Part shown: positions 1-53,683 of the stretch, in pieces
Numbering within the stretch: the first letter of the stretch is position 1
Layout of the letters: every line of letters starts with the position of its first letter
Source: a virus
IMG/VR virus record: IMGVR_UViG_3300021168_000039
Span: 1 to 53,683 of that record
Direction: 5' to 3' (one strand)
DNA length: 53,683 nt
Position numbers and translations under genes: made by a program
The notes under the pieces: model-generated
The model's database searches: none
Seen by the model: only the letters and a program-made list of their open reading frames with translations
Told to the model about the DNA's origin: nothing

Positions 1-112
1 TGGTCACTACTTGGAATGCGCCGATGTGTATGATTTCCAAGCTGTCGGCATTAGAGTGTGGTAATACTTCCGCAATCCTTACAACGTTTGCTTGGTGATT
101 GGCCTTTTTCAT
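1..112 (-). CDS. RNA ligase, DRB0094-like family (N-terminal 37 codons only)
   Basis: The reading frame opens with ATG at 112 and runs off the left edge, so only the first 37 residues are visible. They include the segment VVRIAEVLPHSNADSLEI followed by a Gly-Ala-Phe-Gln-Val-Val stretch, the N-terminal signature I associate with DRB0094-type RNA ligases (OB-like domain before the nucleotidyltransferase domain). Such enzymes seal RNA breaks using ATP. The catalytic lysine lies outside the window. The start overlaps the stop of the upstream HNH gene as ATGA, so it belongs to the same minus-strand operon. Family assignment is by recognition of a short segment. Confidence 0.6.
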   Translation of the reverse strand, partial: MKKANHQANVVRIAEVLPHSNADSLEIIHIGAFQVVT

Positions 113-474
113 ATTCCTCGTTTCTTTATTTCTTGTAGTAGCTCTGCATCAGAGTAGTTTCCCAAGCAACGAACGGGTCTTCGATTTCTAGCTTGTTCTT
201 CCCATGTTGCCCATCTTATGTTTCCAGGCACGTAATGACCATTGTTATTTCTACGATCCAAAGAGTGCCGTTTTGAAGGGCGTTCTCCTAGGTTTTCCAT
301 AACGTAGTGCACAAACCGACGTACGTCTCTTTCCCAAGGTTTGTGCATTTTAATGCCGCGCCCACCGTAGTCTTTATAAACAAGGCTTTTTGGGTTAGTG
401 CACTTTTGCTTTACGGACATCCATACACGGTAGAGTGGATGGAAAGCAAGTCCGTGCTTTATAGGCCAAGGCAT
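109..474 (-). CDS. HNH-type homing endonuclease-like protein
   Basis: 121 residues. The pattern W-x-x-M-x-x-K-C-x-N-P, then YGGRGI, then LDRRNNNGHYVPGNIRWAT and EQARN, is the compact phage HNH-like nuclease layout with the LDR-x-(N/D)-N-x-G-x-Y-x-P-x-N core. A GGAGGAG ribosome site precedes the ATG at 474, and the stop overlaps the RNA ligase start (ATGA). A relative of the same family is at 27198-27524. Probably a free-standing mobile endonuclease. Target unknown. Confidence 0.75.
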   Translation of the reverse strand: MPWPIKHGLAFHPLYRVWMSVKQKCTNPKSLVYKDYGGRGIKMHKPWERDVRRFVHYVMENLGERPSKRHSLDRRNNNGHYVPGNIRWATWEEQARNRRPVRCLGNYSDAELLQEIKKRGI

Positions 475-852
475 CTACTCCTCCCAAGTGAGTTCAACAA
501 CAGCGATGCGTTCCTTAGCAGTCTCTTGCTGTTTATCGGCTATAGCTTTGCTGGGGTGGATGACAGCTCCACCTGGGAGTAATTTTAGCGCAGGCCACGT
601 AGTGATGTTCTCTCGGTAGATGTTTACCCACCCAGTCTTCTTGGTAGAAGCCATGAAGAGATCTAAATTTTTGTTGGTTAAATACATACCGGCGTCATTG
701 AATTTCCTCAGATAACCCTCAAGGACGCCACGAAGTTTGAAAGAAGTGGAGTTACGCAAGGTAGAGAAGTAAGTGACATCTGTGACTTCTCTTCCATCTC
801 GGGTGACCACAGGCTTGCCTGCGAGTGCTTCTTGCAGATTGAACGGTTTCAT
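475..852 (-). CDS. Uncharacterised phage protein, tandem paralogue A
   Basis: 125 residues. The ATG at 852 (MKPFNLQEALAG) is preferred over a start four codons upstream because GGAGGAATA precedes it directly and it overlaps the TAA of the neighbour (TAATG). It shares with the next gene the N-terminus MKPFNLQEALAGK followed by V-x-TRDG, the internal DLFM and WVN(I/L)YR, and a C-terminal V-E-x-x-WEE. I recognise the MKPFNL...TRDG...WVN(I/L)Y layout as a common small phage protein of unknown role. Paralogue B sits immediately upstream. Confidence 0.75.
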   Translation of the reverse strand: MKPFNLQEALAGKPVVTRDGREVTDVTYFSTLRNSTSFKLRGVLEGYLRKFNDAGMYLTNKNLDLFMASTKKTGWVNIYRENITTWPALKLLPGGAVIHPSKAIADKQQETAKERIAVVELTWEE

Positions 853-1233
853 TATTCCTCCCACTCTACTTGTAATGTTCCGACACGATTTTCGCCGCCT
901 GAGCGACGTGCTTCCTCTTCAGTATCGAAGGTTGAGATACCAACCGCTACGTCGGCATTAGAAGTTTGCAGGTATTTCGACTTCCGGTAGAGGTTGACCC
1001 ACTTCGTGACTTTGGGAGCACCCATGAAGAGATCCTTGCCACTGCTTAGTGGTGATGTACCGAAAAAACGCCTTCCTGCTGCTGTGTACGTATCAACTTC
1101 TTTACCTTCAGAATAAGCCAGAACAGGGTATGACTCAGCGTCTGGAAAGAAAGCTACCTGCTTTATTGCTTTACCATCTCTGGTAATCACGGACTTGCCT
1201 GCGAGTGCTTCTTGCAGATTGAACGGTTTCATT
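814..1233. repeat. 40-bp exact direct repeat marking a tandem gene duplication
   Basis: Positions 814-853 and 1194-1233 are identical over 40 bp. They cover the first 13 codons of the two adjacent paralogues, while the rest of the genes has diverged at the DNA level. This indicates duplication with later exchange or strong constraint on the 5' end. Confidence 0.9.
852..1232 (-). CDS. Uncharacterised phage protein, tandem paralogue B
   Basis: 126 residues, paralogous to the protein encoded at 475-852: same N-terminus, then TRDG, DLFMG, WVNLYR and a C-terminal VEWEE. A TAAGGAG ribosome site lies eight bases ahead of the ATG at 1232. It differs in the middle, where it has SYPVLAYSEGKEVDTYTAAG and a DTEEEARR segment typical of longer family members. 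No catalytic motif is visible. Function unknown. Confidence 0.75.
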   Translation of the reverse strand: MKPFNLQEALAGKSVITRDGKAIKQVAFFPDAESYPVLAYSEGKEVDTYTAAGRRFFGTSPLSSGKDLFMGAPKVTKWVNLYRKSKYLQTSNADVAVGISTFDTEEEARRSGGENRVGTLQVEWEE

Positions 1234-1242
1234 GTTTTCTCC

Positions 1243-1464
1243 TTAGGCTGTTATCAGTTTTTGTGAGTCTTTCTTTTCATACCGCCACTCGTTGTTTCGG
1301 ATGTACTCTTGACACTCCTGCGCTGTACCGATGAAGACACAACCTACGTCTCTGACCTTGACGCAACTGCGGCTCCTGTCTTTCAGTCCCTTAGCGCTGC
1401 TGGTTGGTAGGTATTCACCCCACATAGGTTGCTGCTCCTCAATTACCTCTTCGACAAATGGCAT
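1243..1464 (-). CDS. Small hypothetical protein
   Basis: 73 residues, no recognised domain. GGAGG lies only three bases before the ATG at 1464, which is tight but shared by a few other genes here. It sits between the primase-helicase and the paralogue pair in one minus-strand operon. Acidic N-terminus (EEVIEEQQP), mixed C-terminus with one AQECQEYI segment. Confidence 0.6.
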   Translation of the reverse strand: MPFVEEVIEEQQPMWGEYLPTSSAKGLKDRSRSCVKVRDVGCVFIGTAQECQEYIRNNEWRYEKKDSQKLITA

Positions 1465-1472
1465 ATGCCTCC

Positions 1473-3521
1473 TTAGATTGTGATGTCTGACTCTGTTGCA
1501 ACGACGGCTACGGCTTGGTTTTCCTCTGGTACGACATGCAGAACACCTCCACCTTCCATGGGGATGTTATTGGCTACCAGCTTGTTGTAGTCTCGGTTCG
1601 CATTCATCTGTGCCTTTTGGCTTTCAGGCAGTGAACGCACCTGGGATCGGGCTCCATCATAGAAGAGCTTAGTAGAGCCTCCAGCTGAATAGCGAGAGAG
1701 CCCCACGGTGACCTTCATGACAGGCTCGAAGGATTCATTGCTTTCTTCGAAGCCTTGTTGTTGGGTCTCCCATTCAGACTTCTTCATCTCTCCTACTACA
1801 CTGCGCCACAACGTTATCATGCCATCGCAGTCCTTAGCAATCTGTGAGCTTCCGTCTACGTCGTTGGTGCTGATGGTTGCCCCGGGCATTATTCGTTTGG
1901 GCTGAAGGATGCGAATAAGTTTGATACGGTAGTCCTTGGCAAGTTTTGCGAAGTTTTTGGAGATTTGAGAAAGCTGCACTGTACGGTGGCCTTGGTTTTT
2001 GAGTGTATCATCGCACAATCTTTGCAGATTATCAAACATGACCCATTTGACACCGTAACGACGAATGCAGTCTCGGACAAGTTTGTAAACATCTTCTGGC
2101 TCCTTCACAAGCTGAGGGTATGCGAAGTACAGGTCTGCGCCACGACTCTGTTGAATCGAGCGTGCCTTTACTACGCACCCCTTCAGCTCAGCTAACTTAA
2201 GCTTCGATTCCTCTGTCCCAGGTTCAGTCAGAGTGTCTTCGAAGCCAGTCACGAGGGCAACCCACTTGCGTGCCAGTCTAGCCTGAGTCATCTCAAGGCA
2301 CACAAGCAGGCCGTCCTCACCGTATGCGGCGACCATGTGGTCAAGTATGTTGAGGCCGAAGGTCGTCTTCCCTACCTTCTCCGGCGCAACGATATCGAGC
2401 ACATCACCGTCTTCCATTCCGATCAGCTTGTTGAGTTCCGGCCATTGGAATACGTACTTAGGGGCCAGATCAACCTTGCCATTCAATTCGTCTTCGAGCT
2501 GCGTCAAGGCATCCACTGAAGAGGTCACACCAGTCACATCGAACAGGACTGCGGACTCCTTCAGTTTGTTGAACACCTCTAAGGTTCCCCCACCGTAGCG
2601 GAACCACTCATTGATGTCCTTGCCGTCTCGGGTTACGCCTTCTAGCGTTACGCTGAATGGCGGAAGCACCAGCTTCAGGCACTTGTCTATGCCGATGCGT
2701 GATGCGATTTCCTGCGCGGCCTTCTTGCCTACTTTGTCGTTGTCGTAGAGGATGTAGATCTTCTTAGGTGCGATCTTGTCCAGAGTGTCGATCCATGCGG
2801 CCTTCTTAACATTGGCCCCAGGTACGCCCACAACATTCTCTACACCATTAGACATCATACTTATGGCGTCTGCTTCGCCCTCTACGAAGATGACTTCGTT
2901 GAGTCCTTCTTGGAGAATTTCTCCATTATAGAGAGGAGCTTCCCAGCCAGAAGGTGTGACAAAGTCTTTTGGTTTCGGAGGAAGCGTTCTGAATTTTGCG
3001 AAGACAACATTTCCGCCAACGAGATAGGGTATGACCAGGGCTTTCGATTCCCCCGCTTCACGGAACCAGACTTTCTCTTTGAGTCCAAGCTTTTGTTTTT
3101 CAATGATCTCCTTTGAGAAGCCTCTGACGTTCAACAAATAATCCATAGCTTCCGCGTCACCTAGTAGGGTTGCATGGCACAGCTCAACATCAGGCAGAGT
3201 GTCCGGCTTGCTGTCCCCACTCCCGGCCCACTCCTTGCGCGAGTCCACACCGGCTATGCGTACGCCTACATGTTCGGCCAGCGTACGGAGGTTCCCAGTC
3301 TTAGCGCAGGAACCGTGGTGACAGAACCAAAGGCCATCTCTACTGGTCTCTCTTGGGTCTCCGACTGCCATATAGAGCTTGAAGTCTTTTTTGTTGCAGA
3401 AAGGGCACGTCTCTATTTGAATTTGTCCACCGCTGCCATCGCCCTGCCAGTTCCAGCCTTGCTCGATTATGAATTTCAGAGCGTTGCTGGTTCGCAGGTT
3501 CTCGGGAATTGCTTTCGACAT
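1473..3521 (-). CDS. Primase-helicase (TOPRIM primase + RecA-fold replicative helicase)
   Basis: 682 residues. The ATG at 3521 is chosen because GGGTAACC precedes it and an upstream in-frame start would overlap the neighbour. Layout: zinc ribbon (C39, C42, C67, C72); TOPRIM with EGEAD at 204-208 and the YDND acidic pair near D250/D252; helicase with Walker A APEKVGKTT at 369-377 and Walker B WVMFDN near D487. The arrangement resembles T7 gp4: primer synthesis coupled to 5'-3' unwinding at the fork. The first Walker A glycine is replaced by alanine. DNA polymerase I is encoded at 36057-38528. Confidence 0.9.
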   Translation of the reverse strand: MSKAIPENLRTSNALKFIIEQGWNWQGDGSGGQIQIETCPFCNKKDFKLYMAVGDPRETSRDGLWFCHHGSCAKTGNLRTLAEHVGVRIAGVDSRKEWAGSGDSKPDTLPDVELCHATLLGDAEAMDYLLNVRGFSKEIIEKQKLGLKEKVWFREAGESKALVIPYLVGGNVVFAKFRTLPPKPKDFVTPSGWEAPLYNGEILQEGLNEVIFVEGEADAISMMSNGVENVVGVPGANVKKAAWIDTLDKIAPKKIYILYDNDKVGKKAAQEIASRIGIDKCLKLVLPPFSVTLEGVTRDGKDINEWFRYGGGTLEVFNKLKESAVLFDVTGVTSSVDALTQLEDELNGKVDLAPKYVFQWPELNKLIGMEDGDVLDIVAPEKVGKTTFGLNILDHMVAAYGEDGLLVCLEMTQARLARKWVALVTGFEDTLTEPGTEESKLKLAELKGCVVKARSIQQSRGADLYFAYPQLVKEPEDVYKLVRDCIRRYGVKWVMFDNLQRLCDDTLKNQGHRTVQLSQISKNFAKLAKDYRIKLIRILQPKRIMPGATISTNDVDGSSQIAKDCDGMITLWRSVVGEMKKSEWETQQQGFEESNESFEPVMKVTVGLSRYSAGGSTKLFYDGARSQVRSLPESQKAQMNANRDYNKLVANNIPMEGGGVLHVVPEENQAVAVVATESDITI

Positions 3522-3532
3522 GGTTACCCTTT

Positions 3533-3775
3533 CTATAAGTAAGCTACCCACCCCTCAGAGGGATCGTAATGTTCTGGCAAGAAGTCGTCTTCATACTCAA
3601 CATCCGGTTGAAACCATCCCAATTCTATCAACCATTTTACCGCTGCTTCTGGCAGCTCAGTGTCTGTAGCGTAAGCATAGAAGGTATCATGTTCAGCTCC
3701 GTTATGGAACCCGTCTTGGTCGTTGTAGAATGGAAGAAGGACTTGTAAACCTTCAATGATGGCTTTTGTTTTCAT
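3533..3775 (-). CDS. Hypothetical acidic protein
   Basis: 80 residues, upstream of the primase-helicase with an 11-base gap. TAAGGAG precedes the ATG at 3775. Acidic and aromatic-rich (YNDQDGFHNGAEHD, a C-terminal EYEDDFLPEHYDPSEGW). No known domain recognised. Confidence 0.65.
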   Translation of the reverse strand: MKTKAIIEGLQVLLPFYNDQDGFHNGAEHDTFYAYATDTELPEAAVKWLIELGWFQPDVEYEDDFLPEHYDPSEGWVAYL

Positions 3776-3784
3776 GGTTTCTCC

Positions 3785-4099
3785 TTAGTGAACCGTAGTG
3801 CTCGTAGTAGCTTGGAACATCGCTCGTCCCATTGCCGAAATTTCAAAGACTCTCCACATACGTCCTGTGTTCGCGCCCATTTGATCTATGCGCTCCTGAT
3901 GGTCAGCTGTGATGTTCTTCAGGAACCCTAGGGAAGCTAAGCGATCCGCGTCGTCCGCAGCTTGTCGCATATCAATAGCGCTTTGCAGTGGGTCAGACGG
4001 CTTGGGGGAGGTCTGAGAGAACACGGACATCTCCGGGTCAAAACAGACCAGCTTCATCAGTGCTACTTGGCTTTCGGTGATGCTAGGAATGTCGCTCAT
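3785..4099 (-). CDS. Hypothetical protein
   Basis: 104 residues. Its ATG at 4099 overlaps the stop of the upstream gene as ATGA, indicating translational coupling. Predicted mostly helical, with a central QSAIDMRQAADDADRLASLG segment and no catalytic motif. Unknown function. Confidence 0.65.
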   Translation of the reverse strand: MSDIPSITESQVALMKLVCFDPEMSVFSQTSPKPSDPLQSAIDMRQAADDADRLASLGFLKNITADHQERIDQMGANTGRMWRVFEISAMGRAMFQATTSTTVH

Positions 4100-4866
4100 A
4101 AGTATGCTCCATCTTCTTCTGTCGCTTGCTTTTTGATCCAGGTGTCTTCGTTATTTGGTTTTACGTAGTCTCCCGGCCCTAGCATAAGGTGATCAGGAGG
4201 CGTCTCAAGCAGCTTCTGCGCAGGTTTCTCCATGAACAGCGTAGGATGCTCGTCATCGTTAATCAGTCTGATGTAGCTCAGCATCTCACGCACGGGGTCT
4301 GACCCTAGCAGAACTTGGAGAAGAATACGTTTTTCGTTATCACGATGCCATCCTCCCTTAGAAATTATAGGCTCTGCCAAGGTTACCGTGATGTGCTTCT
4401 TTTCAAACACGTTGCTTTTCGAGGGATGGATCTCTTCACCGATGACTGGGTTGTCTGCGAAGTGCAGCTTGTAGCGCTTAAGGTTTCCTAAGTATACTTG
4501 GTAGGACGCCTCGTCGTCAATGTCGATCTGCAGCTGATTGTCCTGGGGCAGAACCACTTCGAGTCCTAGCCTCTCTGCGTCTTTGTATGCTTGGCTGCTG
4601 GCTATGGTTTCAAAGTCGTATTCAGCGTCCGTCATAGGGATGCTCTGTTTAATTTCCATGGGCTCTTCTTCTGCTTCTGTGACAAGGTCAAATGCTTCTG
4701 TGACAAGGTCAAAGCATGGTTCACATAGGCCGGTGATCGGGTACTCTGCGCGGCCTGCCATGCTGTAGAAGGTTGGCGGCAGTTTGCATCTTACGCATAT
4801 ACCGTTGAGTAGAGCTTCCTGCTTGGTCATGCCGTACATATTACGTGCTAGTGCTGGGAATTCCAA
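4096..4866 (-). CDS. Uncharacterised phage protein with CxxC zinc knuckle
   Basis: 256 residues from a TTG start at 4866, chosen because GGAGG lies five bases upstream; the first ATG (codon 10) has no such site. The N-terminus has CVRC and CEPC, a likely zinc ribbon. The C-terminal two thirds contain QLQIDIDDEASY, a KHITVTLAEPI strand and RILLQVLLGSDPVREM, a pattern I have seen in other phage proteins of unknown role. Residues about 53-66 are an exact tandem duplication FDLVTEA-FDLVTEA. Confidence 0.65.
   Translation of the reverse strand: MEFPALARNMYGMTKQEALLNGICVRCKLPPTFYSMAGRAEYPITGLCEPCFDLVTEAFDLVTEAEEEPMEIKQSIPMTDAEYDFETIASSQAYKDAERLGLEVVLPQDNQLQIDIDDEASYQVYLGNLKRYKLHFADNPVIGEEIHPSKSNVFEKKHITVTLAEPIISKGGWHRDNEKRILLQVLLGSDPVREMLSYIRLINDDEHPTLFMEKPAQKLLETPPDHLMLGPGDYVKPNNEDTWIKKQATEEDGAYL
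4672..4713. repeat. Perfect 21-bp tandem duplication inside a gene
   Basis: Two adjacent identical 21-bp units (4672-4692 and 4693-4713) encode a seven-residue repeat on the minus strand. Being in frame, it lengthens the protein without breaking it. It is a recent slippage event. Confidence 0.95.
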
Positions 4867-5428
4867 GGCGTCCTCCTTCGAATCTTTCTTTCATTGTTCC
4901 GTCTTCTACTCCGTATGCACGGCCATCAGCTTTGCAGGCCCGTACTTCAGCGTCGAAACGCTTCTCCTCAGACTTCATGAAGTCTTCCCATTCAGTCTTC
5001 AGCTTAACGTCTATTTCCTTCATGTACCATGCTTGCTTAGCTGAGACCCAGCCATGATCTTTCTGGCCTAGCACGAGCAGATTGTCCCAGTTGAAATTGC
5101 GTCTGTCCCCATCTTTGTGGTGGACTTCCTCGGAGCGTTCCAGCTCTCGGCCGATAAGAGCTGCTGCTACGATGCGATGAATGTACTTGTGTCGTAGAGG
5201 CCCTGAGGTGCATCTAGGATACCCCTTAGTAGTTTTGCAGGTGGTACCTGTGCCTTCGTCTAACAGGTCCCGCAGAATTCCCATAGCCTCAGCTAGTCCT
5301 TCACCAGAACCTTCTGGCATCCAATCGAGTCCGTGATGTCTATAGCAACCACAGTGACACACCAGTTGACGATGAATGTCGTCTAGGGCCTTACGCAAAC
5401 GCTTGTCTGTAGTCCAAAAGTCTGTCAT
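4841..5428 (-). CDS. HNH endonuclease
   Basis: 195 residues. The ATG at 5428 (MTDFWTTDKR) overlaps the upstream stop as ATGA, so longer in-frame starts are rejected. The HNH_3-like core is HRIVAAALIGRELERSEEVH, then HKDGDRRNFNWDNLLVLGQ, carrying the His-His, Asp and Asn residues expected for metal-dependent DNA nicking. The N-terminal QLVCHCGCYRHHG segment is Cys/His-rich. It overlaps the next gene by 26 bases. Possibly a mobile free-standing endonuclease. Confidence 0.8.
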   Translation of the reverse strand: MTDFWTTDKRLRKALDDIHRQLVCHCGCYRHHGLDWMPEGSGEGLAEAMGILRDLLDEGTGTTCKTTKGYPRCTSGPLRHKYIHRIVAAALIGRELERSEEVHHKDGDRRNFNWDNLLVLGQKDHGWVSAKQAWYMKEIDVKLKTEWEDFMKSEEKRFDAEVRACKADGRAYGVEDGTMKERFEGGRLGIPSTST

Positions 5429-6012
5429 TGCGACAGGTCTCCTATGACGAAAATGTGAAAGCAATGTCGTTCTTCGATCACCAGGATTCTCCCTATCGCT
5501 CTGTAGTACAGCAGTTTTACTATCAGCCACTTGTACTCAGTCTTGCTCATCTTGCGGGAGAGATCCACAGTAGTGCCGCGTTCATGGCTACTTGCGTTCT
5601 CTCCGTACGCAGGGGCAGCATTGCGCATGTGCAAGCCGCGTTGCACTGTAGCGGGTCTAATTGCACTGTCTACCATCAGTGGCTGCTTGAATACTTCGTA
5701 GTACTCCTTGGACAGCTCGTACAGAAAAGCAGTTGTGGCAGGCAGTGCATATCTGCGTTCAATCGACAGCTTTGGTGCGACTACGTACACTGTGCACTCA
5801 TGAATGGCAGAAAGGTGCCGGTTAATCACATCTGTGTCCACTTGGGCCTGAGTAAAATACCTGTAGGCCCCCATGGAATTCGCAACTTCATTTTCCAAAT
5901 GCACTGAATCGTGTGTCGCCGGAAAATTTTTGTGCCCTCGCGGACGGACCCTGGCACTTGCTGTAATGCCAAGGAGGAAGGCTAAGCAAAGTACCAGAGT
6001 CCATTTCAACAT
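5425..6012 (-). CDS. DUF5715-like peptidase-type protein with signal peptide (endolysin candidate)
   Basis: 195 residues from the ATG at 6012 (TAGGAG upstream). Residues 1-19 (MLKWTLVLCLAFLLG...) are an export signal or anchor. The C-terminal half has DSAIRPATVQRGLH, then ASSHERGTTVDLSRKMS, GRILVIEE and CFHIFV: the His-Asp-His spacing of DUF5715 / D-Ala-D-Ala carboxypeptidase-like folds. I recall this family mainly from Acidobacteriota. In a phage it could cut peptidoglycan peptides during lysis. A secreted protein at 6276-7049 lies one gene away. Confidence 0.65.
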   Translation of the reverse strand: MLKWTLVLCLAFLLGITASARVRPRGHKNFPATHDSVHLENEVANSMGAYRYFTQAQVDTDVINRHLSAIHECTVYVVAPKLSIERRYALPATTAFLYELSKEYYEVFKQPLMVDSAIRPATVQRGLHMRNAAPAYGENASSHERGTTVDLSRKMSKTEYKWLIVKLLYYRAIGRILVIEERHCFHIFVIGDLSQ

Positions 6013-6022
6013 GTCAATTCTC

Positions 6023-6253
6023 CTATTCACCGACTGTGAGTGTGAGTACATCTCCCGCAGGCACAATTTCCACGACAGTATCTGGGGTCAGATAGCCACC
6101 GTCTTGCAGAGAAACTGCTCCGATTTGTGAAGCGTTGGCCATGTAAAGAAGGACAACGTAAAAACCACCACCCCATCTTACTATGGAACCGTTCTTAAGG
6201 TCTTTCACTTTACCATTAGGTTTTCTGGTAGTGCTCGGTGAAATTCTGTTCAT
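6023..6253 (-). CDS. Small hypothetical protein
   Basis: 76 residues with GGAG seven to eight bases before the ATG at 6253. A beta-rich core (DLKNGSIVRWGGGFYVVLLY, then DTVVEIVPAGDVLTL) suggests a small SH3-like barrel, which is inference only. It lies between two exported proteins in the possible lysis block. Confidence 0.65.
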   Translation of the reverse strand: MNRISPSTTRKPNGKVKDLKNGSIVRWGGGFYVVLLYMANASQIGAVSLQDGGYLTPDTVVEIVPAGDVLTLTVGE

Positions 6254-6275
6254 GTTATTTTTCTCCTTTGCAAAC

Positions 6276-7049
6276 CTACTGCACGACGTTCTGGCAGCTA
6301 GGTGTCATGTGTCTGTGACGTTGTACAGCCTTCTTTGTAACACTCGGTGTCACCGTTCGCTTACTTTCAAGAAAGTCACCGTTCGGCAACACAATGTTCA
6401 CGGTGACGGGAATAGGAGCAACTACCGGGGTGATAGGTTCAGCTACAGGAGTAAGTACCAGAGGAGGAAGACAGTCTTCCATGGTGATCCCTGCGGCCTT
6501 TGCTTCCTTGGTTGCCAACAGAATCTTACATGATGCAACCGTCTGTGGTCCTGAGAAGGATCGTGCCAGCTCTCTAGCGTTGCAGCCCTTGTCGATCTTA
6601 CCACCACCGAAGGATGCGCCGAAGGCCATGGTCTGAGCACTGCCACCGAAACCCTTGAAGCAAGGCACGGTAGGCATGATGGGAGGAGTAATAGCGGACG
6701 ACACGGGAATCTTGGGGGCTTCTACCGTGGTGTTATTCGAGTTGTTGCCGTTGCCATTAGCAGACGCTGTGCTGCTGGATGAAGATGTCGCGGTGTTGGT
6801 GTTCGTATTAGTGCTTGTTACGTTGACTGGGGGAGGAGTGGGCCGTATGTGTTTGGGAGGTTCGGGACGCTCGGGTCTTTCGGGACGTTCGGGCTCATGT
6901 GTCTTGCAATTGTCGTCCCCCTTGCCGTGGTCGTCTCCCTTGCCTTCGGTCGTGGCGTGGTCTCGTGCGTCGTTGCCCTTACAGTTATTAGCGAGCGCGG
7001 GTGTACAACATAGTGCCAGCGCAATCAGAAGCATATTAAGTGTTCTCAT
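6276..7049 (-). CDS. Secreted low-complexity phage protein
   Basis: 257 residues from the ATG at 7049 (MRTLNMLLIALALCC, a classical signal peptide cut near ALA-N). After it come a charged Gly-Lys-Asp stretch, ERPERPERPEPP repeats, a Ser/Thr/Asn linker and a conserved C-terminal half: GKIDKGCNARELARSF and ASCKILLATKEAKAAGITMEDCL with three cysteines. I recall this C-terminal motif in other phages as a secreted protein of unknown function. Its place by a peptidase-type lysin suggests a role at the envelope, possibly spanin-like. That is inference. Confidence 0.65.
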   Translation of the reverse strand: MRTLNMLLIALALCCTPALANNCKGNDARDHATTEGKGDDHGKGDDNCKTHEPERPERPERPEPPKHIRPTPPPVNVTSTNTNTNTATSSSSSTASANGNGNNSNNTTVEAPKIPVSSAITPPIMPTVPCFKGFGGSAQTMAFGASFGGGKIDKGCNARELARSFSGPQTVASCKILLATKEAKAAGITMEDCLPPLVLTPVAEPITPVVAPIPVTVNIVLPNGDFLESKRTVTPSVTKKAVQRHRHMTPSCQNVVQ

Positions 7050-7063
7050 TATTTTCTCTTTTC

Positions 7064-7261
7064 TTAAGGAGCGCGATAACCTGCTCCGTTCTCCCAAGTG
7101 TCGGCTATTTTCCTGAGCAGTACTGCCGCGCCTGCGTTTCTGATGTGGCCTTTGACGACCATCTTGGCAATCACTCGCTCGTTAACTCTGGCTTCTACAT
7201 TGTAGTCTGAGGTGCCGTCCTCTTTGGTCCCAGTTGTGTTATGTGCCAGAATAATTAGCAA
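7064..7261 (-). CDS. Small conserved phage protein
   Basis: 65 residues from a TTG at 7261, supported by AGGAGG five bases upstream. The pattern LAHNTTGT...GTSDYNVEARVN...KGHIRNAGAAVLLRKIAD is familiar from phage small proteins without known function. Its ribosome site lies inside the 3' end of the upstream HNH gene, so the two are probably coupled. Confidence 0.6.
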   Translation of the reverse strand: MLIILAHNTTGTKEDGTSDYNVEARVNERVIAKMVVKGHIRNAGAAVLLRKIADTWENGAGYRAP

Positions 7262-7553
7262 GATAGCCTCCTGTGAAGATCAAACGTCCGTCAGCCCCAC
7301 CACCAACCCCTATCGTGCAGTCAGGACCAACACCGATGAAGAGCTTGTAGTTGTGTACAGCATCATGACAATCGCTGCACAGAGTGACTAGGTTCCAGCT
7401 TTCGTCCGGCCCTAATTCACTTCTATAAATTACATGGTGCACATGAAGATTATTTCTCATACCACACCTGGGATTACGGCATCTCCATCCGTCACGTTCA
7501 AGGACGCTCATCCAGAGCGCACGGTACTCCTCAACTTCCAGACGTAGACTCAT
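7239..7553 (-). CDS. HNH endonuclease (McrA-type core)
   Basis: 104 residues from the ATG at 7553 (MSLRLEVEEYRALW). Classical HNH: CRNPRCG zinc pair, LHVHHVIYRSELGPDE, then WNLVTLCSDCHDAVH with the second CxxC. The N-terminal alpha segment YRALWMSVLERDGWRCR matches the fold. A GGAG site lies 10 bases upstream. It overlaps the genes on both sides slightly. Could be a homing nuclease or a packaging-associated HNH; with no terminase nearby the former is likelier. Confidence 0.8.
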   Translation of the reverse strand: MSLRLEVEEYRALWMSVLERDGWRCRNPRCGMRNNLHVHHVIYRSELGPDESWNLVTLCSDCHDAVHNYKLFIGVGPDCTIGVGGGADGRLIFTGGYLANYSGT

Positions 7554-7881
7554 CAGAGAGTTTCTCCAGTAATTCTTTGTTCTTTTCCACGGAGTCTTCA
7601 AAGTCCTTTTCTTCCTCTTTGAAAGGATCAGTACCCTCAAAGAACTCAGCAGTAAAAGAGCCTTCCACAGTGTCCATACCTTTTAGATAGTGCAGGACAT
7701 GCAAAAGTATACAAGCAGCAAGCACTTCTCTTGCTTCCACTTCTTGCATAGCGTTGTTCACGATAGCCCGGGCTTCTGCGCTTCCATCATAGAGACCCAG
7801 GGTATTAGTCTTCGGTAGGTACGATGAACGGGACGTGCGTTCTCGGAAGTGAGTCTTGTGCTGCTTCCTCGCTAGCCACAT
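7531..7881 (-). CDS. Hypothetical acidic helical protein (start uncertain)
   Basis: Up to 116 residues. Downstream of 7805 the frame is clear of the neighbouring gene and reads SAEARAIVNNAMQEVEAREV...LHVLHYLKGMD and an acidic C-terminus (EEEKDFEDSVEKNKELLEKL). The start is unresolved: the ATG at 7881 lies inside the upstream gene with a weak GGAG, the next ATG is at 7749, and a CTG at 7800 just follows the upstream stop. No domain recognised. Confidence 0.45.
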   Translation of the reverse strand: MWLARKQHKTHFRERTSRSSYLPKTNTLGLYDGSAEARAIVNNAMQEVEAREVLAACILLHVLHYLKGMDTVEGSFTAEFFEGTDPFKEEEKDFEDSVEKNKELLEKLSDESTSGS

Positions 7882-8635
7882 GAACGGGTGCTCCGGTGAC
7901 ATCTCTAATGTGTGCATTTGGTTCCTCCGGTACTTCGATTTGTTCTTTGCTTTCGTCCAGCTCTTCCATGAAATTTCTTGGATCACTATTGTACTCGGCG
8001 CAGACAGCTTCCAAGCAATTGCCGTCCGTATACTCCACGGCTGCACCTGTGCCGTCCCGGCCTTTGCTGCCTAGTCGCTTCCGTACTGACTCGAAGCAAC
8101 GTTGCACGGTGTTCTCATAGGCACTCTTGGTGACTCGGTAGCTCTTAGTCACCATGGCATTCTCGCCCACGTTGCCCATCAGCCGCTGCACTTCGTCCTC
8201 TACTTCAACTGTGGTTAGTTCAGGAGCTTCAGCAATAAGGCGCACGATATGCTCAACCATGGGCTCGTTGGTCTTTGTCTCTGTGTTGAAGAAGGAGCTT
8301 TCAGGGTCCAACCCTGTAATGACGCGAAGCTTGGATACACCTACAGGCTCGTAGTCCTTCCTAGCTACTCCACAGGCACGGCAGACACGAACTATTCGAG
8401 CGAGGTACTGCGCCTTCCTATGCTTGATGCCTAGCTCCAACGACGCGTACTCACCGAGAGATTCGAAGCCCCACTCAACATAGCAATGGGATTCCTGAGC
8501 TTGAAAAAAAGCCTCAGCCAAGTCGAAGGTGTTTATCTCTATGTCATTGGCCAAGGCTCGTATGCGTTTACGCAGAGCGGCTAGCTTGGCTTCTCGGCCT
8601 GCTACGGCTTCTCCTACGATTACAATGGGCTCCAT
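7805..8635 (-). CDS. Uncharacterised phage DNA-binding-like protein
   Basis: 276 residues with TAAGGAG before the ATG at 8635. An N-terminal helical domain (FDLAEAFFQAQ, YVEWGFESLGEYASLELG, RKAQYLARIV) and a VGVSKLRVITGLDP segment resemble helical domains next to helix-turn-helix parts of partition or regulatory proteins. The C-terminal 80 residues are acidic and probably disordered. A regulatory or DNA-binding role is inference. Confidence 0.6.
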   Translation of the reverse strand: MEPIVIVGEAVAGREAKLAALRKRIRALANDIEINTFDLAEAFFQAQESHCYVEWGFESLGEYASLELGIKHRKAQYLARIVRVCRACGVARKDYEPVGVSKLRVITGLDPESSFFNTETKTNEPMVEHIVRLIAEAPELTTVEVEDEVQRLMGNVGENAMVTKSYRVTKSAYENTVQRCFESVRKRLGSKGRDGTGAAVEYTDGNCLEAVCAEYNSDPRNFMEELDESKEQIEVPEEPNAHIRDVTGAPVHVASEEAAQDSLPRTHVPFIVPTED

Positions 8636-8643
8636 GGTTCTCC

Positions 8644-8820
8644 TTAGAAGTACTTAGGCATGCGCCCGTTCCAACCTTCCGCAGCGTCGGCAGCTGTGGC
8701 TACTTTCTTTAGCTCAAAATGTTTCTCAAGGTATTCTTGCATCTCTTTACGAGCGTGCCAGAGCGGCGTATCGAACGAGGCCCAGGCTAAAGCCAGAATG
8801 TTTTTGACATGTTCTTCCAT
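8644..8820 (-). CDS. Small hypothetical protein
   Basis: 58 residues from the ATG at 8820 (TAAGGAGG upstream); a longer in-frame start would run through the terminator hairpin. Helical, ending KKVATAADAAEGWNGRMPKYF. It is the first gene after the terminator at 8836-8867. Confidence 0.6.
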   Translation of the reverse strand: MEEHVKNILALAWASFDTPLWHARKEMQEYLEKHFELKKVATAADAAEGWNGRMPKYF

Positions 8821-8835
8821 TATTTTCCTCCTTAA

Positions 8836-8867
8836 CAGAAAAATAGAGGGGAGGTTTGACCCTCCCC
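8836..8867 (-). terminator. Rho-independent terminator after the secreted protein gene
   Basis: On the minus strand GGGGAGG-GTCAAA-CCTCCCC forms a perfect 7-bp stem with a 6-base loop, followed by a tract containing TATTTTT. It lies between the stop at 8877 and the next start at 8820. Its stem-loop core is nearly the same as that of the terminator at 9445-9477. Confidence 0.8.
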
Positions 8868-8876
8868 ATTGTTCGT

Positions 8877-9407
8877 TCACTTGATGCGTAACGAGTACTC
8901 GAAGTCCAGCCATTCCGGCCGATCTTCATATCCAACAGCCGTGATTTGCTGAATGAAGATGGCCTCACGAGCATTCACGATGATGTAACGAGTACGCTTG
9001 GTCAGTATCACACCATCGAGCGTAAAGGTACGGTACGTATAAGTGAACGGCGCACCATTCCACGAATCATGACTGGTGTTAGCCGTGTCTACCGTGCCGC
9101 CCGTGCGGTCGTCGTTGGCGTAGAAGTCGGAGGACGTATAGTCCACAGCAATGTCATGGTCAATAAAGCGAACCGTGACTGCTTCTGCAACTTTGCCGTT
9201 CTGAGAAACGTACTTGTAATCGGTGCTGGTGTTCTCGCCATTCCTCGTTGGCAACATTGCAGTCACTGGGCCGTCGAATGTGGCCGAGAAGTTGGTGGTT
9301 GCGTACGGCGTGGTTGCCTTGCCTACGTTCGGGCCTACTGGGTAATCCTGAGAAAAGGCCGCAATGGAAAGAACGAGAATTGCTAAGATGGAGCTAAGGT
9401 ACTTCAT
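8877..9407 (-). CDS. Secreted protein, probable moron acquired from the host
   Basis: 176 residues from the ATG at 9407 with CAGGAG upstream. Residues 1-20 are a signal peptide ending AAFSQ. The mature part is beta-rich: FSATFDGPVTAML, NTSTDYKYVSQNG, VRFIDHDIAVDYTSSDFYAN, KRTRYIIVNAREAIFIQQI and a WLDFEYSLRIK end. I recall similar exported proteins in Acidobacteriota genomes. It is isolated between two terminators, unlike the overlapping genes around it, which is the usual layout of a moron. Function unknown; possibly alters the lysogen or infected-cell surface. Confidence 0.65.
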   Translation of the reverse strand: MKYLSSILAILVLSIAAFSQDYPVGPNVGKATTPYATTNFSATFDGPVTAMLPTRNGENTSTDYKYVSQNGKVAEAVTVRFIDHDIAVDYTSSDFYANDDRTGGTVDTANTSHDSWNGAPFTYTYRTFTLDGVILTKRTRYIIVNAREAIFIQQITAVGYEDRPEWLDFEYSLRIK

Positions 9408-9444
9408 TGATGTTGTTTCTCCTGTTTGGGTTTGTACATCTGAA

Positions 9445-9477
9445 TCTAAAATCGGTAGGGCAGGTTTGACCCTGCCC
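9445..9477 (-). terminator. Rho-independent terminator of the tmRNA gene
   Basis: Minus strand: GGGCAGG-GTCAAA-CCTGCCC, 7 bp with a 6-base loop, then TACCGATTTTAG. It follows the tmRNA tag stop codon by about 10 bases and shares loop and flanks with the hairpin at 8836-8867. Confidence 0.75.
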
Positions 9478-9486
9478 ACCCTATGG

Positions 9487-9622
9487 CTAGCGCCCTGCGG
9501 CAGCTGCCATAACCATCGGCTTTTCAGTCGCGGTTGGTTGTTACGTGTCCTTTTAACGAGGGCCACGTCATCTCGGGATGTCCACTGCTGTCTCGTAGTC
9601 GCAATCGAAACCTTTCAGGCCC
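9487..9622 (-). ncRNA. tmRNA coding piece (tRNA 5' half, PK1, tag reading frame)
   Basis: It begins at G1 (9622). The AAAGGTTTCGATTG segment occupies the place of the conserved GG(U/A)UUCGAC of tmRNA D-domains. PK1 uses 9572-9575 with 9557-9560 and 9564-9568 with 9543-9547. Resume codon GCG is at 9531-9529 with A at position -4. The tag reads Ala-Thr-Glu-Lys-Pro-Met-Val-Met-Ala-Ala-Ala-Ala-Gly-Arg, stop TAG 9489-9487. The other two frames give either no stop or a short unlikely peptide. Confidence 0.75.
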
Positions 9623-9627
9623 ATCAA

Positions 9628-9689
9628 AACGCTTCAGCGAGACCCGCTCTCCGGGTGTACGCCGGTAATGCCGTTATACCTGAAGCGTT
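9628..9689. repeat. 10-bp inverted repeat in the tmRNA intervening segment
   Basis: AACGCTTCAG (9628-9637) and CTGAAGCGTT (9680-9689) pair perfectly and start within a few bases of both mature ends (9622 and 9691). In the precursor this would extend the acceptor stem and present both processing sites to the tRNA-processing enzymes. Confidence 0.85.
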
Positions 9690-9690
9690 G

Positions 9691-9900
9691 TGGTGGACCT
9701 GCCGGTATCGAAACCGGGTCTTGCAACTCGTACCTCAGCTTCATACATCCATAACTTACGGGGCGTACGGCCCTACAGGGGAAGGGAGTTCATATCTGAG
9801 ATTTCATCTTTGCCTCACCTTAGTGCTCAGATTTCCACCAGGGCCGCTAAGCCCTCCCCCTGTAGAACCGCACGCCTCCACCATCGGCTTAACGTCGCCG
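9691..9900 (-). ncRNA. tmRNA acceptor piece (pseudoknot domain, T arm, CCA end)
   Basis: The 3' end is fixed by CCA at 9693-9691. Upstream lie a 9-bp stem (9773-9781 with 9857-9865), a pseudoknot inside it (9840-9844 with 9851-9855, crossed by 9820-9823 with 9847-9850), and a 7-bp stem (9794-9800 with 9826-9832). These are expected for the PK2-PK4 domain. The 5' end is not determined; it must lie after the stop at 9908 unless it overlaps the gene. Confidence 0.75.
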
Positions 9901-9907
9901 CGACGAC

Positions 9908-10129
9908 CTACTCGGGCACTTCTACAAGCCTGCCCTGTTTGTCTGTGTTGTAATTCTTATCAGCGATGCTGTTGTAGCGCACAAGGTTGATCTTATTGTC
10001 CACGATACGCAAAGCAACCAGAGACCAACCAGCGGTTTCGTCAGTGATCACTAAGTCTCCGTCGATAAGCTTGGCTGACAACTTAGCAAGCTCATAGTTC
10101 CTTTCCCCGTTGAGTTCTATTTTCAACAT
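9908..10129 (-). CDS. Small hypothetical protein
   Basis: 73 residues from the ATG at 10129 with AAAAAGGAG upstream. Beta-rich (DGDLVITDETAGWSLVALRI, NKINLVRYNSIADKN). It lies directly upstream of the tmRNA gene and could share its transcript; no promoter is visible between them. Confidence 0.6.
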   Translation of the reverse strand: MLKIELNGERNYELAKLSAKLIDGDLVITDETAGWSLVALRIVDNKINLVRYNSIADKNYNTDKQGRLVEVPE

Positions 10130-10142
10130 TATTTTCTCCTTT

Positions 10143-11090
10143 TTAGATTGTGATTGGCGGCAGAACTTCACCACCCTTGGCTTGCTGAGCAGGGGCTTCG
10201 GCCACTGCCGCATCTACCTCGGCTTCGTCGTTCTGCTGCACTTGCTGTGCTTCTGCGCGTTGCTGCATCAGGTCGAGGTACAACTGACCAAACTCAGCTT
10301 TGTCCTCAGGCTTCATTAGAGCAAAGTTCTTGAAGCCCATGACGTACGGTCCACCATCTTTGCTTGCAGCGTAGATATCGAAGCTGATGTCAAAGATGTT
10401 CGGCATCGGCAAGATTGGGAGCTGCCCAGTTTCTGGCACAGTAAACCCAGGCGTCGTACGGAACTCTTGGAACTGCTCTCCGGTTTCCTGATTTTGCAGA
10501 GTCACTAGCGAATATCCGCGCTGCTTATTCTCAGCACGTACATTGGCCATCAACTTCGCAAGCAGGCCGGACATCTGAGTTTCCATGGCTTGCTTGAAGG
10601 GCGAAGCGCTTGTGCCCTTGATGTCGAGGTAGTAAGGCGTCTGTGTTGCACGATCAGCGAGTAACAAGTGCCAATACGCACCGCACGGAGGGAGATCCTT
10701 GGGGTCCTTCGTCTTGCGCCATGTGTTCCAGTTGATGTCTCCCTTGGGGCACTTTGCGCAGTACATGGCCTGAGGGTCAGCTGCACGGTCATGTGGACGA
10801 ATGCCGTCCAGCGAGAAGCATGCCTTGTTGTCCTTAGAGAACACGGTGGGATCACGGTACCACTCACGACGTGGCTGAGGTACGGCCAAGAGCACTGCGC
10901 GAATGGTCTTGCCCAGGTGCTCATTCGTTGACAACACTCGGAATTCCCCGGGCACCACATTCTCTTGACGGCTGCTCTTATGGACCAGTTCCAGAAAGCT
11001 AGGGCGTGCTTTGAAAATCGAGGAGCCGAGACCTACGCCCCCAGACATTATAGCTGTGTTGTTGTTCAGTACTACCAGTGCATCGCTCAT
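10143..11090 (-). CDS. Possible phage ssDNA-binding / replication accessory protein
   Basis: 315 residues, CAGGAG before the ATG at 11090. The centre has a Cys-rich segment (YCAKCPKGDINW, then PPCGAYWHLLLADR) followed by TQTPYYLDIKGTSASPFKQA, a pattern I associate loosely with phage single-strand binding or recombination mediator proteins. The C-terminal 45 residues are Gln/Ala/acidic, as in the acidic tails of SSBs, ending LPPITI. Its neighbour is a PD-(D/E)XK nuclease, which fits a recombination/replication module. Assignment is tentative. Confidence 0.5.
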   Translation of the reverse strand: MSDALVVLNNNTAIMSGGVGLGSSIFKARPSFLELVHKSSRQENVVPGEFRVLSTNEHLGKTIRAVLLAVPQPRREWYRDPTVFSKDNKACFSLDGIRPHDRAADPQAMYCAKCPKGDINWNTWRKTKDPKDLPPCGAYWHLLLADRATQTPYYLDIKGTSASPFKQAMETQMSGLLAKLMANVRAENKQRGYSLVTLQNQETGEQFQEFRTTPGFTVPETGQLPILPMPNIFDISFDIYAASKDGGPYVMGFKNFALMKPEDKAEFGQLYLDLMQQRAEAQQVQQNDEAEVDAAVAEAPAQQAKGGEVLPPITI

Positions 11091-11272
11091 TGTTTCTCCT
11101 GTTTGATTTCAGTTTTGTGAATAGCTGTGGGAAGTGCTGTACAGACTCTTTGTCCATCAGGCAGATGTCCTACGATGTACACCAGCTGGTCGTCATTGTG
11201 TCTGACGAACCAGCAGTCCTTCGTAGGGTCCAGCTCCTCTATTGTCTTGATAACGTCCGCTGGTGTCATCAT
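11087..11272 (-). CDS. Small hypothetical protein
   Basis: 61 residues. It starts ATG at 11272 (GGAGGG upstream, overlapping the nuclease stop) and ends TGA overlapping the next ATG, so it is coupled at both ends. Core CWFVRHNDDQLVYIVGHLPD suggests a small beta domain. Unknown. Confidence 0.65.
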   Translation of the reverse strand: MMTPADVIKTIEELDPTKDCWFVRHNDDQLVYIVGHLPDGQRVCTALPTAIHKTEIKQEKQ

Positions 11273-12714
11273 CCCTCCATGGGTACCACAAACGGCTTGC
11301 GTTCTATTGGGGCTTCTTCCTCAATAGGCCGAGATGAAGAAACAGGATCTGCAACCACGAGTGGGATAGCAGGTGCCTCTGCATGCTTGGGTCGTTCCAC
11401 AGTGTGTACGCAAACGTCGGTTGGTTCGGCATTCTCGGACACAATGGGCAATACTGATTCTTTGACTCGCTCCACTTCAGCATGCTTCACCTCGTCCTCA
11501 GGTACCAAGGTATTTTCTTTAGCATCTTGTGTCTTCGCAAGCTTGGCTTCCTCCCTGGCTTTCTTCGCATCAGCTTTGATCCTCTCTTTCTCAGCTGCTC
11601 TGTCCAACTTTAGCTGTGCCTTATCGGCTTCCTTCTTGACCTTGGCCGCAGCTTTGTCTATTTCTTTCTGGATAGCCTTTAGTTGTTTCTTGGCTTCGCG
11701 TACGCCCTTTTTTTGCAGGCTCATGCGCTCCTTTACGGAGTCCAGAAGCTTGTTGAGTGCAAGGCACGTTAAGAAGCCCTCAAAGTCTTCCTTGAAGTCC
11801 TTAGCCGTGCAGTGCCATGGTTCAAACTTTCCAGCTTCTTCTTCGTTCTTGCCGAGGCGAAGTATCCAGCGATCCTTGATGTCAAGGCCCTGCTCTTCTT
11901 GCTCCGCGTGTTGGTAGCTCGCTGTTTGAAAAAGATACTCGATATGCAAAGCATTGCTGCTCTTGAAGTCGATGAGCGATAGACGATCCTTGAATTGCTC
12001 AGTGCAGCACGACGGGTCACCACAGGAGTCCACTGTGGCGAGCCCGTCCATGGTCCCGGCGTAACCGTACTCACGGGAATAGATCTTCTGTTCAGTTTTT
12101 ATCCAGCGCACATTGTGTAGCCGCATCCATGCTAAGCCAGCCTCAGCGCACGCCTTGGCTTTCTCGTCAGTCGGAATGTTGCGCAGTTCAAGTACTGTGC
12201 TGTTCGTGTGATCAATCGCGTGCTGAATGGAATCAGATAGACACAGGTGCGCAATGTGCCCGATGTCCCCAGCCTCTTCCAGCTTTTCTTTGTGTGCACC
12301 TTTGGCTTCCAAGGCGAGCTTGGTGAAGTCTGTGAGAGTCATTGGAGCGATCCAAGAAACTCCCGAGGTGTCCTGTACAACTGGGATTGTCCTCAGCAGC
12401 TTCTCAATCGCCATCTTAGCTGCCCACGGTACGAGCATGACTGAGCGATCAATAGCTTTCTTCAGGACATTGGTGACTCCGTACAATTCTATCAGGTTGC
12501 CGAGGTCCGGGTCCACACGAAAATAAACGTGATCTTCTTTGTTGTAACGAACCTCTTCTGTGTGATTGTAAAACCACAGAATCTCCATGGACGTTGTGAA
12601 TGTGTCCATGAAGGAAGCCAGAGCGTTTGGCGCTCCGGCGCTGAGCAGGTTGGTCTCAGGCACGGCTTCTGCGCCTCCACCGAACCTGCTCAGAAAGTTT
12701 TCTGCACTTCCCAT
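11269..12714 (-). CDS. PD-(D/E)XK nuclease (RecB/Cas4-like) with coiled-coil tail
   Basis: 481 residues from the ATG at 12714, which overlaps the upstream TAA. Nuclease core: GDIGHIAH near 149-156 (motif His), YAGTMDGLATVD at 219-230, LIDFKSS at 247-253 supplying D-x-K, and YQHAEQEE further on. This is the RecB-family exonuclease layout used in recombination and end processing. After about residue 310 there is a long Lys/Glu/Ala coiled coil, then a Pro/Glu-rich acidic tail. The tail is unusually long and may tether partners. Confidence 0.75.
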   Translation of the reverse strand: MGSAENFLSRFGGGAEAVPETNLLSAGAPNALASFMDTFTTSMEILWFYNHTEEVRYNKEDHVYFRVDPDLGNLIELYGVTNVLKKAIDRSVMLVPWAAKMAIEKLLRTIPVVQDTSGVSWIAPMTLTDFTKLALEAKGAHKEKLEEAGDIGHIAHLCLSDSIQHAIDHTNSTVLELRNIPTDEKAKACAEAGLAWMRLHNVRWIKTEQKIYSREYGYAGTMDGLATVDSCGDPSCCTEQFKDRLSLIDFKSSNALHIEYLFQTASYQHAEQEEQGLDIKDRWILRLGKNEEEAGKFEPWHCTAKDFKEDFEGFLTCLALNKLLDSVKERMSLQKKGVREAKKQLKAIQKEIDKAAAKVKKEADKAQLKLDRAAEKERIKADAKKAREEAKLAKTQDAKENTLVPEDEVKHAEVERVKESVLPIVSENAEPTDVCVHTVERPKHAEAPAIPLVVADPVSSSRPIEEEAPIERKPFVVPMEG

Positions 12715-12866
12715 TATCGCTCTCGGTCCTGTCTGAGGACTTCTTCCCACAAAAGCTTGGCCTCTTCCACAGCTTCTTTTCGGAGAAGATATTCATACCT
12801 TTTAACATTCAGGGTAGTTGCTCTAATGGATGCAGCGGCCAACAAAATAAAGTCATTCAGTTCCAT
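12714..12866 (-). CDS. Small helical protein
   Basis: 50 residues from the ATG at 12866 (AAGGAGAG upstream; TAATG overlap with the preceding gene) to a TAA overlapping the nuclease ATG. Reads as two helices (NDFILLAAASIRATTLNVKR, EAVEEAKLLWEEVLRQ). Coupled to the nuclease and possibly a partner of it. Confidence 0.6.
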   Translation of the reverse strand: MELNDFILLAAASIRATTLNVKRYEYLLRKEAVEEAKLLWEEVLRQDRER

Positions 12867-13081
12867 TATGTGCTCTCCTTCCACTGGTTCATCCACCATT
12901 GGTTTTCCTGAGCAGACTGCATGTCCACTCGGGCTTTAGCAACCACGTCACTGGCTTCGAAGTCAGGGCTCAGGCTATAGCGTTGGGTAGACAAGTAAGG
13001 CCTGTCGTCGTGAGCGTACGCTGTGCTTGGCAGACGCGCTAGAGCTGCCATGTCCTTATCGTCCTTGTGTGGAAATTTCAT
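12866..13081 (-). CDS. Small hypothetical protein
   Basis: 71 residues, GAGGAGG before the ATG at 13081. It overlaps the upstream gene by 26 bases. No recognised motif; Gln/Trp-rich C-terminus (ENQWWMNQWKEST). Confidence 0.6.
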   Translation of the reverse strand: MKFPHKDDKDMAALARLPSTAYAHDDRPYLSTQRYSLSPDFEASDVVAKARVDMQSAQENQWWMNQWKEST

Positions 13082-13445
13082 CGGTCACCTCCTCGTGGAT
13101 GACGGCAAATTCAAGGTTGTTCGGACGCCAAGTTACTAAGACTCCATCAGGGACTTCTGAGATGGGCACTTGTCGTCCCTTAGGAATATCCTCGGCGTAG
13201 AATGTCTCACCTACGACTTCAGCGGTCGTCTCGCGTCGAATGAGGTTGTCCTTGGCAACTTCCCCAGGAAGAACCTCAGCAAGGCTTGGTTCAGTACCTA
13301 GGCCAGCCCTAGCACGAACTTGAGCATCGTCCAGTTCCCTCAGTTCTGAGGCAATGGGATTCAAGGAGTTGATAGGGACACCATAGAAGCTGCCCACGAC
13401 CTCACCTATGTCATCGCTATGGATTACTTGGGTGTCCGTTCTCAC
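13056..13445 (-). CDS. Hypothetical protein
   Basis: 129 residues from a GTG at 13445 with GGAGG four bases upstream, overlapping the previous stop as GTGA. The C-terminal part VPISEVPDGVLVTWRPNN resembles VPISELPNGTLAIAINGG in the protein encoded at 22515-23255, suggesting a shared small domain. Confidence 0.6.
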   Translation of the reverse strand: MRTDTQVIHSDDIGEVVGSFYGVPINSLNPIASELRELDDAQVRARAGLGTEPSLAEVLPGEVAKDNLIRRETTAEVVGETFYAEDIPKGRQVPISEVPDGVLVTWRPNNLEFAVIHEEVTDEISTQGR

Positions 13446-13699
13446 TGAGCCTCCGTTATCAGGTCGTTAAGCCAAAACTTAAAAGCCTTCACAGGCCTGT
13501 TGTTATCAAACTTGTGTATGAAACGTGTAGCCCTTGTAGGTAGCTCTACAGAATACCCATCAACTTCTGCACAGTCGTCATCCACTCCTACTGCTTTGTA
13601 TCCATACTCTTTTAGAGACAAGGCAATGGGGCAAGAGGAATAACTTCGTGGCTTGCCGTTCTTGATGTGACTCTCCTTCACTTCAATCAGCTTTCTCAT
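13442..13699 (-). CDS. Conserved small phage protein
   Basis: 85 residues, CAAGGAGAG before the ATG at 13699. The pattern ESHIKNGKPRSYSSCPIALSL...LPTRATRFIHKFDNNRPVKAFKFWL is familiar from several phage families but has no assigned function. ATGA overlap with the preceding small gene. Confidence 0.65.
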   Translation of the reverse strand: MRKLIEVKESHIKNGKPRSYSSCPIALSLKEYGYKAVGVDDDCAEVDGYSVELPTRATRFIHKFDNNRPVKAFKFWLNDLITEAQ

Positions 13700-13866
13700 T
13701 TGCTCTCCTTGATGCGGTATTCAAGTTCATTTTTTCGTGCTTGGTAACGGGCTCGTCTCTGTGCGCTTCCTTCGGTGTACTTGCCATCAGACCCCGTATT
13801 ACCAGACTGCACCCAACGACGGCTGGCTGGCAACATAAACTGCACGATGTATTTCTTAGTTTTCAT
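13696..13866 (-). CDS. 56-residue small protein, tandem paralogue 1
   Basis: Reads from the ATG at 13866, with ATGA overlaps at both ends. N-terminus KTKKYIVQF, then GNTGSDGKYTEGSAQRRARY and a C-terminal EYRIKESK. The next gene upstream encodes a clear paralogue with the same TKKYIVQ, GNTG-x-DGKYT, SAQRRARYQ and YRIKE blocks. Function unknown. Confidence 0.75.
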   Translation of the reverse strand: MKTKKYIVQFMLPASRRWVQSGNTGSDGKYTEGSAQRRARYQARKNELEYRIKESK

Positions 13867-14030
13867 TTGATCTCCTTGATGCGGTACTTGAGTCCCATTC
13901 CGTTCTTTTCCTGATAGCGAGCGCGTCTCTGTGCGCTCTCTTTGGTGTACTTGCCATCAGCTCCTGTGTTTCCAGACCGCTTCCAGCCCCAGTCAAAATG
14001 CGCTTGCACAATGTACTTCTTGGTTTCCAT
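13863..14030 (-). CDS. 55-residue small protein, tandem paralogue 2
   Basis: Reads from the ATG at 14030, which overlaps the ParB-like gene stop (TAATG), to a TGA overlapping the start at 13866. Contains ETKKYIVQ, GNTGADGKYTKESAQRRARY and KYRIKEIK. A more distant third member may be at 31508-31678. Confidence 0.75.
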   Translation of the reverse strand: METKKYIVQAHFDWGWKRSGNTGADGKYTKESAQRRARYQEKNGMGLKYRIKEIK

Positions 14031-15277
14031 TAGGTCTCCTTTGACCGTTTCGATTTTTCTTTCTTAGCCATTTCTTTCAGCTCGGCTTTCGCAGTGGGCA
14101 ACGGTGCGAACTGTGCTGCTACCCATGAGGAAAACCAATCTGCCACGGCTACGGCGGCAGTGCGTAAGCGCTTGCGATCTTCCGGCCGTAATGCCTTGAG
14201 CTTTGCCAGAGCCTTCACGTCTTCACGCAGAGGATTGCGCTCAGACACCATGGTCTCGAACTTACCAAGCATGACTTCTACATCTCGTCGGATTGGAAGG
14301 TACACATCCTGCACGCGCTGCTCCGCTTCCCAGACTTTCTTCTGAGCGACTTTCGCTTCTAAGTCAGCCATCGCTAGTTGGTTCAGAACTTCCTTGGCCT
14401 TTGCGCGTTCGTCTTTCTCCTTGATCTGCTTGGCCAGTGCGTCAGCCTTGCGGTTGTTCTCCTCGCGCCTTGCGTCAGCTTCCTTCTTCAGGAGGGCCTT
14501 GTGCTCGTCTTCGGCTTGCTTGGCATCGGCTTTGGCTTTGGCCTGTGCGGCTAGCTGTTGTTCGCGGAGTTTGTTCAGTTCTTCTTGGGTTTTTCCTCGG
14601 CGCTCCGTTATGGTCTCGGTGCGCTTCTTGATGTCCGCAGTGATGTCAAATAGCTTTCTAGCGGTGATGGGTTGCTTGTCCTTCACGAGTATGGCGTTAG
14701 TGATAGCTCCCATCTCTTTCAGGTGCAAGAAATTTAAAGCAGCTTCAACCGCTGTGTCCGCTCGGCCATTTAGGTATACCCTACCTAGGAACTTGGCAAT
14801 CAATGTAGAGGTATATGGGTATGCTCGCGCACCTGCAACGGGTTCCTTTCCAGCGACGTATGAGGGTGCGTAGCGTATGTGCTGCGCGTTTGTTTTGGGG
14901 TCCACCTCGAATGCGGGAATGGTCCCATCAGTCAGTGCAGCCACTACAGCCTTGACCGACTCGATCACAGACGCAGGACTTGAGGCATAGACTTCCCGAT
15001 TTTCGGCGTCCATTACCTGAATCATCTGCGCGTCTGTGAACTCCTTGACTATGAAGTCAGCCTCGGTGAGCCCTGCTTCCTTGGCGGCGGCAATGCGGTG
15101 ATGCCCACCGCAAGCGATCTCGTACTTCCCGGCTTTGTTCTTGCGTACCACGACGTTGTCCCAGAAGCCCGTCGTGTTGATGGAAGCGACCAGCTCGACA
15201 ATCTTATCTTTGAGCAGAGGATTGCTCTTCAGGTCGCGGTAGGGATTGCTGAGGATATCTTTAAACTTCAGTTTCAT
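14030..15277 (-). CDS. ParB/Srx-domain protein with coiled coil
   Basis: 415 residues, AGGAGG before the ATG at 15277. Residues 1-90 match the ParB-like N-terminal domain: FKDILSNPYRDL, KDKIVELVASINTTGFWDNV and YEIACGGHHRIAAAKEAG, where GGHHR (57-61) stands in for the GERR-type nucleotide-binding box. Middle region unassigned; residues about 215-310 are a long Lys/Ala/Glu coiled coil. No second DNA-binding ParB HTH is obvious. In phages such proteins act as CTP-dependent DNA clamps, nucleases or regulators; which one cannot be told here. Confidence 0.7.
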   Translation of the reverse strand: MKLKFKDILSNPYRDLKSNPLLKDKIVELVASINTTGFWDNVVVRKNKAGKYEIACGGHHRIAAAKEAGLTEADFIVKEFTDAQMIQVMDAENREVYASSPASVIESVKAVVAALTDGTIPAFEVDPKTNAQHIRYAPSYVAGKEPVAGARAYPYTSTLIAKFLGRVYLNGRADTAVEAALNFLHLKEMGAITNAILVKDKQPITARKLFDITADIKKRTETITERRGKTQEELNKLREQQLAAQAKAKADAKQAEDEHKALLKKEADARREENNRKADALAKQIKEKDERAKAKEVLNQLAMADLEAKVAQKKVWEAEQRVQDVYLPIRRDVEVMLGKFETMVSERNPLREDVKALAKLKALRPEDRKRLRTAAVAVADWFSSWVAAQFAPLPTAKAELKEMAKKEKSKRSKET

Positions 15278-15479
15278 GAGCGACCTCCTGTTCGACTTTG
15301 GTTGTCAATGTGATGCGTGCTTGGATGATGCTGATGCGCTTTCCCTTGATCTTCTTGAGCATGTCACCCATTGCTCGGCTGATGGCGGCTTTGGCATTGG
15401 CTCCCTCGCCTCGCCCTGATTGATACATCTTCCCGCCCTTAAGTTCCGGCAGAGTTGCTTCGATGAACGCACCCTTCAT
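15261..15479 (-). CDS. Small conserved phage protein
   Basis: 72 residues, GGAG before the ATG at 15479; first gene downstream of the consensus promoter at 15509-15537. Helix AKAAISRAMGDMLKKIKGKR followed by strand SIIQARITLTTKVEQE, a layout seen in small phage proteins preceding replication genes. It overlaps the ParB-like gene by 17 bases. Confidence 0.65.
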   Translation of the reverse strand: MKGAFIEATLPELKGGKMYQSGRGEGANAKAAISRAMGDMLKKIKGKRISIIQARITLTTKVEQEVAHETEV

Positions 15480-15508
15480 GTGACTCCTTCGTATTGACCA
15501 GTGTAATG

Positions 15509-15537
15509 ATTATACCAAACTTTGGTCACTTTGTCAA
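15509..15537 (-). promoter_or_regulatory. Perfect consensus sigma70 promoter
   Basis: Minus strand: TTGACA (15537-15532), 17-base spacer, TATAAT (15514-15509), all twelve bases matching consensus. Predicted start near 15502, giving a leader of about 23 bases to the ATG at 15479. It should drive the ParB-like gene and onward. Confidence 0.9.
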
Positions 15538-15666
15538 CTTGTCCGCGCATCGGTGTTTGTAGAAAATAGGATGCGGAGAGCTTGCGGGTCTGTAGGTCAC
15601 ACACCTTTCGTATATGCAAATTGAGCGACCACACTTTGGGCACGTTAGCATTTTCTTTCCGTTCAT
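15526..15666 (-). CDS. 46-residue zinc-ribbon protein
   Basis: ATG at 15666 overlaps the upstream stop (ATGA) with TGGAGG ahead of it. It has LTCPKCGRSICIYERC and a later HRC, so four or five cysteines likely bind zinc. Its last codons overlap the -35 box of the promoter at 15509-15537. A 93-residue frame over the same stretch runs through the promoter and is rejected. Confidence 0.6.
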   Translation of the reverse strand: MNGKKMLTCPKCGRSICIYERCVTYRPASSPHPIFYKHRCADKLTK

Positions 15667-15851
15667 TCGTGTTCCTCCAGAGATTCAATGATCTCCCAAT
15701 CTGTGTTTTGTGCAATTTTTGGATATTGCACATTCTCGTGCATGTCCTCCGGGGCACTCTTAGGAACCTCCTTAGCAGCCCTACGTGACCAGCGCTTGGT
15801 CTCGGGAGAACTACGCTGTAGCTGCCCGTCGATGATCACGTAGTGGTTCAT
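15663..15851 (-). CDS. Small hypothetical protein
   Basis: 62 residues from the ATG at 15851, preceded by GGAGGAG. It overlaps the gene upstream by about 40 bases. Basic N-terminal half (SSPETKRWSRRAAKEVPK), acidic end. Confidence 0.55.
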   Translation of the reverse strand: MNHYVIIDGQLQRSSPETKRWSRRAAKEVPKSAPEDMHENVQYPKIAQNTDWEIIESLEEHE

Positions 15852-15999
15852 ATACGAACTCCTCCTCCAGAGCGTAAGCATACCCTTGGTACTCCTCGGC
15901 CAGAGCTGGGTAGGTCAAGGCCATGATTGCACAGTAATCCCGGGCCTGCTTGGGATCACCATCGAAGCGAGCGAGGATTGCTAAAAGTGATGGAGTCAT
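15811..15999 (-). CDS. Small helical hypothetical protein
   Basis: 62 residues from the ATG at 15999 (AAAGGAAA upstream, ATGA overlap with the preceding gene). Reads LLAILARFDGDPKQARDY then ALTYPALAEEYQGYAYALEE. Unknown. Confidence 0.6.
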   Translation of the reverse strand: MTPSLLAILARFDGDPKQARDYCAIMALTYPALAEEYQGYAYALEEEFVYEPLRDHRRAATA

Positions 16000-16124
16000 G
16001 ATTTTCCTTTCTCTAGTACTGTTTTGCAGTACAGCAGCCACTCGTGAAAGTTCTTCTCAGCCTTTGTTTTCGGGGGACGCTTGGTCAGCTTTAGTAGTTC
16101 TTTATCAACTACTTTTTGCGTCAT
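15996..16124 (-). CDS. 42-residue hypothetical protein
   Basis: ATG at 16124 overlaps the Fe-S carrier stop (ATGA), and the stop overlaps the next start. Lys-rich, with KRPPKTKAEKNFHEWLLYC. The tight coupling on both sides is the main evidence that it is translated. Confidence 0.6.
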   Translation of the reverse strand: MTQKVVDKELLKLTKRPPKTKAEKNFHEWLLYCKTVLEKGKS

Positions 16125-16435
16125 GAGTTGAAGCTCTTTCCGCAGCCACAGGTACTCTTGGCCGCTGCATTGTTGAAGACGAAGCCGGACATCTCCAGAG
16201 ACGAGACATAGTCTACTTCGCACTCAGACAGGTACATGTAGGACATGGGGTCCACGTAGACAGTGACGCCATCGAACGTGAAGACCTTGTCAGCAGGCAG
16301 AGGAGACTGGTCTTCCGGCCCGGGCTCTTCTATGAGGTATTGAAAGCCGCTGCATCCACCACCCTGCACACCTATGCGAAGCAGAGTGATGCCATGCTCG
16401 CGTAGGTATGTGCTTGCCCTCTCGGTTAGCTTCAT
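16121..16435 (-). CDS. A-type iron-sulfur cluster carrier (IscA/ErpA/HesB family)
   Basis: 104 residues, nearly the full family length. GVQGGGCSGFQYLIEE carries the first conserved cysteine (C28) and the C-terminus STCGCGKSF the CxC pair (C96, C98). VYVDPMSYMYLSECEVDYV matches the family core. A-type carriers take clusters from a scaffold to target enzymes in the cytoplasm. No scaffold or desulfurase is encoded nearby, so it would plug into the host pathway, perhaps supporting a phage Fe-S enzyme not visible here. Coupled to small membrane and helical genes. Confidence 0.9.
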   Translation of the reverse strand: MKLTERASTYLREHGITLLRIGVQGGGCSGFQYLIEEPGPEDQSPLPADKVFTFDGVTVYVDPMSYMYLSECEVDYVSSLEMSGFVFNNAAAKSTCGCGKSFNS

Positions 16436-16623
16436 CGGCTTAGGTCCTCCTCAATCTTTGCCCAGTCGCGTTTCCATTTGGTCTGTGGTTTCCGTGTAGT
16501 GATGCGCTTGACTACGACATAGCCTAGGAAGACTAAGCCTCCCAGGCCCACTAGTCCAAGCCCAAAGAACGTGAACAGCAAGATGTACGTATCCGGCAAC
16601 ATGTCTTGTGTCATGTACGTCAT
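16432..16623 (-). CDS. Single-pass membrane protein
   Basis: 63 residues. The ATG at 16623 is favoured by its ATGA overlap with the upstream stop; a GTG at 16632 is the alternative. One strong membrane segment (ILLFTFFGLGLVGLGGLVFL) is followed by a basic cytoplasmic tail (VKRITTRKPQTKWKRD), so N-out topology is likely. Function unknown. Confidence 0.65.
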   Translation of the reverse strand: MTYMTQDMLPDTYILLFTFFGLGLVGLGGLVFLGYVVVKRITTRKPQTKWKRDWAKIEEDLSR

Positions 16624-16874
16624 TTCGTCCACCGCCTTCCCGTAGTCACGCAGCTAATGCCTTGTGGAATCGCCGTATTCAAGTGCATGCCGTTAGTAGC
16701 GTCGGAGTTGTCATAGAAACACAAAATTTCTATACCGCTCTCTGTATCGTGATAAGCAACTACCTGCAAACCGTTTCCTAGTTGCTGGCCGGACAAGCGC
16801 TCTATGCGGTACTTCTCTTCCGCGACGAGAAGTGTTGCCAGAAACACCAGAGCAATTACAATTACTTTTTTCAT
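16620..16874 (-). CDS. Small secreted protein
   Basis: 84 residues with TAGGAG before the ATG at 16874. Signal peptide KKVIVIALVFLATLLVA, then a short domain with two cysteines (EILCFYDNS, GISCVTTG), likely disulfide bonded. Unknown envelope role. Confidence 0.65.
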   Translation of the reverse strand: MKKVIVIALVFLATLLVAEEKYRIERLSGQQLGNGLQVVAYHDTESGIEILCFYDNSDATNGMHLNTAIPQGISCVTTGRRWTK

Positions 16875-17029
16875 TCTTTTTCTCCTATTTCCCCTGCCTG
16901 CTCTTTTTCGGAGCAGGGCTTCAGCACTCGTTCGGCCAATATTTCATGGTAGTGATCCGACTGGCTTTTGTTGGGATCAAGGTACCGATGTCGGAAGTAC
17001 GCATCTGTCCAACATTTCTCACAAGCCAC
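16871..17029 (-). CDS. Small Cys-containing phage protein
   Basis: 52 residues from a GTG at 17029, supported by GGAGG seven bases upstream and a TAGTG overlap with the preceding stop. Pattern ACEKCWTDAYFRHRYLDPNK, then SDHYHEILAER and PCSEKEQAGE, recurs in phages (two CxxC-type cysteines plus a distal one). Unknown function. Confidence 0.65.
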   Translation of the reverse strand: MACEKCWTDAYFRHRYLDPNKSQSDHYHEILAERVLKPCSEKEQAGEIGEKE

Positions 17030-17334
17030 TAAAACGCCTCCACTTCTGCTATGCTGAACAATGGTTCGCAATCGAAGGTCACCGTCTTCTTGCAGACCTT
17101 GTCCCGCGCAATGCTGAAAACCACCGGGGCATGCTTGGATGTCAGTTGGAAGTCGTAGTCTGTATAGTCTTTGGTCGCGTCTCCCAAACTTTTCGCAGCC
17201 TCTATGAACTCCTGCTTATCCCAGAACGTGATGTACTGCTTCGCTTTGTAGTACGAAGGCAACTCGAATTCAGGGCGTGTGTCCAAGAAGTTTGCGACGT
17301 TGCGAAGTTCTACTGCGAGTTCTCTGCTGTTCAT
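17029..17334 (-). CDS. Hypothetical protein
   Basis: 101 residues, TAAGGAG before the ATG at 17334. Helical N-terminus (SRELAVELRNVANFLDTRPE) and a C-terminal block RDKVCKKTVTFDCEPLFSIA that I recall in other phage proteins. Follows the SF2 helicase gene by 11 bases. Confidence 0.65.
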   Translation of the reverse strand: MNSRELAVELRNVANFLDTRPEFELPSYYKAKQYITFWDKQEFIEAAKSLGDATKDYTDYDFQLTSKHAPVVFSIARDKVCKKTVTFDCEPLFSIAEVEAF

Positions 17335-17345
17335 AACTGTTCTCC

Positions 17346-19169
17346 TTATTTGACTTTGAGTTTGTTGATGGCCAGTGCGGCCTGTCCTGCGGTAATGCCT
17401 TTCTGCTTCATGCATGCTCCACAGACTGTGCCTACTGAACCCGCGCACAGGCAATAGAGGAATGGCTTGCCCTTGGTCAGTGTCCTCAGGTACTTCTTAG
17501 CTGCATCGCTTGCAGGCCCAGCGTGCCACGACTCCTCACGCTTGAGCAAACGCACACGATCCGCACGGCATCTACGCACGACTTCATCAGCTGTTGTGAA
17601 TGCCTCTTGGAGCGTGTTGTACGTGCCAAGCTTACGGTCGGTGTTCACCGTTGTAATGCTCAGCTCGTACTCGTCCAGTTCGTTGGGCGTGATGTGGAGC
17701 TTCTCGTGTTGGAAGTTCCAGTACTGTTTGGCTTCCTTCACTTCCCGGGCTTCAGGCACAGAGAGGACGTACGCACCGTCCTGAGTCTGCATCCATGTCA
17801 GCTCAGAGAATTCTTTCACCTCTTGGGTGTAGGGCTCTGAGAACATGTCCAGCGATTCGACATATATCTTCACCTTGCTCAAGTCAGTGAGGTGTGCGAA
17901 GTCGATGCCGGGGTTCTTCTCTTGTAACACTTCGATCTCTTCGATGGCTGCTGTAACAGACTTACCTTGCAGGTCGAAGTCTGGATTCAATCCCAACAGA
18001 CTAGGGAATGTCACCAGTGAGCAACGCTTGTTGTTGTCCACCACATCCAGAATGAGACAGTCTTTCTTGCGCAGAAACTTGCCTGCCTTGAGTGCTTCCA
18101 GAAGATTGCCAGTGCCTTCTTCCAGACGTGTGCCTCGCCCTACCTCTTGCGTGAACTTGGAGCTGCTCTTGGTAGGTGCCGCGAGGATGATGCACTGTAC
18201 CTGCCACGCGTCGAAGCCCTCGGTCAGCAAAGCGCAATTGCATAGGACTGTGATGTCCCCAGCCTTGAACCTTGCCAGCTTCTCAGCTCGGTCTGGATCA
18301 ACTCCCCAGATGGCCTCAGCCTTCACGCCTGTACTTGCAAACGTTTGGGCCAAGTCTTTAGCGTGTGCAATGTCCACAGTGAAAGCTATGGTATGGCGCT
18401 GCTCAGCATGGTCCAGCCAGAACTTCACGATCTGCTGGTTGCGTGTTGCTGTGTTGACTGCCTCAGACAGTTGGTCCTGTTGGTAGTCCCCAGCAGTGCT
18501 CTTGACGTTGCTCAGGTCGGTCTCAGTCTTCAGCTTGAGTCCGCGCAATGGAACTAACCAGCCGTCACGAATAGCCTGACGTATGGTGTACTTGTGTACG
18601 ATCTTCTTGAACACACTCTTGAGCGAGACGATCTCCTCGTCGTCCAGTGTGGTGAGCTGCTTCTTCTCAGTGCGCGTCAGGTTCTTGCGCTTGGGCGTAG
18701 CTGTCACTCCGATGAGCAGCTTCTTGGTTCCCGGCTGTAAGAATCCTCCGGCTTGCAGCACGTTCATGTACGTTGAAGCGATGGCGTGATGAGCTTCGTC
18801 GATGACGAACTTGTCGATATTGTCCCATCCAAAGCGCTCCATGCGCGTTGCACCTTCGCGTCCGATGCTGGCAATGCACGACACGATCACATCGCAGTCA
18901 GTATCCGCGAAGTGCTCGGCCATCTCCTTGCCTACTTTTAGGCTTGGGTTCCAGTGGCGAATAGCAGAGATGGCTTGGTTGACCAGCTCTTCACGATGCA
19001 CAGTCACAAGCATCTTGCCGGGGAGAACATGCTTGAACTTGTCCGGCAGATTGGAAAACATCACAGTCTTCCCTGTGCCTGTCGCGGCAACGAACAGTTG
19101 CTGATTGACGCCACTAACGTATTCGGTCAAAGCGGAATCGAGTTGCTCTTGCTGATAGGAACGTAGCAT
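17346..19169 (-). CDS. SF2 DEAD/DEAH-box helicase (RadD-like)
   Basis: 607 residues, GGGAG before the ATG at 19169. Motif I ATGTGKT (29-35), motif II DEAH (123-126), motif III TAT (155-157), motif VI QEVGRGTR (340-347). The C-terminal 250 residues are accessory, with CLCAGSVGTVCGACMKQKG near 570-590 as a possible zinc site. Similar phage and bacterial proteins (RadD-type) remodel branched DNA or assist replication and repair. It is an ATP-dependent nucleic-acid translocase; substrate not resolvable from sequence. Confidence 0.85.
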   Translation of the reverse strand: MLRSYQQEQLDSALTEYVSGVNQQLFVAATGTGKTVMFSNLPDKFKHVLPGKMLVTVHREELVNQAISAIRHWNPSLKVGKEMAEHFADTDCDVIVSCIASIGREGATRMERFGWDNIDKFVIDEAHHAIASTYMNVLQAGGFLQPGTKKLLIGVTATPKRKNLTRTEKKQLTTLDDEEIVSLKSVFKKIVHKYTIRQAIRDGWLVPLRGLKLKTETDLSNVKSTAGDYQQDQLSEAVNTATRNQQIVKFWLDHAEQRHTIAFTVDIAHAKDLAQTFASTGVKAEAIWGVDPDRAEKLARFKAGDITVLCNCALLTEGFDAWQVQCIILAAPTKSSSKFTQEVGRGTRLEEGTGNLLEALKAGKFLRKKDCLILDVVDNNKRCSLVTFPSLLGLNPDFDLQGKSVTAAIEEIEVLQEKNPGIDFAHLTDLSKVKIYVESLDMFSEPYTQEVKEFSELTWMQTQDGAYVLSVPEAREVKEAKQYWNFQHEKLHITPNELDEYELSITTVNTDRKLGTYNTLQEAFTTADEVVRRCRADRVRLLKREESWHAGPASDAAKKYLRTLTKGKPFLYCLCAGSVGTVCGACMKQKGITAGQAALAINKLKVK

Positions 19170-19188
19170 GTTGTCTCCCTTCTTATTA

Positions 19189-19275
19189 TTATAAACCTGC
19201 CGCCTTGAGTGTGGACGCTACAACTACCCAGATTACAAACTGACCAGCGAAAAACTTCAGCATCTCTGCGATCAT
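19189..19275 (-). CDS. 28-residue membrane peptide
   Basis: ATG at 19275 overlaps the upstream stop (CTATGATC). Reads as one hydrophobic helix (FFAGQFVIWVVVASTLKAAG). Too short to classify. Coupling and codon-consistent spacing support translation, and it could act as a holin-like or inhibitor peptide. Confidence 0.45.
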   Translation of the reverse strand: MIAEMLKFFAGQFVIWVVVASTLKAAGL

Positions 19276-19412
19276 AGGTCATCATCTCCTAAGCGTACCT
19301 TGTCACTCCCCAGCAGCCACAGCACCATGGGGACCACCACTAGCCAAAGCGCGGGAAAGCCTAAGGCTAGCGGTACCAGTACGAGCAGAGCCAGAGCTAC
19401 GAAACCTCTCAT
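19272..19412 (-). CDS. 46-residue two-helix membrane protein
   Basis: ATG at 19412 with AAAGGAG upstream. Two hydrophobic stretches (FVALALLVLVPLALGFP and ALWLVVVPMVLWLLG) are followed by an acidic tail (GDDDL). Together with the 28-residue peptide downstream it forms a membrane pair of unknown role. Confidence 0.6.
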   Translation of the reverse strand: MRGFVALALLVLVPLALGFPALWLVVVPMVLWLLGSDKVRLGDDDL

Positions 19413-19422
19413 GTTTTCTCCT

Positions 19423-19593
19423 TTAGTCGCAAGACGATCCGCGACTGACTTTGACTTTCACCCCACCATCGTTCGGCAAGTCTTCTTTACGACACCACGT
19501 ACCATACCCAGCGGGGTGGTATGCAGCGTAGTATTCCTCAATGAACTTGTCGGCTTGTTCGTGCGTTTCGAAAACTTTGTCAAAGTAAACCAT
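19423..19593 (-). CDS. 56-residue hypothetical protein
   Basis: ATG at 19593 with GGAGG upstream. Starts VYFDKVFETHEQADKFIEEY and ends in a strand VKVKVSRG. A small alpha/beta domain; unknown. Confidence 0.65.
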   Translation of the reverse strand: MVYFDKVFETHEQADKFIEEYYAAYHPAGYGTWCRKEDLPNDGGVKVKVSRGSSCD

Positions 19594-19607
19594 TGTATCC
19601 TCCGTTG

Positions 19608-19967
19608 TTACAGTCTGAATCTTCGTTTGAGTTCGTACACCTGAGCTTCTTCAGATGTCGGCATCTTGCACCCTCGGGGTACCTCTGCTTGATTTTCGTT
19701 GGGCGCACATAGCCGCCCCGGGTATTCTTCCCTATGCTGCATCTTCCGGTAAAATTCTCCCGGGTCACCGTGCCAGTGCCATACCCCATCCAGCTCGGCA
19801 TCCTCGCGCAAGCCATGTATCCCCAGCGCTGTGCGTAGTGGATCAATAGGCGCGAAGGCTTCACGTACACGCTCTGTTCTCCAAGCCACGCATGCAGGAC
19901 AGTTGAAGCCAAGTAGCACATCGAACACATGGCCACACTTTTCACATCTACCCATGATGCCACTCAT
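19608..19967 (-). CDS. Zinc-ribbon protein
   Basis: 119 residues from the ATG at 19967 (ATGA overlap). CEKCGHVFDVLLGFNCPAC is a rubredoxin-like zinc knuckle near the N-terminus; the rest is charged. A same-length frame offset by one base over this region lacks these features and was rejected. Confidence 0.65.
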   Translation of the reverse strand: MSGIMGRCEKCGHVFDVLLGFNCPACVAWRTERVREAFAPIDPLRTALGIHGLREDAELDGVWHWHGDPGEFYRKMQHREEYPGRLCAPNENQAEVPRGCKMPTSEEAQVYELKRRFRL

Positions 19968-20176
19968 TCCGGCCTCAGCTTTCTCAACCACCGTTGCATT
20001 GTTGTGGGAATATCCATAGCGTCACAGAGTGCGGCATCTACGTGGAACGCGATCAGGCCCACTGCAAGCACCTTGGACAGCTTTGTCTTGTGGTTGCGTA
20101 GCTCATACACTCCCATGCCTGCAATGAGCAGGTGCCACAAACTTTTATAAACGCGCTCTTCGTTGCGAGTCTTCAT
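19964..20176 (-). CDS. Conserved phage protein, helical
   Basis: 70 residues, GGAGGG before the ATG at 20176. WHLLIAGMGVYELRNHKTKL, then VLAVGLIAFHVDAALCD, is a pattern repeated in many phages, possibly membrane-associated. No assigned function. Confidence 0.65.
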   Translation of the reverse strand: MKTRNEERVYKSLWHLLIAGMGVYELRNHKTKLSKVLAVGLIAFHVDAALCDAMDIPTTMQRWLRKLRPE

Positions 20177-20493
20177 TTTCCACCCTCCACCATTATACGA
20201 TCTACCCGTAGCCATTGGCAAACGTACCAGAGCCCACCCTGAGTCTCAGGCCTGCGGTGCTCCTGCACGCCACTGAGCGATACCTCGCACCACACTCTGC
20301 CGCGCTTCGATAGGTGCGGAGCTTCCGGCCTAGAGCACGCGTGCCAACCGGGACGATAGGCAAAGCCCTTGACGTATATGCCCTGAGCTTCCTGCCACAG
20401 TCCTACAGGCACGCGCAGTCTCGCGCCGATAAACAAAGGCCCAAGTGTGCCGTCCTTGCGTAAGCGAAACAGCTTGTAGCCCTTGATCATCAT
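20173..20493 (-). CDS. Conserved phage protein
   Basis: 106 residues, ATGA-coupled on both sides. YKLFRLRKDGTLGPLFIG, VPVGLWQEAQG, FAYRPGWHACSRPEAPHL and RGRVWCEV form a familiar phage protein pattern of unknown function; the RPGWH box is the most constant part. Confidence 0.7.
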   Translation of the reverse strand: MMIKGYKLFRLRKDGTLGPLFIGARLRVPVGLWQEAQGIYVKGFAYRPGWHACSRPEAPHLSKRGRVWCEVSLSGVQEHRRPETQGGLWYVCQWLRVDRIMVEGGK

Positions 20494-20567
20494 TGCACCT
20501 CTGTGAGAACTTCCTCAATAGCTTGATGCAGTTTTTCTGCTCTTGCCTCTTCTTTTTCTTCATTCAT
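20490..20567 (-). CDS. 25-residue coupled peptide
   Basis: ATG at 20567 overlaps the upstream TGA and its own TGA overlaps the next ATG. Sequence is a charged helix (NEEKEEARAEKLHQAIEEVL). Either a real micro-protein or a coupling element that carries ribosomes between two genes. Confidence 0.5.
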   Translation of the reverse strand: MNEEKEEARAEKLHQAIEEVLTEVQ

Positions 20568-20866
20568 CTGATACGCTCCTGTTTAGTGGCCTGCGCCCGT
20601 TCGTTCTTGTAGAAGTGCCCAGTGGTTGCTTTGGTGTTCCCGTCCACCCAAGCATGCCGTGAGACAACTACGTCCCCGCTTAGCTTGGCATGCCCAGACA
20701 CCTGAGCTACATCTAGGATGCGTACTTTGTCTGTCAGCTCGGCTTGGCCATAGACAAGCGCATGCGGACCTACATAAACGCTGGGGTCAACCTTGGCTGT
20801 ATTGGCAACCCAGCCAAGGCCGTTTGGATGTCGATGCTGTTCATCATCCGTTAAGTTGGTAATCAA
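20564..20866 (-). CDS. Left-handed beta-helix (hexapeptide-repeat) protein
   Basis: 100 residues from a TTG at 20866 with GGAGG six bases upstream. Repeating strands AKVDPSVYVGPHALVYGQAE, VRILDVAQVSGHAKLSGDV and VVSRHAWVDGNTKA fit a short left-handed beta helix. Similar phage proteins are annotated loosely as polymer-forming or transferase-like. No acyltransferase site is evident. Confidence 0.6.
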   Translation of the reverse strand: MITNLTDDEQHRHPNGLGWVANTAKVDPSVYVGPHALVYGQAELTDKVRILDVAQVSGHAKLSGDVVVSRHAWVDGNTKATTGHFYKNERAQATKQERIR

Positions 20867-21062
20867 GGAGTGCCTCCGCTCGAATTTGTGAGTCGCGTTG
20901 GTTGCCGATCTTTGCCATGAGGTTAGTCAGTTCCACAACAATGGGGGAACCGATGTACATGTCGTTTACGTGCGTACCAGTGTTGGAAGCTTGCGCCTTG
21001 GCGTTCCACAGTGCTGCCAAGATGGTATCGAATTGGCTGTCCGTAATTTCCAGTTTGATCAT
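20844..21062 (-). CDS. Hypothetical protein
   Basis: 72 residues from the ATG at 21062, ATGA-coupled to the upstream gene. Contains KLEITDSQFDTILAALWNAK and a short helix-loop. Unknown. It overlaps the beta-helix gene by 23 bases. Confidence 0.6.
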   Translation of the reverse strand: MIKLEITDSQFDTILAALWNAKAQASNTGTHVNDMYIGSPIVVELTNLMAKIGNQRDSQIRAEALLDYQLNG

Positions 21063-21244
21063 GAGATGTTTCCTTTCTCGATCCATAGAAGCTGCTTGAT
21101 AAACTTGGCATCGTCTTCGAGCATAACGTCACTGGCCCAGCGGTCAGTACTCTTGCTTGGACTAGTGACACTCAAGGTCTCCAGAGCAGTCCTAAGTGTA
21201 CGAATCTCCAAGTCAGTCAGATTGCGAATCTCCACAGTATTCAT
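21059..21244 (-). CDS. Small hypothetical protein
   Basis: 61 residues, GGAGGG before the ATG at 21244. EIRNLTDLEIRTLRTALETL then DDAKFIKQLLWIEKG; its helical start and last residues resemble the neighbour at 20844-21062 in style, possibly distant paralogues. Confidence 0.6.
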   Translation of the reverse strand: MNTVEIRNLTDLEIRTLRTALETLSVTSPSKSTDRWASDVMLEDDAKFIKQLLWIEKGNIS

Positions 21245-21477
21245 GATGCCCTCCGTGACACTACAAGGCGCTGCCCTAGCGAATCTCTAGCAAGCAGTTG
21301 CGCGTGCGTTGTAGTATCACGCAGGACACTTTCCCTGCGTTGCTGAGCTTGCCTCAGCTCGATTGCATATGGTCTCTGCCTCCGTATGATGTGCTGCTAT
21401 GTGCTGCCTCAGCCTACCTGAGAGAGGGGATCGTGGGCTTCATCCACCTTTGATGTGATGTTTACACCCACGTTGCT
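21245..21477 (-). other. Gene-poor 230-bp gap in the minus-strand operon
   Basis: One minus frame stays open for over 40 codons and stops at a TGA overlapping the ATG at 21244, as real genes do here, but it has no ATG, GTG or TTG. Only very short ATG/GTG frames exist besides. No hairpin terminator is visible. Confidence 0.4.
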
Positions 21478-21615
21478 TTACTTCGTTGGTGGTCGGTTGG
21501 GAATGCTCGGCAGTGCTGTGTAATCCGCACTGGTGAATGGTCGCGTTGACTGCTTGGCTTTGGGGAACAGCTTGCGTGCAGCGCGGCGTCCGCTCTTCGA
21601 TGTGGCTTTGTTCAT
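21478..21615 (-). CDS. 45-residue basic protein
   Basis: ATG at 21615 follows GGAGGCAGT and overlaps the upstream TGA. Strongly basic (TSKSGRRAARKLFPKAKQST), Pro-rich end. Possibly nucleic-acid binding; inference only. Confidence 0.6.
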   Translation of the reverse strand: MNKATSKSGRRAARKLFPKAKQSTRPFTSADYTALPSIPNRPPTK

Positions 21616-22010
21616 ACTGCCTCCGTGTCAAAGTATTTGTTGTCTGCGAGAACTTGCTTTGCCAGCTTCCTCATCTGCGAAGGGTCTAGACGCTTTGGCA
21701 TCAGAGAACATGCGAAGTCTTGCACTGATTGAAACCAGTCAAAGTCCTCGCCTGCCGTGCCGAATGCCTTGCTTTCCTTCTCCAGTATTAGAGCGGCATC
21801 CCTGACATACTGCCATACTCCGCTCATGCCGCTTAGGTCATCGCAGTACTCTTCATAGAACGTGCGTGACATTGCGGTTGAGAAGAATTCCGCAGTAACA
21901 CCAGACACAGACTCAAGGTCTGCAAGCGTGTACTTCTTTGGCGCTGGTTTTCGTCCACCACTTTTAGTTGTCATACGCCTCCATTGAGCATTTTCACTGT
22001 AGAACGCCAT
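21612..22010 (-). CDS. Hypothetical protein
   Basis: 132 residues from the ATG at 22010 (AAGGAG eight bases upstream); a second ATG at 21974 with GGAGG is possible. Contains a basic linker (SGGRKPAPKKY) and helices, e.g. YVRDAALILEKESKAFG. Unknown. Confidence 0.6.
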   Translation of the reverse strand: MAFYSENAQWRRMTTKSGGRKPAPKKYTLADLESVSGVTAEFFSTAMSRTFYEEYCDDLSGMSGVWQYVRDAALILEKESKAFGTAGEDFDWFQSVQDFACSLMPKRLDPSQMRKLAKQVLADNKYFDTEAV

Positions 22011-22012
22011 GG

Positions 22013-22285
22013 TTAGATCTCCTTAGCGAATGCGCGGCCACCACTGACTAGATGGTCCAGCCCCGGTTCCAAGGCCTCAGGCCAAGTTGCATGCGCTTCT
22101 GCAACCGATCTGTATCCGTTGTCAACAATGGAAGCACCGTGATCATCTACTTGGACAATGGCGTAGAGCCTGTCTAGACTCTCGCCACTGTAAATGTCGT
22201 TCTCGGTATCCTCAAAGTCACCGTCAATCGTGATGCCAGTGTCTTTTCCCTCGTACCCCACGATCTCTACAATGTAAGTCTTCAT
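22013..22285 (-). CDS. Hypothetical protein
   Basis: 90 residues, GGAGGCAGT before the ATG at 22285, ATGA overlap. Acidic alpha/beta: YIVEIVGYEGKDTGITIDG, VQVDDHGASIVDNGYRSVAE. A small antirestriction- or mimic-like protein is conceivable but unsupported. Confidence 0.6.
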   Translation of the reverse strand: MKTYIVEIVGYEGKDTGITIDGDFEDTENDIYSGESLDRLYAIVQVDDHGASIVDNGYRSVAEAHATWPEALEPGLDHLVSGGRAFAKEI

Positions 22286-22497
22286 ACTGCCTCCGTTGGT
22301 CTCGTGAACTTGACTGGTACATGGTGAAGCTTCCGTACTCCGAGGTAGAAAACCTCGAAGCGCTTGGGCGTGTACACTTCGTCTACCTCGACACAGGCGA
22401 AGCTTGGATCAGTGCGCAAGCTAAACTCTGCGCGTGCCGTGCGTGTGGTGAAGCAGAAGACGTGGAAGCCACGGCTTGTCAGTTCTTCTGTAGTCAT
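22282..22497 (-). CDS. Hypothetical protein
   Basis: 71 residues from the ATG at 22497 with GGAGG eight bases upstream. Beta-rich with VDEVYTPKRFEVFYLGVRKL. Ends PTEAV because the last codons coincide with the next gene's ribosome site. Confidence 0.6.
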   Translation of the reverse strand: MTTEELTSRGFHVFCFTTRTARAEFSLRTDPSFACVEVDEVYTPKRFEVFYLGVRKLHHVPVKFTRPTEAV

Positions 22498-22514
22498 GAC
22501 TCCCACCTCCTCTC

Positions 22515-23255
22515 TTAGGCGCTACGAATCCAGTAGTCCTCACCCTCGAAGTTTACCGAGGAGTAGTCCTGCTGTAGTTGCTCAGCGGCTTGCTTCCAGT
22601 CGATGCAGTTCACAGGCCACTCAGCGTTGCGATCAATTGCTCCGATGTCATCTGCGAGCTGCATTGCATAGTCCTCAAAGTACGAGTCACGAATCAAAGC
22701 TTCTCCATGGCTCCACTCTGAGGTGGCATCGCGGCCTTCGCTGTCTAGCGCTCGAAGTGCCTTGAGTTCTTCTCCGTTGACTTGGTCCCAGTTGTTGAGT
22801 TCGTCCAGAGTGCCGTCAGCCTCGTCCTGAAGTTCGAACATGTGATCTTCGTTGGCATCCTCAGGAGCAACGTTCTTTAAGGCTTCAGCAGCGGTGTTTG
22901 AGGCGTCTTGGTATGCCTCGCGGTCGTCTTGCAACTCTTCGATGCGTGCGATTACATCCCGGCTGTCGATGATGTCCTGCCCGTTGTGAATGCTCATACT
23001 GCCTCCCGAGGTGTGATCGTTATGCTTCTCTGTGACGGCGCGGACGTAGAAGTTCGGCACGTAAGCACGAGTAGTTTTCTCCATGTAAGCGCTGGCCCAA
23101 TAGCGGTCAACTGAGATTCCGATAATGCCTGCGACGTTCTTGTAAAACAACTCGCCTTTGAATCCACCGTTAATCGCAATGGCAAGCGTGCCGTTTGGTA
23201 GTTCTGAGATAGGAACAATCGGGTTTTTCTCTTGCTCGGTTACAATGTAGCTCAT
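22515..23255 (-). CDS. In-frame fusion of two phage genes; C-terminal ArdA-like antirestriction-type domain
   Basis: 246 residues from the ATG at 23255. Residues 1-80 (VPISELPNGTLAIAINGG...) resemble part of the protein at 13056-13445. Residues 87-246 start at an internal ATG (22997) that has its own GGAGGCAGT site and reads DSRDVIARIEELQ...LIRDSYFEDYAMQLADDIGAI...CIDWKQAAEQLQQDYSSV, the block I associate with proteins annotated as ArdA-like antirestriction. The two halves are normally separate; here no stop intervenes, so both a fused and a 160-residue product are possible. Confidence 0.6.
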   Translation of the reverse strand: MSYIVTEQEKNPIVPISELPNGTLAIAINGGFKGELFYKNVAGIIGISVDRYWASAYMEKTTRAYVPNFYVRAVTEKHNDHTSGGSMSIHNGQDIIDSRDVIARIEELQDDREAYQDASNTAAEALKNVAPEDANEDHMFELQDEADGTLDELNNWDQVNGEELKALRALDSEGRDATSEWSHGEALIRDSYFEDYAMQLADDIGAIDRNAEWPVNCIDWKQAAEQLQQDYSSVNFEGEDYWIRSA

Positions 23256-23596
23256 GCTGCCTCCTGAGGTTCAAGCTTTGTGAAGTGGCGCAGAAATTTG
23301 TTAGCCCTCGCCACTGCTGTACGTGCATACCATGAAGACACACGGCGCTTCGTATGCCCAGACGCTAGATCAATCACCGTGATGCGGTAGCGATCCAGAG
23401 CCCACGTAATCTCCACGCGATAGAGATGCTGAGGAGTTTGCATAGGAACAACTTGCTGCCACTCTAGGCCAGCAAGCATTTCGACTGTAAACACTGCGCG
23501 TGTTCGCACAGTTGTTGGCAGACTGCCCATAGCCCTTAGCCACTCCTCAGTGCTCTTGGATGAGCCTATCTTAGCCATTGCTTGATGCCATGTCAT
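23252..23596 (-). CDS. Hypothetical protein
   Basis: 114 residues, GGAGGCAGT before the ATG at 23596. Beta strands (HLYRVEITWALDRYRITVID) followed by a basic helix (RRVSSWYARTAVARANKFLR). Unknown. Confidence 0.6.
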   Translation of the reverse strand: MTWHQAMAKIGSSKSTEEWLRAMGSLPTTVRTRAVFTVEMLAGLEWQQVVPMQTPQHLYRVEITWALDRYRITVIDLASGHTKRRVSSWYARTAVARANKFLRHFTKLEPQEAA

Positions 23597-23605
23597 ACTG
23601 CCTCC

Positions 23606-23812
23606 CTAGTCGCGGTCGTCCCATGCTTGGGGGCCGCAGTCAATGTAACGTGCGTGTTGCTCTTCACGCGATGCATGCTCTGCTGCGACATAAAGCACAT
23701 CGCTGTGCAGGGAGCACGGCGCTCTGCGCAGACACTTAGTCAATGTGCAGTAGCGCTCAGGATGTGCTTCCTTGGCCAAGCGTATGGCCTTTGCAGTTGC
23801 GTTACGACTCAT
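23606..23812 (-). CDS. Small conserved phage protein
   Basis: 68 residues, ATGA overlap at 23812. The basic N-terminus SRNATAKAIRLAKEAHPERY followed by CTLTKCLRRAPC looks like a nucleic-acid or zinc binding motif, which is inference. Confidence 0.6.
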   Translation of the reverse strand: MSRNATAKAIRLAKEAHPERYCTLTKCLRRAPCSLHSDVLYVAAEHASREEQHARYIDCGPQAWDDRD

Positions 23813-24075
23813 GCTAAGTCCTCCAGTTGATTGACACCGACGTGCATCTGATTGTCGCCTGCGTACCTCGCCTTCAGCAGCGAATCACTCAAGGCACGTT
23901 GCCAGTGTGACCAGTTATCCGGCCACGCTCCCCACTCGTTCCATTCTTGCACAGCCTTGCGACACGCGGCGATTACAGCTTCGCTGCGCTTCAATGGGTC
24001 CGACACTTTCATAGCGCGTGTCAGTGCGGCCTTCAGCTTGGGATTGTTGCGCTTTGCTCGTTCGTAGTCGATCAC
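23809..24075 (-). CDS. Conserved phage protein
   Basis: 88 residues from a GTG at 24075, supported by GGAGG seven bases upstream and a GTGA overlap. SEAVIAACRKAVQEWNEWG and WPDNWSHWQRALSDSL form a Trp-rich block I have seen in other phages. Function unknown. Confidence 0.65.
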   Translation of the reverse strand: MIDYERAKRNNPKLKAALTRAMKVSDPLKRSEAVIAACRKAVQEWNEWGAWPDNWSHWQRALSDSLLKARYAGDNQMHVGVNQLEDLA

Positions 24076-24419
24076 GGCTGTACCTCCATACCTTCTGAGA
24101 AGATCACGGTCACTTCCCCGGCAAGCGTGCCACGGTTAACGTAGAAGTACCAATCGTACGCCTTCTGATACACGCGACCATAGATGAACTGGTTCATGCG
24201 CTCCTTGGTGGTCACCGTGTGGTACCCACCAGTGTGGAGCGTCACCTTGCCGTTGTAGTGGAAGCGTACGATGTACGTATTGTGCAAACGCACACCGATG
24301 AACTGAAGGCCTTCGAGGCGTTCAAGCCAAGTGTTGTTGCCCAGCTTGACCTGCTCCCGACCATTGAGTAACGCTGCTGCTTCTGAGTATGACTTGGGTG
24401 TTGCTTTCATCTTTGCCAT
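24072..24419 (-). CDS. Conserved phage/plasmid protein
   Basis: 115 residues, CAGGAGGACACC before the ATG at 24419. LGNNTWLERLEGLQFIGVRL, then HNTYIVRF...GGYHTVTTKERMNQF, is a recurrent pattern in phages and actinobacterial mobile elements, unassigned. Confidence 0.7.
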   Translation of the reverse strand: MAKMKATPKSYSEAAALLNGREQVKLGNNTWLERLEGLQFIGVRLHNTYIVRFHYNGKVTLHTGGYHTVTTKERMNQFIYGRVYQKAYDWYFYVNRGTLAGEVTVIFSEGMEVQP

Positions 24420-24446
24420 GGTGTCCTCCTGAGGACTTGGAACAGG

Positions 24447-24620
24447 TTATGCCAAAAGCTTGGCAATGTAAACTTCATTGTGCAGAGCTGACTGCTTTGC
24501 ATACTCATCCCTAGCAGCTTGCTCACTAAGGTAGTATCTGATGGTCTGCTCATAATCTGTGTGATGTACGATCACCACATACGCTGGTGCTTGCGCATCC
24601 TCAACAATTTGAATATGCAT
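24447..24620 (-). CDS. 57-residue hypothetical protein
   Basis: ATG at 24620 after CAGGAGGACACC, the same ribosome-site module as its neighbours. AYVVIVHHTDYEQTIRYYLS then helix EQAARDEYAKQSA. Small alpha/beta protein of unknown role. Confidence 0.65.
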   Translation of the reverse strand: MHIQIVEDAQAPAYVVIVHHTDYEQTIRYYLSEQAARDEYAKQSALHNEVYIAKLLA

Positions 24621-24636
24621 GGTGTCCTCCTGAGGT

Positions 24637-25053
24637 TTAGATTGCGTTAGCTTGTACGAAGGTCAACATTTCCGTTGCGTCTTCGTCCCATTCTAGGTTT
24701 CGGCTTGCTAGTGCCTCGGCTTCAGCTTGGGTCATGTCTCCTGAAGTCAGGTAGCCTAGGCCAAACGCGGCCAGCTTGGCCTGATAAGTAGCAGGTGCGG
24801 CCTTGCAGGCTTCACAGGCCTTAGACTCTGGTGAGTCACCTTCGTACTTGTGTTCGTCGCAGGTGTCTCCCGCAGCGTAATCAAATTCGCTTTGGAAAGC
24901 GTCACAGTAGGAGCACGAGCCATACGAACCGTGTACCCAGAATGTGCGGCCTTGATAAACTACCTTGGCAAACCAATCGCCCTGATAACTACCAAACGTT
25001 GAGCTGGCCAATAGCTTTGCGCCAGCGGCTTTTAGTGCTTCAAAGTATCCCAT
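24637..25053 (-). CDS. Conserved phage protein with Cys-rich centre
   Basis: 138 residues, AGGAGGACATC before the ATG at 25053. FGSYQGDWFAKVVYQGRTFW, VHGSYGSCSYCDAFQSEFDY and CDEH...CEAC, then LAAFGLGYL. A widespread phage protein of unknown function; the cysteines suggest a metal site. Confidence 0.7.
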   Translation of the reverse strand: MGYFEALKAAGAKLLASSTFGSYQGDWFAKVVYQGRTFWVHGSYGSCSYCDAFQSEFDYAAGDTCDEHKYEGDSPESKACEACKAAPATYQAKLAAFGLGYLTSGDMTQAEAEALASRNLEWDEDATEMLTFVQANAI

Positions 25054-25062
25054 GATGTCCTC

Positions 25063-25284
25063 CTATTGGACAAAGTACTTCTGAGCACTCCTCGGCTTCA
25101 GGCCGCGTGCAGCGCTCGTGCTTGGCACGTACACAAGCTCACCTCGGCATTCAATCGCCTTGGCCACTGCCTCGTGTACGTCTTGGTCCCGCGTCAGTGC
25201 ATAGATGGCCTCGGGCTTGATGCGTGCCACGCGGCCATCGTTGCTGACTTCGAGTGTCTCACCATTGTACTTGATTGTGGTCAT
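25063..25284 (-). CDS. Hypothetical protein
   Basis: 73 residues, GGAGGCAGC before the ATG at 25284 (ATGA overlap). Short strands TIKYNGETLEVSNDGRVARI, then a helix. Unknown. Confidence 0.6.
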   Translation of the reverse strand: MTTIKYNGETLEVSNDGRVARIKPEAIYALTRDQDVHEAVAKAIECRGELVYVPSTSAARGLKPRSAQKYFVQ

Positions 25285-25568
25285 GCTGCCTCCAGTGCTT
25301 TCCTAGCACGCGTTAGTTCTTTGTGCAGTTCTACTATCTCTCCCCGGTCCAATGCAGAGGTAGGGTCAAGCGCATCTGCCAAGGTCTCCATGGCATTGGT
25401 CACGGCATCTCTCAAGGCCTGATACTTCTGCGCCTCTTCTGGAGAGGTGAGGTTAGAGTTTGGCTTCTCTCCGCGCTTCAATCGCTCACGTTCCAAACGC
25501 TTGGCATCTTCCCAAATTTTAGCCATTCTATCGTTGTATCTTTCTGCTCCAGACTTATGGTTTGCCAT
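25281..25568 (-). CDS. Small helical phage protein
   Basis: 95 residues, CAAGGAGAG before the ATG at 25568. NHKSGAERYNDRMAKIWEDA is a familiar phage N-terminus. The remainder is coiled coil (EIVELHKELTRARKALEAA). Confidence 0.65.
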   Translation of the reverse strand: MANHKSGAERYNDRMAKIWEDAKRLERERLKRGEKPNSNLTSPEEAQKYQALRDAVTNAMETLADALDPTSALDRGEIVELHKELTRARKALEAA

Positions 25569-25689
25569 GGTCTCTCCTTGGATTGCTCACTCTGCACTCC
25601 CGTTACCTTCACTAAGGCATTATGGCCCGTGTCATTATCGAGGACGGTTCAGTGCAGGGTGAGCAGGGCTCTTTCGAACCCGCTCCTGT

Positions 25690-25872
25690 TTAGAATGCTA
25701 CGACATCAACGTGCGAGCTGCCACAGCGTATGCAGGTTATGCCTTCGTCGTACAGGTCGAAGGCGGGGTTCAGTTCGTTGTTGAGCGTGCCAGCGTTGCA
25801 ATCCTTACAAACGCCTTGCACGCTTGGCATACGCTCACGCTCTACATCAGGTGTCTCACGATATCGCGCCAT
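25690..25872 (-). CDS. Zinc-ribbon protein
   Basis: 60 residues, GAGGAGGG before the ATG at 25872. VCKDCNAGTL and TCIRCGSSH supply two CxxC pairs. Likely a structural zinc ribbon; partner unknown. Confidence 0.65.
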   Translation of the reverse strand: MARYRETPDVERERMPSVQGVCKDCNAGTLNNELNPAFDLYDEGITCIRCGSSHVDVVAF

Positions 25873-25887
25873 GGTCCCTCCTCAGGG

Positions 25888-26109
25888 TTACAGGATGTGC
25901 AGCTCGTAAACTTTGCTGCCATCAGTCAGTTTCTCTTCCCAGAGCCTAGCGATACTGGCATAGGCGTAGGCTTCTTCAGGTTCGAACGTCTTCACATATA
26001 CAACGTCGGTCCACTTCAGGTTGGCAATCGCCAACATGGCTTGGATGTCGCCCAGCATCGCCCGTACATCCCCGAATCTGCGTTCTGCAATTAGCTTTGG
26101 TGCGGTCAT
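25888..26109 (-). CDS. Small conserved phage protein
   Basis: 73 residues, AGGAGGACACC before the ATG at 26109. FGDVRAMLGDIQAMLAIANL then WTDVVYVKTFEPEEAYAYA. Unknown. Confidence 0.6.
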   Translation of the reverse strand: MTAPKLIAERRFGDVRAMLGDIQAMLAIANLKWTDVVYVKTFEPEEAYAYASIARLWEEKLTDGSKVYELHIL

Positions 26110-26124
26110 GGTGTCCTCCTAAGG

Positions 26125-26409
26125 TTAGAGTCTCGCTTCCTGAATGCGTGCTACAGCGGCCTTGACTATGCCGTACACAGAGCCGCGTGGGAATGCAGCG
26201 TCAAGTTCTTGTAGGGTTCGCCCTGCTGGTAATGTAGAGTTGGTCTCGAACATCTCAAGCACAGTTTGTAGCGCGTCCACCAGTTGGATGCGTGCTAGCT
26301 TCTGGTTCTCCTGAGCTACGATGGCGCGGTCGTGATTGTCACGCCAGCTTTGTATTTCAGCGCGGCTGATGTAGTTCGTGAGTGGATTGTCCTTCGTGAT
26401 TCGCGGCAT
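26125..26409 (-). CDS. Small conserved phage protein
   Basis: 94 residues, TAGGAGGCAAC before the ATG at 26409. Helical throughout; the N-terminal PRITKDNPLTNYISRAEIQ block and a later ELDAAFPRGSVYGIVKAA are familiar from phages, with no function known. Confidence 0.6.
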   Translation of the reverse strand: MPRITKDNPLTNYISRAEIQSWRDNHDRAIVAQENQKLARIQLVDALQTVLEMFETNSTLPAGRTLQELDAAFPRGSVYGIVKAAVARIQEARL

Positions 26410-26433
26410 TGTTGCCTCCTAAGATGTACCAGT

Positions 26434-26468
26434 CATGCCCTGAGGGCTTCTCAGGTCTTCAGGGCATG
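26434..26468. repeat. 10-bp intergenic inverted repeat
   Basis: CATGCCCTGA (26434-26443) pairs with TCAGGGCATG (26459-26468) around a 15-base loop. No T-tract follows on either strand, so it is not a terminator. It sits between the stop at 26480 and the start at 26409 and may act as an mRNA stability or processing hairpin. Confidence 0.7.
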
Positions 26469-26479
26469 CCTTGCATATC

Positions 26480-26671
26480 TTAGATTGTTGCTTCGATCTT
26501 GACTCTGCGCACAACAAGTCGGAACGGTGTTCCCGGTTCGTTTTCCCGATACTCTTTCAACCGTGCTCGTGCTTCGCTTCTGGTGGTCTCGCACGTCACT
26601 TCTTCCCATGCACCAGAGTAGAGCCCATGCACCTGATACTCGTCTTCAGTCTTGCGCTTATATGCGCTCAT
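26480..26671 (-). CDS. Small conserved phage protein
   Basis: 63 residues, ATGA-coupled at 26671. DEYQVHGLYSGAWEEVTCE then RARLKEYRENEPGTPFRLVV is a recurring phage small protein (ferredoxin-like fold likely), role unknown. Confidence 0.65.
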   Translation of the reverse strand: MSAYKRKTEDEYQVHGLYSGAWEEVTCETTRSEARARLKEYRENEPGTPFRLVVRRVKIEATI

Positions 26672-26895
26672 ACTGTCTCCTTCAGGCCTGCGGCCTTGTA
26701 GAAACGCTGTGTGTTGAACTTGGGGTTGTCGTTGGCCAGATTGTTGGCCAGCAAGCGGATCAAGCCCTTGATGGTGTTGACTCGAATGTCGTTGTGCACT
26801 TGATTAAACGTGCCTCTCATGTCGCTGACTTCCAGTTCGTAGCGGAAGAAGCTAGCAAGCTTCTCATAATGTTTGTGCGTGAATGTGGTGGTCAT
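26668..26895 (-). CDS. Small conserved phage protein
   Basis: 75 residues, GAGGAGACGATC before the ATG at 26895. FTHKHYEKLASFF at the start and LANNLANDNPKFNTQRFYKA at the end are a recurring pattern in phage small proteins. Unknown function. Confidence 0.65.
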   Translation of the reverse strand: MTTTFTHKHYEKLASFFRYELEVSDMRGTFNQVHNDIRVNTIKGLIRLLANNLANDNPKFNTQRFYKAAGLKETV

Positions 26896-26929
26896 GATCG
26901 TCTCCTCAGTGCGGGATTGGATTCAGGTA

Positions 26930-27127
26930 CTAGCTTACCTTGGCAATGACGCCGTCTTTCATGGTCACTTCAGCGAACCACTTGCGATTGTAAGGCGAGG
27001 GGCCAACAACGCAGAACTTGCCCGTTGCCACGTACTCAAGACCGAATGCGCTGGTCTCTATGTATCGCAAAGGTTGGCCAACGTTTTCCTTCAGGGCTTT
27101 CTTGGTTGGATACGATGCTCCCATCAT
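26930..27127 (-). CDS. Small conserved phage protein
   Basis: 65 residues, GGAGGCAGCACATT before the ATG at 27127. YPTKKALKENVGQPLRYIET, FGLEYVATGKFCVVGPSPY and RKWFAEVTM form a recognisable conserved phage protein of unknown function. Confidence 0.7.
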   Translation of the reverse strand: MMGASYPTKKALKENVGQPLRYIETSAFGLEYVATGKFCVVGPSPYNRKWFAEVTMKDGVIAKVS

Positions 27128-27153
27128 AATGTGCTGCCTCCTAAGTGTTCATT

Positions 27154-27220
27154 CATGCACTGAAGCCTAACAGTGAAGCGGCCTTTCGGTCCTGTAATCA
27201 CAGCTTAGGTGCAGTGCATG
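27154..27220. repeat. Two-part inverted repeat overlapping the HNH gene end
   Basis: CATGCACTG (27154-27162) and CCTAA (27166-27170) pair with TTAGG (27205-27209) and CAGTGCATG (27212-27220), giving a 14-bp interrupted stem. It spans the stop of the HNH gene and the leader of the next one, so it may control processing or expression at this junction. Confidence 0.7.
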
Positions 27221-27524
27221 ATGAAGACTTAATCTTCTTGCTTTGCCTTTGTCGCTTGTTTTGGTTGCTTTCCAGAGGTGTGACCCATCGCACATTGCCG
27301 GGTTCATAGTGCCCGTCATTATTGCTACGATCTAGCCTCATTCCAGCAGGTCTTGGCCCAACGTCCGCGAGAAACTGAGCAAACGATGCAAACCTAAACA
27401 GGATACCGCGACCGCCCCAGTATTTGAATCTGGGATGGTTCGGGTTTGTGCATCTGTGCTTAGCGTGCATGTATGCCTGATACTCGGGAGTGTGCCGATA
27501 GTTCGCACGATGACCGTGCTTCAT
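27198..27524 (-). CDS. HNH-type homing endonuclease-like protein
   Basis: 108 residues from the ATG at 27524; a TTG 12 bases upstream lacks a ribosome site. YQAYMHAKHRCTNPNHPRF, WGGRGI, LDRSNNDGHYEPGNVRW and a basic C-terminus. Same family as 109-474 (W/Y-x-x-M, C-x-NP, GGRGI, LDR-x-NN-x-G-x-Y-x-PGN). It is the first clear gene of the long leftward operon. Confidence 0.75.
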   Translation of the reverse strand: MKHGHRANYRHTPEYQAYMHAKHRCTNPNHPRFKYWGGRGILFRFASFAQFLADVGPRPAGMRLDRSNNDGHYEPGNVRWVTPLESNQNKRQRQSKKIKSSSCTAPKL

Positions 27525-27540
27525 TTTGTTTTCCAATCTG

Positions 27541-27941
27541 TAAGGTTACCGCGATAGGCTGGGTTATCCAGTGAGTAAAGGGAGCGGACTTGTAAGGCCC
27601 CGTAAACTTCCCCGCGACTGCATCGCATCCTGAACCCCGTTCGGCTCTAGCCTTCCATGACGGGTTTGCTGATGAGTCTTTCGCGTTTGCTGTACTTCGC
27701 TCCGGTTCGAACACCGGACGGCTTTTCCATTCACGCGTATGTCGTACTCTTGTCCTATCGCTTGGCTTGGACCGAGTCGGCTGGTTCGTCAGCACCGGAG
27801 GTGTTCGAAGCGGCTTTCCTGTCCCGCTTCAGTTTCTCAGGTCGCCTCACTGGCCGCTACGGCATGGCCTGCTCCGGTAACCGTTACCTGCTCCGTGCCA
27901 CTACTTTCAGCCTATCCTGTCCGTACCGCTTACTGGTATGG
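27541..27941 (-). other. 400-bp leader between the leftward promoter and first gene; no confident CDS
   Basis: No credible full-length gene. One minus frame is open apart from TAG, TGA and TAG stops and ends in a 35-codon ATG frame (27628-27521) whose TGA overlaps the HNH ATG. There are many small hairpins, e.g. CCGGT-GTTCGA-ACCGG, GGTAAC-G-GTTACC and GAAC-GGG-GTTC. Either a decayed gene or a structured untranslated leader. Confidence 0.4.
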
Positions 27942-27970
27942 ATACTAGCAAAGCACTGGCCATAGGTCAA
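27942..27970 (-). promoter_or_regulatory. Leftward sigma70-type promoter
   Basis: Minus strand TTGACC (27970-27965), 17-base spacer, TAGTAT (27947-27942) with an extended -10 TGC. Predicted to start the long minus-strand operon with a leader of about 410 bases. Its flank TAGGTCAAGCACT recurs at about 28.7 kb. Confidence 0.5.
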
Positions 27971-28066
27971 GCACTATAGTCGCTTTGTTTTCAACAGGTC
28001 TCAGGCTATGAATGGGAAAGTCTTTTCCCTTCGAGGGAACTATTTTACCCACAGTGTAATTTCTAC

Positions 28067-28096
28067 TTGACTTTTAGCAGGTGTACATGCTATAAT
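28067..28096 (+). promoter_or_regulatory. Rightward sigma70 promoter with leaderless start
   Basis: TTGACT (28067-28072), 18-base spacer ending TGC (extended -10), TATAAT (28091-28096). The expected transcription start (about 28103) coincides with the ATG at 28104, so the mRNA would be leaderless. Confidence 0.8.
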
Positions 28097-28103
28097 TAAG
28101 TAT

Positions 28104-28538
28104 ATGAAAACACTAGAGCAGAGACAAATAGACATGAAAGACAGACAACCCCCGGATGTATATGATCCTAATGAGTTTAAGATGACAGCATGGGCTCGGT
28201 TCAGGCGTCTAAAACCTTACAAGCCAATGCTCTACGCTGCTAAGAAGAGAGCTTCAGAACTTGGCTTGCCTTTCAACCTGACTGACGCTGACATTTCAAT
28301 TCCTGAGGTTTGCCCAGTGCTCGGCCTTAAGCTTCAATCTGGGAGTGGCAGGCCCTGTGATTCTTCCCCTTCGCTTGACCGAATCATTCCGGCCATGGGT
28401 TATGTGTCTGGGAATGTCCGTGTCATCTCTTACCGTGCTAATGCTCTGAAGAGCAATGCAACCTTGGAAGAGCTTCGAGCAATCGTTGCTGACTCTGAGC
28501 GCATACGCTGCCATGTACGTTCGAACCCCGTGCTCTAA
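28104..28538 (+). CDS. HNH / endonuclease VII-like protein
   Basis: 144 residues. C-terminal core: CPVLGLKLQSGSGRPCDSSP, SLDRIIPAMGYVSGNVRVIS and YRANALKSNATLEELRAIV. The LDR-x-x-P-x-x-GY-x-x-GN-x-x-V box is typical of phage HNH/endonuclease VII-like nucleases that nick DNA. The N-terminus is basic. No ribosome site is visible because the promoter abuts the ATG. Only rightward gene before the large gene-free tract. Confidence 0.75.
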   Translation: MKTLEQRQIDMKDRQPPDVYDPNEFKMTAWARFRRLKPYKPMLYAAKKRASELGLPFNLTDADISIPEVCPVLGLKLQSGSGRPCDSSPSLDRIIPAMGYVSGNVRVISYRANALKSNATLEELRAIVADSERIRCHVRSNPVL

Positions 28539-28549
28539 TCGGAATGTCA

Positions 28550-29627
28550 CCAGTAGGACAGACAGGTAGTCACCATATGACCAGCAGGCCCCCTACGGTG
28601 TCCTAGGACAGCGCCTGAGGTGTCCCAAGCCACCCTAGGGTGTATGCGGTCAGCTCAGCTCTTGGCCAGTTCGTATGTATATGAAAGGACTAGGGTCAAG
28701 CTTAGGTCAAGCACTGTACCGATCATAGGTATAGCCATAAGCAGGAGGTGTGTTACCTGACTATAACACCCAAGCACCTGACCTAAGCTCAACCATAGCA
28801 ACCACTTAGGAGCGATCAGGCTCCCTCTACTCTCCCTCGGCTCAACCTTGGGAGCACTTTGGTCTTCCCCAAAGTTACCTTAGTAACCCCAGCATGCCCG
28901 GGGCTGACCTCGGCTGACCTCGGTGTGACCTTGGGTTTCCCTTGGCCTTTAGAATGACATACTTACAAGCCCCTCCCAAGCTAACTCCTTTGCTTGCTTA
29001 GCGGACCTTAGGTAACCCGAGGTGACCCCAACCTGACCCCTTGCTCCTCCCTCTGCTGCCACACCGAGAGGCCCGACTCCTGAGCGTACATGAGAACGTA
29101 CACTTTGTCCCACCATGCAATCCCACCACCAAACTGGAGTTGGACTTGGCTTCCCACTTGGGTGGACCTTGGGTTGACCCTTGGTCAGGTTACCTAAGGA
29201 GCGATCCGGCTGGCCAAGGAGGACCCGGGGTACACCCCTTGCAAGGGACCCACTCGGCAGACGCGGGGGCACACCTGTGCAATTTTTCCCTAATGCGGAG
29301 GGGCTCCCTAGGTAAATTCTACACTGTGATGTATAGGTCACACCCTGGCCGGAACCTGCGTAGCTTAGGAGGTCTATTAGACGCAGAATATGCGGAGCAT
29401 ACTCCCAAAATTTTTCAGGGGTATATACGCGGGGCGTTCACGAATCATGAACAAAGGTTGACAATGAACAGGCTTAAGGTTGACAATCCGGGAGCCTAAG
29501 GTTGACAAAGGGTGTCCTTGGGTGTGTCCTTGGGTGTCCGTTACTAATGGACGTGGCAGGAACCCAGACACCCTCGCCGGTGTCGAAGACCGGACCCGAG
29601 CGGAGCCCCAGGAGGACCCCAAGGGAT
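28550..29627. other. 1.1-kb gene-free control region, candidate origin
   Basis: No plausible gene on either strand. Rich in short related words: tandem GACCTCGGCT, CCTTGG/CCTAGG/CCAAGG, GGTCAAG, GGTAACC and GGTTGAC, arranged as direct and inverted copies (e.g. TGACCTCGGCTGACCTCGG near 28914). It ends in the iterons at 29454-29508 and a block of GGGTGTCCTT repeats (about 29510-29540). Position between divergent transcription units and repeat content suggest a replication origin or regulatory hub. Confidence 0.5.
29454..29508 (+). repeat. Three 22-bp-spaced iteron-like repeats
   Basis: AAGGTTGACAA occurs at 29454, 29476 and 29498, exactly 22 bp apart (about two helical turns). The spacing puts all copies on one DNA face, as for an initiator or repressor binding array. 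They contain TTGACA but no matching -10 boxes, so they are not promoters. Confidence 0.8.
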
Positions 29628-29657
29628 TTGCATTTCCGGCCGGTGGTGTGGTATACT
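29628..29657 (+). promoter_or_regulatory. Promoter for the tRNA operon
   Basis: TTGCAT (29628-29633), 18-base spacer, extended -10 TGG-TATACT (29652-29657). It lies about 155 bases upstream of tRNA-Ile with nothing in between but a GC-rich leader. Moderate match only. Confidence 0.5.
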
Positions 29658-29812
29658 AGTCTTGCTAGTGGTTCCTTGAAGCAGTGGGTCAAGGATTAAA
29701 TGAGAATGGCCGTGCCTCACTCAGCCACAAGCCAAGGGTGCGGCACCGGGAAGGACCGGCAGTGGCCTGTGACGCCATGTGAATGAGGAGCGTTACCTCA
29801 CGTACCCTCCAC

Positions 29813-29888
29813 TGGCGCGTAGCTCAATTGGTAGAGCCCTCGGATGATAACCGAGAGGTCGCAGGTTCGAAGCCTGCCGCGCCAACCA
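29813..29888 (+). tRNA. tRNA-Ile (GAT)
   Basis: 76 nt with encoded CCA. Acceptor TGGCGCG with CGCGCCA, anticodon arm CTCGG-ATGATAA-CCGAG, T arm GCAGG-TTCGAAG-CCTGC. All stems pair. Confidence 0.95.
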
Positions 29889-29907
29889 AATTTCAAAGGA
29901 GAGAGCA

Positions 29908-30273
29908 ATGCTTCCATTGATTAATTTAAATCCTAAATTTTGTGGACTACTTCGTCCCGACAGTGGAGAAGGAATGACCTTAGACTGTCCAAAGTGTGGA
30001 CCAAACCATCGGCTGTGTGTATACTTTGAAAACCCTCTGGATGGGTACAATCCCGCTCCTTGGCAAAAACCTCTATGGAAACGTGAGGGAAAATTTGTTG
30101 ATGAACTTACAGTCTCTCCGTCAATTCAATACCCATGCTTTCACGGATGGATCGAGGATGGACAGGTAATTGACATCAGCGAATCTCCAGCAAAGGTAAT
30201 GATGTTTCTTGACGGCGCATGGGAGCTTGTTGCTCTTAGTCCAAAACAAGCGAGAAGTATAACGGGCAATTAG
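29908..30273 (+). CDS. DUF6527-like phage protein
   Basis: 121 residues, AAAGGAGAGAGC before the ATG. Contains GEGMTLDCPKCGPNHRLCVY, LTVSPSIQYPCFHGWI and DGQVIDISE: a small Cys/His protein pattern (probable zinc site) I recall as DUF6527-like. It lies between two tRNA genes, and its last three codons and stop overlap the first 10 bases of tRNA-Val. Confidence 0.65.
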   Translation: MLPLINLNPKFCGLLRPDSGEGMTLDCPKCGPNHRLCVYFENPLDGYNPAPWQKPLWKREGKFVDELTVSPSIQYPCFHGWIEDGQVIDISESPAKVMMFLDGAWELVALSPKQARSITGN

Positions 30274-30338
30274 CTCAGCGGCAGAGCGCCTGCCTTACAC
30301 GCAGGATGTCGCAGGTTCGAGTCCTGCATTGCCCACCA
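30264..30338 (+). tRNA. tRNA-Val (TAC)
   Basis: 75 nt with encoded CCA. Acceptor GGGCAAT/ATTGCCC, anticodon arm CCTGC-CTTACAC-GCAGG, T arm GCAGG-TTCGAGT-CCTGC. Its 5' end overlaps the preceding protein gene by 10 bases. Confidence 0.95.
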
Positions 30339-30355
30339 AACTTCAAAGGAGAACT

Positions 30356-30544
30356 ATGGGAGAACACATAAGTGAAGGCGAAGACGACTACACAGATTGG
30401 TCACTGTACCCAAGTTGTACCCGATGCAGCCTGCCTGTAGTACCTCCGGCAGAATTCTGTGAGGTGTGCGAAGAAGAATATGAAAAGGAGAACCATGAGA
30501 TCAATCAAAGAATTAGATGCAAGCATCATCGCAAGAGAATTTAG
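30356..30544 (+). CDS. Small zinc-ribbon-like protein
   Basis: 62 residues, AAAGGAGAACT before the ATG. CTRCSLPVVPPAEFCEVCEE has two CxxC pairs; the end is basic (RIRCKHHRKRI). It overlaps the phosphatase gene by 50 bases. Plausible but small. Confidence 0.6.
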   Translation: MGEHISEGEDDYTDWSLYPSCTRCSLPVVPPAEFCEVCEEEYEKENHEINQRIRCKHHRKRI

Positions 30545-31028
30545 AGAACTGGAAGCAGATCTCAAGACTCACCACATCGAAGGCATTGCCCGGGAGGGGA
30601 ACAAGCCTTTCTCAGCTCCACTCATCAGTCACGTCGAGGGGAACCTGTGGCAGGGCGGCTGCAAAGGCGGCGTCAGCCTCAAGGGATTGTTTAAGCACGT
30701 CATCAGTCTGTACCCTTGGGAGCAGTACATCTTTGGTGGGCCTCTGGATAGCCTTGTGGAAGTCAGGCTCTATGACCGTGGTACTATCCCAGATGAAGAG
30801 CAACTGGAGACCCTGGCACGCTGGATCAACATCTGCCGTGACAATGGACCCACCCTAGTGCATTGCCAAGCTGGCCTGAATCGCTCAGGGCTCCTGGCTG
30901 GGTTGTCCCTAGTCAGGGCCGGGATGGACCCTGCGGCAGCAATCGCGCTGCTGAGGGAGTCTAGATCTCCTGCAGTACTCTGCAATAAGACTTTTGAGGA
31001 GTGGCTGATGAAACAAGGAGGAAAATAA
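30495..31028 (+). CDS. Dual-specificity protein phosphatase-like
   Basis: 177 residues from the ATG at 30495 (AAAAGGAGAACC). LVHCQAGLNRSG carries the C(x5)R signature (C124, R130). D94 in RLYDRG is a candidate general acid. NLWQGGCKGGVSL near 50 matches the DSP fold start. Such enzymes dephosphorylate Tyr/Ser/Thr or phosphorylated nucleic acid. In phage context a 5'-phosphate or signalling target is possible; the context with tRNA genes gives no decision. Confidence 0.8.
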   Translation: MRSIKELDASIIAREFRELEADLKTHHIEGIAREGNKPFSAPLISHVEGNLWQGGCKGGVSLKGLFKHVISLYPWEQYIFGGPLDSLVEVRLYDRGTIPDEEQLETLARWINICRDNGPTLVHCQAGLNRSGLLAGLSLVRAGMDPAAAIALLRESRSPAVLCNKTFEEWLMKQGGK

Positions 31029-31447
31029 TGGCGTACAAAAAAGAGGACTCATTACGAAAAGAGAACAAAGAAGAAAATCCTTTCACAGAGCGTAACCGAA
31101 GGGAGAGGCCGCGCATGTCCGATATCACCCGAGCAGTAGACAAGGTTGTAGAAGAGTATGTGCCTGGAACTACTTTTGGTAACCAGCCGGGAGCCTATGA
31201 AGAGGGAGGTCAGGCAGGAAGCACTACTTTTGCGGAGAAATATCCTTATGTAGACAAACTGCTTAATGGGTCTGCTGGGCATACACAGCCGCCAGTCGCA
31301 GACAAGAACACACCGACGAGTCTGAAGAGTCTTCGCTGGGAGATCTATGACCTCCTAGACAGGTACGACGCAGACTACGGACGTACAATAAAGTTCACCT
31401 TGATGCAGGAAGTAGAACGACTGTTCAACATATACACACACTCATAA
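31028..31447 (+). CDS. Hypothetical protein
   Basis: 139 residues, GGAGGAAAATA before the ATG at 31028, which overlaps the phosphatase TAA. Charged N-terminus, internal Gly-rich part, C-terminal helix LKSLRWEIYDLLDRYDADYG. Unknown. Ends just before the bidirectional terminator. Confidence 0.65.
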   Translation: MAYKKEDSLRKENKEENPFTERNRRERPRMSDITRAVDKVVEEYVPGTTFGNQPGAYEEGGQAGSTTFAEKYPYVDKLLNGSAGHTQPPVADKNTPTSLKSLRWEIYDLLDRYDADYGRTIKFTLMQEVERLFNIYTHS

Positions 31448-31453
31448 ACACAA

Positions 31454-31503
31454 AAAGCCCCAGAAGAACTGGACTCATCATCCGGCTCCTCTGGGGCTTT
31501 TGT
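31454..31503. terminator. Bidirectional rho-independent terminator
   Basis: AAAAGCCCCAGA pairs with TCTGGGGCTTTT, giving A- and T-tracts on both sides of a GC stem. It separates the plus operon ending at 31447 from the minus operon ending at 31508. Confidence 0.85.
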
Positions 31504-31507
31504 CATT

Positions 31508-31678
31508 TCAGTCTGCTCGTTTGAACTTTGCCACTCGGTACTTCAATCTTACTGTGTAGTTTTTAGCGTCTCTCTCTATGGCCTCTTGGGCTTCTGCTCT
31601 AGTATCAAAGAGGTATTGTAGCCTGTGCCAGAACCCAAAGGGAGACTTGTACTCTACGATATAGATGTTACTTCCCAA
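31508..31678 (-). CDS. 56-residue small phage protein
   Basis: Starts TTG at 31678 inside the end of the upstream gene, with GGGAG just ahead. NIYIVEYKSPFGFWHRL, helix DTRAEAQEAIERDA, then YTVRLKYRVAKFKR. The layout (YIV strand, W, helix, KYR strand) resembles the 13696 and 13863 paralogues. Last gene before the terminator. Confidence 0.55.
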   Translation of the reverse strand: MGSNIYIVEYKSPFGFWHRLQYLFDTRAEAQEAIERDAKNYTVRLKYRVAKFKRAD

Positions 31679-32420
31679 GGATCTCCCTCACTTTCTCGGC
31701 AGCTCTCTTGTAGCTGTCGGCCTTCCCTGAGAAGTAGTAGCCGCTGCGGTCTGCTCCCACTTCTTCGTGGTATCTCCAATCCTTGAGAGATTTTTGCTGC
31801 TCCATTTCTACTTTTTTCTCTTCCTTCTCAGCACGCCTAGCGTTCTCCTTGGATCTCTTCTCGAAGTACGAGGCTAGCTTCTCAAACGCAACTTCGATCT
31901 CGGCCGTGCAGGGCACGTTGTCTGAGTCATCGAAAACTGCAATCTTGTAAGGTATGATTGGTCGGTCGGGGAACAAAAGACCTCCAAACATTGCTGGGTA
32001 GTTAGTCTTCTTAACGTACTCTGACCATAGACTAGTAGTAGCTCTGCTAGTGGTCTCATCCTCAAAGTTGACTATGCGTCTCTTGAGATCCTTGATCTGC
32101 TCATCTCTCCAGTAGATGGCATTGGCAGCAATGTTGGCCGTTTGACGAAGAGTTTCGTTGTTCCAGTCTCTGTCCAAGACTGCCTGTAGGGTCATCTTTG
32201 CTGCTCTATTATCGGCAACATGCCCTGCGGCCTGGGCCACTAAAGATTCCGGCACAGAGTCTCCCACGCACACTCCGTCTGCCTCAGTGGTTCCCGGGAA
32301 GTTCTTCTGGTCGTCTGAGTACTTCGGGTACCCCAAGGCCTTCCCTAGGACTTGTTCAACTTCGTTGGCGAGATCGTAGTACATCTTACGCCAAAACGAT
32401 GCTACTGCTCCTTTAGCCAT
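31668..32420 (-). CDS. Uncharacterised phage protein
   Basis: 250 residues, AAAGGAGAAG before the ATG at 32420. KALGYPKYSDDQKNFPGT then ADGVCVGDSVPESLVAQAAG is a block I recall in phage proteins without function. The C-terminal part has a charged coiled coil (FEKRSKENARRAEKEEKKVE). Confidence 0.65.
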   Translation of the reverse strand: MAKGAVASFWRKMYYDLANEVEQVLGKALGYPKYSDDQKNFPGTTEADGVCVGDSVPESLVAQAAGHVADNRAAKMTLQAVLDRDWNNETLRQTANIAANAIYWRDEQIKDLKRRIVNFEDETTSRATTSLWSEYVKKTNYPAMFGGLLFPDRPIIPYKIAVFDDSDNVPCTAEIEVAFEKLASYFEKRSKENARRAEKEEKKVEMEQQKSLKDWRYHEEVGADRSGYYFSGKADSYKRAAEKVREILGK

Positions 32421-32640
32421 TCTTTTCTTCTCCTTTGGGTAACCCTAGGCGACCCATGATTTGCTGTGCTTCCTGAATCTCTGCTTCTCTTTTCTCGGTA
32501 CACGCTTTGCAAGGCGTATCATCTATGACGACTGACTTGCGTCGGCTGTCGTTCTGCGGATCTGATTGCTTAATATACTCATAGCAGTCTGGGCAATAGA
32601 GCAGCCATCCCTCGGGATATAGCTTAGACATTTGGTTCAT
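32413..32640 (-). CDS. Small zinc-binding protein
   Basis: 75 residues, AAGGAG eight bases before the ATG at 32640. YCPDCYEYI and PCKACTEKR form a zinc ribbon; C-terminal helix. Overlaps the next gene by eight bases. Confidence 0.65.
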   Translation of the reverse strand: MNQMSKLYPEGWLLYCPDCYEYIKQSDPQNDSRRKSVVIDDTPCKACTEKREAEIQEAQQIMGRLGLPKGEEKNG

Positions 32641-33075
32641 CTAATAAGCTCCTTTGTCAACTTGGAAGACCTTGAGGCCCTTCTCTCGGAACATGTCTAC
32701 GTTCTGCTGACGGTCCTCGAAAACTCCACCAAGCTTTCCTCCTAGGAACACTGGGCTCTCCAAGAGTTCTGCTTTGATTACGAAGTCTTCTCTATGGTCT
32801 CCCTCTTTGCGCATCAGGAGTCTGCTGAAAGGCACACGGTATTTGCCCATCCATGCAACAGTTAAAGCCCTGGAGGATTCTGGGCGACCTGTCATAAGTA
32901 CTACCTCATGTGCAGCAGCACTCAAGGCCCTAGCCACGGTGATGATTTCCCAGATAGGCACGTCGGCCGTAGCGGCTGCAAAGAAGGCTGGCCAGTCCTT
33001 GGGTTCTTTCTGTATTAAATGCAAGCGATGAGAACAGCTTGATAAAGTGCCGTCGATGTCGAAAATGTAGATCAT
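32641..33075 (-). CDS. HAD-superfamily phosphatase (polynucleotide kinase 3'-phosphatase-like)
   Basis: 144 residues. Motif I FDIDGTL (D6, D8), motif II VLMTGRPESS, a Lys region, and FEDRQQNVDMF for the last acidic motif. Length and the TGRPE motif fit the T4 Pnkp C-terminal phosphatase domain, without the kinase. It would remove 3' phosphates from RNA or DNA ends, which matches the RNA ligase fragment at the left edge. Nucleotidase activity is the alternative. Confidence 0.8.
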   Translation of the reverse strand: MIYIFDIDGTLSSCSHRLHLIQKEPKDWPAFFAAATADVPIWEIITVARALSAAAHEVVLMTGRPESSRALTVAWMGKYRVPFSRLLMRKEGDHREDFVIKAELLESPVFLGGKLGGVFEDRQQNVDMFREKGLKVFQVDKGAY

Positions 33076-33239
33076 AGTCCGTATCCTCCTTTGTCGTACA
33101 CATGGTCCTCCATGTAATTTTCAATCTCTTTGCGCTGCTCGATAAGGCTGAGGTCATCCCAGAAGTTCTTTCCTGTGCGCTCAGCGTACGCCTTAGCAGT
33201 GTCGAACACCAACACTAGATTTTCAAATGGATTTCTCAT
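33072..33239 (-). CDS. 55-residue hypothetical protein
   Basis: ATG at 33239 lies inside the end of the RNase H gene and its TGA overlaps the HAD start (ATGA). PFENLVLVFDTAKAYAERTG then helix DLSLIEQRKEIENYMED. Coupled. Unknown. Confidence 0.65.
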   Translation of the reverse strand: MRNPFENLVLVFDTAKAYAERTGKNFWDDLSLIEQRKEIENYMEDHVYDKGGYGL

Positions 33240-33648
33240 TTAGCTCCTTGTCCAAAACTTCGTTACACAGATTGTCCACATACTCGTTGCCTGGGTTTCC
33301 GTTGTGGCCCCTCACCCATTCCAGGGTGTGCTCACCGCGCACCAAGAGAGCGTAGGCAAGATCTCTTAAGGGTCTTAGTTCTTCTTTTTTGACGTGCCAC
33401 TCCCCATTGACTTGACGAATCATTAATTGAGAATCGCTGTTTATATCCAGGCCTTTTATGTTTTCCTTCTCGGCCCACTTCAAGCAGTCCAGCAGTCCCT
33501 GGTACTCTGCAAAGTTGTTGGTGCCGGGACCCAGATACCTAGCGCTAGTGTGTACCAGAGCTTTGCCGTTGTAGATTGCAAAAGCTGCTGAGCAATTCCC
33601 GGGTTTTGTATGGGAACCTCGCCTAGCTCCGTCCGTGTAAGCTATCAA
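33223..33648 (-). CDS. Ribonuclease HI
   Basis: 141 residues from a TTG at 33648 (AAAGGAACAAC upstream). Catalytic set visible: D6 in AYTDGA, E48 in NNFAEYQG, D72 in INSDSQLM, D125 in GNEYVDN, with WVRGHNGN before it. It cleaves RNA in RNA-DNA hybrids, e.g. primers made by the phage primase. The start codon is inferred; no ATG lies upstream. Confidence 0.85.
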   Translation of the reverse strand: MIAYTDGARRGSHTKPGNCSAAFAIYNGKALVHTSARYLGPGTNNFAEYQGLLDCLKWAEKENIKGLDINSDSQLMIRQVNGEWHVKKEELRPLRDLAYALLVRGEHTLEWVRGHNGNPGNEYVDNLCNEVLDKELNEKSI

Positions 33649-33925
33649 GTTGTTCCTTTCTGAGTTTAATCAAGACATCTCCATGGCAAGGCTGAGGATG
33701 ACACCAGCAGCCTAGGGTCTGATCGTCAATCTCGTGCAGAGCATCCATGAGTTCAGGAAGTGCTCTTACATAATCCTCGTAGCACGCAAGAACTGTCTCT
33801 CTTGGTGACCCACTAGTTATCCAGTATGGATTAGCCCACTTCGACCTGGGAAACCCAGCGAATGCACGACCGATATACAGGGTGAAGTTGTTAGTTCTCT
33901 GGTTTACCTTGACGACTGTGGTCAC
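33623..33925 (-). CDS. DUF4326 protein
   Basis: 100 residues from a GTG at 33925 (GTGA overlap). YIGRAFAGFPRSKWANPYWI, then LGCWCHPQPCHGDVLIKL are the DUF4326 hallmarks, with a Cys/His cluster probably binding metal. The family is common in phages; biochemical role unknown. Confidence 0.8.
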   Translation of the reverse strand: MTTVVKVNQRTNNFTLYIGRAFAGFPRSKWANPYWITSGSPRETVLACYEDYVRALPELMDALHEIDDQTLGCWCHPQPCHGDVLIKLRKEQLDSLHGRS

Positions 33926-34263
33926 CTATTGTCTCCCTCACTTTTTATCACGCCACGGTTTCTTCGGTCGGAAAGCTTAGCAATGTTCAGCACAGCTATT
34001 TCCTCTAGGTCAACACCCAGCTCCTTGGCCGAGGCAGCTATGTACCACAAAATGTCTCCCAACTCTTTGGCGAATCCCATCTTCTCTTCAAAGGAGAGGT
34101 TGGCTGCGGACATGCTTCCTTTGTTTCGCCAATTTTTCTTGACCTTGTCTACATACTCCCCGGTTTCCCCAGCCAAACCCATGGCTGGGTACACAAGGTT
34201 CTGTCCTATGTTTTCGTACATCGCTGTTGACACGGCTAATTCTTGGTAATTATCAAAGTTCAT
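33922..34263 (-). CDS. MazG-like nucleotide pyrophosphohydrolase
   Basis: 113 residues from the ATG at 34263 with AAAAGGAG upstream. NFDNYQELAVSTAMYENIG, GLAGETGEYVDKVKKNWRN with the E-x-x-E metal ligands, and KELGDILWYIAASAKELG with the E-x-x-D pair. MazG enzymes hydrolyse NTPs or dNTPs (or ppGpp); beside a ribonucleotide reductase it fits nucleotide-pool control. Confidence 0.8.
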   Translation of the reverse strand: MNFDNYQELAVSTAMYENIGQNLVYPAMGLAGETGEYVDKVKKNWRNKGSMSAANLSFEEKMGFAKELGDILWYIAASAKELGVDLEEIAVLNIAKLSDRRNRGVIKSEGDNR

Positions 34264-34273
34264 TGTTCTCCTT

Positions 34274-35917
34274 TTAGGACCCGCAGGTCCCTCCACCACG
34301 TAGTTCACAAGCATCTCCAGCTTCCACAAAAACTTCTCCGATGTGCTCGTTGGCTGTCTTCCAACTCACAGGAGTCAGAGGCTGGCCATTTCGTGCGCCA
34401 TCGGGGTACGTCGTTACGCCGCGCAAGTGCGGCAGGTATTTCATGAGGATCTTACCAAACTTCTGCACAGTGTCTTTGTTATTAAGTTCGCTGCCCCACT
34501 GCGGCAAGTTTATGGTACTAGAAATTCCATGGTCCACATACTTCTGAACGTGGGCCTGAAATGCTAGCCTACGCTCTACGTCCTCAGCCAGCACGTACGC
34601 ATCTTCAATGTCCGCAGGACGTACGCCTTTCTCTTCAATGAGACGCTTGGCCGTTGGGTCTACGACATACTCGTAGTTCCAAATGCTGCCCTTGAGGTAA
34701 CGCCGCTTGTAGGCTACGCAGAAGATGGGCTCAATGCCCGTGGTCGTCTCTGCGATAATTCCAATTGTTCCCGTGGGTGCGATGGCTCGTGTCTTTACTG
34801 GGCAAGACAAATCCCATTCCTTGGAATATGATTTGGCATAATCTCCGCTGGTAGCGTACACCGCTAAGTACTTGTCCAGCTCAGCATCGGCTCCGTACTT
34901 CTTTCCATTAACCAGGAGCCACTCGTGAATGCCCATAGTGCCCAGTCCTAGCCTACGGTTCTTAGTTCTGACTGTGTCTACTTTAGCGAACGGCACATCG
35001 CTGTAAACTGTCCCTGCCAACAGGAAAGCAGTAGCTACTTCAACCACGCCTTTCATCTCTTCTAAGCTGGTGATGCGTGCCATGTTGATAGATCCCAGGT
35101 TGCACACGTCGCTGTCGTCCTCACTGGTCAACTCTGTGCAGGCATTGCGCAAGGTCTCCTTGTGGTTCTTACCAGTATCAATACTGAACCCAGGCTCGCC
35201 CGTCCTAAGCATGCGCTCTACTGCTGCCCAGTACACTATGTTGGCATGGGAATTCTTCTCGTGCTTTTCGTTTGAGTACGCTTCAAAGAATTCATCGTCC
35301 AACCCCGCACTGATGTTAGTCCCATCCAACGTCGCAGGAAAATTGAAGTCTTTAGCTTTCAGGTCGCGTACTTCTTTGATCCAGTTCTTCATGACAATGA
35401 ACTTCATGATGTCTGCGTGCGACCAATTCAAACCTGCCCACAACGCAGAGCGTCGGCTCCCTCCTTGCATGACTCCTCTACCGGCTTCATTGATCATTTG
35501 CATGAGAGCTAACGGACCTGTAGCAAAGCCTCCTGTTTTACGTATGGGTTTACCTTCAGGACGAACTGCGGAGTAGTCTGTGCCTATCCCTGCTCCCGTC
35601 ATGAGGCCCAGAGTGTTTTTGTGGATCAGATCCGCCCACCCTTCGCGGCTGTCATCTGCTCGCATGAGTAAGCAATTGTTGACTTGGTGATAGGGTCTGC
35701 CTGTGGCGTACAAATAACGCCCACCGGGAATGAACTTGCGCTCAATGATGTATTGCTTCACTTGTCCAACGAGGGATTTATTCGCTCCTACAGCTTTGAG
35801 CACGTATCTGCTAACGCGTTCTGCAATGTCTTCCCAAGTTTCCTTGGTACCATCTTTGTGTTCGTGGGAATACTTTTGCTGCATGATCCTATTGGAGAAA
35901 CTACTCATCTTCGACAT
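34274..35917 (-). CDS. nrdJ: Ribonucleotide reductase, class II (adenosylcobalamin-dependent) type
   Basis: 547 residues, short for the family. PGGRYLYATGRPYHQVNNCL, TGAGIGTDYSAVRP, DSDVCNLGSINMARI, LGLGTMGIHEWL, IAPTGTIGIIAETT and a C-terminal CELRGGGTCGS with the redox cysteine pair. The absence of a small subunit gene nearby and the C-terminal motif favour class II, which uses vitamin B12 to make deoxynucleotides. Start ATG at 35917 overlaps the preceding small gene. Confidence 0.85.
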   Translation of the reverse strand: MSKMSSFSNRIMQQKYSHEHKDGTKETWEDIAERVSRYVLKAVGANKSLVGQVKQYIIERKFIPGGRYLYATGRPYHQVNNCLLMRADDSREGWADLIHKNTLGLMTGAGIGTDYSAVRPEGKPIRKTGGFATGPLALMQMINEAGRGVMQGGSRRSALWAGLNWSHADIMKFIVMKNWIKEVRDLKAKDFNFPATLDGTNISAGLDDEFFEAYSNEKHEKNSHANIVYWAAVERMLRTGEPGFSIDTGKNHKETLRNACTELTSEDDSDVCNLGSINMARITSLEEMKGVVEVATAFLLAGTVYSDVPFAKVDTVRTKNRRLGLGTMGIHEWLLVNGKKYGADAELDKYLAVYATSGDYAKSYSKEWDLSCPVKTRAIAPTGTIGIIAETTTGIEPIFCVAYKRRYLKGSIWNYEYVVDPTAKRLIEEKGVRPADIEDAYVLAEDVERRLAFQAHVQKYVDHGISSTINLPQWGSELNNKDTVQKFGKILMKYLPHLRGVTTYPDGARNGQPLTPVSWKTANEHIGEVFVEAGDACELRGGGTCGS

Positions 35918-36069
35918 TAACTTTCTCTTTCTTTTTCTGGGGCCACGAAAAATTCATGGCCTGCTGGGCATTTGTATGTTTGAAGGTCTATGTATAGTAC
36001 AGGACCCTCAGGGAAGGATTGAGAAGGACAATATGGACAGTTCAGGTACGGATGTTTTACTTTTGCCAA
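35917..36069 (-). CDS. 50-residue zinc-ribbon protein
   Basis: LNCPYCPSQSF and KCPAGHEFFV give a CxxC...C-x3-H zinc site. The stop TAA overlaps the reductase ATG. The start is uncertain: a TTG at 36069 within the polymerase 3' end is the best candidate, with a weak ribosome site. Confidence 0.55.
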   Translation of the reverse strand: MAKVKHPYLNCPYCPSQSFPEGPVLYIDLQTYKCPAGHEFFVAPEKERES

Positions 36070-38528
36070 CAATTCGCTATGTGCCAATCGGCCTCCATGA
36101 CTACTTTTGACATTACCTCGGCCGCTGCACGTTTGAATGCGTCGGCTACAAGGCGTGCTACTTGTTCCCCAAATCTCTTAGGGCACTGCACAATCAATTC
36201 ATCGTGCACCATGGAGAGAAGCTTCGCTTTGAACTGAGGAAGAGTATGCCAAAGAAACGGTTTCCCATCCTTGTCAAAGCCACAACCCATAGCACGCTTG
36301 ATAATTGAAACGTTGGTGCCTTGAATGCAATGGTTCTTCCCTCGTCTACCAATTGAACCCCACAAACTACGCATCGCTGATTTGATTTCGCTTTCGTTGG
36401 GCTCTCTGTGGGTGAGTTTGTATTCTTCCTCCTCGGTGGGCTCACGCATGTACGCCGCTTTGAAATTGAAGATATTTTTTTCCTGGTCTTCTTCTTCAAG
36501 TTCAAGACGGTCTGCGTGTTCGTCTTTGTAATACTCCTTGGAACTTTCCCAGGTCGGCTTAGGCAATAAACGTCTACGGCCGTAAAGATCTCGGGCTTCA
36601 TTTGTGCGCTGCGCACGGTCCCCAGATTCTTTGAGGTACGCCCACACGATAGGAAATTTCTTCTCGTGTTGACGCATCAGATCCTTGGCTGCATCTACAG
36701 TGATATCAAGTTCATCAGCCAGAGCATCAGGACCACCACCGTAACAAAGCATGAAGTTGATGGCTTTAGTATTCTTTCTCAGCTTCTTGTGAGCTTTGCA
36801 TTCGCACTTGAGCCGCTTAGGACTTCCTTCGGCATCAAGCTCGAAGTATAAGCAGCCTGCTTCGGTTCCCGCTGCCCACTTTTCAGGTTCCAAGATTTCT
36901 GTGGAAACTGAGTGAACATCATGCCCCAAAGAAAATGCTTTGATCCACGCGGGATCTCCAGAGAGTTCTGCAATGATGCGCAGCTCTGCACCGGACATGT
37001 CTGTGGTGACCAGAACATAACCATCAGGCTCTTCTGCGTCAGGTGGGTCGCAGATGAAGCAGGCATGCACTTCTCCCTCTTCATCGTTCGTCAAGTTCTG
37101 CATGTTGGGCTGTACGCAAGAGCTGCGCCCAGTCTCAGCTTCTAGCTGATTGAACTTTGCGTGTATGCGGCCATCCCATGGGTGTCTCCAGCCTTCTTCC
37201 TTGCTGGCTTTGGTGATCCACTTCTCCGTCCACTGCTTACCATACGTTCCTGTGTCCTTCTTCCCTTTGCGATATTTTCGCAGAGTCTGGATGAAGGGCC
37301 TGTCGTTGTACTTCAGGAGATGGTCATCACCTACACTGGACAGAGTGCTCATGCCTGTGAATTTCTTCAGGGCTTCTAGCAACTGATCATTGGACCCGTA
37401 ATTAAGATAAGCTTCTCCCTCGCACTTGGGAAGATTGTGTTTGAACTTTGTGTATTTCTTGCTGAGTTCAGTGTACCGAGAGCGGGCTTCTTTTTTCAAA
37501 GCAGCTCGCGCTCTCTTCAATTCTTCCAACTGAGTCTTGAGTTCAGCTTTTTTTACAGGTTCACGCGTGCAACGCACTTCCTCAGCCTTGGCCATCTCCT
37601 CAGGAGATGCAATTTCGAAGCCAGTTCTCCATACGTTTTCACGCGCTGCCATTTCTTCAAAGTCTATGTGCTCTGTTTTCCTGCCTACCTTAGCAATGAA
37701 CTCTTGGTCTAACAGTTTTAGCTCATCTACTCTACGCGCTATGACTGCGTCGATGCGCTTCATCCAGCGCTCGCTATCAATTCTCATACCGTGAAGATGC
37801 ATGTCTTGCCAAGACCCCAGGGAGTCATTTTCAAGCTGAGCAGTGCTGAGCAATTGATCGGTGGTCATCTCCCGAATCTGATGCTCGCGTATGGACAGCG
37901 GCATACGAGAATCGAAGGCTGCGTACTCAATTTGAGCCTGCGTCAGAGGAGCATCTTCCCCGAAAGTATCCTGCTCTTCTTTGTCCACCAGCACACCGAA
38001 GCGTCGAGCCACGATAGCTTTCATGGAGAACTCAGTCATCCTCTTCAAGCTGATGTTTCCTGCCTGAATAACGCGCTCCGCGAGATCTGTCGAGTACAAA
38101 TGCCAGATGCGCTGACCGAAGTTCCAGAACATTACCATGTATTCGAACGAAAGGTTCTGTCCCACCTTTAGTGTCGTGTCGCTGCAGAGTGCTGGGGTGA
38201 GAATGTCGAAGATGGGCTTGTATGCTTCGTGCAGTGTGTAGCGGCCTTGGGTCTCCTTGAGTTTCTCTAGGGAGCCCAGGAAAGCACGCAGATCAATGAC
38301 GAATTGCTTTTCTTTATCACCTACTTGAATCGTGCGTACTACTCGGAAGTAGAAATCATGAACCCAGTTGGTCTCTGTGTCGAACCCAAGCAGTCCTCGT
38401 GTGGCAAGTTTTTCTGCTATAAAACTTGACAGCTCTGCCATACCTGACTCAGGTGTGACCAGCGTTGTGTTCATTGGCGGCTGCAGTGCAGAGAGAACTA
38501 GCGGCTTGAGATTATCGGTGTCTGACAT
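36057..38528 (-). CDS. polA: DNA polymerase I (family A) with 3'-5' exonuclease
   Basis: 823 residues, AAAGGACCC before the ATG at 38528. Exonuclease: FDTET (D50, E52), VGQNLSFEY near 122-130, YAAFDS (Y202, D206). Polymerase: motif A DMSGAELR (D510), motif B RKNTKAINFMLCYGG (about 584-598, F592), motif C MVHDELIV (H775-E777). No 5'-3' exonuclease domain. Motif A differs from the usual DYSQIELR, and there are two insertions: a Cys-containing one between A and B (about 545-582) and an acidic one (about 660-715). Replicative polymerase of the phage. Confidence 0.95.
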   Translation of the reverse strand: MSDTDNLKPLVLSALQPPMNTTLVTPESGMAELSSFIAEKLATRGLLGFDTETNWVHDFYFRVVRTIQVGDKEKQFVIDLRAFLGSLEKLKETQGRYTLHEAYKPIFDILTPALCSDTTLKVGQNLSFEYMVMFWNFGQRIWHLYSTDLAERVIQAGNISLKRMTEFSMKAIVARRFGVLVDKEEQDTFGEDAPLTQAQIEYAAFDSRMPLSIREHQIREMTTDQLLSTAQLENDSLGSWQDMHLHGMRIDSERWMKRIDAVIARRVDELKLLDQEFIAKVGRKTEHIDFEEMAARENVWRTGFEIASPEEMAKAEEVRCTREPVKKAELKTQLEELKRARAALKKEARSRYTELSKKYTKFKHNLPKCEGEAYLNYGSNDQLLEALKKFTGMSTLSSVGDDHLLKYNDRPFIQTLRKYRKGKKDTGTYGKQWTEKWITKASKEEGWRHPWDGRIHAKFNQLEAETGRSSCVQPNMQNLTNDEEGEVHACFICDPPDAEEPDGYVLVTTDMSGAELRIIAELSGDPAWIKAFSLGHDVHSVSTEILEPEKWAAGTEAGCLYFELDAEGSPKRLKCECKAHKKLRKNTKAINFMLCYGGGPDALADELDITVDAAKDLMRQHEKKFPIVWAYLKESGDRAQRTNEARDLYGRRRLLPKPTWESSKEYYKDEHADRLELEEEDQEKNIFNFKAAYMREPTEEEEYKLTHREPNESEIKSAMRSLWGSIGRRGKNHCIQGTNVSIIKRAMGCGFDKDGKPFLWHTLPQFKAKLLSMVHDELIVQCPKRFGEQVARLVADAFKRAAAEVMSKVVMEADWHIANCWQK

Positions 38529-38545
38529 GGGTCCTTTCTGTATCT

Positions 38546-38564
38546 GGGGGGAACTTCCCCCCCC
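38546..38564. repeat. G6/C8 hairpin in front of the polymerase gene
   Basis: GGGGGG (38546-38551), AACTT loop, then a run of eight C (38557-38564). It lies between the upstream stop (38571) and the polymerase start, 17 bases before the ATG, and could slow translation initiation or cause sequencing-length ambiguity. No T-tract, so not a classical terminator. Confidence 0.6.
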
Positions 38565-38570
38565 ACATCC

Positions 38571-38786
38571 CTAGTGTGCCCAAAATTGCTTCCTACCTTT
38601 GCTGAAGGTTTCTGCGATTTTTTTCTGACAAGCTTTGATCTGGCCTTTGCAGAGAGCAATCTTGGCCTCTGATTCTGCCGTTAGCTGTAGACCTAGGCTG
38701 GCTCCTCGGATCTCTGCTCTCCAAATCTTAATCTCCTGGCCAGCGGCTTGGCGTGCTTTACTCACTTCATCGGGCGTTCTCTTCAT
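38571..38786 (-). CDS. Small helical protein
   Basis: 71 residues, ATG at 38786 after CAGGGGTC. Highly charged helical protein (SKARQAAGQEIKIWRAEIRG, KGQIKACQKKIAETFSKGR). First gene of the polymerase operon. Unknown; could be an accessory DNA-binding peptide. Confidence 0.6.
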   Translation of the reverse strand: MKRTPDEVSKARQAAGQEIKIWRAEIRGASLGLQLTAESEAKIALCKGQIKACQKKIAETFSKGRKQFWAH

Positions 38787-38793
38787 GACCCCT

Positions 38794-38876
38794 GGTTGAC
38801 CTCAGCTTTCTTGTTGTTGATTATAGAGGAGTTAGTGTATTGATGTCTGTAACTCGTTGAGCCCCTAAGGTCAACC
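38794..38876. repeat. GGTTGACCT inverted repeat around the leftward promoter
   Basis: GGTTGACCT (38794-38802) and AGGTCAACC (38868-38876) flank the -10 at 38820-38825. The core GGTTGAC is shared with the iterons at 29454-29508, so one protein could bind both places. Confidence 0.55.
38820..38849 (-). promoter_or_regulatory. Leftward promoter of the polymerase/reductase operon
   Basis: Perfect TATAAT (38825-38820) with a weaker -35 CAGACA (38849-38844) at 18 bases. Start expected near 38813, about 27 bases before the ATG at 38786. The flanking inverted repeat suggests an activator or repressor. Confidence 0.5.
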
Positions 38877-39061
38877 TGTAAGTCCTTTGGTTTCTTAGGT
38901 TATCATAACTCCTTTGTTTTCTTGGTTCTACTTCTAAGTCTTTGATTACATAGGTGTTCTACTCCCTATACTATATCCCCAGCCCACCCAATAGGTTTAT
39001 CATAAACCCTTTTCGGCCGGAAGTCAATAGGAAGTTTTTACACTGTTTACTACTTGGATAC

Positions 39062-39090
39062 TTGACAGAGTAAAAATGACATGGTAGAAT
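39062..39090 (+). promoter_or_regulatory. Rightward sigma70 promoter
   Basis: TTGACA (39062-39067), 17-base spacer, TAGAAT (39085-39090). Start near 39097, about 60 bases before the GIY-YIG gene; it may also feed the tRNA cluster. The stretch 38877-39061 holds no gene. Confidence 0.8.
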
Positions 39091-39156
39091 TATCTTATAC
39101 CGATTTACGTGGGTGGAGGCCTCATACCTCTGCCCACCCCTTATGAGGAGGGAATA

Positions 39157-39492
39157 ATGAACATTACACCTAGAACAGAAAAGCAATGGAGAGCAGAAGA
39201 GGACAAGAAGAGAGCAAGAGACAAAGCACGTCGTAGCTTTAAAAGGATAGGCATTTTAATCACCTACTTTATTCAAGGAAGAACAACTGGCCTTATAAAG
39301 ATTGGGAAAACAGAAAACCTAAACGAACGCCTTGCCACTCTGCAAGTAGGAAGCCCCGATGTGTTACATATTGCCAAGACTCTGTCAGGGAATGTTGAAA
39401 AGACATATCACAAGCGCTTTGCGCACCTCAGGCAACACGGGGAATGGTTTTCTCCTGCACCAGAACTTATAGAGTTTATCAACAAGATGTAG
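39157..39492 (+). CDS. GIY-YIG family nuclease (T5orf172-like)
   Basis: 111 residues from the ATG at 39157 with GAGGAGGG upstream. ITYFIQGRTTGLIKIGKTEN, LNERLATLQVGSPDVLHI, EKTYHKRFAHLRQHGEWF: the layout of short GIY-YIG/MUG113 domains. A basic N-terminal helix may bind DNA. Likely a mobile or DNA-processing nuclease; a regulatory DNA-binding role is possible. Confidence 0.75.
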   Translation: MNITPRTEKQWRAEEDKKRARDKARRSFKRIGILITYFIQGRTTGLIKIGKTENLNERLATLQVGSPDVLHIAKTLSGNVEKTYHKRFAHLRQHGEWFSPAPELIEFINKM

Positions 39493-39878
39493 AATCGCAC
39501 CGGGGCTCCTCCTGCGTATCTCCTTTCGCAGTTTCCGAGTAGAGCCCCGGGAGAGCACCAAGTTTAAGCGCTCTGGTAGGGAAGGAAGGACTTGCAAAGC
39601 CTTTAACCTTCTCGCTGGAAAACCTCCGCAAGTTTTGCAACTACGGAATGCAGCGCTTAATTAGTTTGGGCCTGATTCTTTTCGAGAAGTGCAGTGACAA
39701 CCATCCTGCATGCCCAGCGTATTAATGCGCTGAGATTAAACCTCAGGGTTCCCAGGGGCCGATAATTTGGCTGGCCGAGGGATCTGAATGTTTGGCCAAA
39801 GCATTTCAGGTAGGCGCATTATAAAATTTGTTCTGTTGAGTCAGTAGCCACAGAGCCTGATATCACGAACGACGTGCC
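39493..39878 (+). ncRNA. Candidate structured non-coding RNA, gene-free
   Basis: No reading frame is credible. Pairing elements include CCGGGGCTC with GAGCCCCGG (about 39499 and 39542), TTAAGCGCT (39564-39572) with AGCGCTTAA (39652-39660), and CAGCG with CGCTG around TATTAATG. It ends in a good terminator (39879-39911), as an independent RNA would. It follows the GIY-YIG gene and precedes tRNA-Thr. No family recognised. Confidence 0.4.
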
Positions 39879-39911
39879 GGAGACCACGATACAAAAGTCT
39901 CCACCTTTTTT
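39879..39911 (+). terminator. Rho-independent terminator upstream of tRNA-Thr
   Basis: GGAGAC (39879-39884), 12-base loop, GTCTCC (39897-39902), then ACCTTTTTTT. The tRNA genes downstream therefore need read-through or their own promoter. Confidence 0.75.
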
Positions 39912-39915
39912 TCAT

Positions 39916-39991
39916 GCCCTTGTAGCTCAGTAGACAGAGCGCACCCTTTGTACGGTTGAGGCCGGTGGTTAAATCCCATCCAGGGGCTCCA
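39916..39991 (+). tRNA. tRNA-Thr (TGT), atypical
   Basis: 76 nt with CCA. Acceptor GCCCTTG/CAGGGGC pairs with one G-U. Anticodon loop TTTGTAC; its stem CACCC/GGTTG has one C-T mismatch. T loop TTAAATC lacks the invariant C56, and the D loop AGTAGACA lacks the GG pair. Could be weakly functional. Confidence 0.65.
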
Positions 39992-40210
39992 AAGATTCGG
40001 CCATGGGCGCTACGCGACCGTGAGGGCTTGATAAGCCCGTGCCGAGTAAAGACTCACCCCTCGTCCGAGGTGATGGTGAGGCTACGGAATTCGACGCCGT
40101 CTAAAGGCCGGTCGCGTGCCTGCTCCATACGTAGAGCTGAATGTGGCGACAATAGGGTCTTTAGGCATTTTCATTCCCTCTTCGAAGAAATGAAATATCC
40201 AAGTTTATGT
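39992..40210 (+). ncRNA. Candidate structured RNA inside the tRNA cluster
   Basis: No gene. ACGCGACC (40012-40019) pairs with GGTCGCGT (40110-40117), closing a domain with GTGAG/CTCAC (40020-40024, 40053-40057), the GGGCTT-GAT-AAGCCC hairpin (40024-40038), CCTC-GTCC-GAGG and ACGG/CCGT. TCGGC near 39997 can also pair with GCCGA near 40041, suggesting a pseudoknot. It is not a tRNA and no known ribozyme core was found. Confidence 0.45.
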
Positions 40211-40284
40211 GGGCTGTTCGTCTAGTGGGAGGACAGTAGCTTTGCAAGCTTCAAACGAGAGTTCAACTCTCTCACGGTCCACCA
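40211..40284 (+). tRNA. tRNA-Ala (TGC)
   Basis: 74 nt with CCA. Acceptor GGGCTGT/ACGGTCC (two wobbles), anticodon loop TTTGCAA, T arm GAGAG-TTCAACT-CTCTC. One T-T mismatch in the anticodon stem. Confidence 0.85.
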
Positions 40285-40289
40285 ATTTT

Positions 40290-40365
<76 letters not shown>

Positions 40366-40463
40366 AGTTCGCCCGTCAGTGCGTTGGTCACTTCGTGTGA
40401 CAACTGACCCGACGCCCAAGCGGCCCGTGAGGGGCTGAGGCAATAATTTTAGGAGCGCAGAAA

Positions 40464-40673
40464 ATGTACATACCAAATCCTCCCTACGGCACTTGTCCCA
40501 ACTGTGGACACTGCCCACACTGTGGGCGCAGTAATCCTCCATACGTTCAACCACATTTTGTTCCTTTCGTTCCTCAGCCGTACATCTATCCAACAACAAC
40601 GCCATGGGGAGGATACCCATACACGACGACTGGCGGAAGCGTTGGTCAAGCTATCGGTACCACATCAATTTAA
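40464..40673 (+). CDS. Small Pro/Tyr-rich Cys protein
   Basis: 69 residues, TAGGAGCGC before the ATG. GTCPNCGHCPHCGRSN is a cysteine-rich zinc knuckle; the rest is PPYVQPHFVPFVPQPYIYP-like and probably disordered. First gene of the late operon. Confidence 0.65.
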   Translation: MYIPNPPYGTCPNCGHCPHCGRSNPPYVQPHFVPFVPQPYIYPTTTPWGGYPYTTTGGSVGQAIGTTSI

Positions 40674-40682
40674 GGAGGAAAC

Positions 40683-40994
40683 ATGTTTCTTACACTGTTT
40701 GGGATCGGTTTAGCGGCAGCGGTTGCTGCGGACATCTATGATGTGACGTTGACAGAACAGGGATTGAAGAAAGGTGTCGCGCAGGAAGGGTTCGCGTGGC
40801 TTGTCGGACCAAAACCCTCAGCACTCGCTCTTTATCTCCGTGACGCATTGATAACCGGAGTAGTTGCGGCAGTACCCTTGACACTGTTCTTGCTAGGATC
40901 TGTTCCAGGCGCATACGGCACCCTGTCAGGACTAGGCGTGCTGGTGATTAAGCACATTCGTGGTGCTCGCGCATGGAAAGCGCTTCTGAAATAG
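40683..40994 (+). CDS. Membrane protein, possible holin-like
   Basis: 103 residues, TAAGGAGGAAAC before the ATG. Hydrophobic segments at about 3-18 and 55-90 (ALITGVVAAVPLTLFLLG, then a Gly-rich TLSGLGVLVI), basic C-terminus (RGARAWKALLK). Could be a holin by size and position before a terminator, but membrane proteins of other kinds look the same. Confidence 0.55.
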   Translation: MFLTLFGIGLAAAVAADIYDVTLTEQGLKKGVAQEGFAWLVGPKPSALALYLRDALITGVVAAVPLTLFLLGSVPGAYGTLSGLGVLVIKHIRGARAWKALLK

Positions 40995-41036
40995 GCTTCA
41001 TACTTTTCATAAGTTAATACCCAGGAGTTAATACAA

Positions 41037-41066
41037 AGGCTCAGTCTTCGGACTGGGCCTTTTTTG
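41037..41066 (+). terminator. Rho-independent terminator
   Basis: GGCTCAGTC-TTCG-GACTGGGCC followed by TTTTTT: a stable stem with a UUCG tetraloop and U-tract. It separates the two small genes from the structural operon; no clear promoter is seen after it. Confidence 0.9.
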
Positions 41067-41100
41067 TTGACCAAAATAACCTTGTGCTTGGAGAACTCAG

Positions 41101-41466
41101 ATGAAGTCGGACCCAACGCTCAAGAGGTGGTACAGAGTAATCAACAAAAAGTTCTTTGACAAGAAACTTACCAACAATGTATGCGTACGCTGGGCTAATG
41201 AGGCCGAAATTGAGAAATACGAAGAAAAATTCTTCGGGTACATGAATTCCTGTGATGATGGCTACCATGAATGGGTCATAGTTCTCAGCGAATCAAAATG
41301 CAGCGCACCATCCATTACTCTTTTGACTTTGGCACACGAGATGTGTCATATAGCAACAAAAATGAAGGACGATCACGGACCAGCATTTGAATACTGGAGA
41401 CAGTACATAGGTGATCGTGGGATCTTTAAGAAAGGGGCCTTGAGAAAGGGCCTAACCATATTTTAA
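41101..41466 (+). CDS. SprT-like zinc metallopeptidase
   Basis: 121 residues, GGAGAACTCAG before the ATG. AHEMCHIATKMKDDHGPAFEYW has HExxH (H79, E80, H83) and third ligand H92. FFDKKLTNNVCVRWA fits the SprT N-terminus. Known relatives (SprT/Spartan) act on DNA-protein crosslinks; in phages the role is unknown, perhaps clearing proteins from DNA before packaging. Confidence 0.8.
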   Translation: MKSDPTLKRWYRVINKKFFDKKLTNNVCVRWANEAEIEKYEEKFFGYMNSCDDGYHEWVIVLSESKCSAPSITLLTLAHEMCHIATKMKDDHGPAFEYWRQYIGDRGIFKKGALRKGLTIF

Positions 41467-41483
41467 AACTCAGGAGAACTCAG

Positions 41484-41771
41484 ATGAATGCAGAAACCGC
41501 AGTAAAGCAGGAAGTTGTGGAGGTTGCCGAGGAAGTCAAGGCGGAAGTTGTCAAGGCCACTCAGGAACTAGGAGCTGAAGAGAAGCTCGTTATTCGTGAG
41601 ATAGAGAACGAATATCTCAAAGCACAGATCGAAATCAATCGCCTGAGCCAAATCACTCAGAATGCTCAGAAGAGATTTACGGATACCGTAGAAAATCTCG
41701 TCAAGAAGTACGCAGTGTCCCCAGCAGAGTGGGTGTTCGATAATGTTTCACTCACATTCAAACGCAAGTAG
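41484..41771 (+). CDS. Small coiled-coil protein
   Basis: 95 residues, CAGGAGAACTCAG before the ATG, the same leader as the protease gene. Almost entirely helical (VAEEVKAEVVKATQELGAEE, LKAQIEINRLSQITQNAQKR) with a short C-terminal strand. Likely virion or packaging accessory; unknown. Confidence 0.65.
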   Translation: MNAETAVKQEVVEVAEEVKAEVVKATQELGAEEKLVIREIENEYLKAQIEINRLSQITQNAQKRFTDTVENLVKKYAVSPAEWVFDNVSLTFKRK

Positions 41772-41776
41772 GCAAA

Positions 41777-42379
41777 ATGGAAGACTCAGAGAAGAAACCA
41801 GGACAGCCGGAGACACCTCCGGCTAAGCCTGAGACCACCACAGAGATTGTATTGCATCCCAGATCAGGCACCCCAGTAGTGCAGATTAGGGGCGCGGGTG
41901 GAAAGTACGTAAAGCAAAATAAAACCGCAGCCACGTCCAAAGCAAGACGGGACGTGCTTAGGAATTTGTTGGATGCAGGCATTGCCGGTCCAGATGGAAA
42001 GTTTAAACGTGGAGGTAAATCTCGCTTTCAGTTGATCTTGGACAATCAGATCAAGAATGCCATGATGGATGCTTCACAACCAGTGTTAGATAAATTTGGA
42101 AACCCTTTAATGATAGAGGGGAAGCCGGTTATGGTAACAGACCCCAAGATTATGATGGCATCTACTCAGGCCTTCAAAGAGATCATGCTTCGAGCAGACG
42201 GCAAATACGCAACCAGTGAAGAAGACCTGGAAGCACAGAAACTGCACGGAGTGAAGATCGTGGTTATCACACCTCCTCCTGAGATGTTAAATAGGGAAGT
42301 GACCGAGGACAAACCTAGGGAGAAGTTGTTGCCTAGTTTTATCGAAGGCGAATTTACAGACGACAAAGACAAGATTTAG
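41777..42379 (+). CDS. Putative terminase small subunit
   Basis: 200 residues, directly upstream of the large terminase (12-base gap). Pro-rich acidic N-terminus, a basic central part (ATSKARRDVLRNLLDAG, KFKRGGKSRFQLILDNQIKN), helix PKIMMASTQAFKEIMLRADG. Assignment rests mostly on position; no clear HTH motif is visible. Confidence 0.4.
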   Translation: MEDSEKKPGQPETPPAKPETTTEIVLHPRSGTPVVQIRGAGGKYVKQNKTAATSKARRDVLRNLLDAGIAGPDGKFKRGGKSRFQLILDNQIKNAMMDASQPVLDKFGNPLMIEGKPVMVTDPKIMMASTQAFKEIMLRADGKYATSEEDLEAQKLHGVKIVVITPPPEMLNREVTEDKPREKLLPSFIEGEFTDDKDKI

Positions 42380-42391
42380 AAGGACTCAGTT

Positions 42392-44059
42392 ATGCCTCGT
42401 AAAAAGGTTGTGGAAGTCAAGGAACGCCCACCCTATTTGAATGCAGACGGCACCCTTAATTTTTCGAAGATATTCACACTGCAGCCGAAACAGACTGAAT
42501 TGCTGCAAGTGCGTACACGAGACGGCATCCCTTATATAATGCCGATTGCTCCGCAATGCTTGAGCGTTGGAGGCTTTCGTAGTGGTAAGACCACAGGATG
42601 GTTGATGTACGCTGTAATGAATTATTCTTTGGCGTATGACAATTGCGACATACTTGTGCTTAGACGTACCTTTAAGGAGTTGGAGGCTGGAGCCATAAAG
42701 GACTTCATTACCTTTACTCCTCCTGAACTTTATAACTACGACCAGACGAAGCACGTAGCTACAATGGTGAATGGTTCCCGTGTAGTCTTTGGTCACTGCC
42801 AAAATTTGAAAATGAGAGACGTGGAACAGTATTTAGGTTCTGCTTACTCTTTCATCCTCGTAGATGAGTGTGGTCAGTTTTCTTCGGACGCATGGGGAAT
42901 GCTGTATTCCCGAAACATCGTCAACGCAGCATGCAAGCCCAACAAGCATGGGCATCTCCCAATACCCGTTATAGTTGGCTGCACAAACCCTCTTGGTCCG
43001 TACTATGAGTACTACCGTACGGTGTTCGTTCAGAAGGAACCTTTCGAGAGGCCTGAGGGAAGTCGTAGAGATGATACGAACGGTACTTGGTGGAACAAAG
43101 AATCTGGAGAGTGGGTTAACGTATATGACCCACGCCTATATGCCTACCAGCGTTCTACAGCAATGGATAACCCAGAATTCCTAAAGAGGGACCCTGGCTT
43201 CATTGCTAGGATGAACAGTCTCCCTAAAGCTCAGCGTGACAAGAAGCTTTTAGGATTAGATGGAGTTGTCGAGGGACAATACTTCGAGTGCTTTGATGAG
43301 TATGAGCATGTCATAGATCTTCGTGAAGATCCAGAAGCCATCATATGGCAACCTTGGCAACCTGTTTGGGGTAGTCAGGACTGGGCGATGGGAGGCCACC
43401 ACAATGCGGCTTATCTGTTTACTAAAGCCTTGGTTAGAACCCTTGGTACAAATTACAAGCTAAAGACAGTATGCTTTAAGGAATCTGTGTCTCAGGGTGG
43501 GAAAACCCACAAAGAATGGGCGACCATATTTAAGAGCATGTGCAAACTGCCCAATGGACAAGAAGCTATACCTAAGGCGATATTCTTCTCACATGAGAAA
43601 TTCTCAAAACAGGTTACAGCACATACGCCCGCAGATGAATACTCCAAGGAATTAAGAGCCCTAGGACTTCCCCCAGTCTCCCGTGCAGCCATGGATCGTG
43701 TTGGCGGTGCGTCTTTAATGTACAATCTCTTTAAAAATGGAGATTTGGTAATACTAGACAACTGCAAAGACATAATCCAATCCATACCTTCCCTCATGCG
43801 TGATCCAGACAACATGGATGACGTTCTCAAGGTGAGTACTAAGGGAGACGATTGTTATGATTCGTTTAGGTATGGTCTGTACGGAATGCTTAGAGGCAAG
43901 AATAAGCCCCAAGACATTACCATAGAGGAACACGCCAAAACTTTGGACCCAATAGCAGCCCATTTTTATAGGCTGAAAATGGCGCATGACAAGGTAAACG
44001 AAGGCGCACCATTTGTGCAGAAGGAGCAACCAGTATGGATGGGCAAAGCTGGACTATAA
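42392..44059 (+). CDS. terL: Terminase large subunit
   Basis: 555 residues. ATPase: Walker A GGFRSGKT (60-67), Walker B FILVDECGQF (D158, E159), then a VIVGCTNP motif III. Nuclease: GSQDWAMGGHHNAAY with its first Asp and later acidic residues (GDDCYDSFRYGLYG). It translocates DNA into the prohead and cuts the concatemer. Its last 25 bases overlap the next gene. Confidence 0.95.
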   Translation: MPRKKVVEVKERPPYLNADGTLNFSKIFTLQPKQTELLQVRTRDGIPYIMPIAPQCLSVGGFRSGKTTGWLMYAVMNYSLAYDNCDILVLRRTFKELEAGAIKDFITFTPPELYNYDQTKHVATMVNGSRVVFGHCQNLKMRDVEQYLGSAYSFILVDECGQFSSDAWGMLYSRNIVNAACKPNKHGHLPIPVIVGCTNPLGPYYEYYRTVFVQKEPFERPEGSRRDDTNGTWWNKESGEWVNVYDPRLYAYQRSTAMDNPEFLKRDPGFIARMNSLPKAQRDKKLLGLDGVVEGQYFECFDEYEHVIDLREDPEAIIWQPWQPVWGSQDWAMGGHHNAAYLFTKALVRTLGTNYKLKTVCFKESVSQGGKTHKEWATIFKSMCKLPNGQEAIPKAIFFSHEKFSKQVTAHTPADEYSKELRALGLPPVSRAAMDRVGGASLMYNLFKNGDLVILDNCKDIIQSIPSLMRDPDNMDDVLKVSTKGDDCYDSFRYGLYGMLRGKNKPQDITIEEHAKTLDPIAAHFYRLKMAHDKVNEGAPFVQKEQPVWMGKAGL

Positions 44060-44436
44060 CGTGGGGAGCTGGTGTACGACAATTCTTCCGGGATCTATTT
44101 GGCTCGCGTCTCGTAGAACGCCTGGAACTGGATCTGGTAAACCTCAGGAATGACTTTGAACAACGGCTGCAAGATCAAGCACTCCTCGTCGCAACTCTAC
44201 GGGAAGAGAAGCAATTGCTCATGTCCAAAGTTACCATGTACGAAATGACAATCATGCCACACTCGTCCCGAGCAGGAGCTGAGGTTGTTGCTTACCAAAA
44301 ACCTACCAAGCCCCTTTTCTCCTACGCAGAGATCCCTGCCCCTAAATCTAGGTGGCAGGTAGTCCAGGACCAACACGAAGAGCAGATGAGAAAAGAAATA
44401 GAAGAAGAGAAGGCGGCTGCTGCCGCAAAAGGATAA
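44035..44436 (+). CDS. Hypothetical coiled-coil protein
   Basis: 133 residues starting inside the terminase 3' end. DLVNLRNDFEQRLQDQALLV predicts a coiled coil; C-terminal charged helix. Located between TerL and the portal block. Unknown. Confidence 0.6.
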   Translation: MDGQSWTITWGAGVRQFFRDLFGSRLVERLELDLVNLRNDFEQRLQDQALLVATLREEKQLLMSKVTMYEMTIMPHSSRAGAEVVAYQKPTKPLFSYAEIPAPKSRWQVVQDQHEEQMRKEIEEEKAAAAAKG

Positions 44437-44439
44437 CGT

Positions 44440-44649
44440 ATGGCAGACGCCAAAGAAAAGAAGATGGAAGTGTGCCATGTGTCCATCTGCGTGGTTGAGA
44501 ACGGATATAAAATCTCCTGTCAGTATGAATCTGGAGAACAAACCCTGGGGCAACGAGCAGGATGGATTCCTCCTTCTTATGGAGAATCCAAGGATTACGT
44601 GGAAAAGACCAAAGACGCAGTTCTAAAACGCATCAAAGACATTCTGTAA
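44440..44649 (+). CDS. Small hypothetical protein
   Basis: 69 residues starting three bases after the upstream stop. Two strands (CHVSICVVENGYKISCQYE) and a C-terminal helix with DYVEKTKDAVLKRIKDI. Unknown. Confidence 0.65.
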   Translation: MADAKEKKMEVCHVSICVVENGYKISCQYESGEQTLGQRAGWIPPSYGESKDYVEKTKDAVLKRIKDIL

Positions 44650-44678
44650 TATCTCGGCAATGCCGACAGGAGAAATAA

Positions 44679-45179
44679 ATGTACACAACGAAATCTGGTA
44701 AGAAATTTGGTAGTAGTTTTGTCGGCAAAAAGAAGGACTCTATGTCCCCCGAGAATCGCACTATGGATACCAATGAGCCCAATAAGCCTATGGAACCTAA
44801 GGAAGAGCCCAGAACAGCAGAATCGGGCATGGCCAAGAAAACCTCAGCATACCCAGGACACGAAGTAGAGAACACAGCAGACACCAAGGCTGAGCCCGAA
44901 GGCGTAGACGCGGGAGCAGTAGCGGCCGAGCACGGCCCAGCAAATTCCGTCACTATCCATCACGACCACAAGGGTGGTAATCATCACGTTGTGAGTCGCC
45001 ATGCTGACGGACATATGCACAAAGGGGATTTTGGGAGTGCGCCGGACGCCCACAAAGCTGCAGCGCAGCTATCTGGAGAACAACACACCGAAAACGACAG
45101 CAAGCCAGCCAACGCTGAGCAATTGAGCGGTGACGACTTGTTTGGCAATGATGGATTCAAAGTTCCGCATCTCGGGTAA
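44679..45179 (+). CDS. His-rich phage protein, tandem paralogue 1
   Basis: 166 residues, CAGGAGAAATAA before the ATG. KKFGSSFVGKK near the start; then VTIHHDHKGGNHHVVSRHAD, GHMHKGDFGSAPDAHKAAAQ and LSGEQ. Shares KFGS-x-F-x-GK, HGPA, HDH-x-G, HVVS, DGH-x-H and GSA-x-x-AH with the next gene. Histidine clusters could bind metal. Found in the head-gene block; unknown role. Confidence 0.7.
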   Translation: MYTTKSGKKFGSSFVGKKKDSMSPENRTMDTNEPNKPMEPKEEPRTAESGMAKKTSAYPGHEVENTADTKAEPEGVDAGAVAAEHGPANSVTIHHDHKGGNHHVVSRHADGHMHKGDFGSAPDAHKAAAQLSGEQHTENDSKPANAEQLSGDDLFGNDGFKVPHLG

Positions 45180-45190
45180 AGGAAAACACA

Positions 45191-45595
45191 ATGGCATATC
45201 AATCAACAACCGATTCTTCCCGTAAGTTCGGCAGCGCGTTTAGAGGAAAAAGATTTGACGCGTACCATAATGGGGAGCAGCCTGAGGTTTCTGCAGAACC
45301 CAAAGAAGAGGGCTCTAGCGCAGCTGACGTAACTAAAGCCCATGGTCCGGCGCACACGATCCACATCGCGCACGATCATGAGGGCAAGAAGCACGTTGTC
45401 TCATCTGAACATGAAGACGGACACACACACGAAACGGAGCACGGCTCTGCAAAAGAGGCTCACGACTCCGCTGAGCAACTTTCTCTGGAAGCAGGCGGCG
45501 AAGAGCAGGCCTCTAACGTAAAGAAACGCACACACCCAGACCAGCAAGGCGCTGAATCTGAAGAGCGCGGATACGAGATGCCGGACTTGGCCTAA
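45191..45595 (+). CDS. His-rich phage protein, tandem paralogue 2
   Basis: 134 residues, AAGGAAAACACA before the ATG. RKFGSAFRGKRFDAY, KAHGPAHTIHIAHDHEGKKH, VVSSEHEDGHTHETEHGSAK and AHDSAEQLS parallel the preceding gene. Acidic C-terminus. A shorter second copy. Confidence 0.7.
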   Translation: MAYQSTTDSSRKFGSAFRGKRFDAYHNGEQPEVSAEPKEEGSSAADVTKAHGPAHTIHIAHDHEGKKHVVSSEHEDGHTHETEHGSAKEAHDSAEQLSLEAGGEEQASNVKKRTHPDQQGAESEERGYEMPDLA

Positions 45596-45604
45596 GGAGT
45601 AACT

Positions 45605-45760
45605 ATGCCGTTTGCCTCGAAAGCGCAGCAACGCTTTCTGTACGCCAACCCTGAGAAAGTAGGCGGAAAGAAAAAGCTGGCAGAGTGGTCCAGCGCTACT
45701 AATTTTAAAACTCTGCCAGAGAAGAAGAAGAAATTTTCTTATGCCAAGAAGGGGGAATAA
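45605..45760 (+). CDS. DUF3008-like small basic protein
   Basis: 51 residues, AAGGAGTAACT before the ATG. PFASKAQQRFLYANPEKVGG, KKKLAEWSSATNFKTLPEK matches the small DUF3008-type phage protein. Very basic. Function unknown. Confidence 0.75.
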   Translation: MPFASKAQQRFLYANPEKVGGKKKLAEWSSATNFKTLPEKKKKFSYAKKGE

Positions 45761-45761
45761 T

Positions 45762-46028
45762 ATGCCCCTAGGTATTGGTAGGGAAAAACCCAAGCTTGTA
45801 CAGATCAACTCTGCAGCAATCCATGGTGAGCCTGGAACTGGTTATGAAGGACCAAAAGACGGCCCCTTTTCATGTAGCACATGCGAGTACTTTAAAACCC
45901 AAGATAACTCGTGTGGACAAAAAGATTTCATGGAAAAATCCAAACGTCCTAAGACATCAGAGGGTAGAGTTAAAGTAGAAGCCGAAGGATGCTGCATTTA
46001 TCACGAGGCTATAGAAAAGGAAAAATAA
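45762..46028 (+). CDS. Small Cys-rich phage protein
   Basis: 88 residues from the ATG at 45762 (GGGGGAATAAT). GPFSCSTCEYFKTQDNSCGQ and EAEGCCIYHEAIE give five to six cysteines plus His, a likely zinc or Fe-S site. Conserved just upstream of portal genes in related phages from memory; unknown role. Confidence 0.65.
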   Translation: MPLGIGREKPKLVQINSAAIHGEPGTGYEGPKDGPFSCSTCEYFKTQDNSCGQKDFMEKSKRPKTSEGRVKVEAEGCCIYHEAIEKEK

Positions 46029-46029
46029 C

Positions 46030-48687
46030 ATGGCAGACCAAGGACCCGGGCAGGACGTAAACACCATGACTACCAATGCTCCGTCAATGCCCATGCCATA
46101 CGTAAAACCTGAGTCTCCTAATGATAGCCCATTAGGTGTCTATGCCCCGTTTCCTCATTCTTCCGAGCCTTTCGCAGACTTAACAGAAGATGCTCAGGGC
46201 GTACTTATGCAGCTGGACATCATCGCCACAAAGACAGACGTTGCAGCGCGTAGGTTCGAAGTCGAACAAACTTGGGAAGCTTTGCACTTTGATAGAGGTT
46301 ATCAGCATCTACTGAGAGGAAAGCAGGGTGGATGGATTCTTCCTGGACAGGCTTCAGGGTTTGGACCCAATTCTCAAAAGAACAACAACACCATCTATGA
46401 CACGAATGTGTACGGATCAAAAGGAGACATCATTGTATCCGCACTTGCTCGTGAAGTCCCCAAGGTAGAGTTCTTTCCCGCCAACCCAGAGTACGGGCCG
46501 GACATAGTTGCGGCAGAAGAAGCAGACAAGTTCAAAGAGATTTGGTCGCGTAACAATAATTTACATGCATTGTTGACCGACTGCGCTCGTATCTTCTGGA
46601 ATGAAGACCGAGTGTTAGCGTGGACGCGCTATGAGCTTAATGGCCAGTTGTACGGGTTTGATGGAGACGACGGAGACACTGCACCAGTCACTGCCGAAGA
46701 TATTCTCAATCCTCCAGAAGATGCACCCACAGGCCAAGAAGGCCTAGACTCCTTCTTAGAACAGACAGAATCTCCCACGGAGACTGAAGAGGACGAGGAG
46801 CAAGAAGAAACCACAGAAGCCCCTGAGCCTGCTAAGAAACCCAGAGGAAGAGAAGTCACTACCTTGCATGGAAAGTTGGATCACAAGGTACCCATCGCAG
46901 TAGACAACATCAAAGACATGCAATTCGTGCAGCTCTATGAGGACCTAGACGTTGCCATTGTAAAAGCTAAGTTCCCGTGGATTGCCGATAAAATTAGGAC
47001 TGGCTCAGACGGAAACACAGAAGTTGAATTGGACAGGATTGCCCGAGAGAACACTAGGCAAGCTGTGCTTGGAGCGTACGTAACTGGAGATTCCCTACAA
47101 CGTCATACGGTTGTAAAGTATACGTGGTTTCGTCCTTCAATGTTCATGGACGAAAAAGTAAACGACGCAGTCCGCGCAGAACTCCTTGAAAAGTTTCCTA
47201 ATGGAGCTTTGTTAGTAAAGGCCGGAGCTAACTATGCATTCTCTAGAAACGAGAGCATGGATGCCCATCTAGCAATAGCCCATCCGTTCACAGGCAAAGG
47301 ACAAAATCGCAGAGCATTAGGTAGTTCCTTAATTTCTATTCAGAAAAGAATTAATGACTGGGTGGATCTGCAGGATGACTTCTTCAAACGTACCGTTCCT
47401 AAGAAGTGGATGAATGCTGACGCGTTTGATCTACAAGTTCTTAAGAGCGAGAACAATGTCCCTGGTAGCACTGGATCATTTCTACCTCAACCTGGGCTTA
47501 CAACCATGGATCAGTACATCATGGTCGAGCCTACTCCTCAGCCGCAAGCGTCTCTAGCTGATTTTATCAAATGGTTCATTACTAATCTTTCAGAAGAGAT
47601 TAGTGGCGCACTGCCATCATTGTTTGGCGCGGCGACTGGTGAGAATACAGTAGGTAATGCACAGATACAGAGGGACCAAGCACTGCAGCGTATAGGGTGT
47701 CCTTGGAACAATATCCAGGCACTCTTTGCAGAGTGCGCAAGACAAGCAGTTGGTTGCGCGGCAGATTGCCGAGAAGGCAAACAGATTTCACAAACGTTCA
47801 AAGGTATTGGACGTATTTCGGTAAACACGAGCAATTTGTCAGGCAATGTTCTTTGCTACCCAGAAAGTGATCCGTCATTCCCCGAGAGTTCTGCTCAAAG
47901 GGAAGCCAAGCTTACAGGCTTAGTAGACACAAGCAATGCTAATCCATCATTAGCAGCGTGGATATTCTCTCCCGAGAATCTTCCTGTGTTGCAAGACGGT
48001 TTGCGTTTGAAAGGTTTCAAAGTCACTGGCGCAACTTCTATTACGAAACAGAAGTCGGAGTTTGAGTTGCTCTTGAGATCCGGCCCTATGCCGAATCCTC
48101 AGCTCCTTAAAATACAGCAGACACTTGCACAAGCCGCTGATGAAATGGGACCCAAGGTTGCTCAAGGAATACCTGCTGATCCCAAAGAAATAGCCATGGT
48201 TCAGCAGTTACAACAGCAACAGACCACGCTTCCCCCAATGGTCAGCACTGTCCCGGTCGCACAGGACGAAAGTGAACTGCATACATTAGAAGCTTCGGCA
48301 TGTTTAAGCTGGATGAACAGCTCAGAGGGCCAGAAATTCAAATGGGGTACTCCTCAACAGCGTGCAGCGTTCGCCAACGTACATTTGCATTGGACAGAGC
48401 ATGTAGCTATGGCTAAGAAAATTGCCGCAGCTAATGCACCACCGGATAAACCACCTTCCGAGAGCATAAGCGTTGATGTTTCTAAGATGCCAGCCGCAGT
48501 AGCGGTTCAGGCTCTTGCTAAAATGAGCATCAATGCAACGCCTGCAGATTTTGCTCAGCATAATCAGGAACAACTACAGCAGGCCGTTCAGAAAAAAGCA
48601 ATCCCTGAGGCATTGAAGGGGGAGAAACCGCAATCCCAGGCACCTCCCGGGCAACCCCAGGGTCAACCCAGACAGTTGAGACGTTAA
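46030..48687 (+). CDS. Portal protein
   Basis: 885 residues, large for the family. The sequence RFEVEQTWEALHFDRGYQHL, NNNTIYDTNVYGSKGDIIVS, AHPFTGKGQNRRALGSSLIS and QKRINDWVDLQDDFFKRTVP, its place between TerL and scaffold/capsid, and its size support a portal. It forms the dodecameric DNA entry ring. An acidic low-complexity stretch lies at about 215-285 (ETEEDEEQEETTEAPEPAKK) and a Gln/Pro-rich tail at the end. Confidence 0.85.
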   Translation: MADQGPGQDVNTMTTNAPSMPMPYVKPESPNDSPLGVYAPFPHSSEPFADLTEDAQGVLMQLDIIATKTDVAARRFEVEQTWEALHFDRGYQHLLRGKQGGWILPGQASGFGPNSQKNNNTIYDTNVYGSKGDIIVSALAREVPKVEFFPANPEYGPDIVAAEEADKFKEIWSRNNNLHALLTDCARIFWNEDRVLAWTRYELNGQLYGFDGDDGDTAPVTAEDILNPPEDAPTGQEGLDSFLEQTESPTETEEDEEQEETTEAPEPAKKPRGREVTTLHGKLDHKVPIAVDNIKDMQFVQLYEDLDVAIVKAKFPWIADKIRTGSDGNTEVELDRIARENTRQAVLGAYVTGDSLQRHTVVKYTWFRPSMFMDEKVNDAVRAELLEKFPNGALLVKAGANYAFSRNESMDAHLAIAHPFTGKGQNRRALGSSLISIQKRINDWVDLQDDFFKRTVPKKWMNADAFDLQVLKSENNVPGSTGSFLPQPGLTTMDQYIMVEPTPQPQASLADFIKWFITNLSEEISGALPSLFGAATGENTVGNAQIQRDQALQRIGCPWNNIQALFAECARQAVGCAADCREGKQISQTFKGIGRISVNTSNLSGNVLCYPESDPSFPESSAQREAKLTGLVDTSNANPSLAAWIFSPENLPVLQDGLRLKGFKVTGATSITKQKSEFELLLRSGPMPNPQLLKIQQTLAQAADEMGPKVAQGIPADPKEIAMVQQLQQQQTTLPPMVSTVPVAQDESELHTLEASACLSWMNSSEGQKFKWGTPQQRAAFANVHLHWTEHVAMAKKIAAANAPPDKPPSESISVDVSKMPAAVAVQALAKMSINATPADFAQHNQEQLQQAVQKKAIPEALKGEKPQSQAPPGQPQGQPRQLRR

Positions 48688-48751
48688 TCTTTTCATCAAA
48701 ACACCCTTTTTCGGGGAGTTTGGGTGAACAAAATAACACAAAGGAGCCATG

Positions 48752-49375
48752 ATGGCTGACAAAAAGCTAATTGCGATTCTACAGCGTCATGGCTCAACTA
48801 CTCTCAACGAAGATAACAAGTACCGTGGCCGAATGGACCCTCCGTTAGATGAAAAAGGTGTTAAGCAAGCCGAGAAAGCTGCCAAAGACCTAAAGAATGA
48901 AGGCATGGAAGTGAAGAGAGTAGTAGCTTCTCCCATGCTTAGAGCTGTGCAAACCGCTGATGAGATTGCAACAGTTTTTGGCTTGGAAGTAGAGCAAGAA
49001 CGCTCATTGATTTCTTGGAATTTGGGTGTGATCTCTGGTAAGGACAGAGATGAATGGGAAGACATACTTAATCTTTTTGTAGATAACCCAAAATTAGTAC
49101 CTCCCGAAGGAGAACCCTTAGACGATCTGGAGCAAAGACTATTCGAGTACTTTGACAAAGAATTAAAAAAAGACAAACTAGCCGTGTACTGCACGCACAA
49201 CAGCAACATTGTTACTGTAGAAACACTGATAGCAGGGAAAACAGCGGGAAGACCAGAATCCTCAGAAGTATCGGTAGAGCCCGGGGGAGCCATGGGAATA
49301 TACGTAGACTCAGAAGGAAATTACAGCACCGAAGTTCTTTTTGGTGCTGAAAAAGCAGCGACCTTCGGGTCGTAG
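48752..49375 (+). CDS. Histidine phosphatase (phosphoglycerate mutase-like)
   Basis: 207 residues from the second of two adjacent ATGs, which has better spacing to AAGGAG. LIAILQRHGSTT carries RHG (R12-G14); RGRMDPPLDEKGVKQAEKAA, VVASPMLRAVQTADEIA and YCTHNSNIVTVE (second His) complete the active site. Phosphohydrolases of this branch act on small phosphates or phosphoproteins. Placement between portal and scaffold is unusual and suggests a moron in the head operon. Confidence 0.85.
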   Translation: MADKKLIAILQRHGSTTLNEDNKYRGRMDPPLDEKGVKQAEKAAKDLKNEGMEVKRVVASPMLRAVQTADEIATVFGLEVEQERSLISWNLGVISGKDRDEWEDILNLFVDNPKLVPPEGEPLDDLEQRLFEYFDKELKKDKLAVYCTHNSNIVTVETLIAGKTAGRPESSEVSVEPGGAMGIYVDSEGNYSTEVLFGAEKAATFGS

Positions 49376-49402
49376 GCACTCAGAAAGACTCAAGGAGACA
49401 AA

Positions 49403-50824
49403 ATGTCAGAATCAGTAATTGACTTTGCAGGTTTAGACACGGCAGTTGCCGATGCGCCTGTAGTGGACTCAGCAGTAGTTGACACACCTGAAATAGATGC
49501 AGCAGCAGAAACCCCAGAAGTCGGAGCAGAAACTACAGAAAAGCCTGCAGAAAAAGCTAAACAGCAATACAATAGTGACGGAACACCCAAGGAAGCAGCA
49601 GCGAAGGTAGAAGATCTTCCGGGTACCGATAAGACTCCTCAGGAAATCCGCAAAGCCCTCAAGGCTTTTCGTGATCAGGACCCCGTTGCCAACGGTAACG
49701 CAGTAAAGCAGCTGCATGGTGCGTTTGAACGCTGGGAAGCTGCTAAGGCCATCTACCCAGGCGGCGTAAAAGAGATGCAACAGGCGAAGGAATTCGCAGA
49801 TCTCGTAGGTGGGGCCGAGGGATATGAGAAACTGACCAACACCGTGCACGCTGCAGAAGCCAGTGACACTCAACTCTACTCTGGAGACCCTCAGCTCATC
49901 CAAAATATCGTTGAGGACCTGAAATCCAACGGAAAATTGGACGCACTTGGCAAACTTGCCCCGTCATTCTTGGACGCAGTGAAAGCCCACGATGAAAAGG
50001 GTTATTATGCCGCGTTTGCTCCTCATTTCTTCGAGGGACTGGAGACTGCCAACCTGCCGGGAGCCATTAACGGCCTTGCTAAGGCACTTTCTGACCCAGA
50101 TCCAGCAAAAGCCTTGGCCGCAGCTAAGGAAATCTCAGAAGATCTCAAAACATGGTACAAAGACCTTGGCGACAAGAACAAAAAGACCAAGGATGCCGTG
50201 GTTTCCCCCGAGCGCAAGGCTTTGGACGCTGAACGCGCTGCTTTCATGAAGGAACAGGAGACTTTCAAGACAAATCAGTCTGAAGAGTTCAAAAACAGCG
50301 TTGCTAAGTCCTGCGAGAGCGTAAATAACAAATCTCTCGGCGCAGAGCTTGGAACATTCTTGAAAATGCCGTTTTTCAAAGGTTTCGGACGTGAAAACCT
50401 GATTCCTCTTGGCAATACGATCAAATCTAACCTGTACGCAACGCTAAAAGCGGACAATGCTTATCAGGCACAGATGAAATCCATGTGGGCAGCTAAACAG
50501 CCTGATCGAGCCAAGATCGAAGAGTACCACAAGGCTCGCGTGCAGTCTATTTCTGCAGACATCGTGCGTGACACCGTCCAGAAGATGTATCCCGGCTATG
50601 CAAAGGGTGGAGCCGCAGCTGGCCGCGTGGCCGCTGCTACCGAGAAGAAGGTTGCGGCAGCAAAGATAGAAGATACGGCCGCAGCTTCTGGTAAGCCTGT
50701 GTATGTTGCGACCAAGCCGAAGTGGGAAGCCATTGATTGGGACAAAGATCCTAAGCAGCTTCTATACATCACTGGAAAAGCTTGGCTTAAAGGTACGAAT
50801 AAGCTAGTCACTTGGCGTAAGTAA
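49403..50824 (+). CDS. Putative scaffolding protein
   Basis: 473 residues. Ala/Asp/Pro/Thr-rich N-terminus, long helical middle (DPAKALAAAKEISEDLKTWY, AERAAFMKEQETFKTN) and basic C-terminus. Composition and position between portal and the probable major capsid gene are those of a head scaffold. A fused protease is not evident. Confidence 0.65.
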   Translation: MSESVIDFAGLDTAVADAPVVDSAVVDTPEIDAAAETPEVGAETTEKPAEKAKQQYNSDGTPKEAAAKVEDLPGTDKTPQEIRKALKAFRDQDPVANGNAVKQLHGAFERWEAAKAIYPGGVKEMQQAKEFADLVGGAEGYEKLTNTVHAAEASDTQLYSGDPQLIQNIVEDLKSNGKLDALGKLAPSFLDAVKAHDEKGYYAAFAPHFFEGLETANLPGAINGLAKALSDPDPAKALAAAKEISEDLKTWYKDLGDKNKKTKDAVVSPERKALDAERAAFMKEQETFKTNQSEEFKNSVAKSCESVNNKSLGAELGTFLKMPFFKGFGRENLIPLGNTIKSNLYATLKADNAYQAQMKSMWAAKQPDRAKIEEYHKARVQSISADIVRDTVQKMYPGYAKGGAAAGRVAAATEKKVAAAKIEDTAAASGKPVYVATKPKWEAIDWDKDPKQLLYITGKAWLKGTNKLVTWRK

Positions 50825-50864
50825 CTCCACAACGTCCTAACTCTGGCCAAAGAAAGATCCCCCA

Positions 50865-51944
50865 ATGAAGAGAACAGACGTACGCTTAGCACTTTTTTTC
50901 AAGGACTTTGCTTCATGGTGTCGCACCAGCTGCGTGGGTTTGCACGTAGCTGGATTTGCCACAAGGAAAGTTCTAGAACGCCACGGATTCGAGACTGAGA
51001 CCTATCCGGTTCGGCACAACATAGATGTAGTGAACGCCATAGACAGATACAACGAGACGCACAGAAAACGTCTTACCCATGTGGTAATTTCAGCCCCTTG
51101 GCTTAGTGTGCACGATCTTAAAAGTCTTCTCTATGGTTTCCCAGAAATACAATTTGTGATTTTGTCTCATTCTAACGTTGGATTTCTCCAAGCAGACCCC
51201 CGGGGAGTCCATCTTCTCAGAGAGTACCATAAACTCGCCCAGTGTTTCACGAATTTCAAGGTTGGAGGAAACTCTAAGAAGTTTGTGGAGTGGATGGAAA
51301 AAGTTTACGGAGACGAAGTATTGCTCCTACCAAACTTGTACCCAGATGACGACCCAGTTCTACAATGTCCATGGTCACTTCAAGAAATATCAAAAACAAG
51401 TTCTTGGCCATTAAAAATTGGAGTGTTTGGTGCTACTCGTTCCGAGAAAAACTTCATGACAGCTGCCGCAGCAGTTGTGGCAATACAGGCAGAGTTGAAC
51501 ATGCCCGTAGAGTTGCACATGTCGGCAGGAGGCGAAGGAGAACTAGGTACTACATCTGCAGCCATTGACCAAATGTGCGCTGGGAAAGTGCCTGTGATTC
51601 GTCACCCATGGTGCTATTGGGATAAATTCATACGCATCGTTTCATCTATGCATTTGATGATTCAAGTCTCTTACACAGAATCATTCAACATGATAACGGC
51701 CGATGGAATATCCGTAGGAGTTCCCTCAGTAGTGTCTCCAGCAATTTACTGGGCACCCCCAAGCTGGAAAGCAGATCCTGACAACGCTATGAACGTAGCT
51801 AATGTCGGCCTGAAGCTGTTGACAGACTGTGAAGACCGTGCAGAAGGCTTGGAATATCTCAGAGCGCACAATGAAGACAGCCTAGAGTACTGGGAAAGAT
51901 TCCTTCTAGGCGAAAAAGAAAAGACTTGGTGGAAAATTTGGTAA
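50865..51944 (+). CDS. GT-B type glycosyltransferase
   Basis: 359 residues. GLHVAGFATRKVLERHGFET, then HVVISAPWLSVHDLKSLLYG, later LKIGVFGATRSEKNFMTAAA and VSYTESFNMITADGISVGVP: two Rossmann domains with a C-terminal E-x7-E-like SYTESFNMITAD sugar-nucleotide motif of GT4-like enzymes. Substrate unknown; it could decorate virion proteins or the cell surface. Insertion between scaffold and capsid is atypical. Confidence 0.8.
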   Translation: MKRTDVRLALFFKDFASWCRTSCVGLHVAGFATRKVLERHGFETETYPVRHNIDVVNAIDRYNETHRKRLTHVVISAPWLSVHDLKSLLYGFPEIQFVILSHSNVGFLQADPRGVHLLREYHKLAQCFTNFKVGGNSKKFVEWMEKVYGDEVLLLPNLYPDDDPVLQCPWSLQEISKTSSWPLKIGVFGATRSEKNFMTAAAAVVAIQAELNMPVELHMSAGGEGELGTTSAAIDQMCAGKVPVIRHPWCYWDKFIRIVSSMHLMIQVSYTESFNMITADGISVGVPSVVSPAIYWAPPSWKADPDNAMNVANVGLKLLTDCEDRAEGLEYLRAHNEDSLEYWERFLLGEKEKTWWKIW

Positions 51945-51956
51945 AAGCTTAAAAAT

Positions 51957-52009
51957 CTAAGGACTTAGCGGTCCTTAGCTAGAGTTGGGAGCAGCCTGAT
52001 ACTGCTCCC
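51957..52009 (+). repeat. Two intergenic hairpins
   Basis: CTAAGGAC-TTAGCG-GTCCTTAG (51957-51978) and GGGAGCAG/CTGCTCCC (51987-51994, 52002-52009). Both are 8-bp perfect stems without a U-tract. They fill the gap before the homing endonuclease and may be processing or read-through attenuating elements. Confidence 0.75.
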
Positions 52010-52034
52010 TTCTCGACCTTATCAGGAGGAAGAA

Positions 52035-52565
52035 ATGTATTACACGTATTTGTACCTACGATCTGACGGTACTCCCTATTATGTAGGCAAAGGAGAAGGG
52101 CGTAGAGTTTTTAAAAAAGAGAAGAACCACTATCCCCCAAAAGACCGAAGCAGAATTGTTATTCAATATTGGTCGGATGAGGCAACCGCCCTTGCTTACG
52201 AGATTTATCAGATTTATTTCTGGGGGCGTATAGATTTGGGCACAGGGTGCCTTAGAAACCTTAGTGATGGAGGAGAGAAGCCTCCAAACCACAAAGGAAT
52301 ACCTAAACCAGAAGGCTTTTCTGAGAAGTTAAGAAAAGCAAATCTTGGAAAAAAGAGCACAGAAGAATCTAAGAGGAAAAATAGAGAAGCTCATCTAGGA
52401 AAAGTAGTTTCTGAGGAAACTAAAAAGAAGATGAGAGCGTCTCACAATGCTAGACCAAAACCCCCTTGGAAACATGGAACTGAAAACTGCTATAACCGCC
52501 ACGGCTGTCGTTGTGAGTTGTGCAGGAAATGTCGAAGCAATCGTTGGACAAAAAATAAGAGATAA
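52035..52565 (+). CDS. GIY-YIG homing endonuclease with NUMOD3 repeats
   Basis: 176 residues, CAGGAGGAAGAA before the ATG. YYTYLYLRSDGTPYYVGKGE is the GIY-YIG core (Y-x-Y-L ... YYVGKG); GFSEKLRKANLGKK and VSEETKKKMRASHNARPKPP are NUMOD3-type DNA-binding repeats; C-terminal CRCELCRKCRSNRWTK is Cys/basic. SegB/Seg-like free-standing endonuclease that probably spreads by cutting uninvaded genomes near the capsid gene. Confidence 0.85.
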   Translation: MYYTYLYLRSDGTPYYVGKGEGRRVFKKEKNHYPPKDRSRIVIQYWSDEATALAYEIYQIYFWGRIDLGTGCLRNLSDGGEKPPNHKGIPKPEGFSEKLRKANLGKKSTEESKRKNREAHLGKVVSEETKKKMRASHNARPKPPWKHGTENCYNRHGCRCELCRKCRSNRWTKNKR

Positions 52566-52583
52566 AACAGGAGAAATAATACA

Positions 52584-52850
52584 ATGGCAAATTCTGGAAT
52601 AACGCGCAACGGAAAGCCCGTTCAGGTTGGGGATCAGGTCAGCATTGTTGGCGTGGTCACCGCAGTTACAGGCACCGGAGAAGCGGCAAATCTCACGGTT
52701 CTGTGTTCGGGAGCACTTACTGGCCCAGGCATCTCAGGGACCCCAGGTGGAGTTTATTCGTACTCCATTGGAGTGCCCCTTGGTGGCGGCACCAATCCCC
52801 CAGCGACTGGCGTGTACGCAGCTGACGTAGCTGCATCTCAGTCTCTGTAA
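52584..52850 (+). CDS. Small Gly/Thr-rich protein, possible head decoration
   Basis: 88 residues, CAGGAGAAATAATACA before the ATG. Reads as short beta strands (KPVQVGDQVSIVGVVTAVTG) and a Gly-Pro-rich centre (GPGISGTPGGVYSYSIGVP). Position before the capsid gene suggests a structural or decoration protein. No homologue recognised. Confidence 0.5.
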   Translation: MANSGITRNGKPVQVGDQVSIVGVVTAVTGTGEAANLTVLCSGALTGPGISGTPGGVYSYSIGVPLGGGTNPPATGVYAADVAASQSL

Positions 52851-52946
52851 AAAGAATGATAACAGGGTCAGAGAAAGAAAGGACCTGAAGGGACGTGCGA
52901 ACCGTCCCACACTTTACGGACCACAATTCAAAACAGGAGGTGACCC

Positions 52947-52964
52947 ATGACGATTACACTCTAA
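52947..52964 (+). CDS. Five-codon mini-ORF
   Basis: ATG-ACG-ATT-ACA-CTC-TAA (Met-Thr-Ile-Thr-Leu) has a strong CAGGAGGTGACCC site upstream, and its stop abuts the AAGGAGG of the next gene. It looks like a translated leader that couples or gates expression of the basic protein at 52977. Confidence 0.45.
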   Translation: MTITL

Positions 52965-52976
52965 GGAGGTATTCTC

Positions 52977-53156
52977 ATGCGTACACCAGAAGAAAAACTG
53001 GCGACCAAGCTGCGCAAAGCTGCAGAGCGCGAGGCTCACCGTGCAAAAGTTTTTGCACTGTACCCTGCGTCTGTTCGCTATGCCAAAGCGAAGTTCAAAA
53101 AAGGTCGTAAGAATCAAAAACCCAAACACGTCAAAATTCACCTTGGCGTTCAGTAA
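52977..53156 (+). CDS. 59-residue basic protein
   Basis: TAAGGAGGTATTCTC precedes the ATG. TPEEKLATKLRKAAEREAHR then a strongly basic end (KKGRKNQKPKHVKIHLG). Possibly DNA or RNA binding or a small capsid-associated protein. Unknown. Confidence 0.65.
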   Translation: MRTPEEKLATKLRKAAEREAHRAKVFALYPASVRYAKAKFKKGRKNQKPKHVKIHLGVQ

Positions 53157-53494
53157 TCGAAGTGGGTGCAGTCCGGCGCAGACAATGCATAACCGTACTG
53201 AATAACATCCACGCTGGCACCTACGCCTATCGTAGGACGGAGCGCAGTTGTGGCTCCGCAGTAGGTAACTAGACATATGGTGTTTGAAAGTTCCTGAAAC
53301 CATAATAGACGGAACTGTTACCTACTACGGAGCTACATCTAGAACTCTCGCACCAACTTCCCGAATCGCTCTCGAAGAGCCATAATCTCGACACGGAATG
53401 AGGTACGAAAAAGTAACGACTCAGCGACAGCCCAGTTGGCCCTTTAGAAAGGTCTGCTACGTGGGACTATCGTAGTAACAGAAGGTAAATCTTT
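53157..53494 (+). promoter_or_regulatory. Structured 340-nt leader of the capsid gene
   Basis: No gene. Hairpins CCTACG/CGTAGG (53220-53225, 53231-53236) and CGGAGC/GCTCCG (53238-53243, 53253-53258), then the stem AGTAGGTAAC/GTTACCTACT (53260-53269, 53317-53326). Enclosed in it, ATGG-TTT/AAA-CCAT is crossed by AGTTCC/GGAACT (53289-53294, 53311-53316), a pseudoknot. Probably controls capsid mRNA stability or translation. Confidence 0.5.
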
Positions 53495-53683
53495 ATGGCA
53501 CTTTTGGAAGCGGCTGTAGAAGCCGTTGAACTTGACGCCTTTGCCAAGGAAATCCCTGATCTCGTGTTTCACGGGACCACGGCTTATTCTTTGTTCAAGG
53601 CCGAAGCAACAAACGTCCCGGTTAGCAACCAGTCCAACGCTGGTGGCACCGTACGTGCATCGTTCCGTGTTCCGTTCCGCGTG
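53495..53683 (+). CDS. Probable major capsid protein (first 63 codons)
   Basis: The frame opens at an ATG after GAAGGTAAATCTTT and runs off the window. LLEAAVEAVELDAFAKEIPD, a Phe-rich LVFHGTTAYSLFKAEATNVP and VSNQSNAGGTVRASFRVPFR. Position after scaffold and the beta-rich start fit a HK97-fold capsid protein, but the family cannot be fixed from this fragment. Confidence 0.65.
   Translation, partial: MALLEAAVEAVELDAFAKEIPDLVFHGTTAYSLFKAEATNVPVSNQSNAGGTVRASFRVPFRV

Follow-up and report, generated by a model that had tools for sequence, protein, structure and literature searches.

Soil phages of a clade that includes phages of Acidobacteriota carry a circularly permuted tmRNA gene

Identity and architecture of the gene

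The window, by which we mean the whole stretch of DNA analysed (53,683 bases, the complete record of a soil virus of bacteria), very probably carries a working circularly permuted ssrA gene for tmRNA, which releases stalled ribosomes; the gene belongs to a soil phage clade including phages of Acidobacteriota. Using cmscan, we found that the Rfam model RF04321 (tmRNA_permuted) matches the minus strand of the window at 9750-9493 over the full model length, with 66.6 bits (E = 1e-10) against a gathering score (cut-off) of 47 bits. The initial annotation, which had read a circularly permuted phage tmRNA gene at this locus, thus holds on every computable point. Rfam and ARAGORN detected no standard tmRNA in the window and no tRNA near the locus. 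The gene occupies the gap between two same-strand genes, and the window also encodes a primase/helicase, a family A DNA polymerase, a ribonucleotide reductase, a helicase, an exonuclease and a terminase. The parts of the gene are as follows:

9762-9876 (-): stable hairpin, about 22-25 bp, which precedes P2 and may form the 5' domain of the acceptor piece (fold)
9691-9750 (-): core of the acceptor piece, with the P2 5' strands, T arm, acceptor 3' strand, discriminator and CCA (RF04321, pairing in relatives)
9750-9745/9581-9576 (-): P2 block 3, 6 bp (sequence)
9739-9736/9590-9587 (-): P2 block 2, 4 bp (sequence)
9728-9721/9604-9597 (-): P2 block 1, 8 bp (sequence)
9717-9702 (-): T arm CCGGT-TTCGAT-ACCGG, 5 bp with the 6-nt loop TTCGAT (sequence)
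9701-9695/9622-9616 (-): acceptor stem CAGGTCC/GGGCCTG, seven pairs including G3.U70 (sequence)
9694-9691 (-): discriminator and CCA, the CCA ending at 9691 (sequence)
9623-9690 (-): intervening segment of 68 nt, expected to be removed (sequence, relatives)
9689-9680/9637-9628 (-): bridging repeat, a 10-bp helix that joins the two ends of the intervening segment (sequence, pairing in relatives)
9532-9622 (-): 5' part of the coding piece, with G1 (9622), the D region, the P2 3' strands and PK1 (RF04321, sequence, relatives)
9575-9572/9560-9557 and 9568-9564/9547-9543 (-): PK1, two interlocked stems (sequence)
9487-9531 (-): tag frame of 14 codons, with resume codon GCG (9531), ATEKPMVMAAAAGR and stop TAG at 9489-9487 (sequence, RF04321 resume-codon position)
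9482-9511 (-): possible P5-like pairing around the tag end, TATGGC at 9511-9506 with GCCATA at 9487-9482 (sequence only)
9458-9477 (-): hairpin GGGCAGG-gtcaaa-CCTGCCC with TACCGATTTT behind it, which may mark the 3' end of the coding piece or act as its terminator (similarity to relatives)

The two ends that had been predicted, the CCA closing the acceptor half at 9691 and the start of the tRNA 5' half at 9622, can both be read in the sequence, as can the 7-bp acceptor stem with its G3.U70 pair, the three P2 blocks, PK1 and the 10-bp inverted repeat linking the two ends. A T arm is likewise present, but it is not canonical: an alternative of 4 bp with an 8-nt loop was rejected on comparison with the related phage genes L062, L064, L077 and L082, leaving 5 bp and a 6-nt loop. 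The 9-bp stem that had been described in the acceptor piece exists within the longer hairpin of about 22-25 bp, whereas the pseudoknot placed inside it found no support. Folding of 9746-9907 gave -75.3 kcal/mol (z -4.84), and none of 200 shuffles was as stable. This long hairpin is not universal, as several relatives have an ORF that ends immediately before P2 and leaves no room for it. At the other end of the gene, L060, L064 and L080 have a similar hairpin, followed by ACCGA.

Two checks suggested together with the initial annotation turned out negative. The alpha and beta lineage models did not accept the window gene, which gave no match to RF01849 (alpha_tmRNA, cut-off 50 bits) and 35.0 bits with RF01850 (beta_tmRNA), below the cut-off of 84. 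ARAGORN, as a tmRNA-specific finder, called five tRNAs in the window and missed the tmRNA gene at 9750-9493, probably because the T loop has 6 nt and not 7. As a chance control, the whole window was shuffled 60 times; the bare core (a 5-bp T stem, NCCA and a 7/7 acceptor stem with G3.U70) appeared 10 times in the shuffled sequences, so that the core alone is not decisive. The decisive evidence is the full-model E-value together with P2, PK1, the bridging helix and the conservation in relatives. Several features that define RF04321 are present: in 22 genes the acceptor piece lies upstream of the coding piece, and the acceptor stem and P2 co-vary; the window has G3.U70 with CCA and a resume codon with a tag frame and stop.

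Conservation and covariation in related phages

Among sequenced phages, the only close full-length relatives of the window polymerase are those of Tunturi_4 and Tunturi_3 (about 40-44% identity), both isolated on Tunturiibacter, a member of the Acidobacteriota (PMC11924767). This polymerase identity suggests that the window's own phage also infects Acidobacteriota; tRNA similarity was weak as host evidence and was set aside. Tunturi_4 and Tunturi_3 carry permuted tmRNA genes (79.2 and 63.3 bits, respectively), which are unannotated in their records, and tmRNA is unmentioned in the paper that describes these phages (PMC11924767). Further relatives were gathered by polymerase alignment, which gave 52 loci in viral contigs, and 49 records were searched with RF04321. 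The model scored above its cut-off in 26 of them; of the 18 records with a length of 70 kb or more, 16 were among these. One 108-kb record (G001) has an identical tmRNA gene. A blastn comparison of the window gene with phage records gave no match, and a search by DNA polymerase for prophage relatives in genome contigs found none.

The acceptor stem pairs at all seven positions in 22 of 22 distinct genes with 13 different sequences, whereas swapped partners average 5.5 pairs; the 5' half was placed at the best-pairing site near a TCGA motif, a choice that tends to raise pair counts, although the Rfam matches show the same motif and register. G3.U70 is invariant in all 22 genes, and CCA is encoded in every phage gene except L082. 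True P2 partners reach -24.7 kcal/mol compared with -19.2 for swapped ones, and the ends of the intervening segment -14.0 (matched) compared with -6.3 kcal/mol (swapped; 17 genes), each with a permutation p < 5e-5, under controls that preserve composition and not the kinship between genes. Kinship is an unlikely cause of the signal because the sequences are so varied. The acceptor stem, P2 and the bridging helix thus co-vary across relatives, and the bridging helix is consistent with two mature RNAs cut from one precursor. Intervening segments range from 11 to 219 nt in the phage genes, some being as short as 11-29 nt. In five genes (window, L062, L064, L077 and L082) a 5-bp T stem carries the 6-nt loop TTCGAT, and the T-stem sequence differs among them, which marks the short loop as a retained variant and not as decay.

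Tag peptides

Nearly all phage genes contain an open tag frame with an alanine resume codon (valine in two). The tags, of which those of the window, L059 and L065 were read by hand, have 10-36 residues, and many end in AA. The free C-terminal LAA of the ssrA tag is what ClpX reads. Six tags (window, L067, L077, L079, L080 and L083) end instead in AAAG[R/V/A] or AACGR, so the rescued proteins may escape ClpXP-type degradation. Different synonymous codons encode these endings among the six genes, and their persistence through such changes points to selection on the peptide. Reading a single sequence could not reveal these unusual tag ends, the 6-nt T loop, the conservation across the clade or the mismatch with the form of tmRNA in the host phylum.

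Origin of the phage gene

For the origin of the gene, we compared the phage genes with 11 alphaproteobacterial permuted genes and with standard tmRNA. The hairpin after the tag has an AACAGAA loop in 11 of 11 alphaproteobacterial permuted genes and, at the same place, in 8 of 22 phage genes, and the loop was found in no standard tmRNA that could be examined. Moreover, two phage genes, L060 (60.0 bits) and L069 (62.7 bits), the latter with an alpha-type T loop, are the only ones to pass the RF01849 cut-off. As the loop is common to phage and alphaproteobacterial permuted genes only, and as these two genes pass the alpha model, the findings fit descent of the phage genes from the permuted lineage of alphaproteobacteria better than a new permutation.

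The other origin, which concerns the history of the gene and not its function, would be a permutation that arose anew in the phage lineage from a standard tmRNA of acidobacterial type. Overall tmRNA identity amounts to 52% with the acidobacterial standard form and 45% with the alphaproteobacterial permuted form, a slight advantage for the former, and the D region TCACGGYTTCGACGG of several phages matches Acidobacteriaceae standard tmRNA. The window gene itself is without the AACAGAA loop and is accepted by neither the alpha nor the beta model, and a tree of the tmRNA ends did not resolve its deep branches. For these reasons a new permutation keeps some weight, although the shared AACAGAA hairpin and the alpha-model scores of L060 and L069 make it unlikely.

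Proposed function

From the sequence, the pairings, the conservation across the clade and the tag frame, we infer processing, charging, rescue and tag fate as follows. In the precursor, the acceptor stem would continue over a small internal loop into the helix that the two ends of the intervening segment make with each other. Cleavage by host RNase P in front of G1 (9622), together with host 3'-end processing that exposes the CCA (9691), would give two RNAs joined through P2 and the acceptor stem. The host's AlaRS would charge this product via G3.U70, and host SmpB and EF-Tu would deliver it to stalled ribosomes, which would resume at GCG and then add ATEKPMVMAAAAGR. The phage tmRNA would in this way supplement the one-piece tmRNA of the host during infection.

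The initial annotation had concluded that the phage manages ribosome rescue itself. We found no SmpB gene in the window or in 31 related phage records (32 in total), which argues against this, and Edaphobacter lichenicola M8UP30, which is related to the Tunturi hosts, does have SmpB; the phage RNA would therefore need host SmpB, as well as host AlaRS and processing enzymes. An ArfB-like gene was considered as a partner module of the phage tmRNA and rejected, since such RF-1-domain genes occur in only 3 of the 32 records and not in the window. Tunturi_4 and Tunturi_3 have such genes (L002:43946-44293 and L005:33470-33808), and the one in Tunturi_4 ends directly in front of the tmRNA gene, a hint that the two may form a module for ribosome rescue.

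It is conceivable, if rather doubtful, that this phage clade of Acidobacteriota uses a foreign (alphaproteobacterial, permuted) tmRNA whose AAAG[R/V/A] tag is no degradation signal. Such a tmRNA would compete with the degrading tmRNA of the host, releasing ribosomes while the rescued proteins are spared or sent to another fate. The phage RNA could instead be a decoy or inhibitor that titrates SmpB or blocks host trans-translation, as the tRNA-domain-only RNA of mycobacteriophage DS6A does (PMC4131195; PMC11915505). The odd tag ends and T loops would fit such a role; we nevertheless consider it improbable, as G3.U70, PK1, the resume codon and the open tag are all retained and a decoy would need none of them. 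Decay of a captured gene without function is more improbable still: the shortened T loop and atypical tag end of the window copy would be expected of it, whereas all helices carry compensatory changes, the gene is retained clade-wide in a form unlike that of the host phylum, and drift in the common tag end is mostly synonymous.

tmRNA form in the host phylum

The standard tmRNA model matches 265 of 297 Acidobacteriota genomes, and RF04321 scores above its cut-off in 10. All six of the loci inspected proved to be a standard tmRNA with a tRNA or another tmRNA in front of it, from which the model had borrowed the 3' half; the remaining four genomes also hold a standard tmRNA. With six of the ten above-cut-off loci inspected, we found no convincing permuted tmRNA gene in the 297 genomes. 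That the window match is the same artefact, a fusion by RF04321 of the 3' half of an upstream tRNA with the 5' half of a standard tmRNA, can be dismissed despite its occurrence in these genomes, since the window has no standard-tmRNA match and no nearby tRNA, and covariation across 22 genes links the acceptor strands of the two halves.

The false positives are illustrated by the Acidobacteriota genomes L217-L222, where RF04321 exceeds the gathering cut-off on a standard tmRNA that follows a tRNA, mostly tRNA-Asp. In one acidobacterial genome (L219:1264-2028) two standard tmRNA matches lie in tandem, an arrangement through which permutation by duplication would pass. Tags of Acidobacteriaceae have nine residues, for example AEPQFALAA in Edaphobacter lichenicola M8UP30. 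The two-piece form is found in phages of which at least two grow on a one-piece phylum, so that the form of the gene follows the phage and not the host.

Comparison with known tmRNAs

Phage-borne two-piece tmRNAs, mostly marine, are already known. Carriage by a phage had been called unusual in the initial annotation, but an earlier survey of phage genomes lists 53 two-piece tmRNAs, of which 50 come from marine or aquatic phages (PMC9004378). The tmRNA database holds 79 phage sequences of all forms (PMC11915505), and tmRNA has been reported in soil Bradyrhizobium phages (PMC12656738). The OM43 phage Melnitz and other marine phages likewise carry a permuted ssrA with a tag, and the Melnitz gene also has alphaproteobacterial affinity (PMC9004378). 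Those phages are marine and are associated with bacterial groups in which two-piece tmRNA is described as common (PMC9004378), whereas the phages described here are terrestrial and two were isolated on a one-piece phylum. They also differ in the 6-nt T loops and the AAAG[R/V/A] tag ends, and Rfam finds no riboswitch in the window. What is new is a terrestrial clade with a host of another tmRNA form, the conservation of T loops of 6 nt, and tags that end in AAAG[R/V/A] rather than LAA.

The phage genes resemble the alphaproteobacterial permuted tmRNA (RF01849) in gene order, the acceptor stem with G3.U70, P2 and PK1, and in 8 of 22 cases in the AACAGAA hairpin loop. In contrast, the alphaproteobacterial T loop is typically GGCGGTA and that of the phages mostly of the TTCGA type, the intervening segments measure 5-57 nt (11 examined) compared with 11-219 nt in the phages, and the window gene falls below the alpha cut-off. 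Matches of the phage genes to the betaproteobacterial model (RF01850) are weak (25-64 bits), none reaching 84. With the standard tmRNA of Acidobacteriota (RF00023) they have in common the tRNA-like and PK1 elements and, in some phages, the D region; that tmRNA is in one piece, has tags of 8-9 residues such as AEPQFALAA and lacks the AACAGAA loop.

With Tunturiibacter and its phages Tunturi_3 and Tunturi_4, isolated phage-host pairs are available in which the purpose of phage tmRNAs can be tested. For annotation there are two pitfalls: genes with a T loop of 6 nt escape ARAGORN, and the Rfam permuted model gives matches where a tRNA adjoins a standard tmRNA.

Other observations

The window encodes on its minus strand a 104-residue protein (16121-16435) that by eye resembles an A-type iron-sulfur carrier (IscA-like, with a C-terminal CGCG motif), which is unusual in a phage, and an exported-looking protein with a PERPERPERPEP repeat (6276-7097). 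Four type-P5 twister ribozyme matches lie between genes of Tunturi_4 (L003:9350-14150).

Follow-up and report, generated by a model that had tools for sequence, protein, structure and literature searches.

What occupies the space between tRNA-Thr and tRNA-Ala in a phage tRNA island? The window, as we call the whole stretch of 53,683 nucleotides that was analyzed, is uncultivated phage DNA, and the initial annotation had placed in it an unclassified RNA between these two genes, with no tRNA shape, a placement that ARAGORN confirms (Table 1). The structured RNA is real, and no catalogued family matches it. Comparison of related sequences shows that its location is conserved, that its helices and the palindromes of two loops covary, and that it belongs to no known family. 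On the same grounds our best reading, to which we give a probability of about 0.6, is that it represents a new, small class of RNA that would form homo-oligomers.

Location and genome context

The RNA/tRNA island is flanked on one side by a polymerase gene that points leftward and on the other by a rightward block encoding SprT, a protein resembling ribosome recycling factor, and terminase, and this gene order is common to many relatives. The structured RNA abuts tRNAs on both sides, and the ends of the flanking tRNAs set its probable mature limits at 39992 to ~40210. No tRNA or tmRNA was detected by ARAGORN or Rfam at 39992-40210. Promoter-like sites similar to the strong one at the head of the island, also on the + strand, are present in 8 of the 11 related islands examined (L021, L022, L064, L107, L083, L046, L036, L074); none was found in L069 and L033, and the L005 island, which is cut short, has a weak site only.

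A contig of 108,277 bases (L001) is 100% identical to the window over positions 32392-53683. When the window terminase was compared with 50,697 phage records, 88 of them matched, all with less than 60% identity. Two small genes near the island were also seen. A GIY-YIG-like (T5orf172/MUG113) gene at 39109-39492 (+), between the promoter-like site and the RNA island, has as its only match among the loci compared the window's own copy in L001 (tblastn, E 1e-4). The protein resembling ribosome recycling factor is encoded at 41484-41771 (+), between SprT and terminase; its match to PF01765 (E 2e-4) is under the cut-off, and it is kept in most relatives.

Table 1. Features of the tRNA island and of the structured RNA, in window coordinates.
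Feature	Position	Strand	Remarks
Promoter-like site	39062-39090	+	TTGACA-17-TAGAAT, TG before second hexamer; 11/12 letters; head of RNA/tRNA island
tRNA-Thr(tgt)	39916-39991	+	Directly upstream of structured RNA; ARAGORN and Rfam
Structured RNA	39992 to ~40203	+	From homologues and models; probable ends
PA helix, 5' strand	39995-40001	+	Pairs with 40041-40047; 7/7 in window (one G-U); covaries in relatives
P0 (ACGCGACC/GGTCGCGT helix), 5' strand	40012-40020	+	Crosses PA; lineage-specific
PA helix, 3' strand	40041-40047	+	Pairs with 39995-40001
Core	40050-40083	+	P2, AGACUCACC/GGUGAG(G)CU; P2b, 40059-40062/40067-40070; bulge UGAU, 40071-40074; model R1
P3 hairpin	40084-40100	+	4-bp stem, all 4 pairs covary; conserved 9-nt loop (AAUNCGAUG type)
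P0, 3' strand	40109-40117	+	Also loop of small hairpin 40106-40108/40118-40120
P5 hairpin	40122-40137	+	GCUC-CAUACGUA-GAGC; palindrome UACGUA, 40128-40133; loop palindromic in 8/9 versions
Conserved GGGUCUUU	40155-40162	+	Could pair with AAAGACUC, 40048-40055, as alternative to P2
P6 hairpin	40164-40200	+	GG/CC; covarying stem 40167-40174/40190-40196; loop UCCC plus palindrome UCUUCGAAGA, 40179-40188; loop palindromic in every version
tRNA-Ala(tgc)	40211-40284	+	Directly downstream of structured RNA; ARAGORN and Rfam
tRNA-Asn(gtt)	40290-40365	+	ARAGORN and Rfam
Terminator-like hairpin	41035-41062	+	12 bp plus T-run; probable transcript end

Relatives and searches for known families

Relatives were gathered by terminase, polymerase and SprT searches. 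Of 82 sources searched with a model of the core built from five sequences (R1), nine matched below E 1e-11. All nine belong to the window's family; they comprise the five used to build R1, their copies L001, L020 and L021, and the close L019. R1 then matched three of ten newly fetched loci (L105, L106 and L107; 60.7 bits, E 1e-12). The three show no differences in the 600 bases compared, represent a sixth lineage from outside the building set, and carry the element in the same slot between tRNAs. A model of the 3' domain built from ten sequences (R2) gave matches below E 0.01 in 16 of the 81 sources searched, namely its ten building sequences and six copies; L064 scored only E 0.009, although it is among the ten. 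On 14 whole records, R2 gave one strong match each in four (G001, G002, G004, G016), the rest being weak (E of at least 0.1). From the R1 and R2 matches we count ten distinct versions with the 3' domain (window, L002, L005, L014, L017, L019, L022, L064, L083 and L107), seven of which bear the 5' core, so that the 3' domain is the more widely kept part. These versions occur in one clade of uncultivated phages and always lie in the same island. By our delimitation the RNA measures ~210 nt (212) in the window and 153-497 nt in the relatives. In fifteen further relatives, whose loci were selected by SprT, R1 and R2 gave nothing convincing, and most other loci searched are without both core and 3' domain.

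The Rfam library used holds 4227 families. At the gathering thresholds none of them matches 39992-40210. At E<=10 the structured RNA is likewise unmatched: besides the tRNAs, the surrounding region 39490-40480 yields two snoRNA matches, which are implausible, and a single microRNA match, all three far under their cut-offs. At E<=1 the structured RNA of the relatives is matched by none of GOLLD, ROOL and OLE, whose models we take to be members of the library. The loci of 14 relatives contain tRNAs and group I introns (L061, 14728-14945, +; L108, 1212-1429, -), and no other catalogued RNA was detected in them. Pattern scans covered viral contigs and genome contigs. Ten of the 15 stretches found in one scan of the viral contigs lie on contigs of the known family; the other five were unconfirmed by R1, and none of 19 stretches on genome contigs was clearly confirmed. 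The best of the latter, L141 (20.2 bits, E 0.017), was judged a chance match, as were L132 (12.1 bits, E 1.8) and L090, which falls inside an apparent coding sequence. BLAST of the RNA alone against the 50,697 phage records returned chance words only, and in a sequence search that gave 419 records the 20 matches listed all fell on tRNAs. Searches of an open-access literature library showed no description of the structured RNA. The earlier suggestion that the locus may hold a new class is therefore supported, since the homologues collected covary and no Rfam family matches.

Helices of the 5' region and core

The predicted structure is well supported by sequence comparison, in which PA, P2b, P3, P5, and P6 covary. 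The initial annotation had described a fold of about 120 nt closed by the ACGCGACC/GGTCGCGT helix (P0). A domain of 121 nt is indeed more stable than most shuffled sequences (MFE -49.3 kcal/mol, z -2.30, 6/200 shuffles as good), but the real element is longer, reaching ~40200, and the stability of the whole 219-nt stretch is not unusual (z -1.25). Stability alone therefore proves little.

P0 exists as an exact inverted repeat (9/9), and its 9 bp were equalled in the window by 3 of 300 shuffles. In L107, which shares a 17-nt identity with the window at 40105-40121, 6 bp are possible (65/300 shuffles), and over all ten versions the helix is at the level of chance (sum 45, shuffled mean 44.6). 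As there is no excess over the ten versions and little support outside the window, P0 was rejected as a family-wide closing helix. The conserved 5' helix is instead PA, in which 6 or 7 of 7 pairs are formed in nine versions; its summed longest helix of 69 compares with a mean of 45.3 and a maximum of 53 in 500 shuffles. The PA pairs were read by hand, and in the window and in L083 the helix is individually non-significant by strict Watson-Crick runs. PA crosses P0, which bears out the crossing pair proposed at first, and the window RNA would thus be pseudoknotted if both helices form.

Within the core, P2 is nearly invariant and P2b covaries in the five-sequence alignment. In this alignment 97.4% of 77 cells are paired and both partners have changed in 7 of 16 pairs, which none of 500 shuffles equalled, and slid versions pair at most 47%. 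The pairing AAAGAC/GUCUUU offered by the conserved GGGUCUUU tract is nearly invariant; it would be possible in the core-bearing versions, though weaker in L017 and L019, where the sequence is GGGUUUUC. A possible complementarity between GGGUCUUU and 23S rRNA was considered and dropped. In L005 (1251-1289), an extra GGTGAGACT-hairpin-ATAAAGACTCACC lies just before and into the core and could offer an alternative fold by pairing with the strand of the core itself.

Palindromic loops of the 3' domain and their possible role

The P6 hairpin has 88.0% of its cells paired and 10 cells changed on both sides, and none of 500 shuffles was as good, although one slid version is still 64% paired; when the pairs altered on both sides are counted, 30 of 500 shuffles did as well. 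In all ten versions the loop holds a palindrome right after its C-rich start, with central tetramers of five kinds (GUAC, UCGA, GGCC, GCGC, CAUG), GUAC being common to six of the ten. Palindromes in all ten versions were never seen in 20,000 shuffles; with one sequence per kind, the counts were 0/20,000 for a fixed centre and 7/20,000 with the centre left free. The palindrome of 8 in L017 is shortened to 6 in its near twin L019.

P5 behaves alike. Its loop contains UACGUA, AAUAUU, GAUAUC, AUGCAU, ACAUGU, CUGAUGCAUCAG, CUAG, or UAUA in eight of nine versions, and no palindrome in L014. The summed palindrome length was matched by 0 of 20,000 shuffles; palindromes of at least 6 nt occur in six versions (six or more such loops in 4/20,000 shuffles), and eight or more loops with a palindrome of at least 4 nt arose in 26/20,000. 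The control loops, those of P3 and of the inner hairpin of PA, showed no palindrome excess. Predicted loop-loop duplexes are mostly stronger than those of most shuffles, those of L002 P5, L014 P5, L014 P6 and L022 P6 only moderately so, and that of L005 P5, with a 4-mer palindrome in a 13-nt loop, is no better than shuffles (182/300). These counts carry several qualifications. Stems and loops were delimited by eye; MAFFT left P5 unaligned when it aligned the P5-P6 stretch, so the P5 pairs were read by hand, and in the window the P5 stem is just 4 bp. The palindrome idea arose from the same sequences on which it was tested, although P5 was examined after P6, and the evidence all comes from ten related sequences of one clade, so that there are few changes, and these are only partly independent.

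In a cryo-EM study of 2025 on OLE, ROOL and GOLLD, loops that alternate between different palindromes were read as a sign of intermolecular symmetric kissing loops, on the reasoning that neighboring bases of a single chain cannot pair with each other, and the structures show those contacts: L9.3 of OLE switches between palindromic tetranucleotides, and L21a of GOLLD between GC and CG (PMC12286853). By analogy, the argument of that study (PMC12286853) applies twice in the structured RNA, in P5 and in P6. A noncoding RNA of ~210 nt would be made from the + strand as part of the tRNA operon and probably set free when tRNA-Thr and tRNA-Ala are trimmed. It would fold into a 5' stem-loop (PA), the core (P2, P2b, P3) and, as its 3' domain, the hairpins P5 and P6. 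As the P5 and P6 loops are self-complementary, identical loops on two molecules could kiss, and two different two-fold contacts per molecule could, on geometric grounds, either produce a symmetric dimer or close into a dihedral ring. Homo-oligomerization is the outcome we somewhat favor; physical self-assembly and its stoichiometry, like the ends of the transcript and a role like that of ROOL and GOLLD, are what we infer from the comparison.

The loops could also owe their symmetry to short stems extending into them, rather than to intermolecular pairing, in a monomeric RNA with, for instance, a protein-binding or regulatory function. RNAs of such size need not multimerize, as raiA RNA is a monomer (PMC12286853), and the P5 palindrome of L017 can partly pair within its hairpin, as can those of P6 in the window, L005, L107, and L017, where a part could form an intramolecular stem of 2-3 bp. 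We consider a monomer unlikely all the same, as the central bases cannot pair in-strand and yet are self-complementary in 10/10 P6 and 8/9 P5 loops, by several different sequences, and as the P6 loops of L002, L014, L022 and L064 keep 4-nt palindromes that their flanking A residues cannot extend. Palindromes are also typical of protein-binding dyads, and the region divides the leftward polymerase gene from rightward genes, as might befit a divergent intergenic stretch, upstream of the terminase genes, that holds dyads bound by a dimeric DNA-binding protein or forms a structure used in replication or packaging. Against such a DNA-level element, which appears quite improbable, both palindromes vary from phage to phage, a variation that a single protein would not accept, each lies in the loop between covarying stem strands, and the region belongs to a tRNA operon headed by a + strand promoter-like site; a weak further sign is the excess of G-U cells (8) over A-C cells (2) on the + strand.

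That the hairpins are a processing spacer, setting the trimming of tRNAs in the operon and functionless after release, is in keeping with the tRNAs that abut the RNA on both sides, with AGTTT after the 3' end in 14 of 58 distinct tRNA contexts, and with the AAGUUU-type sequence that begins the RNA in most relatives. Such a spacer is very unlikely, however, since spacing would not call for a conserved P3 loop, for the GGGUCUUU tract or for two palindromes that covary, L083 retains the 3' domain in an island where ARAGORN finds no tRNA, and other relatives (e.g., L006) have tRNAs without the structured RNA. Least probable of all is a self-cleaving ribozyme, as the initial annotation had also proposed: the RNA is compact and, should PA and P0 form together, its window version has a pseudoknot, but no Rfam ribozyme family matches at E<=10, the alignments are without sign of an invariant cleavage site, and the proposal thus found no support.

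An oligomerizing RNA finds its nearest parallels in the RNAs of the cryo-EM study. GOLLD, like the structured RNA, is phage-encoded and close to tRNAs, and it is a homo-oligomer with symmetric kissing loops, one covarying as a self-complementary dinucleotide, an assembly that the palindromic covarying loops described here may also mediate; ROOL is a phage and prophage RNA often near tRNA islands, with kissing-loop contacts of its own; and L9.3 of OLE, which forms a dimer, is the closest precedent for the P6 loop (PMC12286853). The comparison with GOLLD and ROOL drawn at the outset is thus apt, the place being of the same kind and the palindromic-loop signature of self-assembly the same. The differences are as clear: many GOLLD members exceed 800 nt, a length that the structured RNA reaches neither in the window (212 nt) nor in the relatives (153-497 nt), and GOLLD has other helices; OLE has protein partners; and none of GOLLD, ROOL and OLE matches in Rfam. 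ROOL, moreover, forms an octameric cage and is far larger than the structured RNA, and OLE is to our knowledge not a phage tRNA-island RNA. Among viral RNAs, the HIV-1 dimer initiation site, whose loop holds a 6-nt palindrome flanked by purines, and the phi29 packaging RNA dimerize or multimerize through loops; their sequence and genome context are unrelated to those of the structured RNA, as far as a comparison of homology through Rfam goes.

ROOL and GOLLD are phage RNAs near tRNA islands that build RNA-only cages, and their functions are themselves unknown (PMC12286853), so a role can only be inferred by analogy; that of the structured RNA is probably akin to theirs. A more tentative and rather doubtful extension is that it joins ROOL and GOLLD as a third kind of phage tRNA-island RNA, of much smaller size, whose two independent self-complementary loops act as two-fold contacts closing an RNA-only dihedral ring or cage. 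A short RNA unrelated to these two, at a similar place and with their palindromic-loop signature, would suggest repeated evolution of self-assembling RNA in phages and would provide a system of ~200 nt in which the contacts can be mutated one at a time. Palindromic covariation may also flag quaternary RNA contacts from sequence alone.

Several other elements were seen in the window and its relatives. Upstream of tRNA-Thr (~39820-39909, +), a conserved hairpin with a varying stem and the conserved loop CCACGATACAAAA or CCACGATACTA is also present in L005, L006, L022 and L083. Another hairpin (39503-39550, +) has a changing stem and an internal CTCCTTT that is anti-Shine-Dalgarno-like, with hairpins of this type at a comparable place in L005, L036, L046 and L074. 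Downstream of tRNA-Asn, an element at 40363-40454 (+) without an Rfam match at E<=10 is 82-88% identical in L009 and L083 and partial in L064 and L071, and it resembles an H-type pseudoknot (in L009: GTCAGT, GCGTTGG, hairpin, ACTGAC, CCAACGC). A tRNA in L053 (6258-6342, -) was called Pyl, with anticodon CTA, and is possibly a suppressor. Elsewhere in the window, at 9493-9750 (-), a circularly permuted tmRNA missed by ARAGORN matches Rfam RF04321 with 66.6 bits (cut-off 47); the term circularly permuted tmRNA also occurs in a methylophage paper (PMC9004378).
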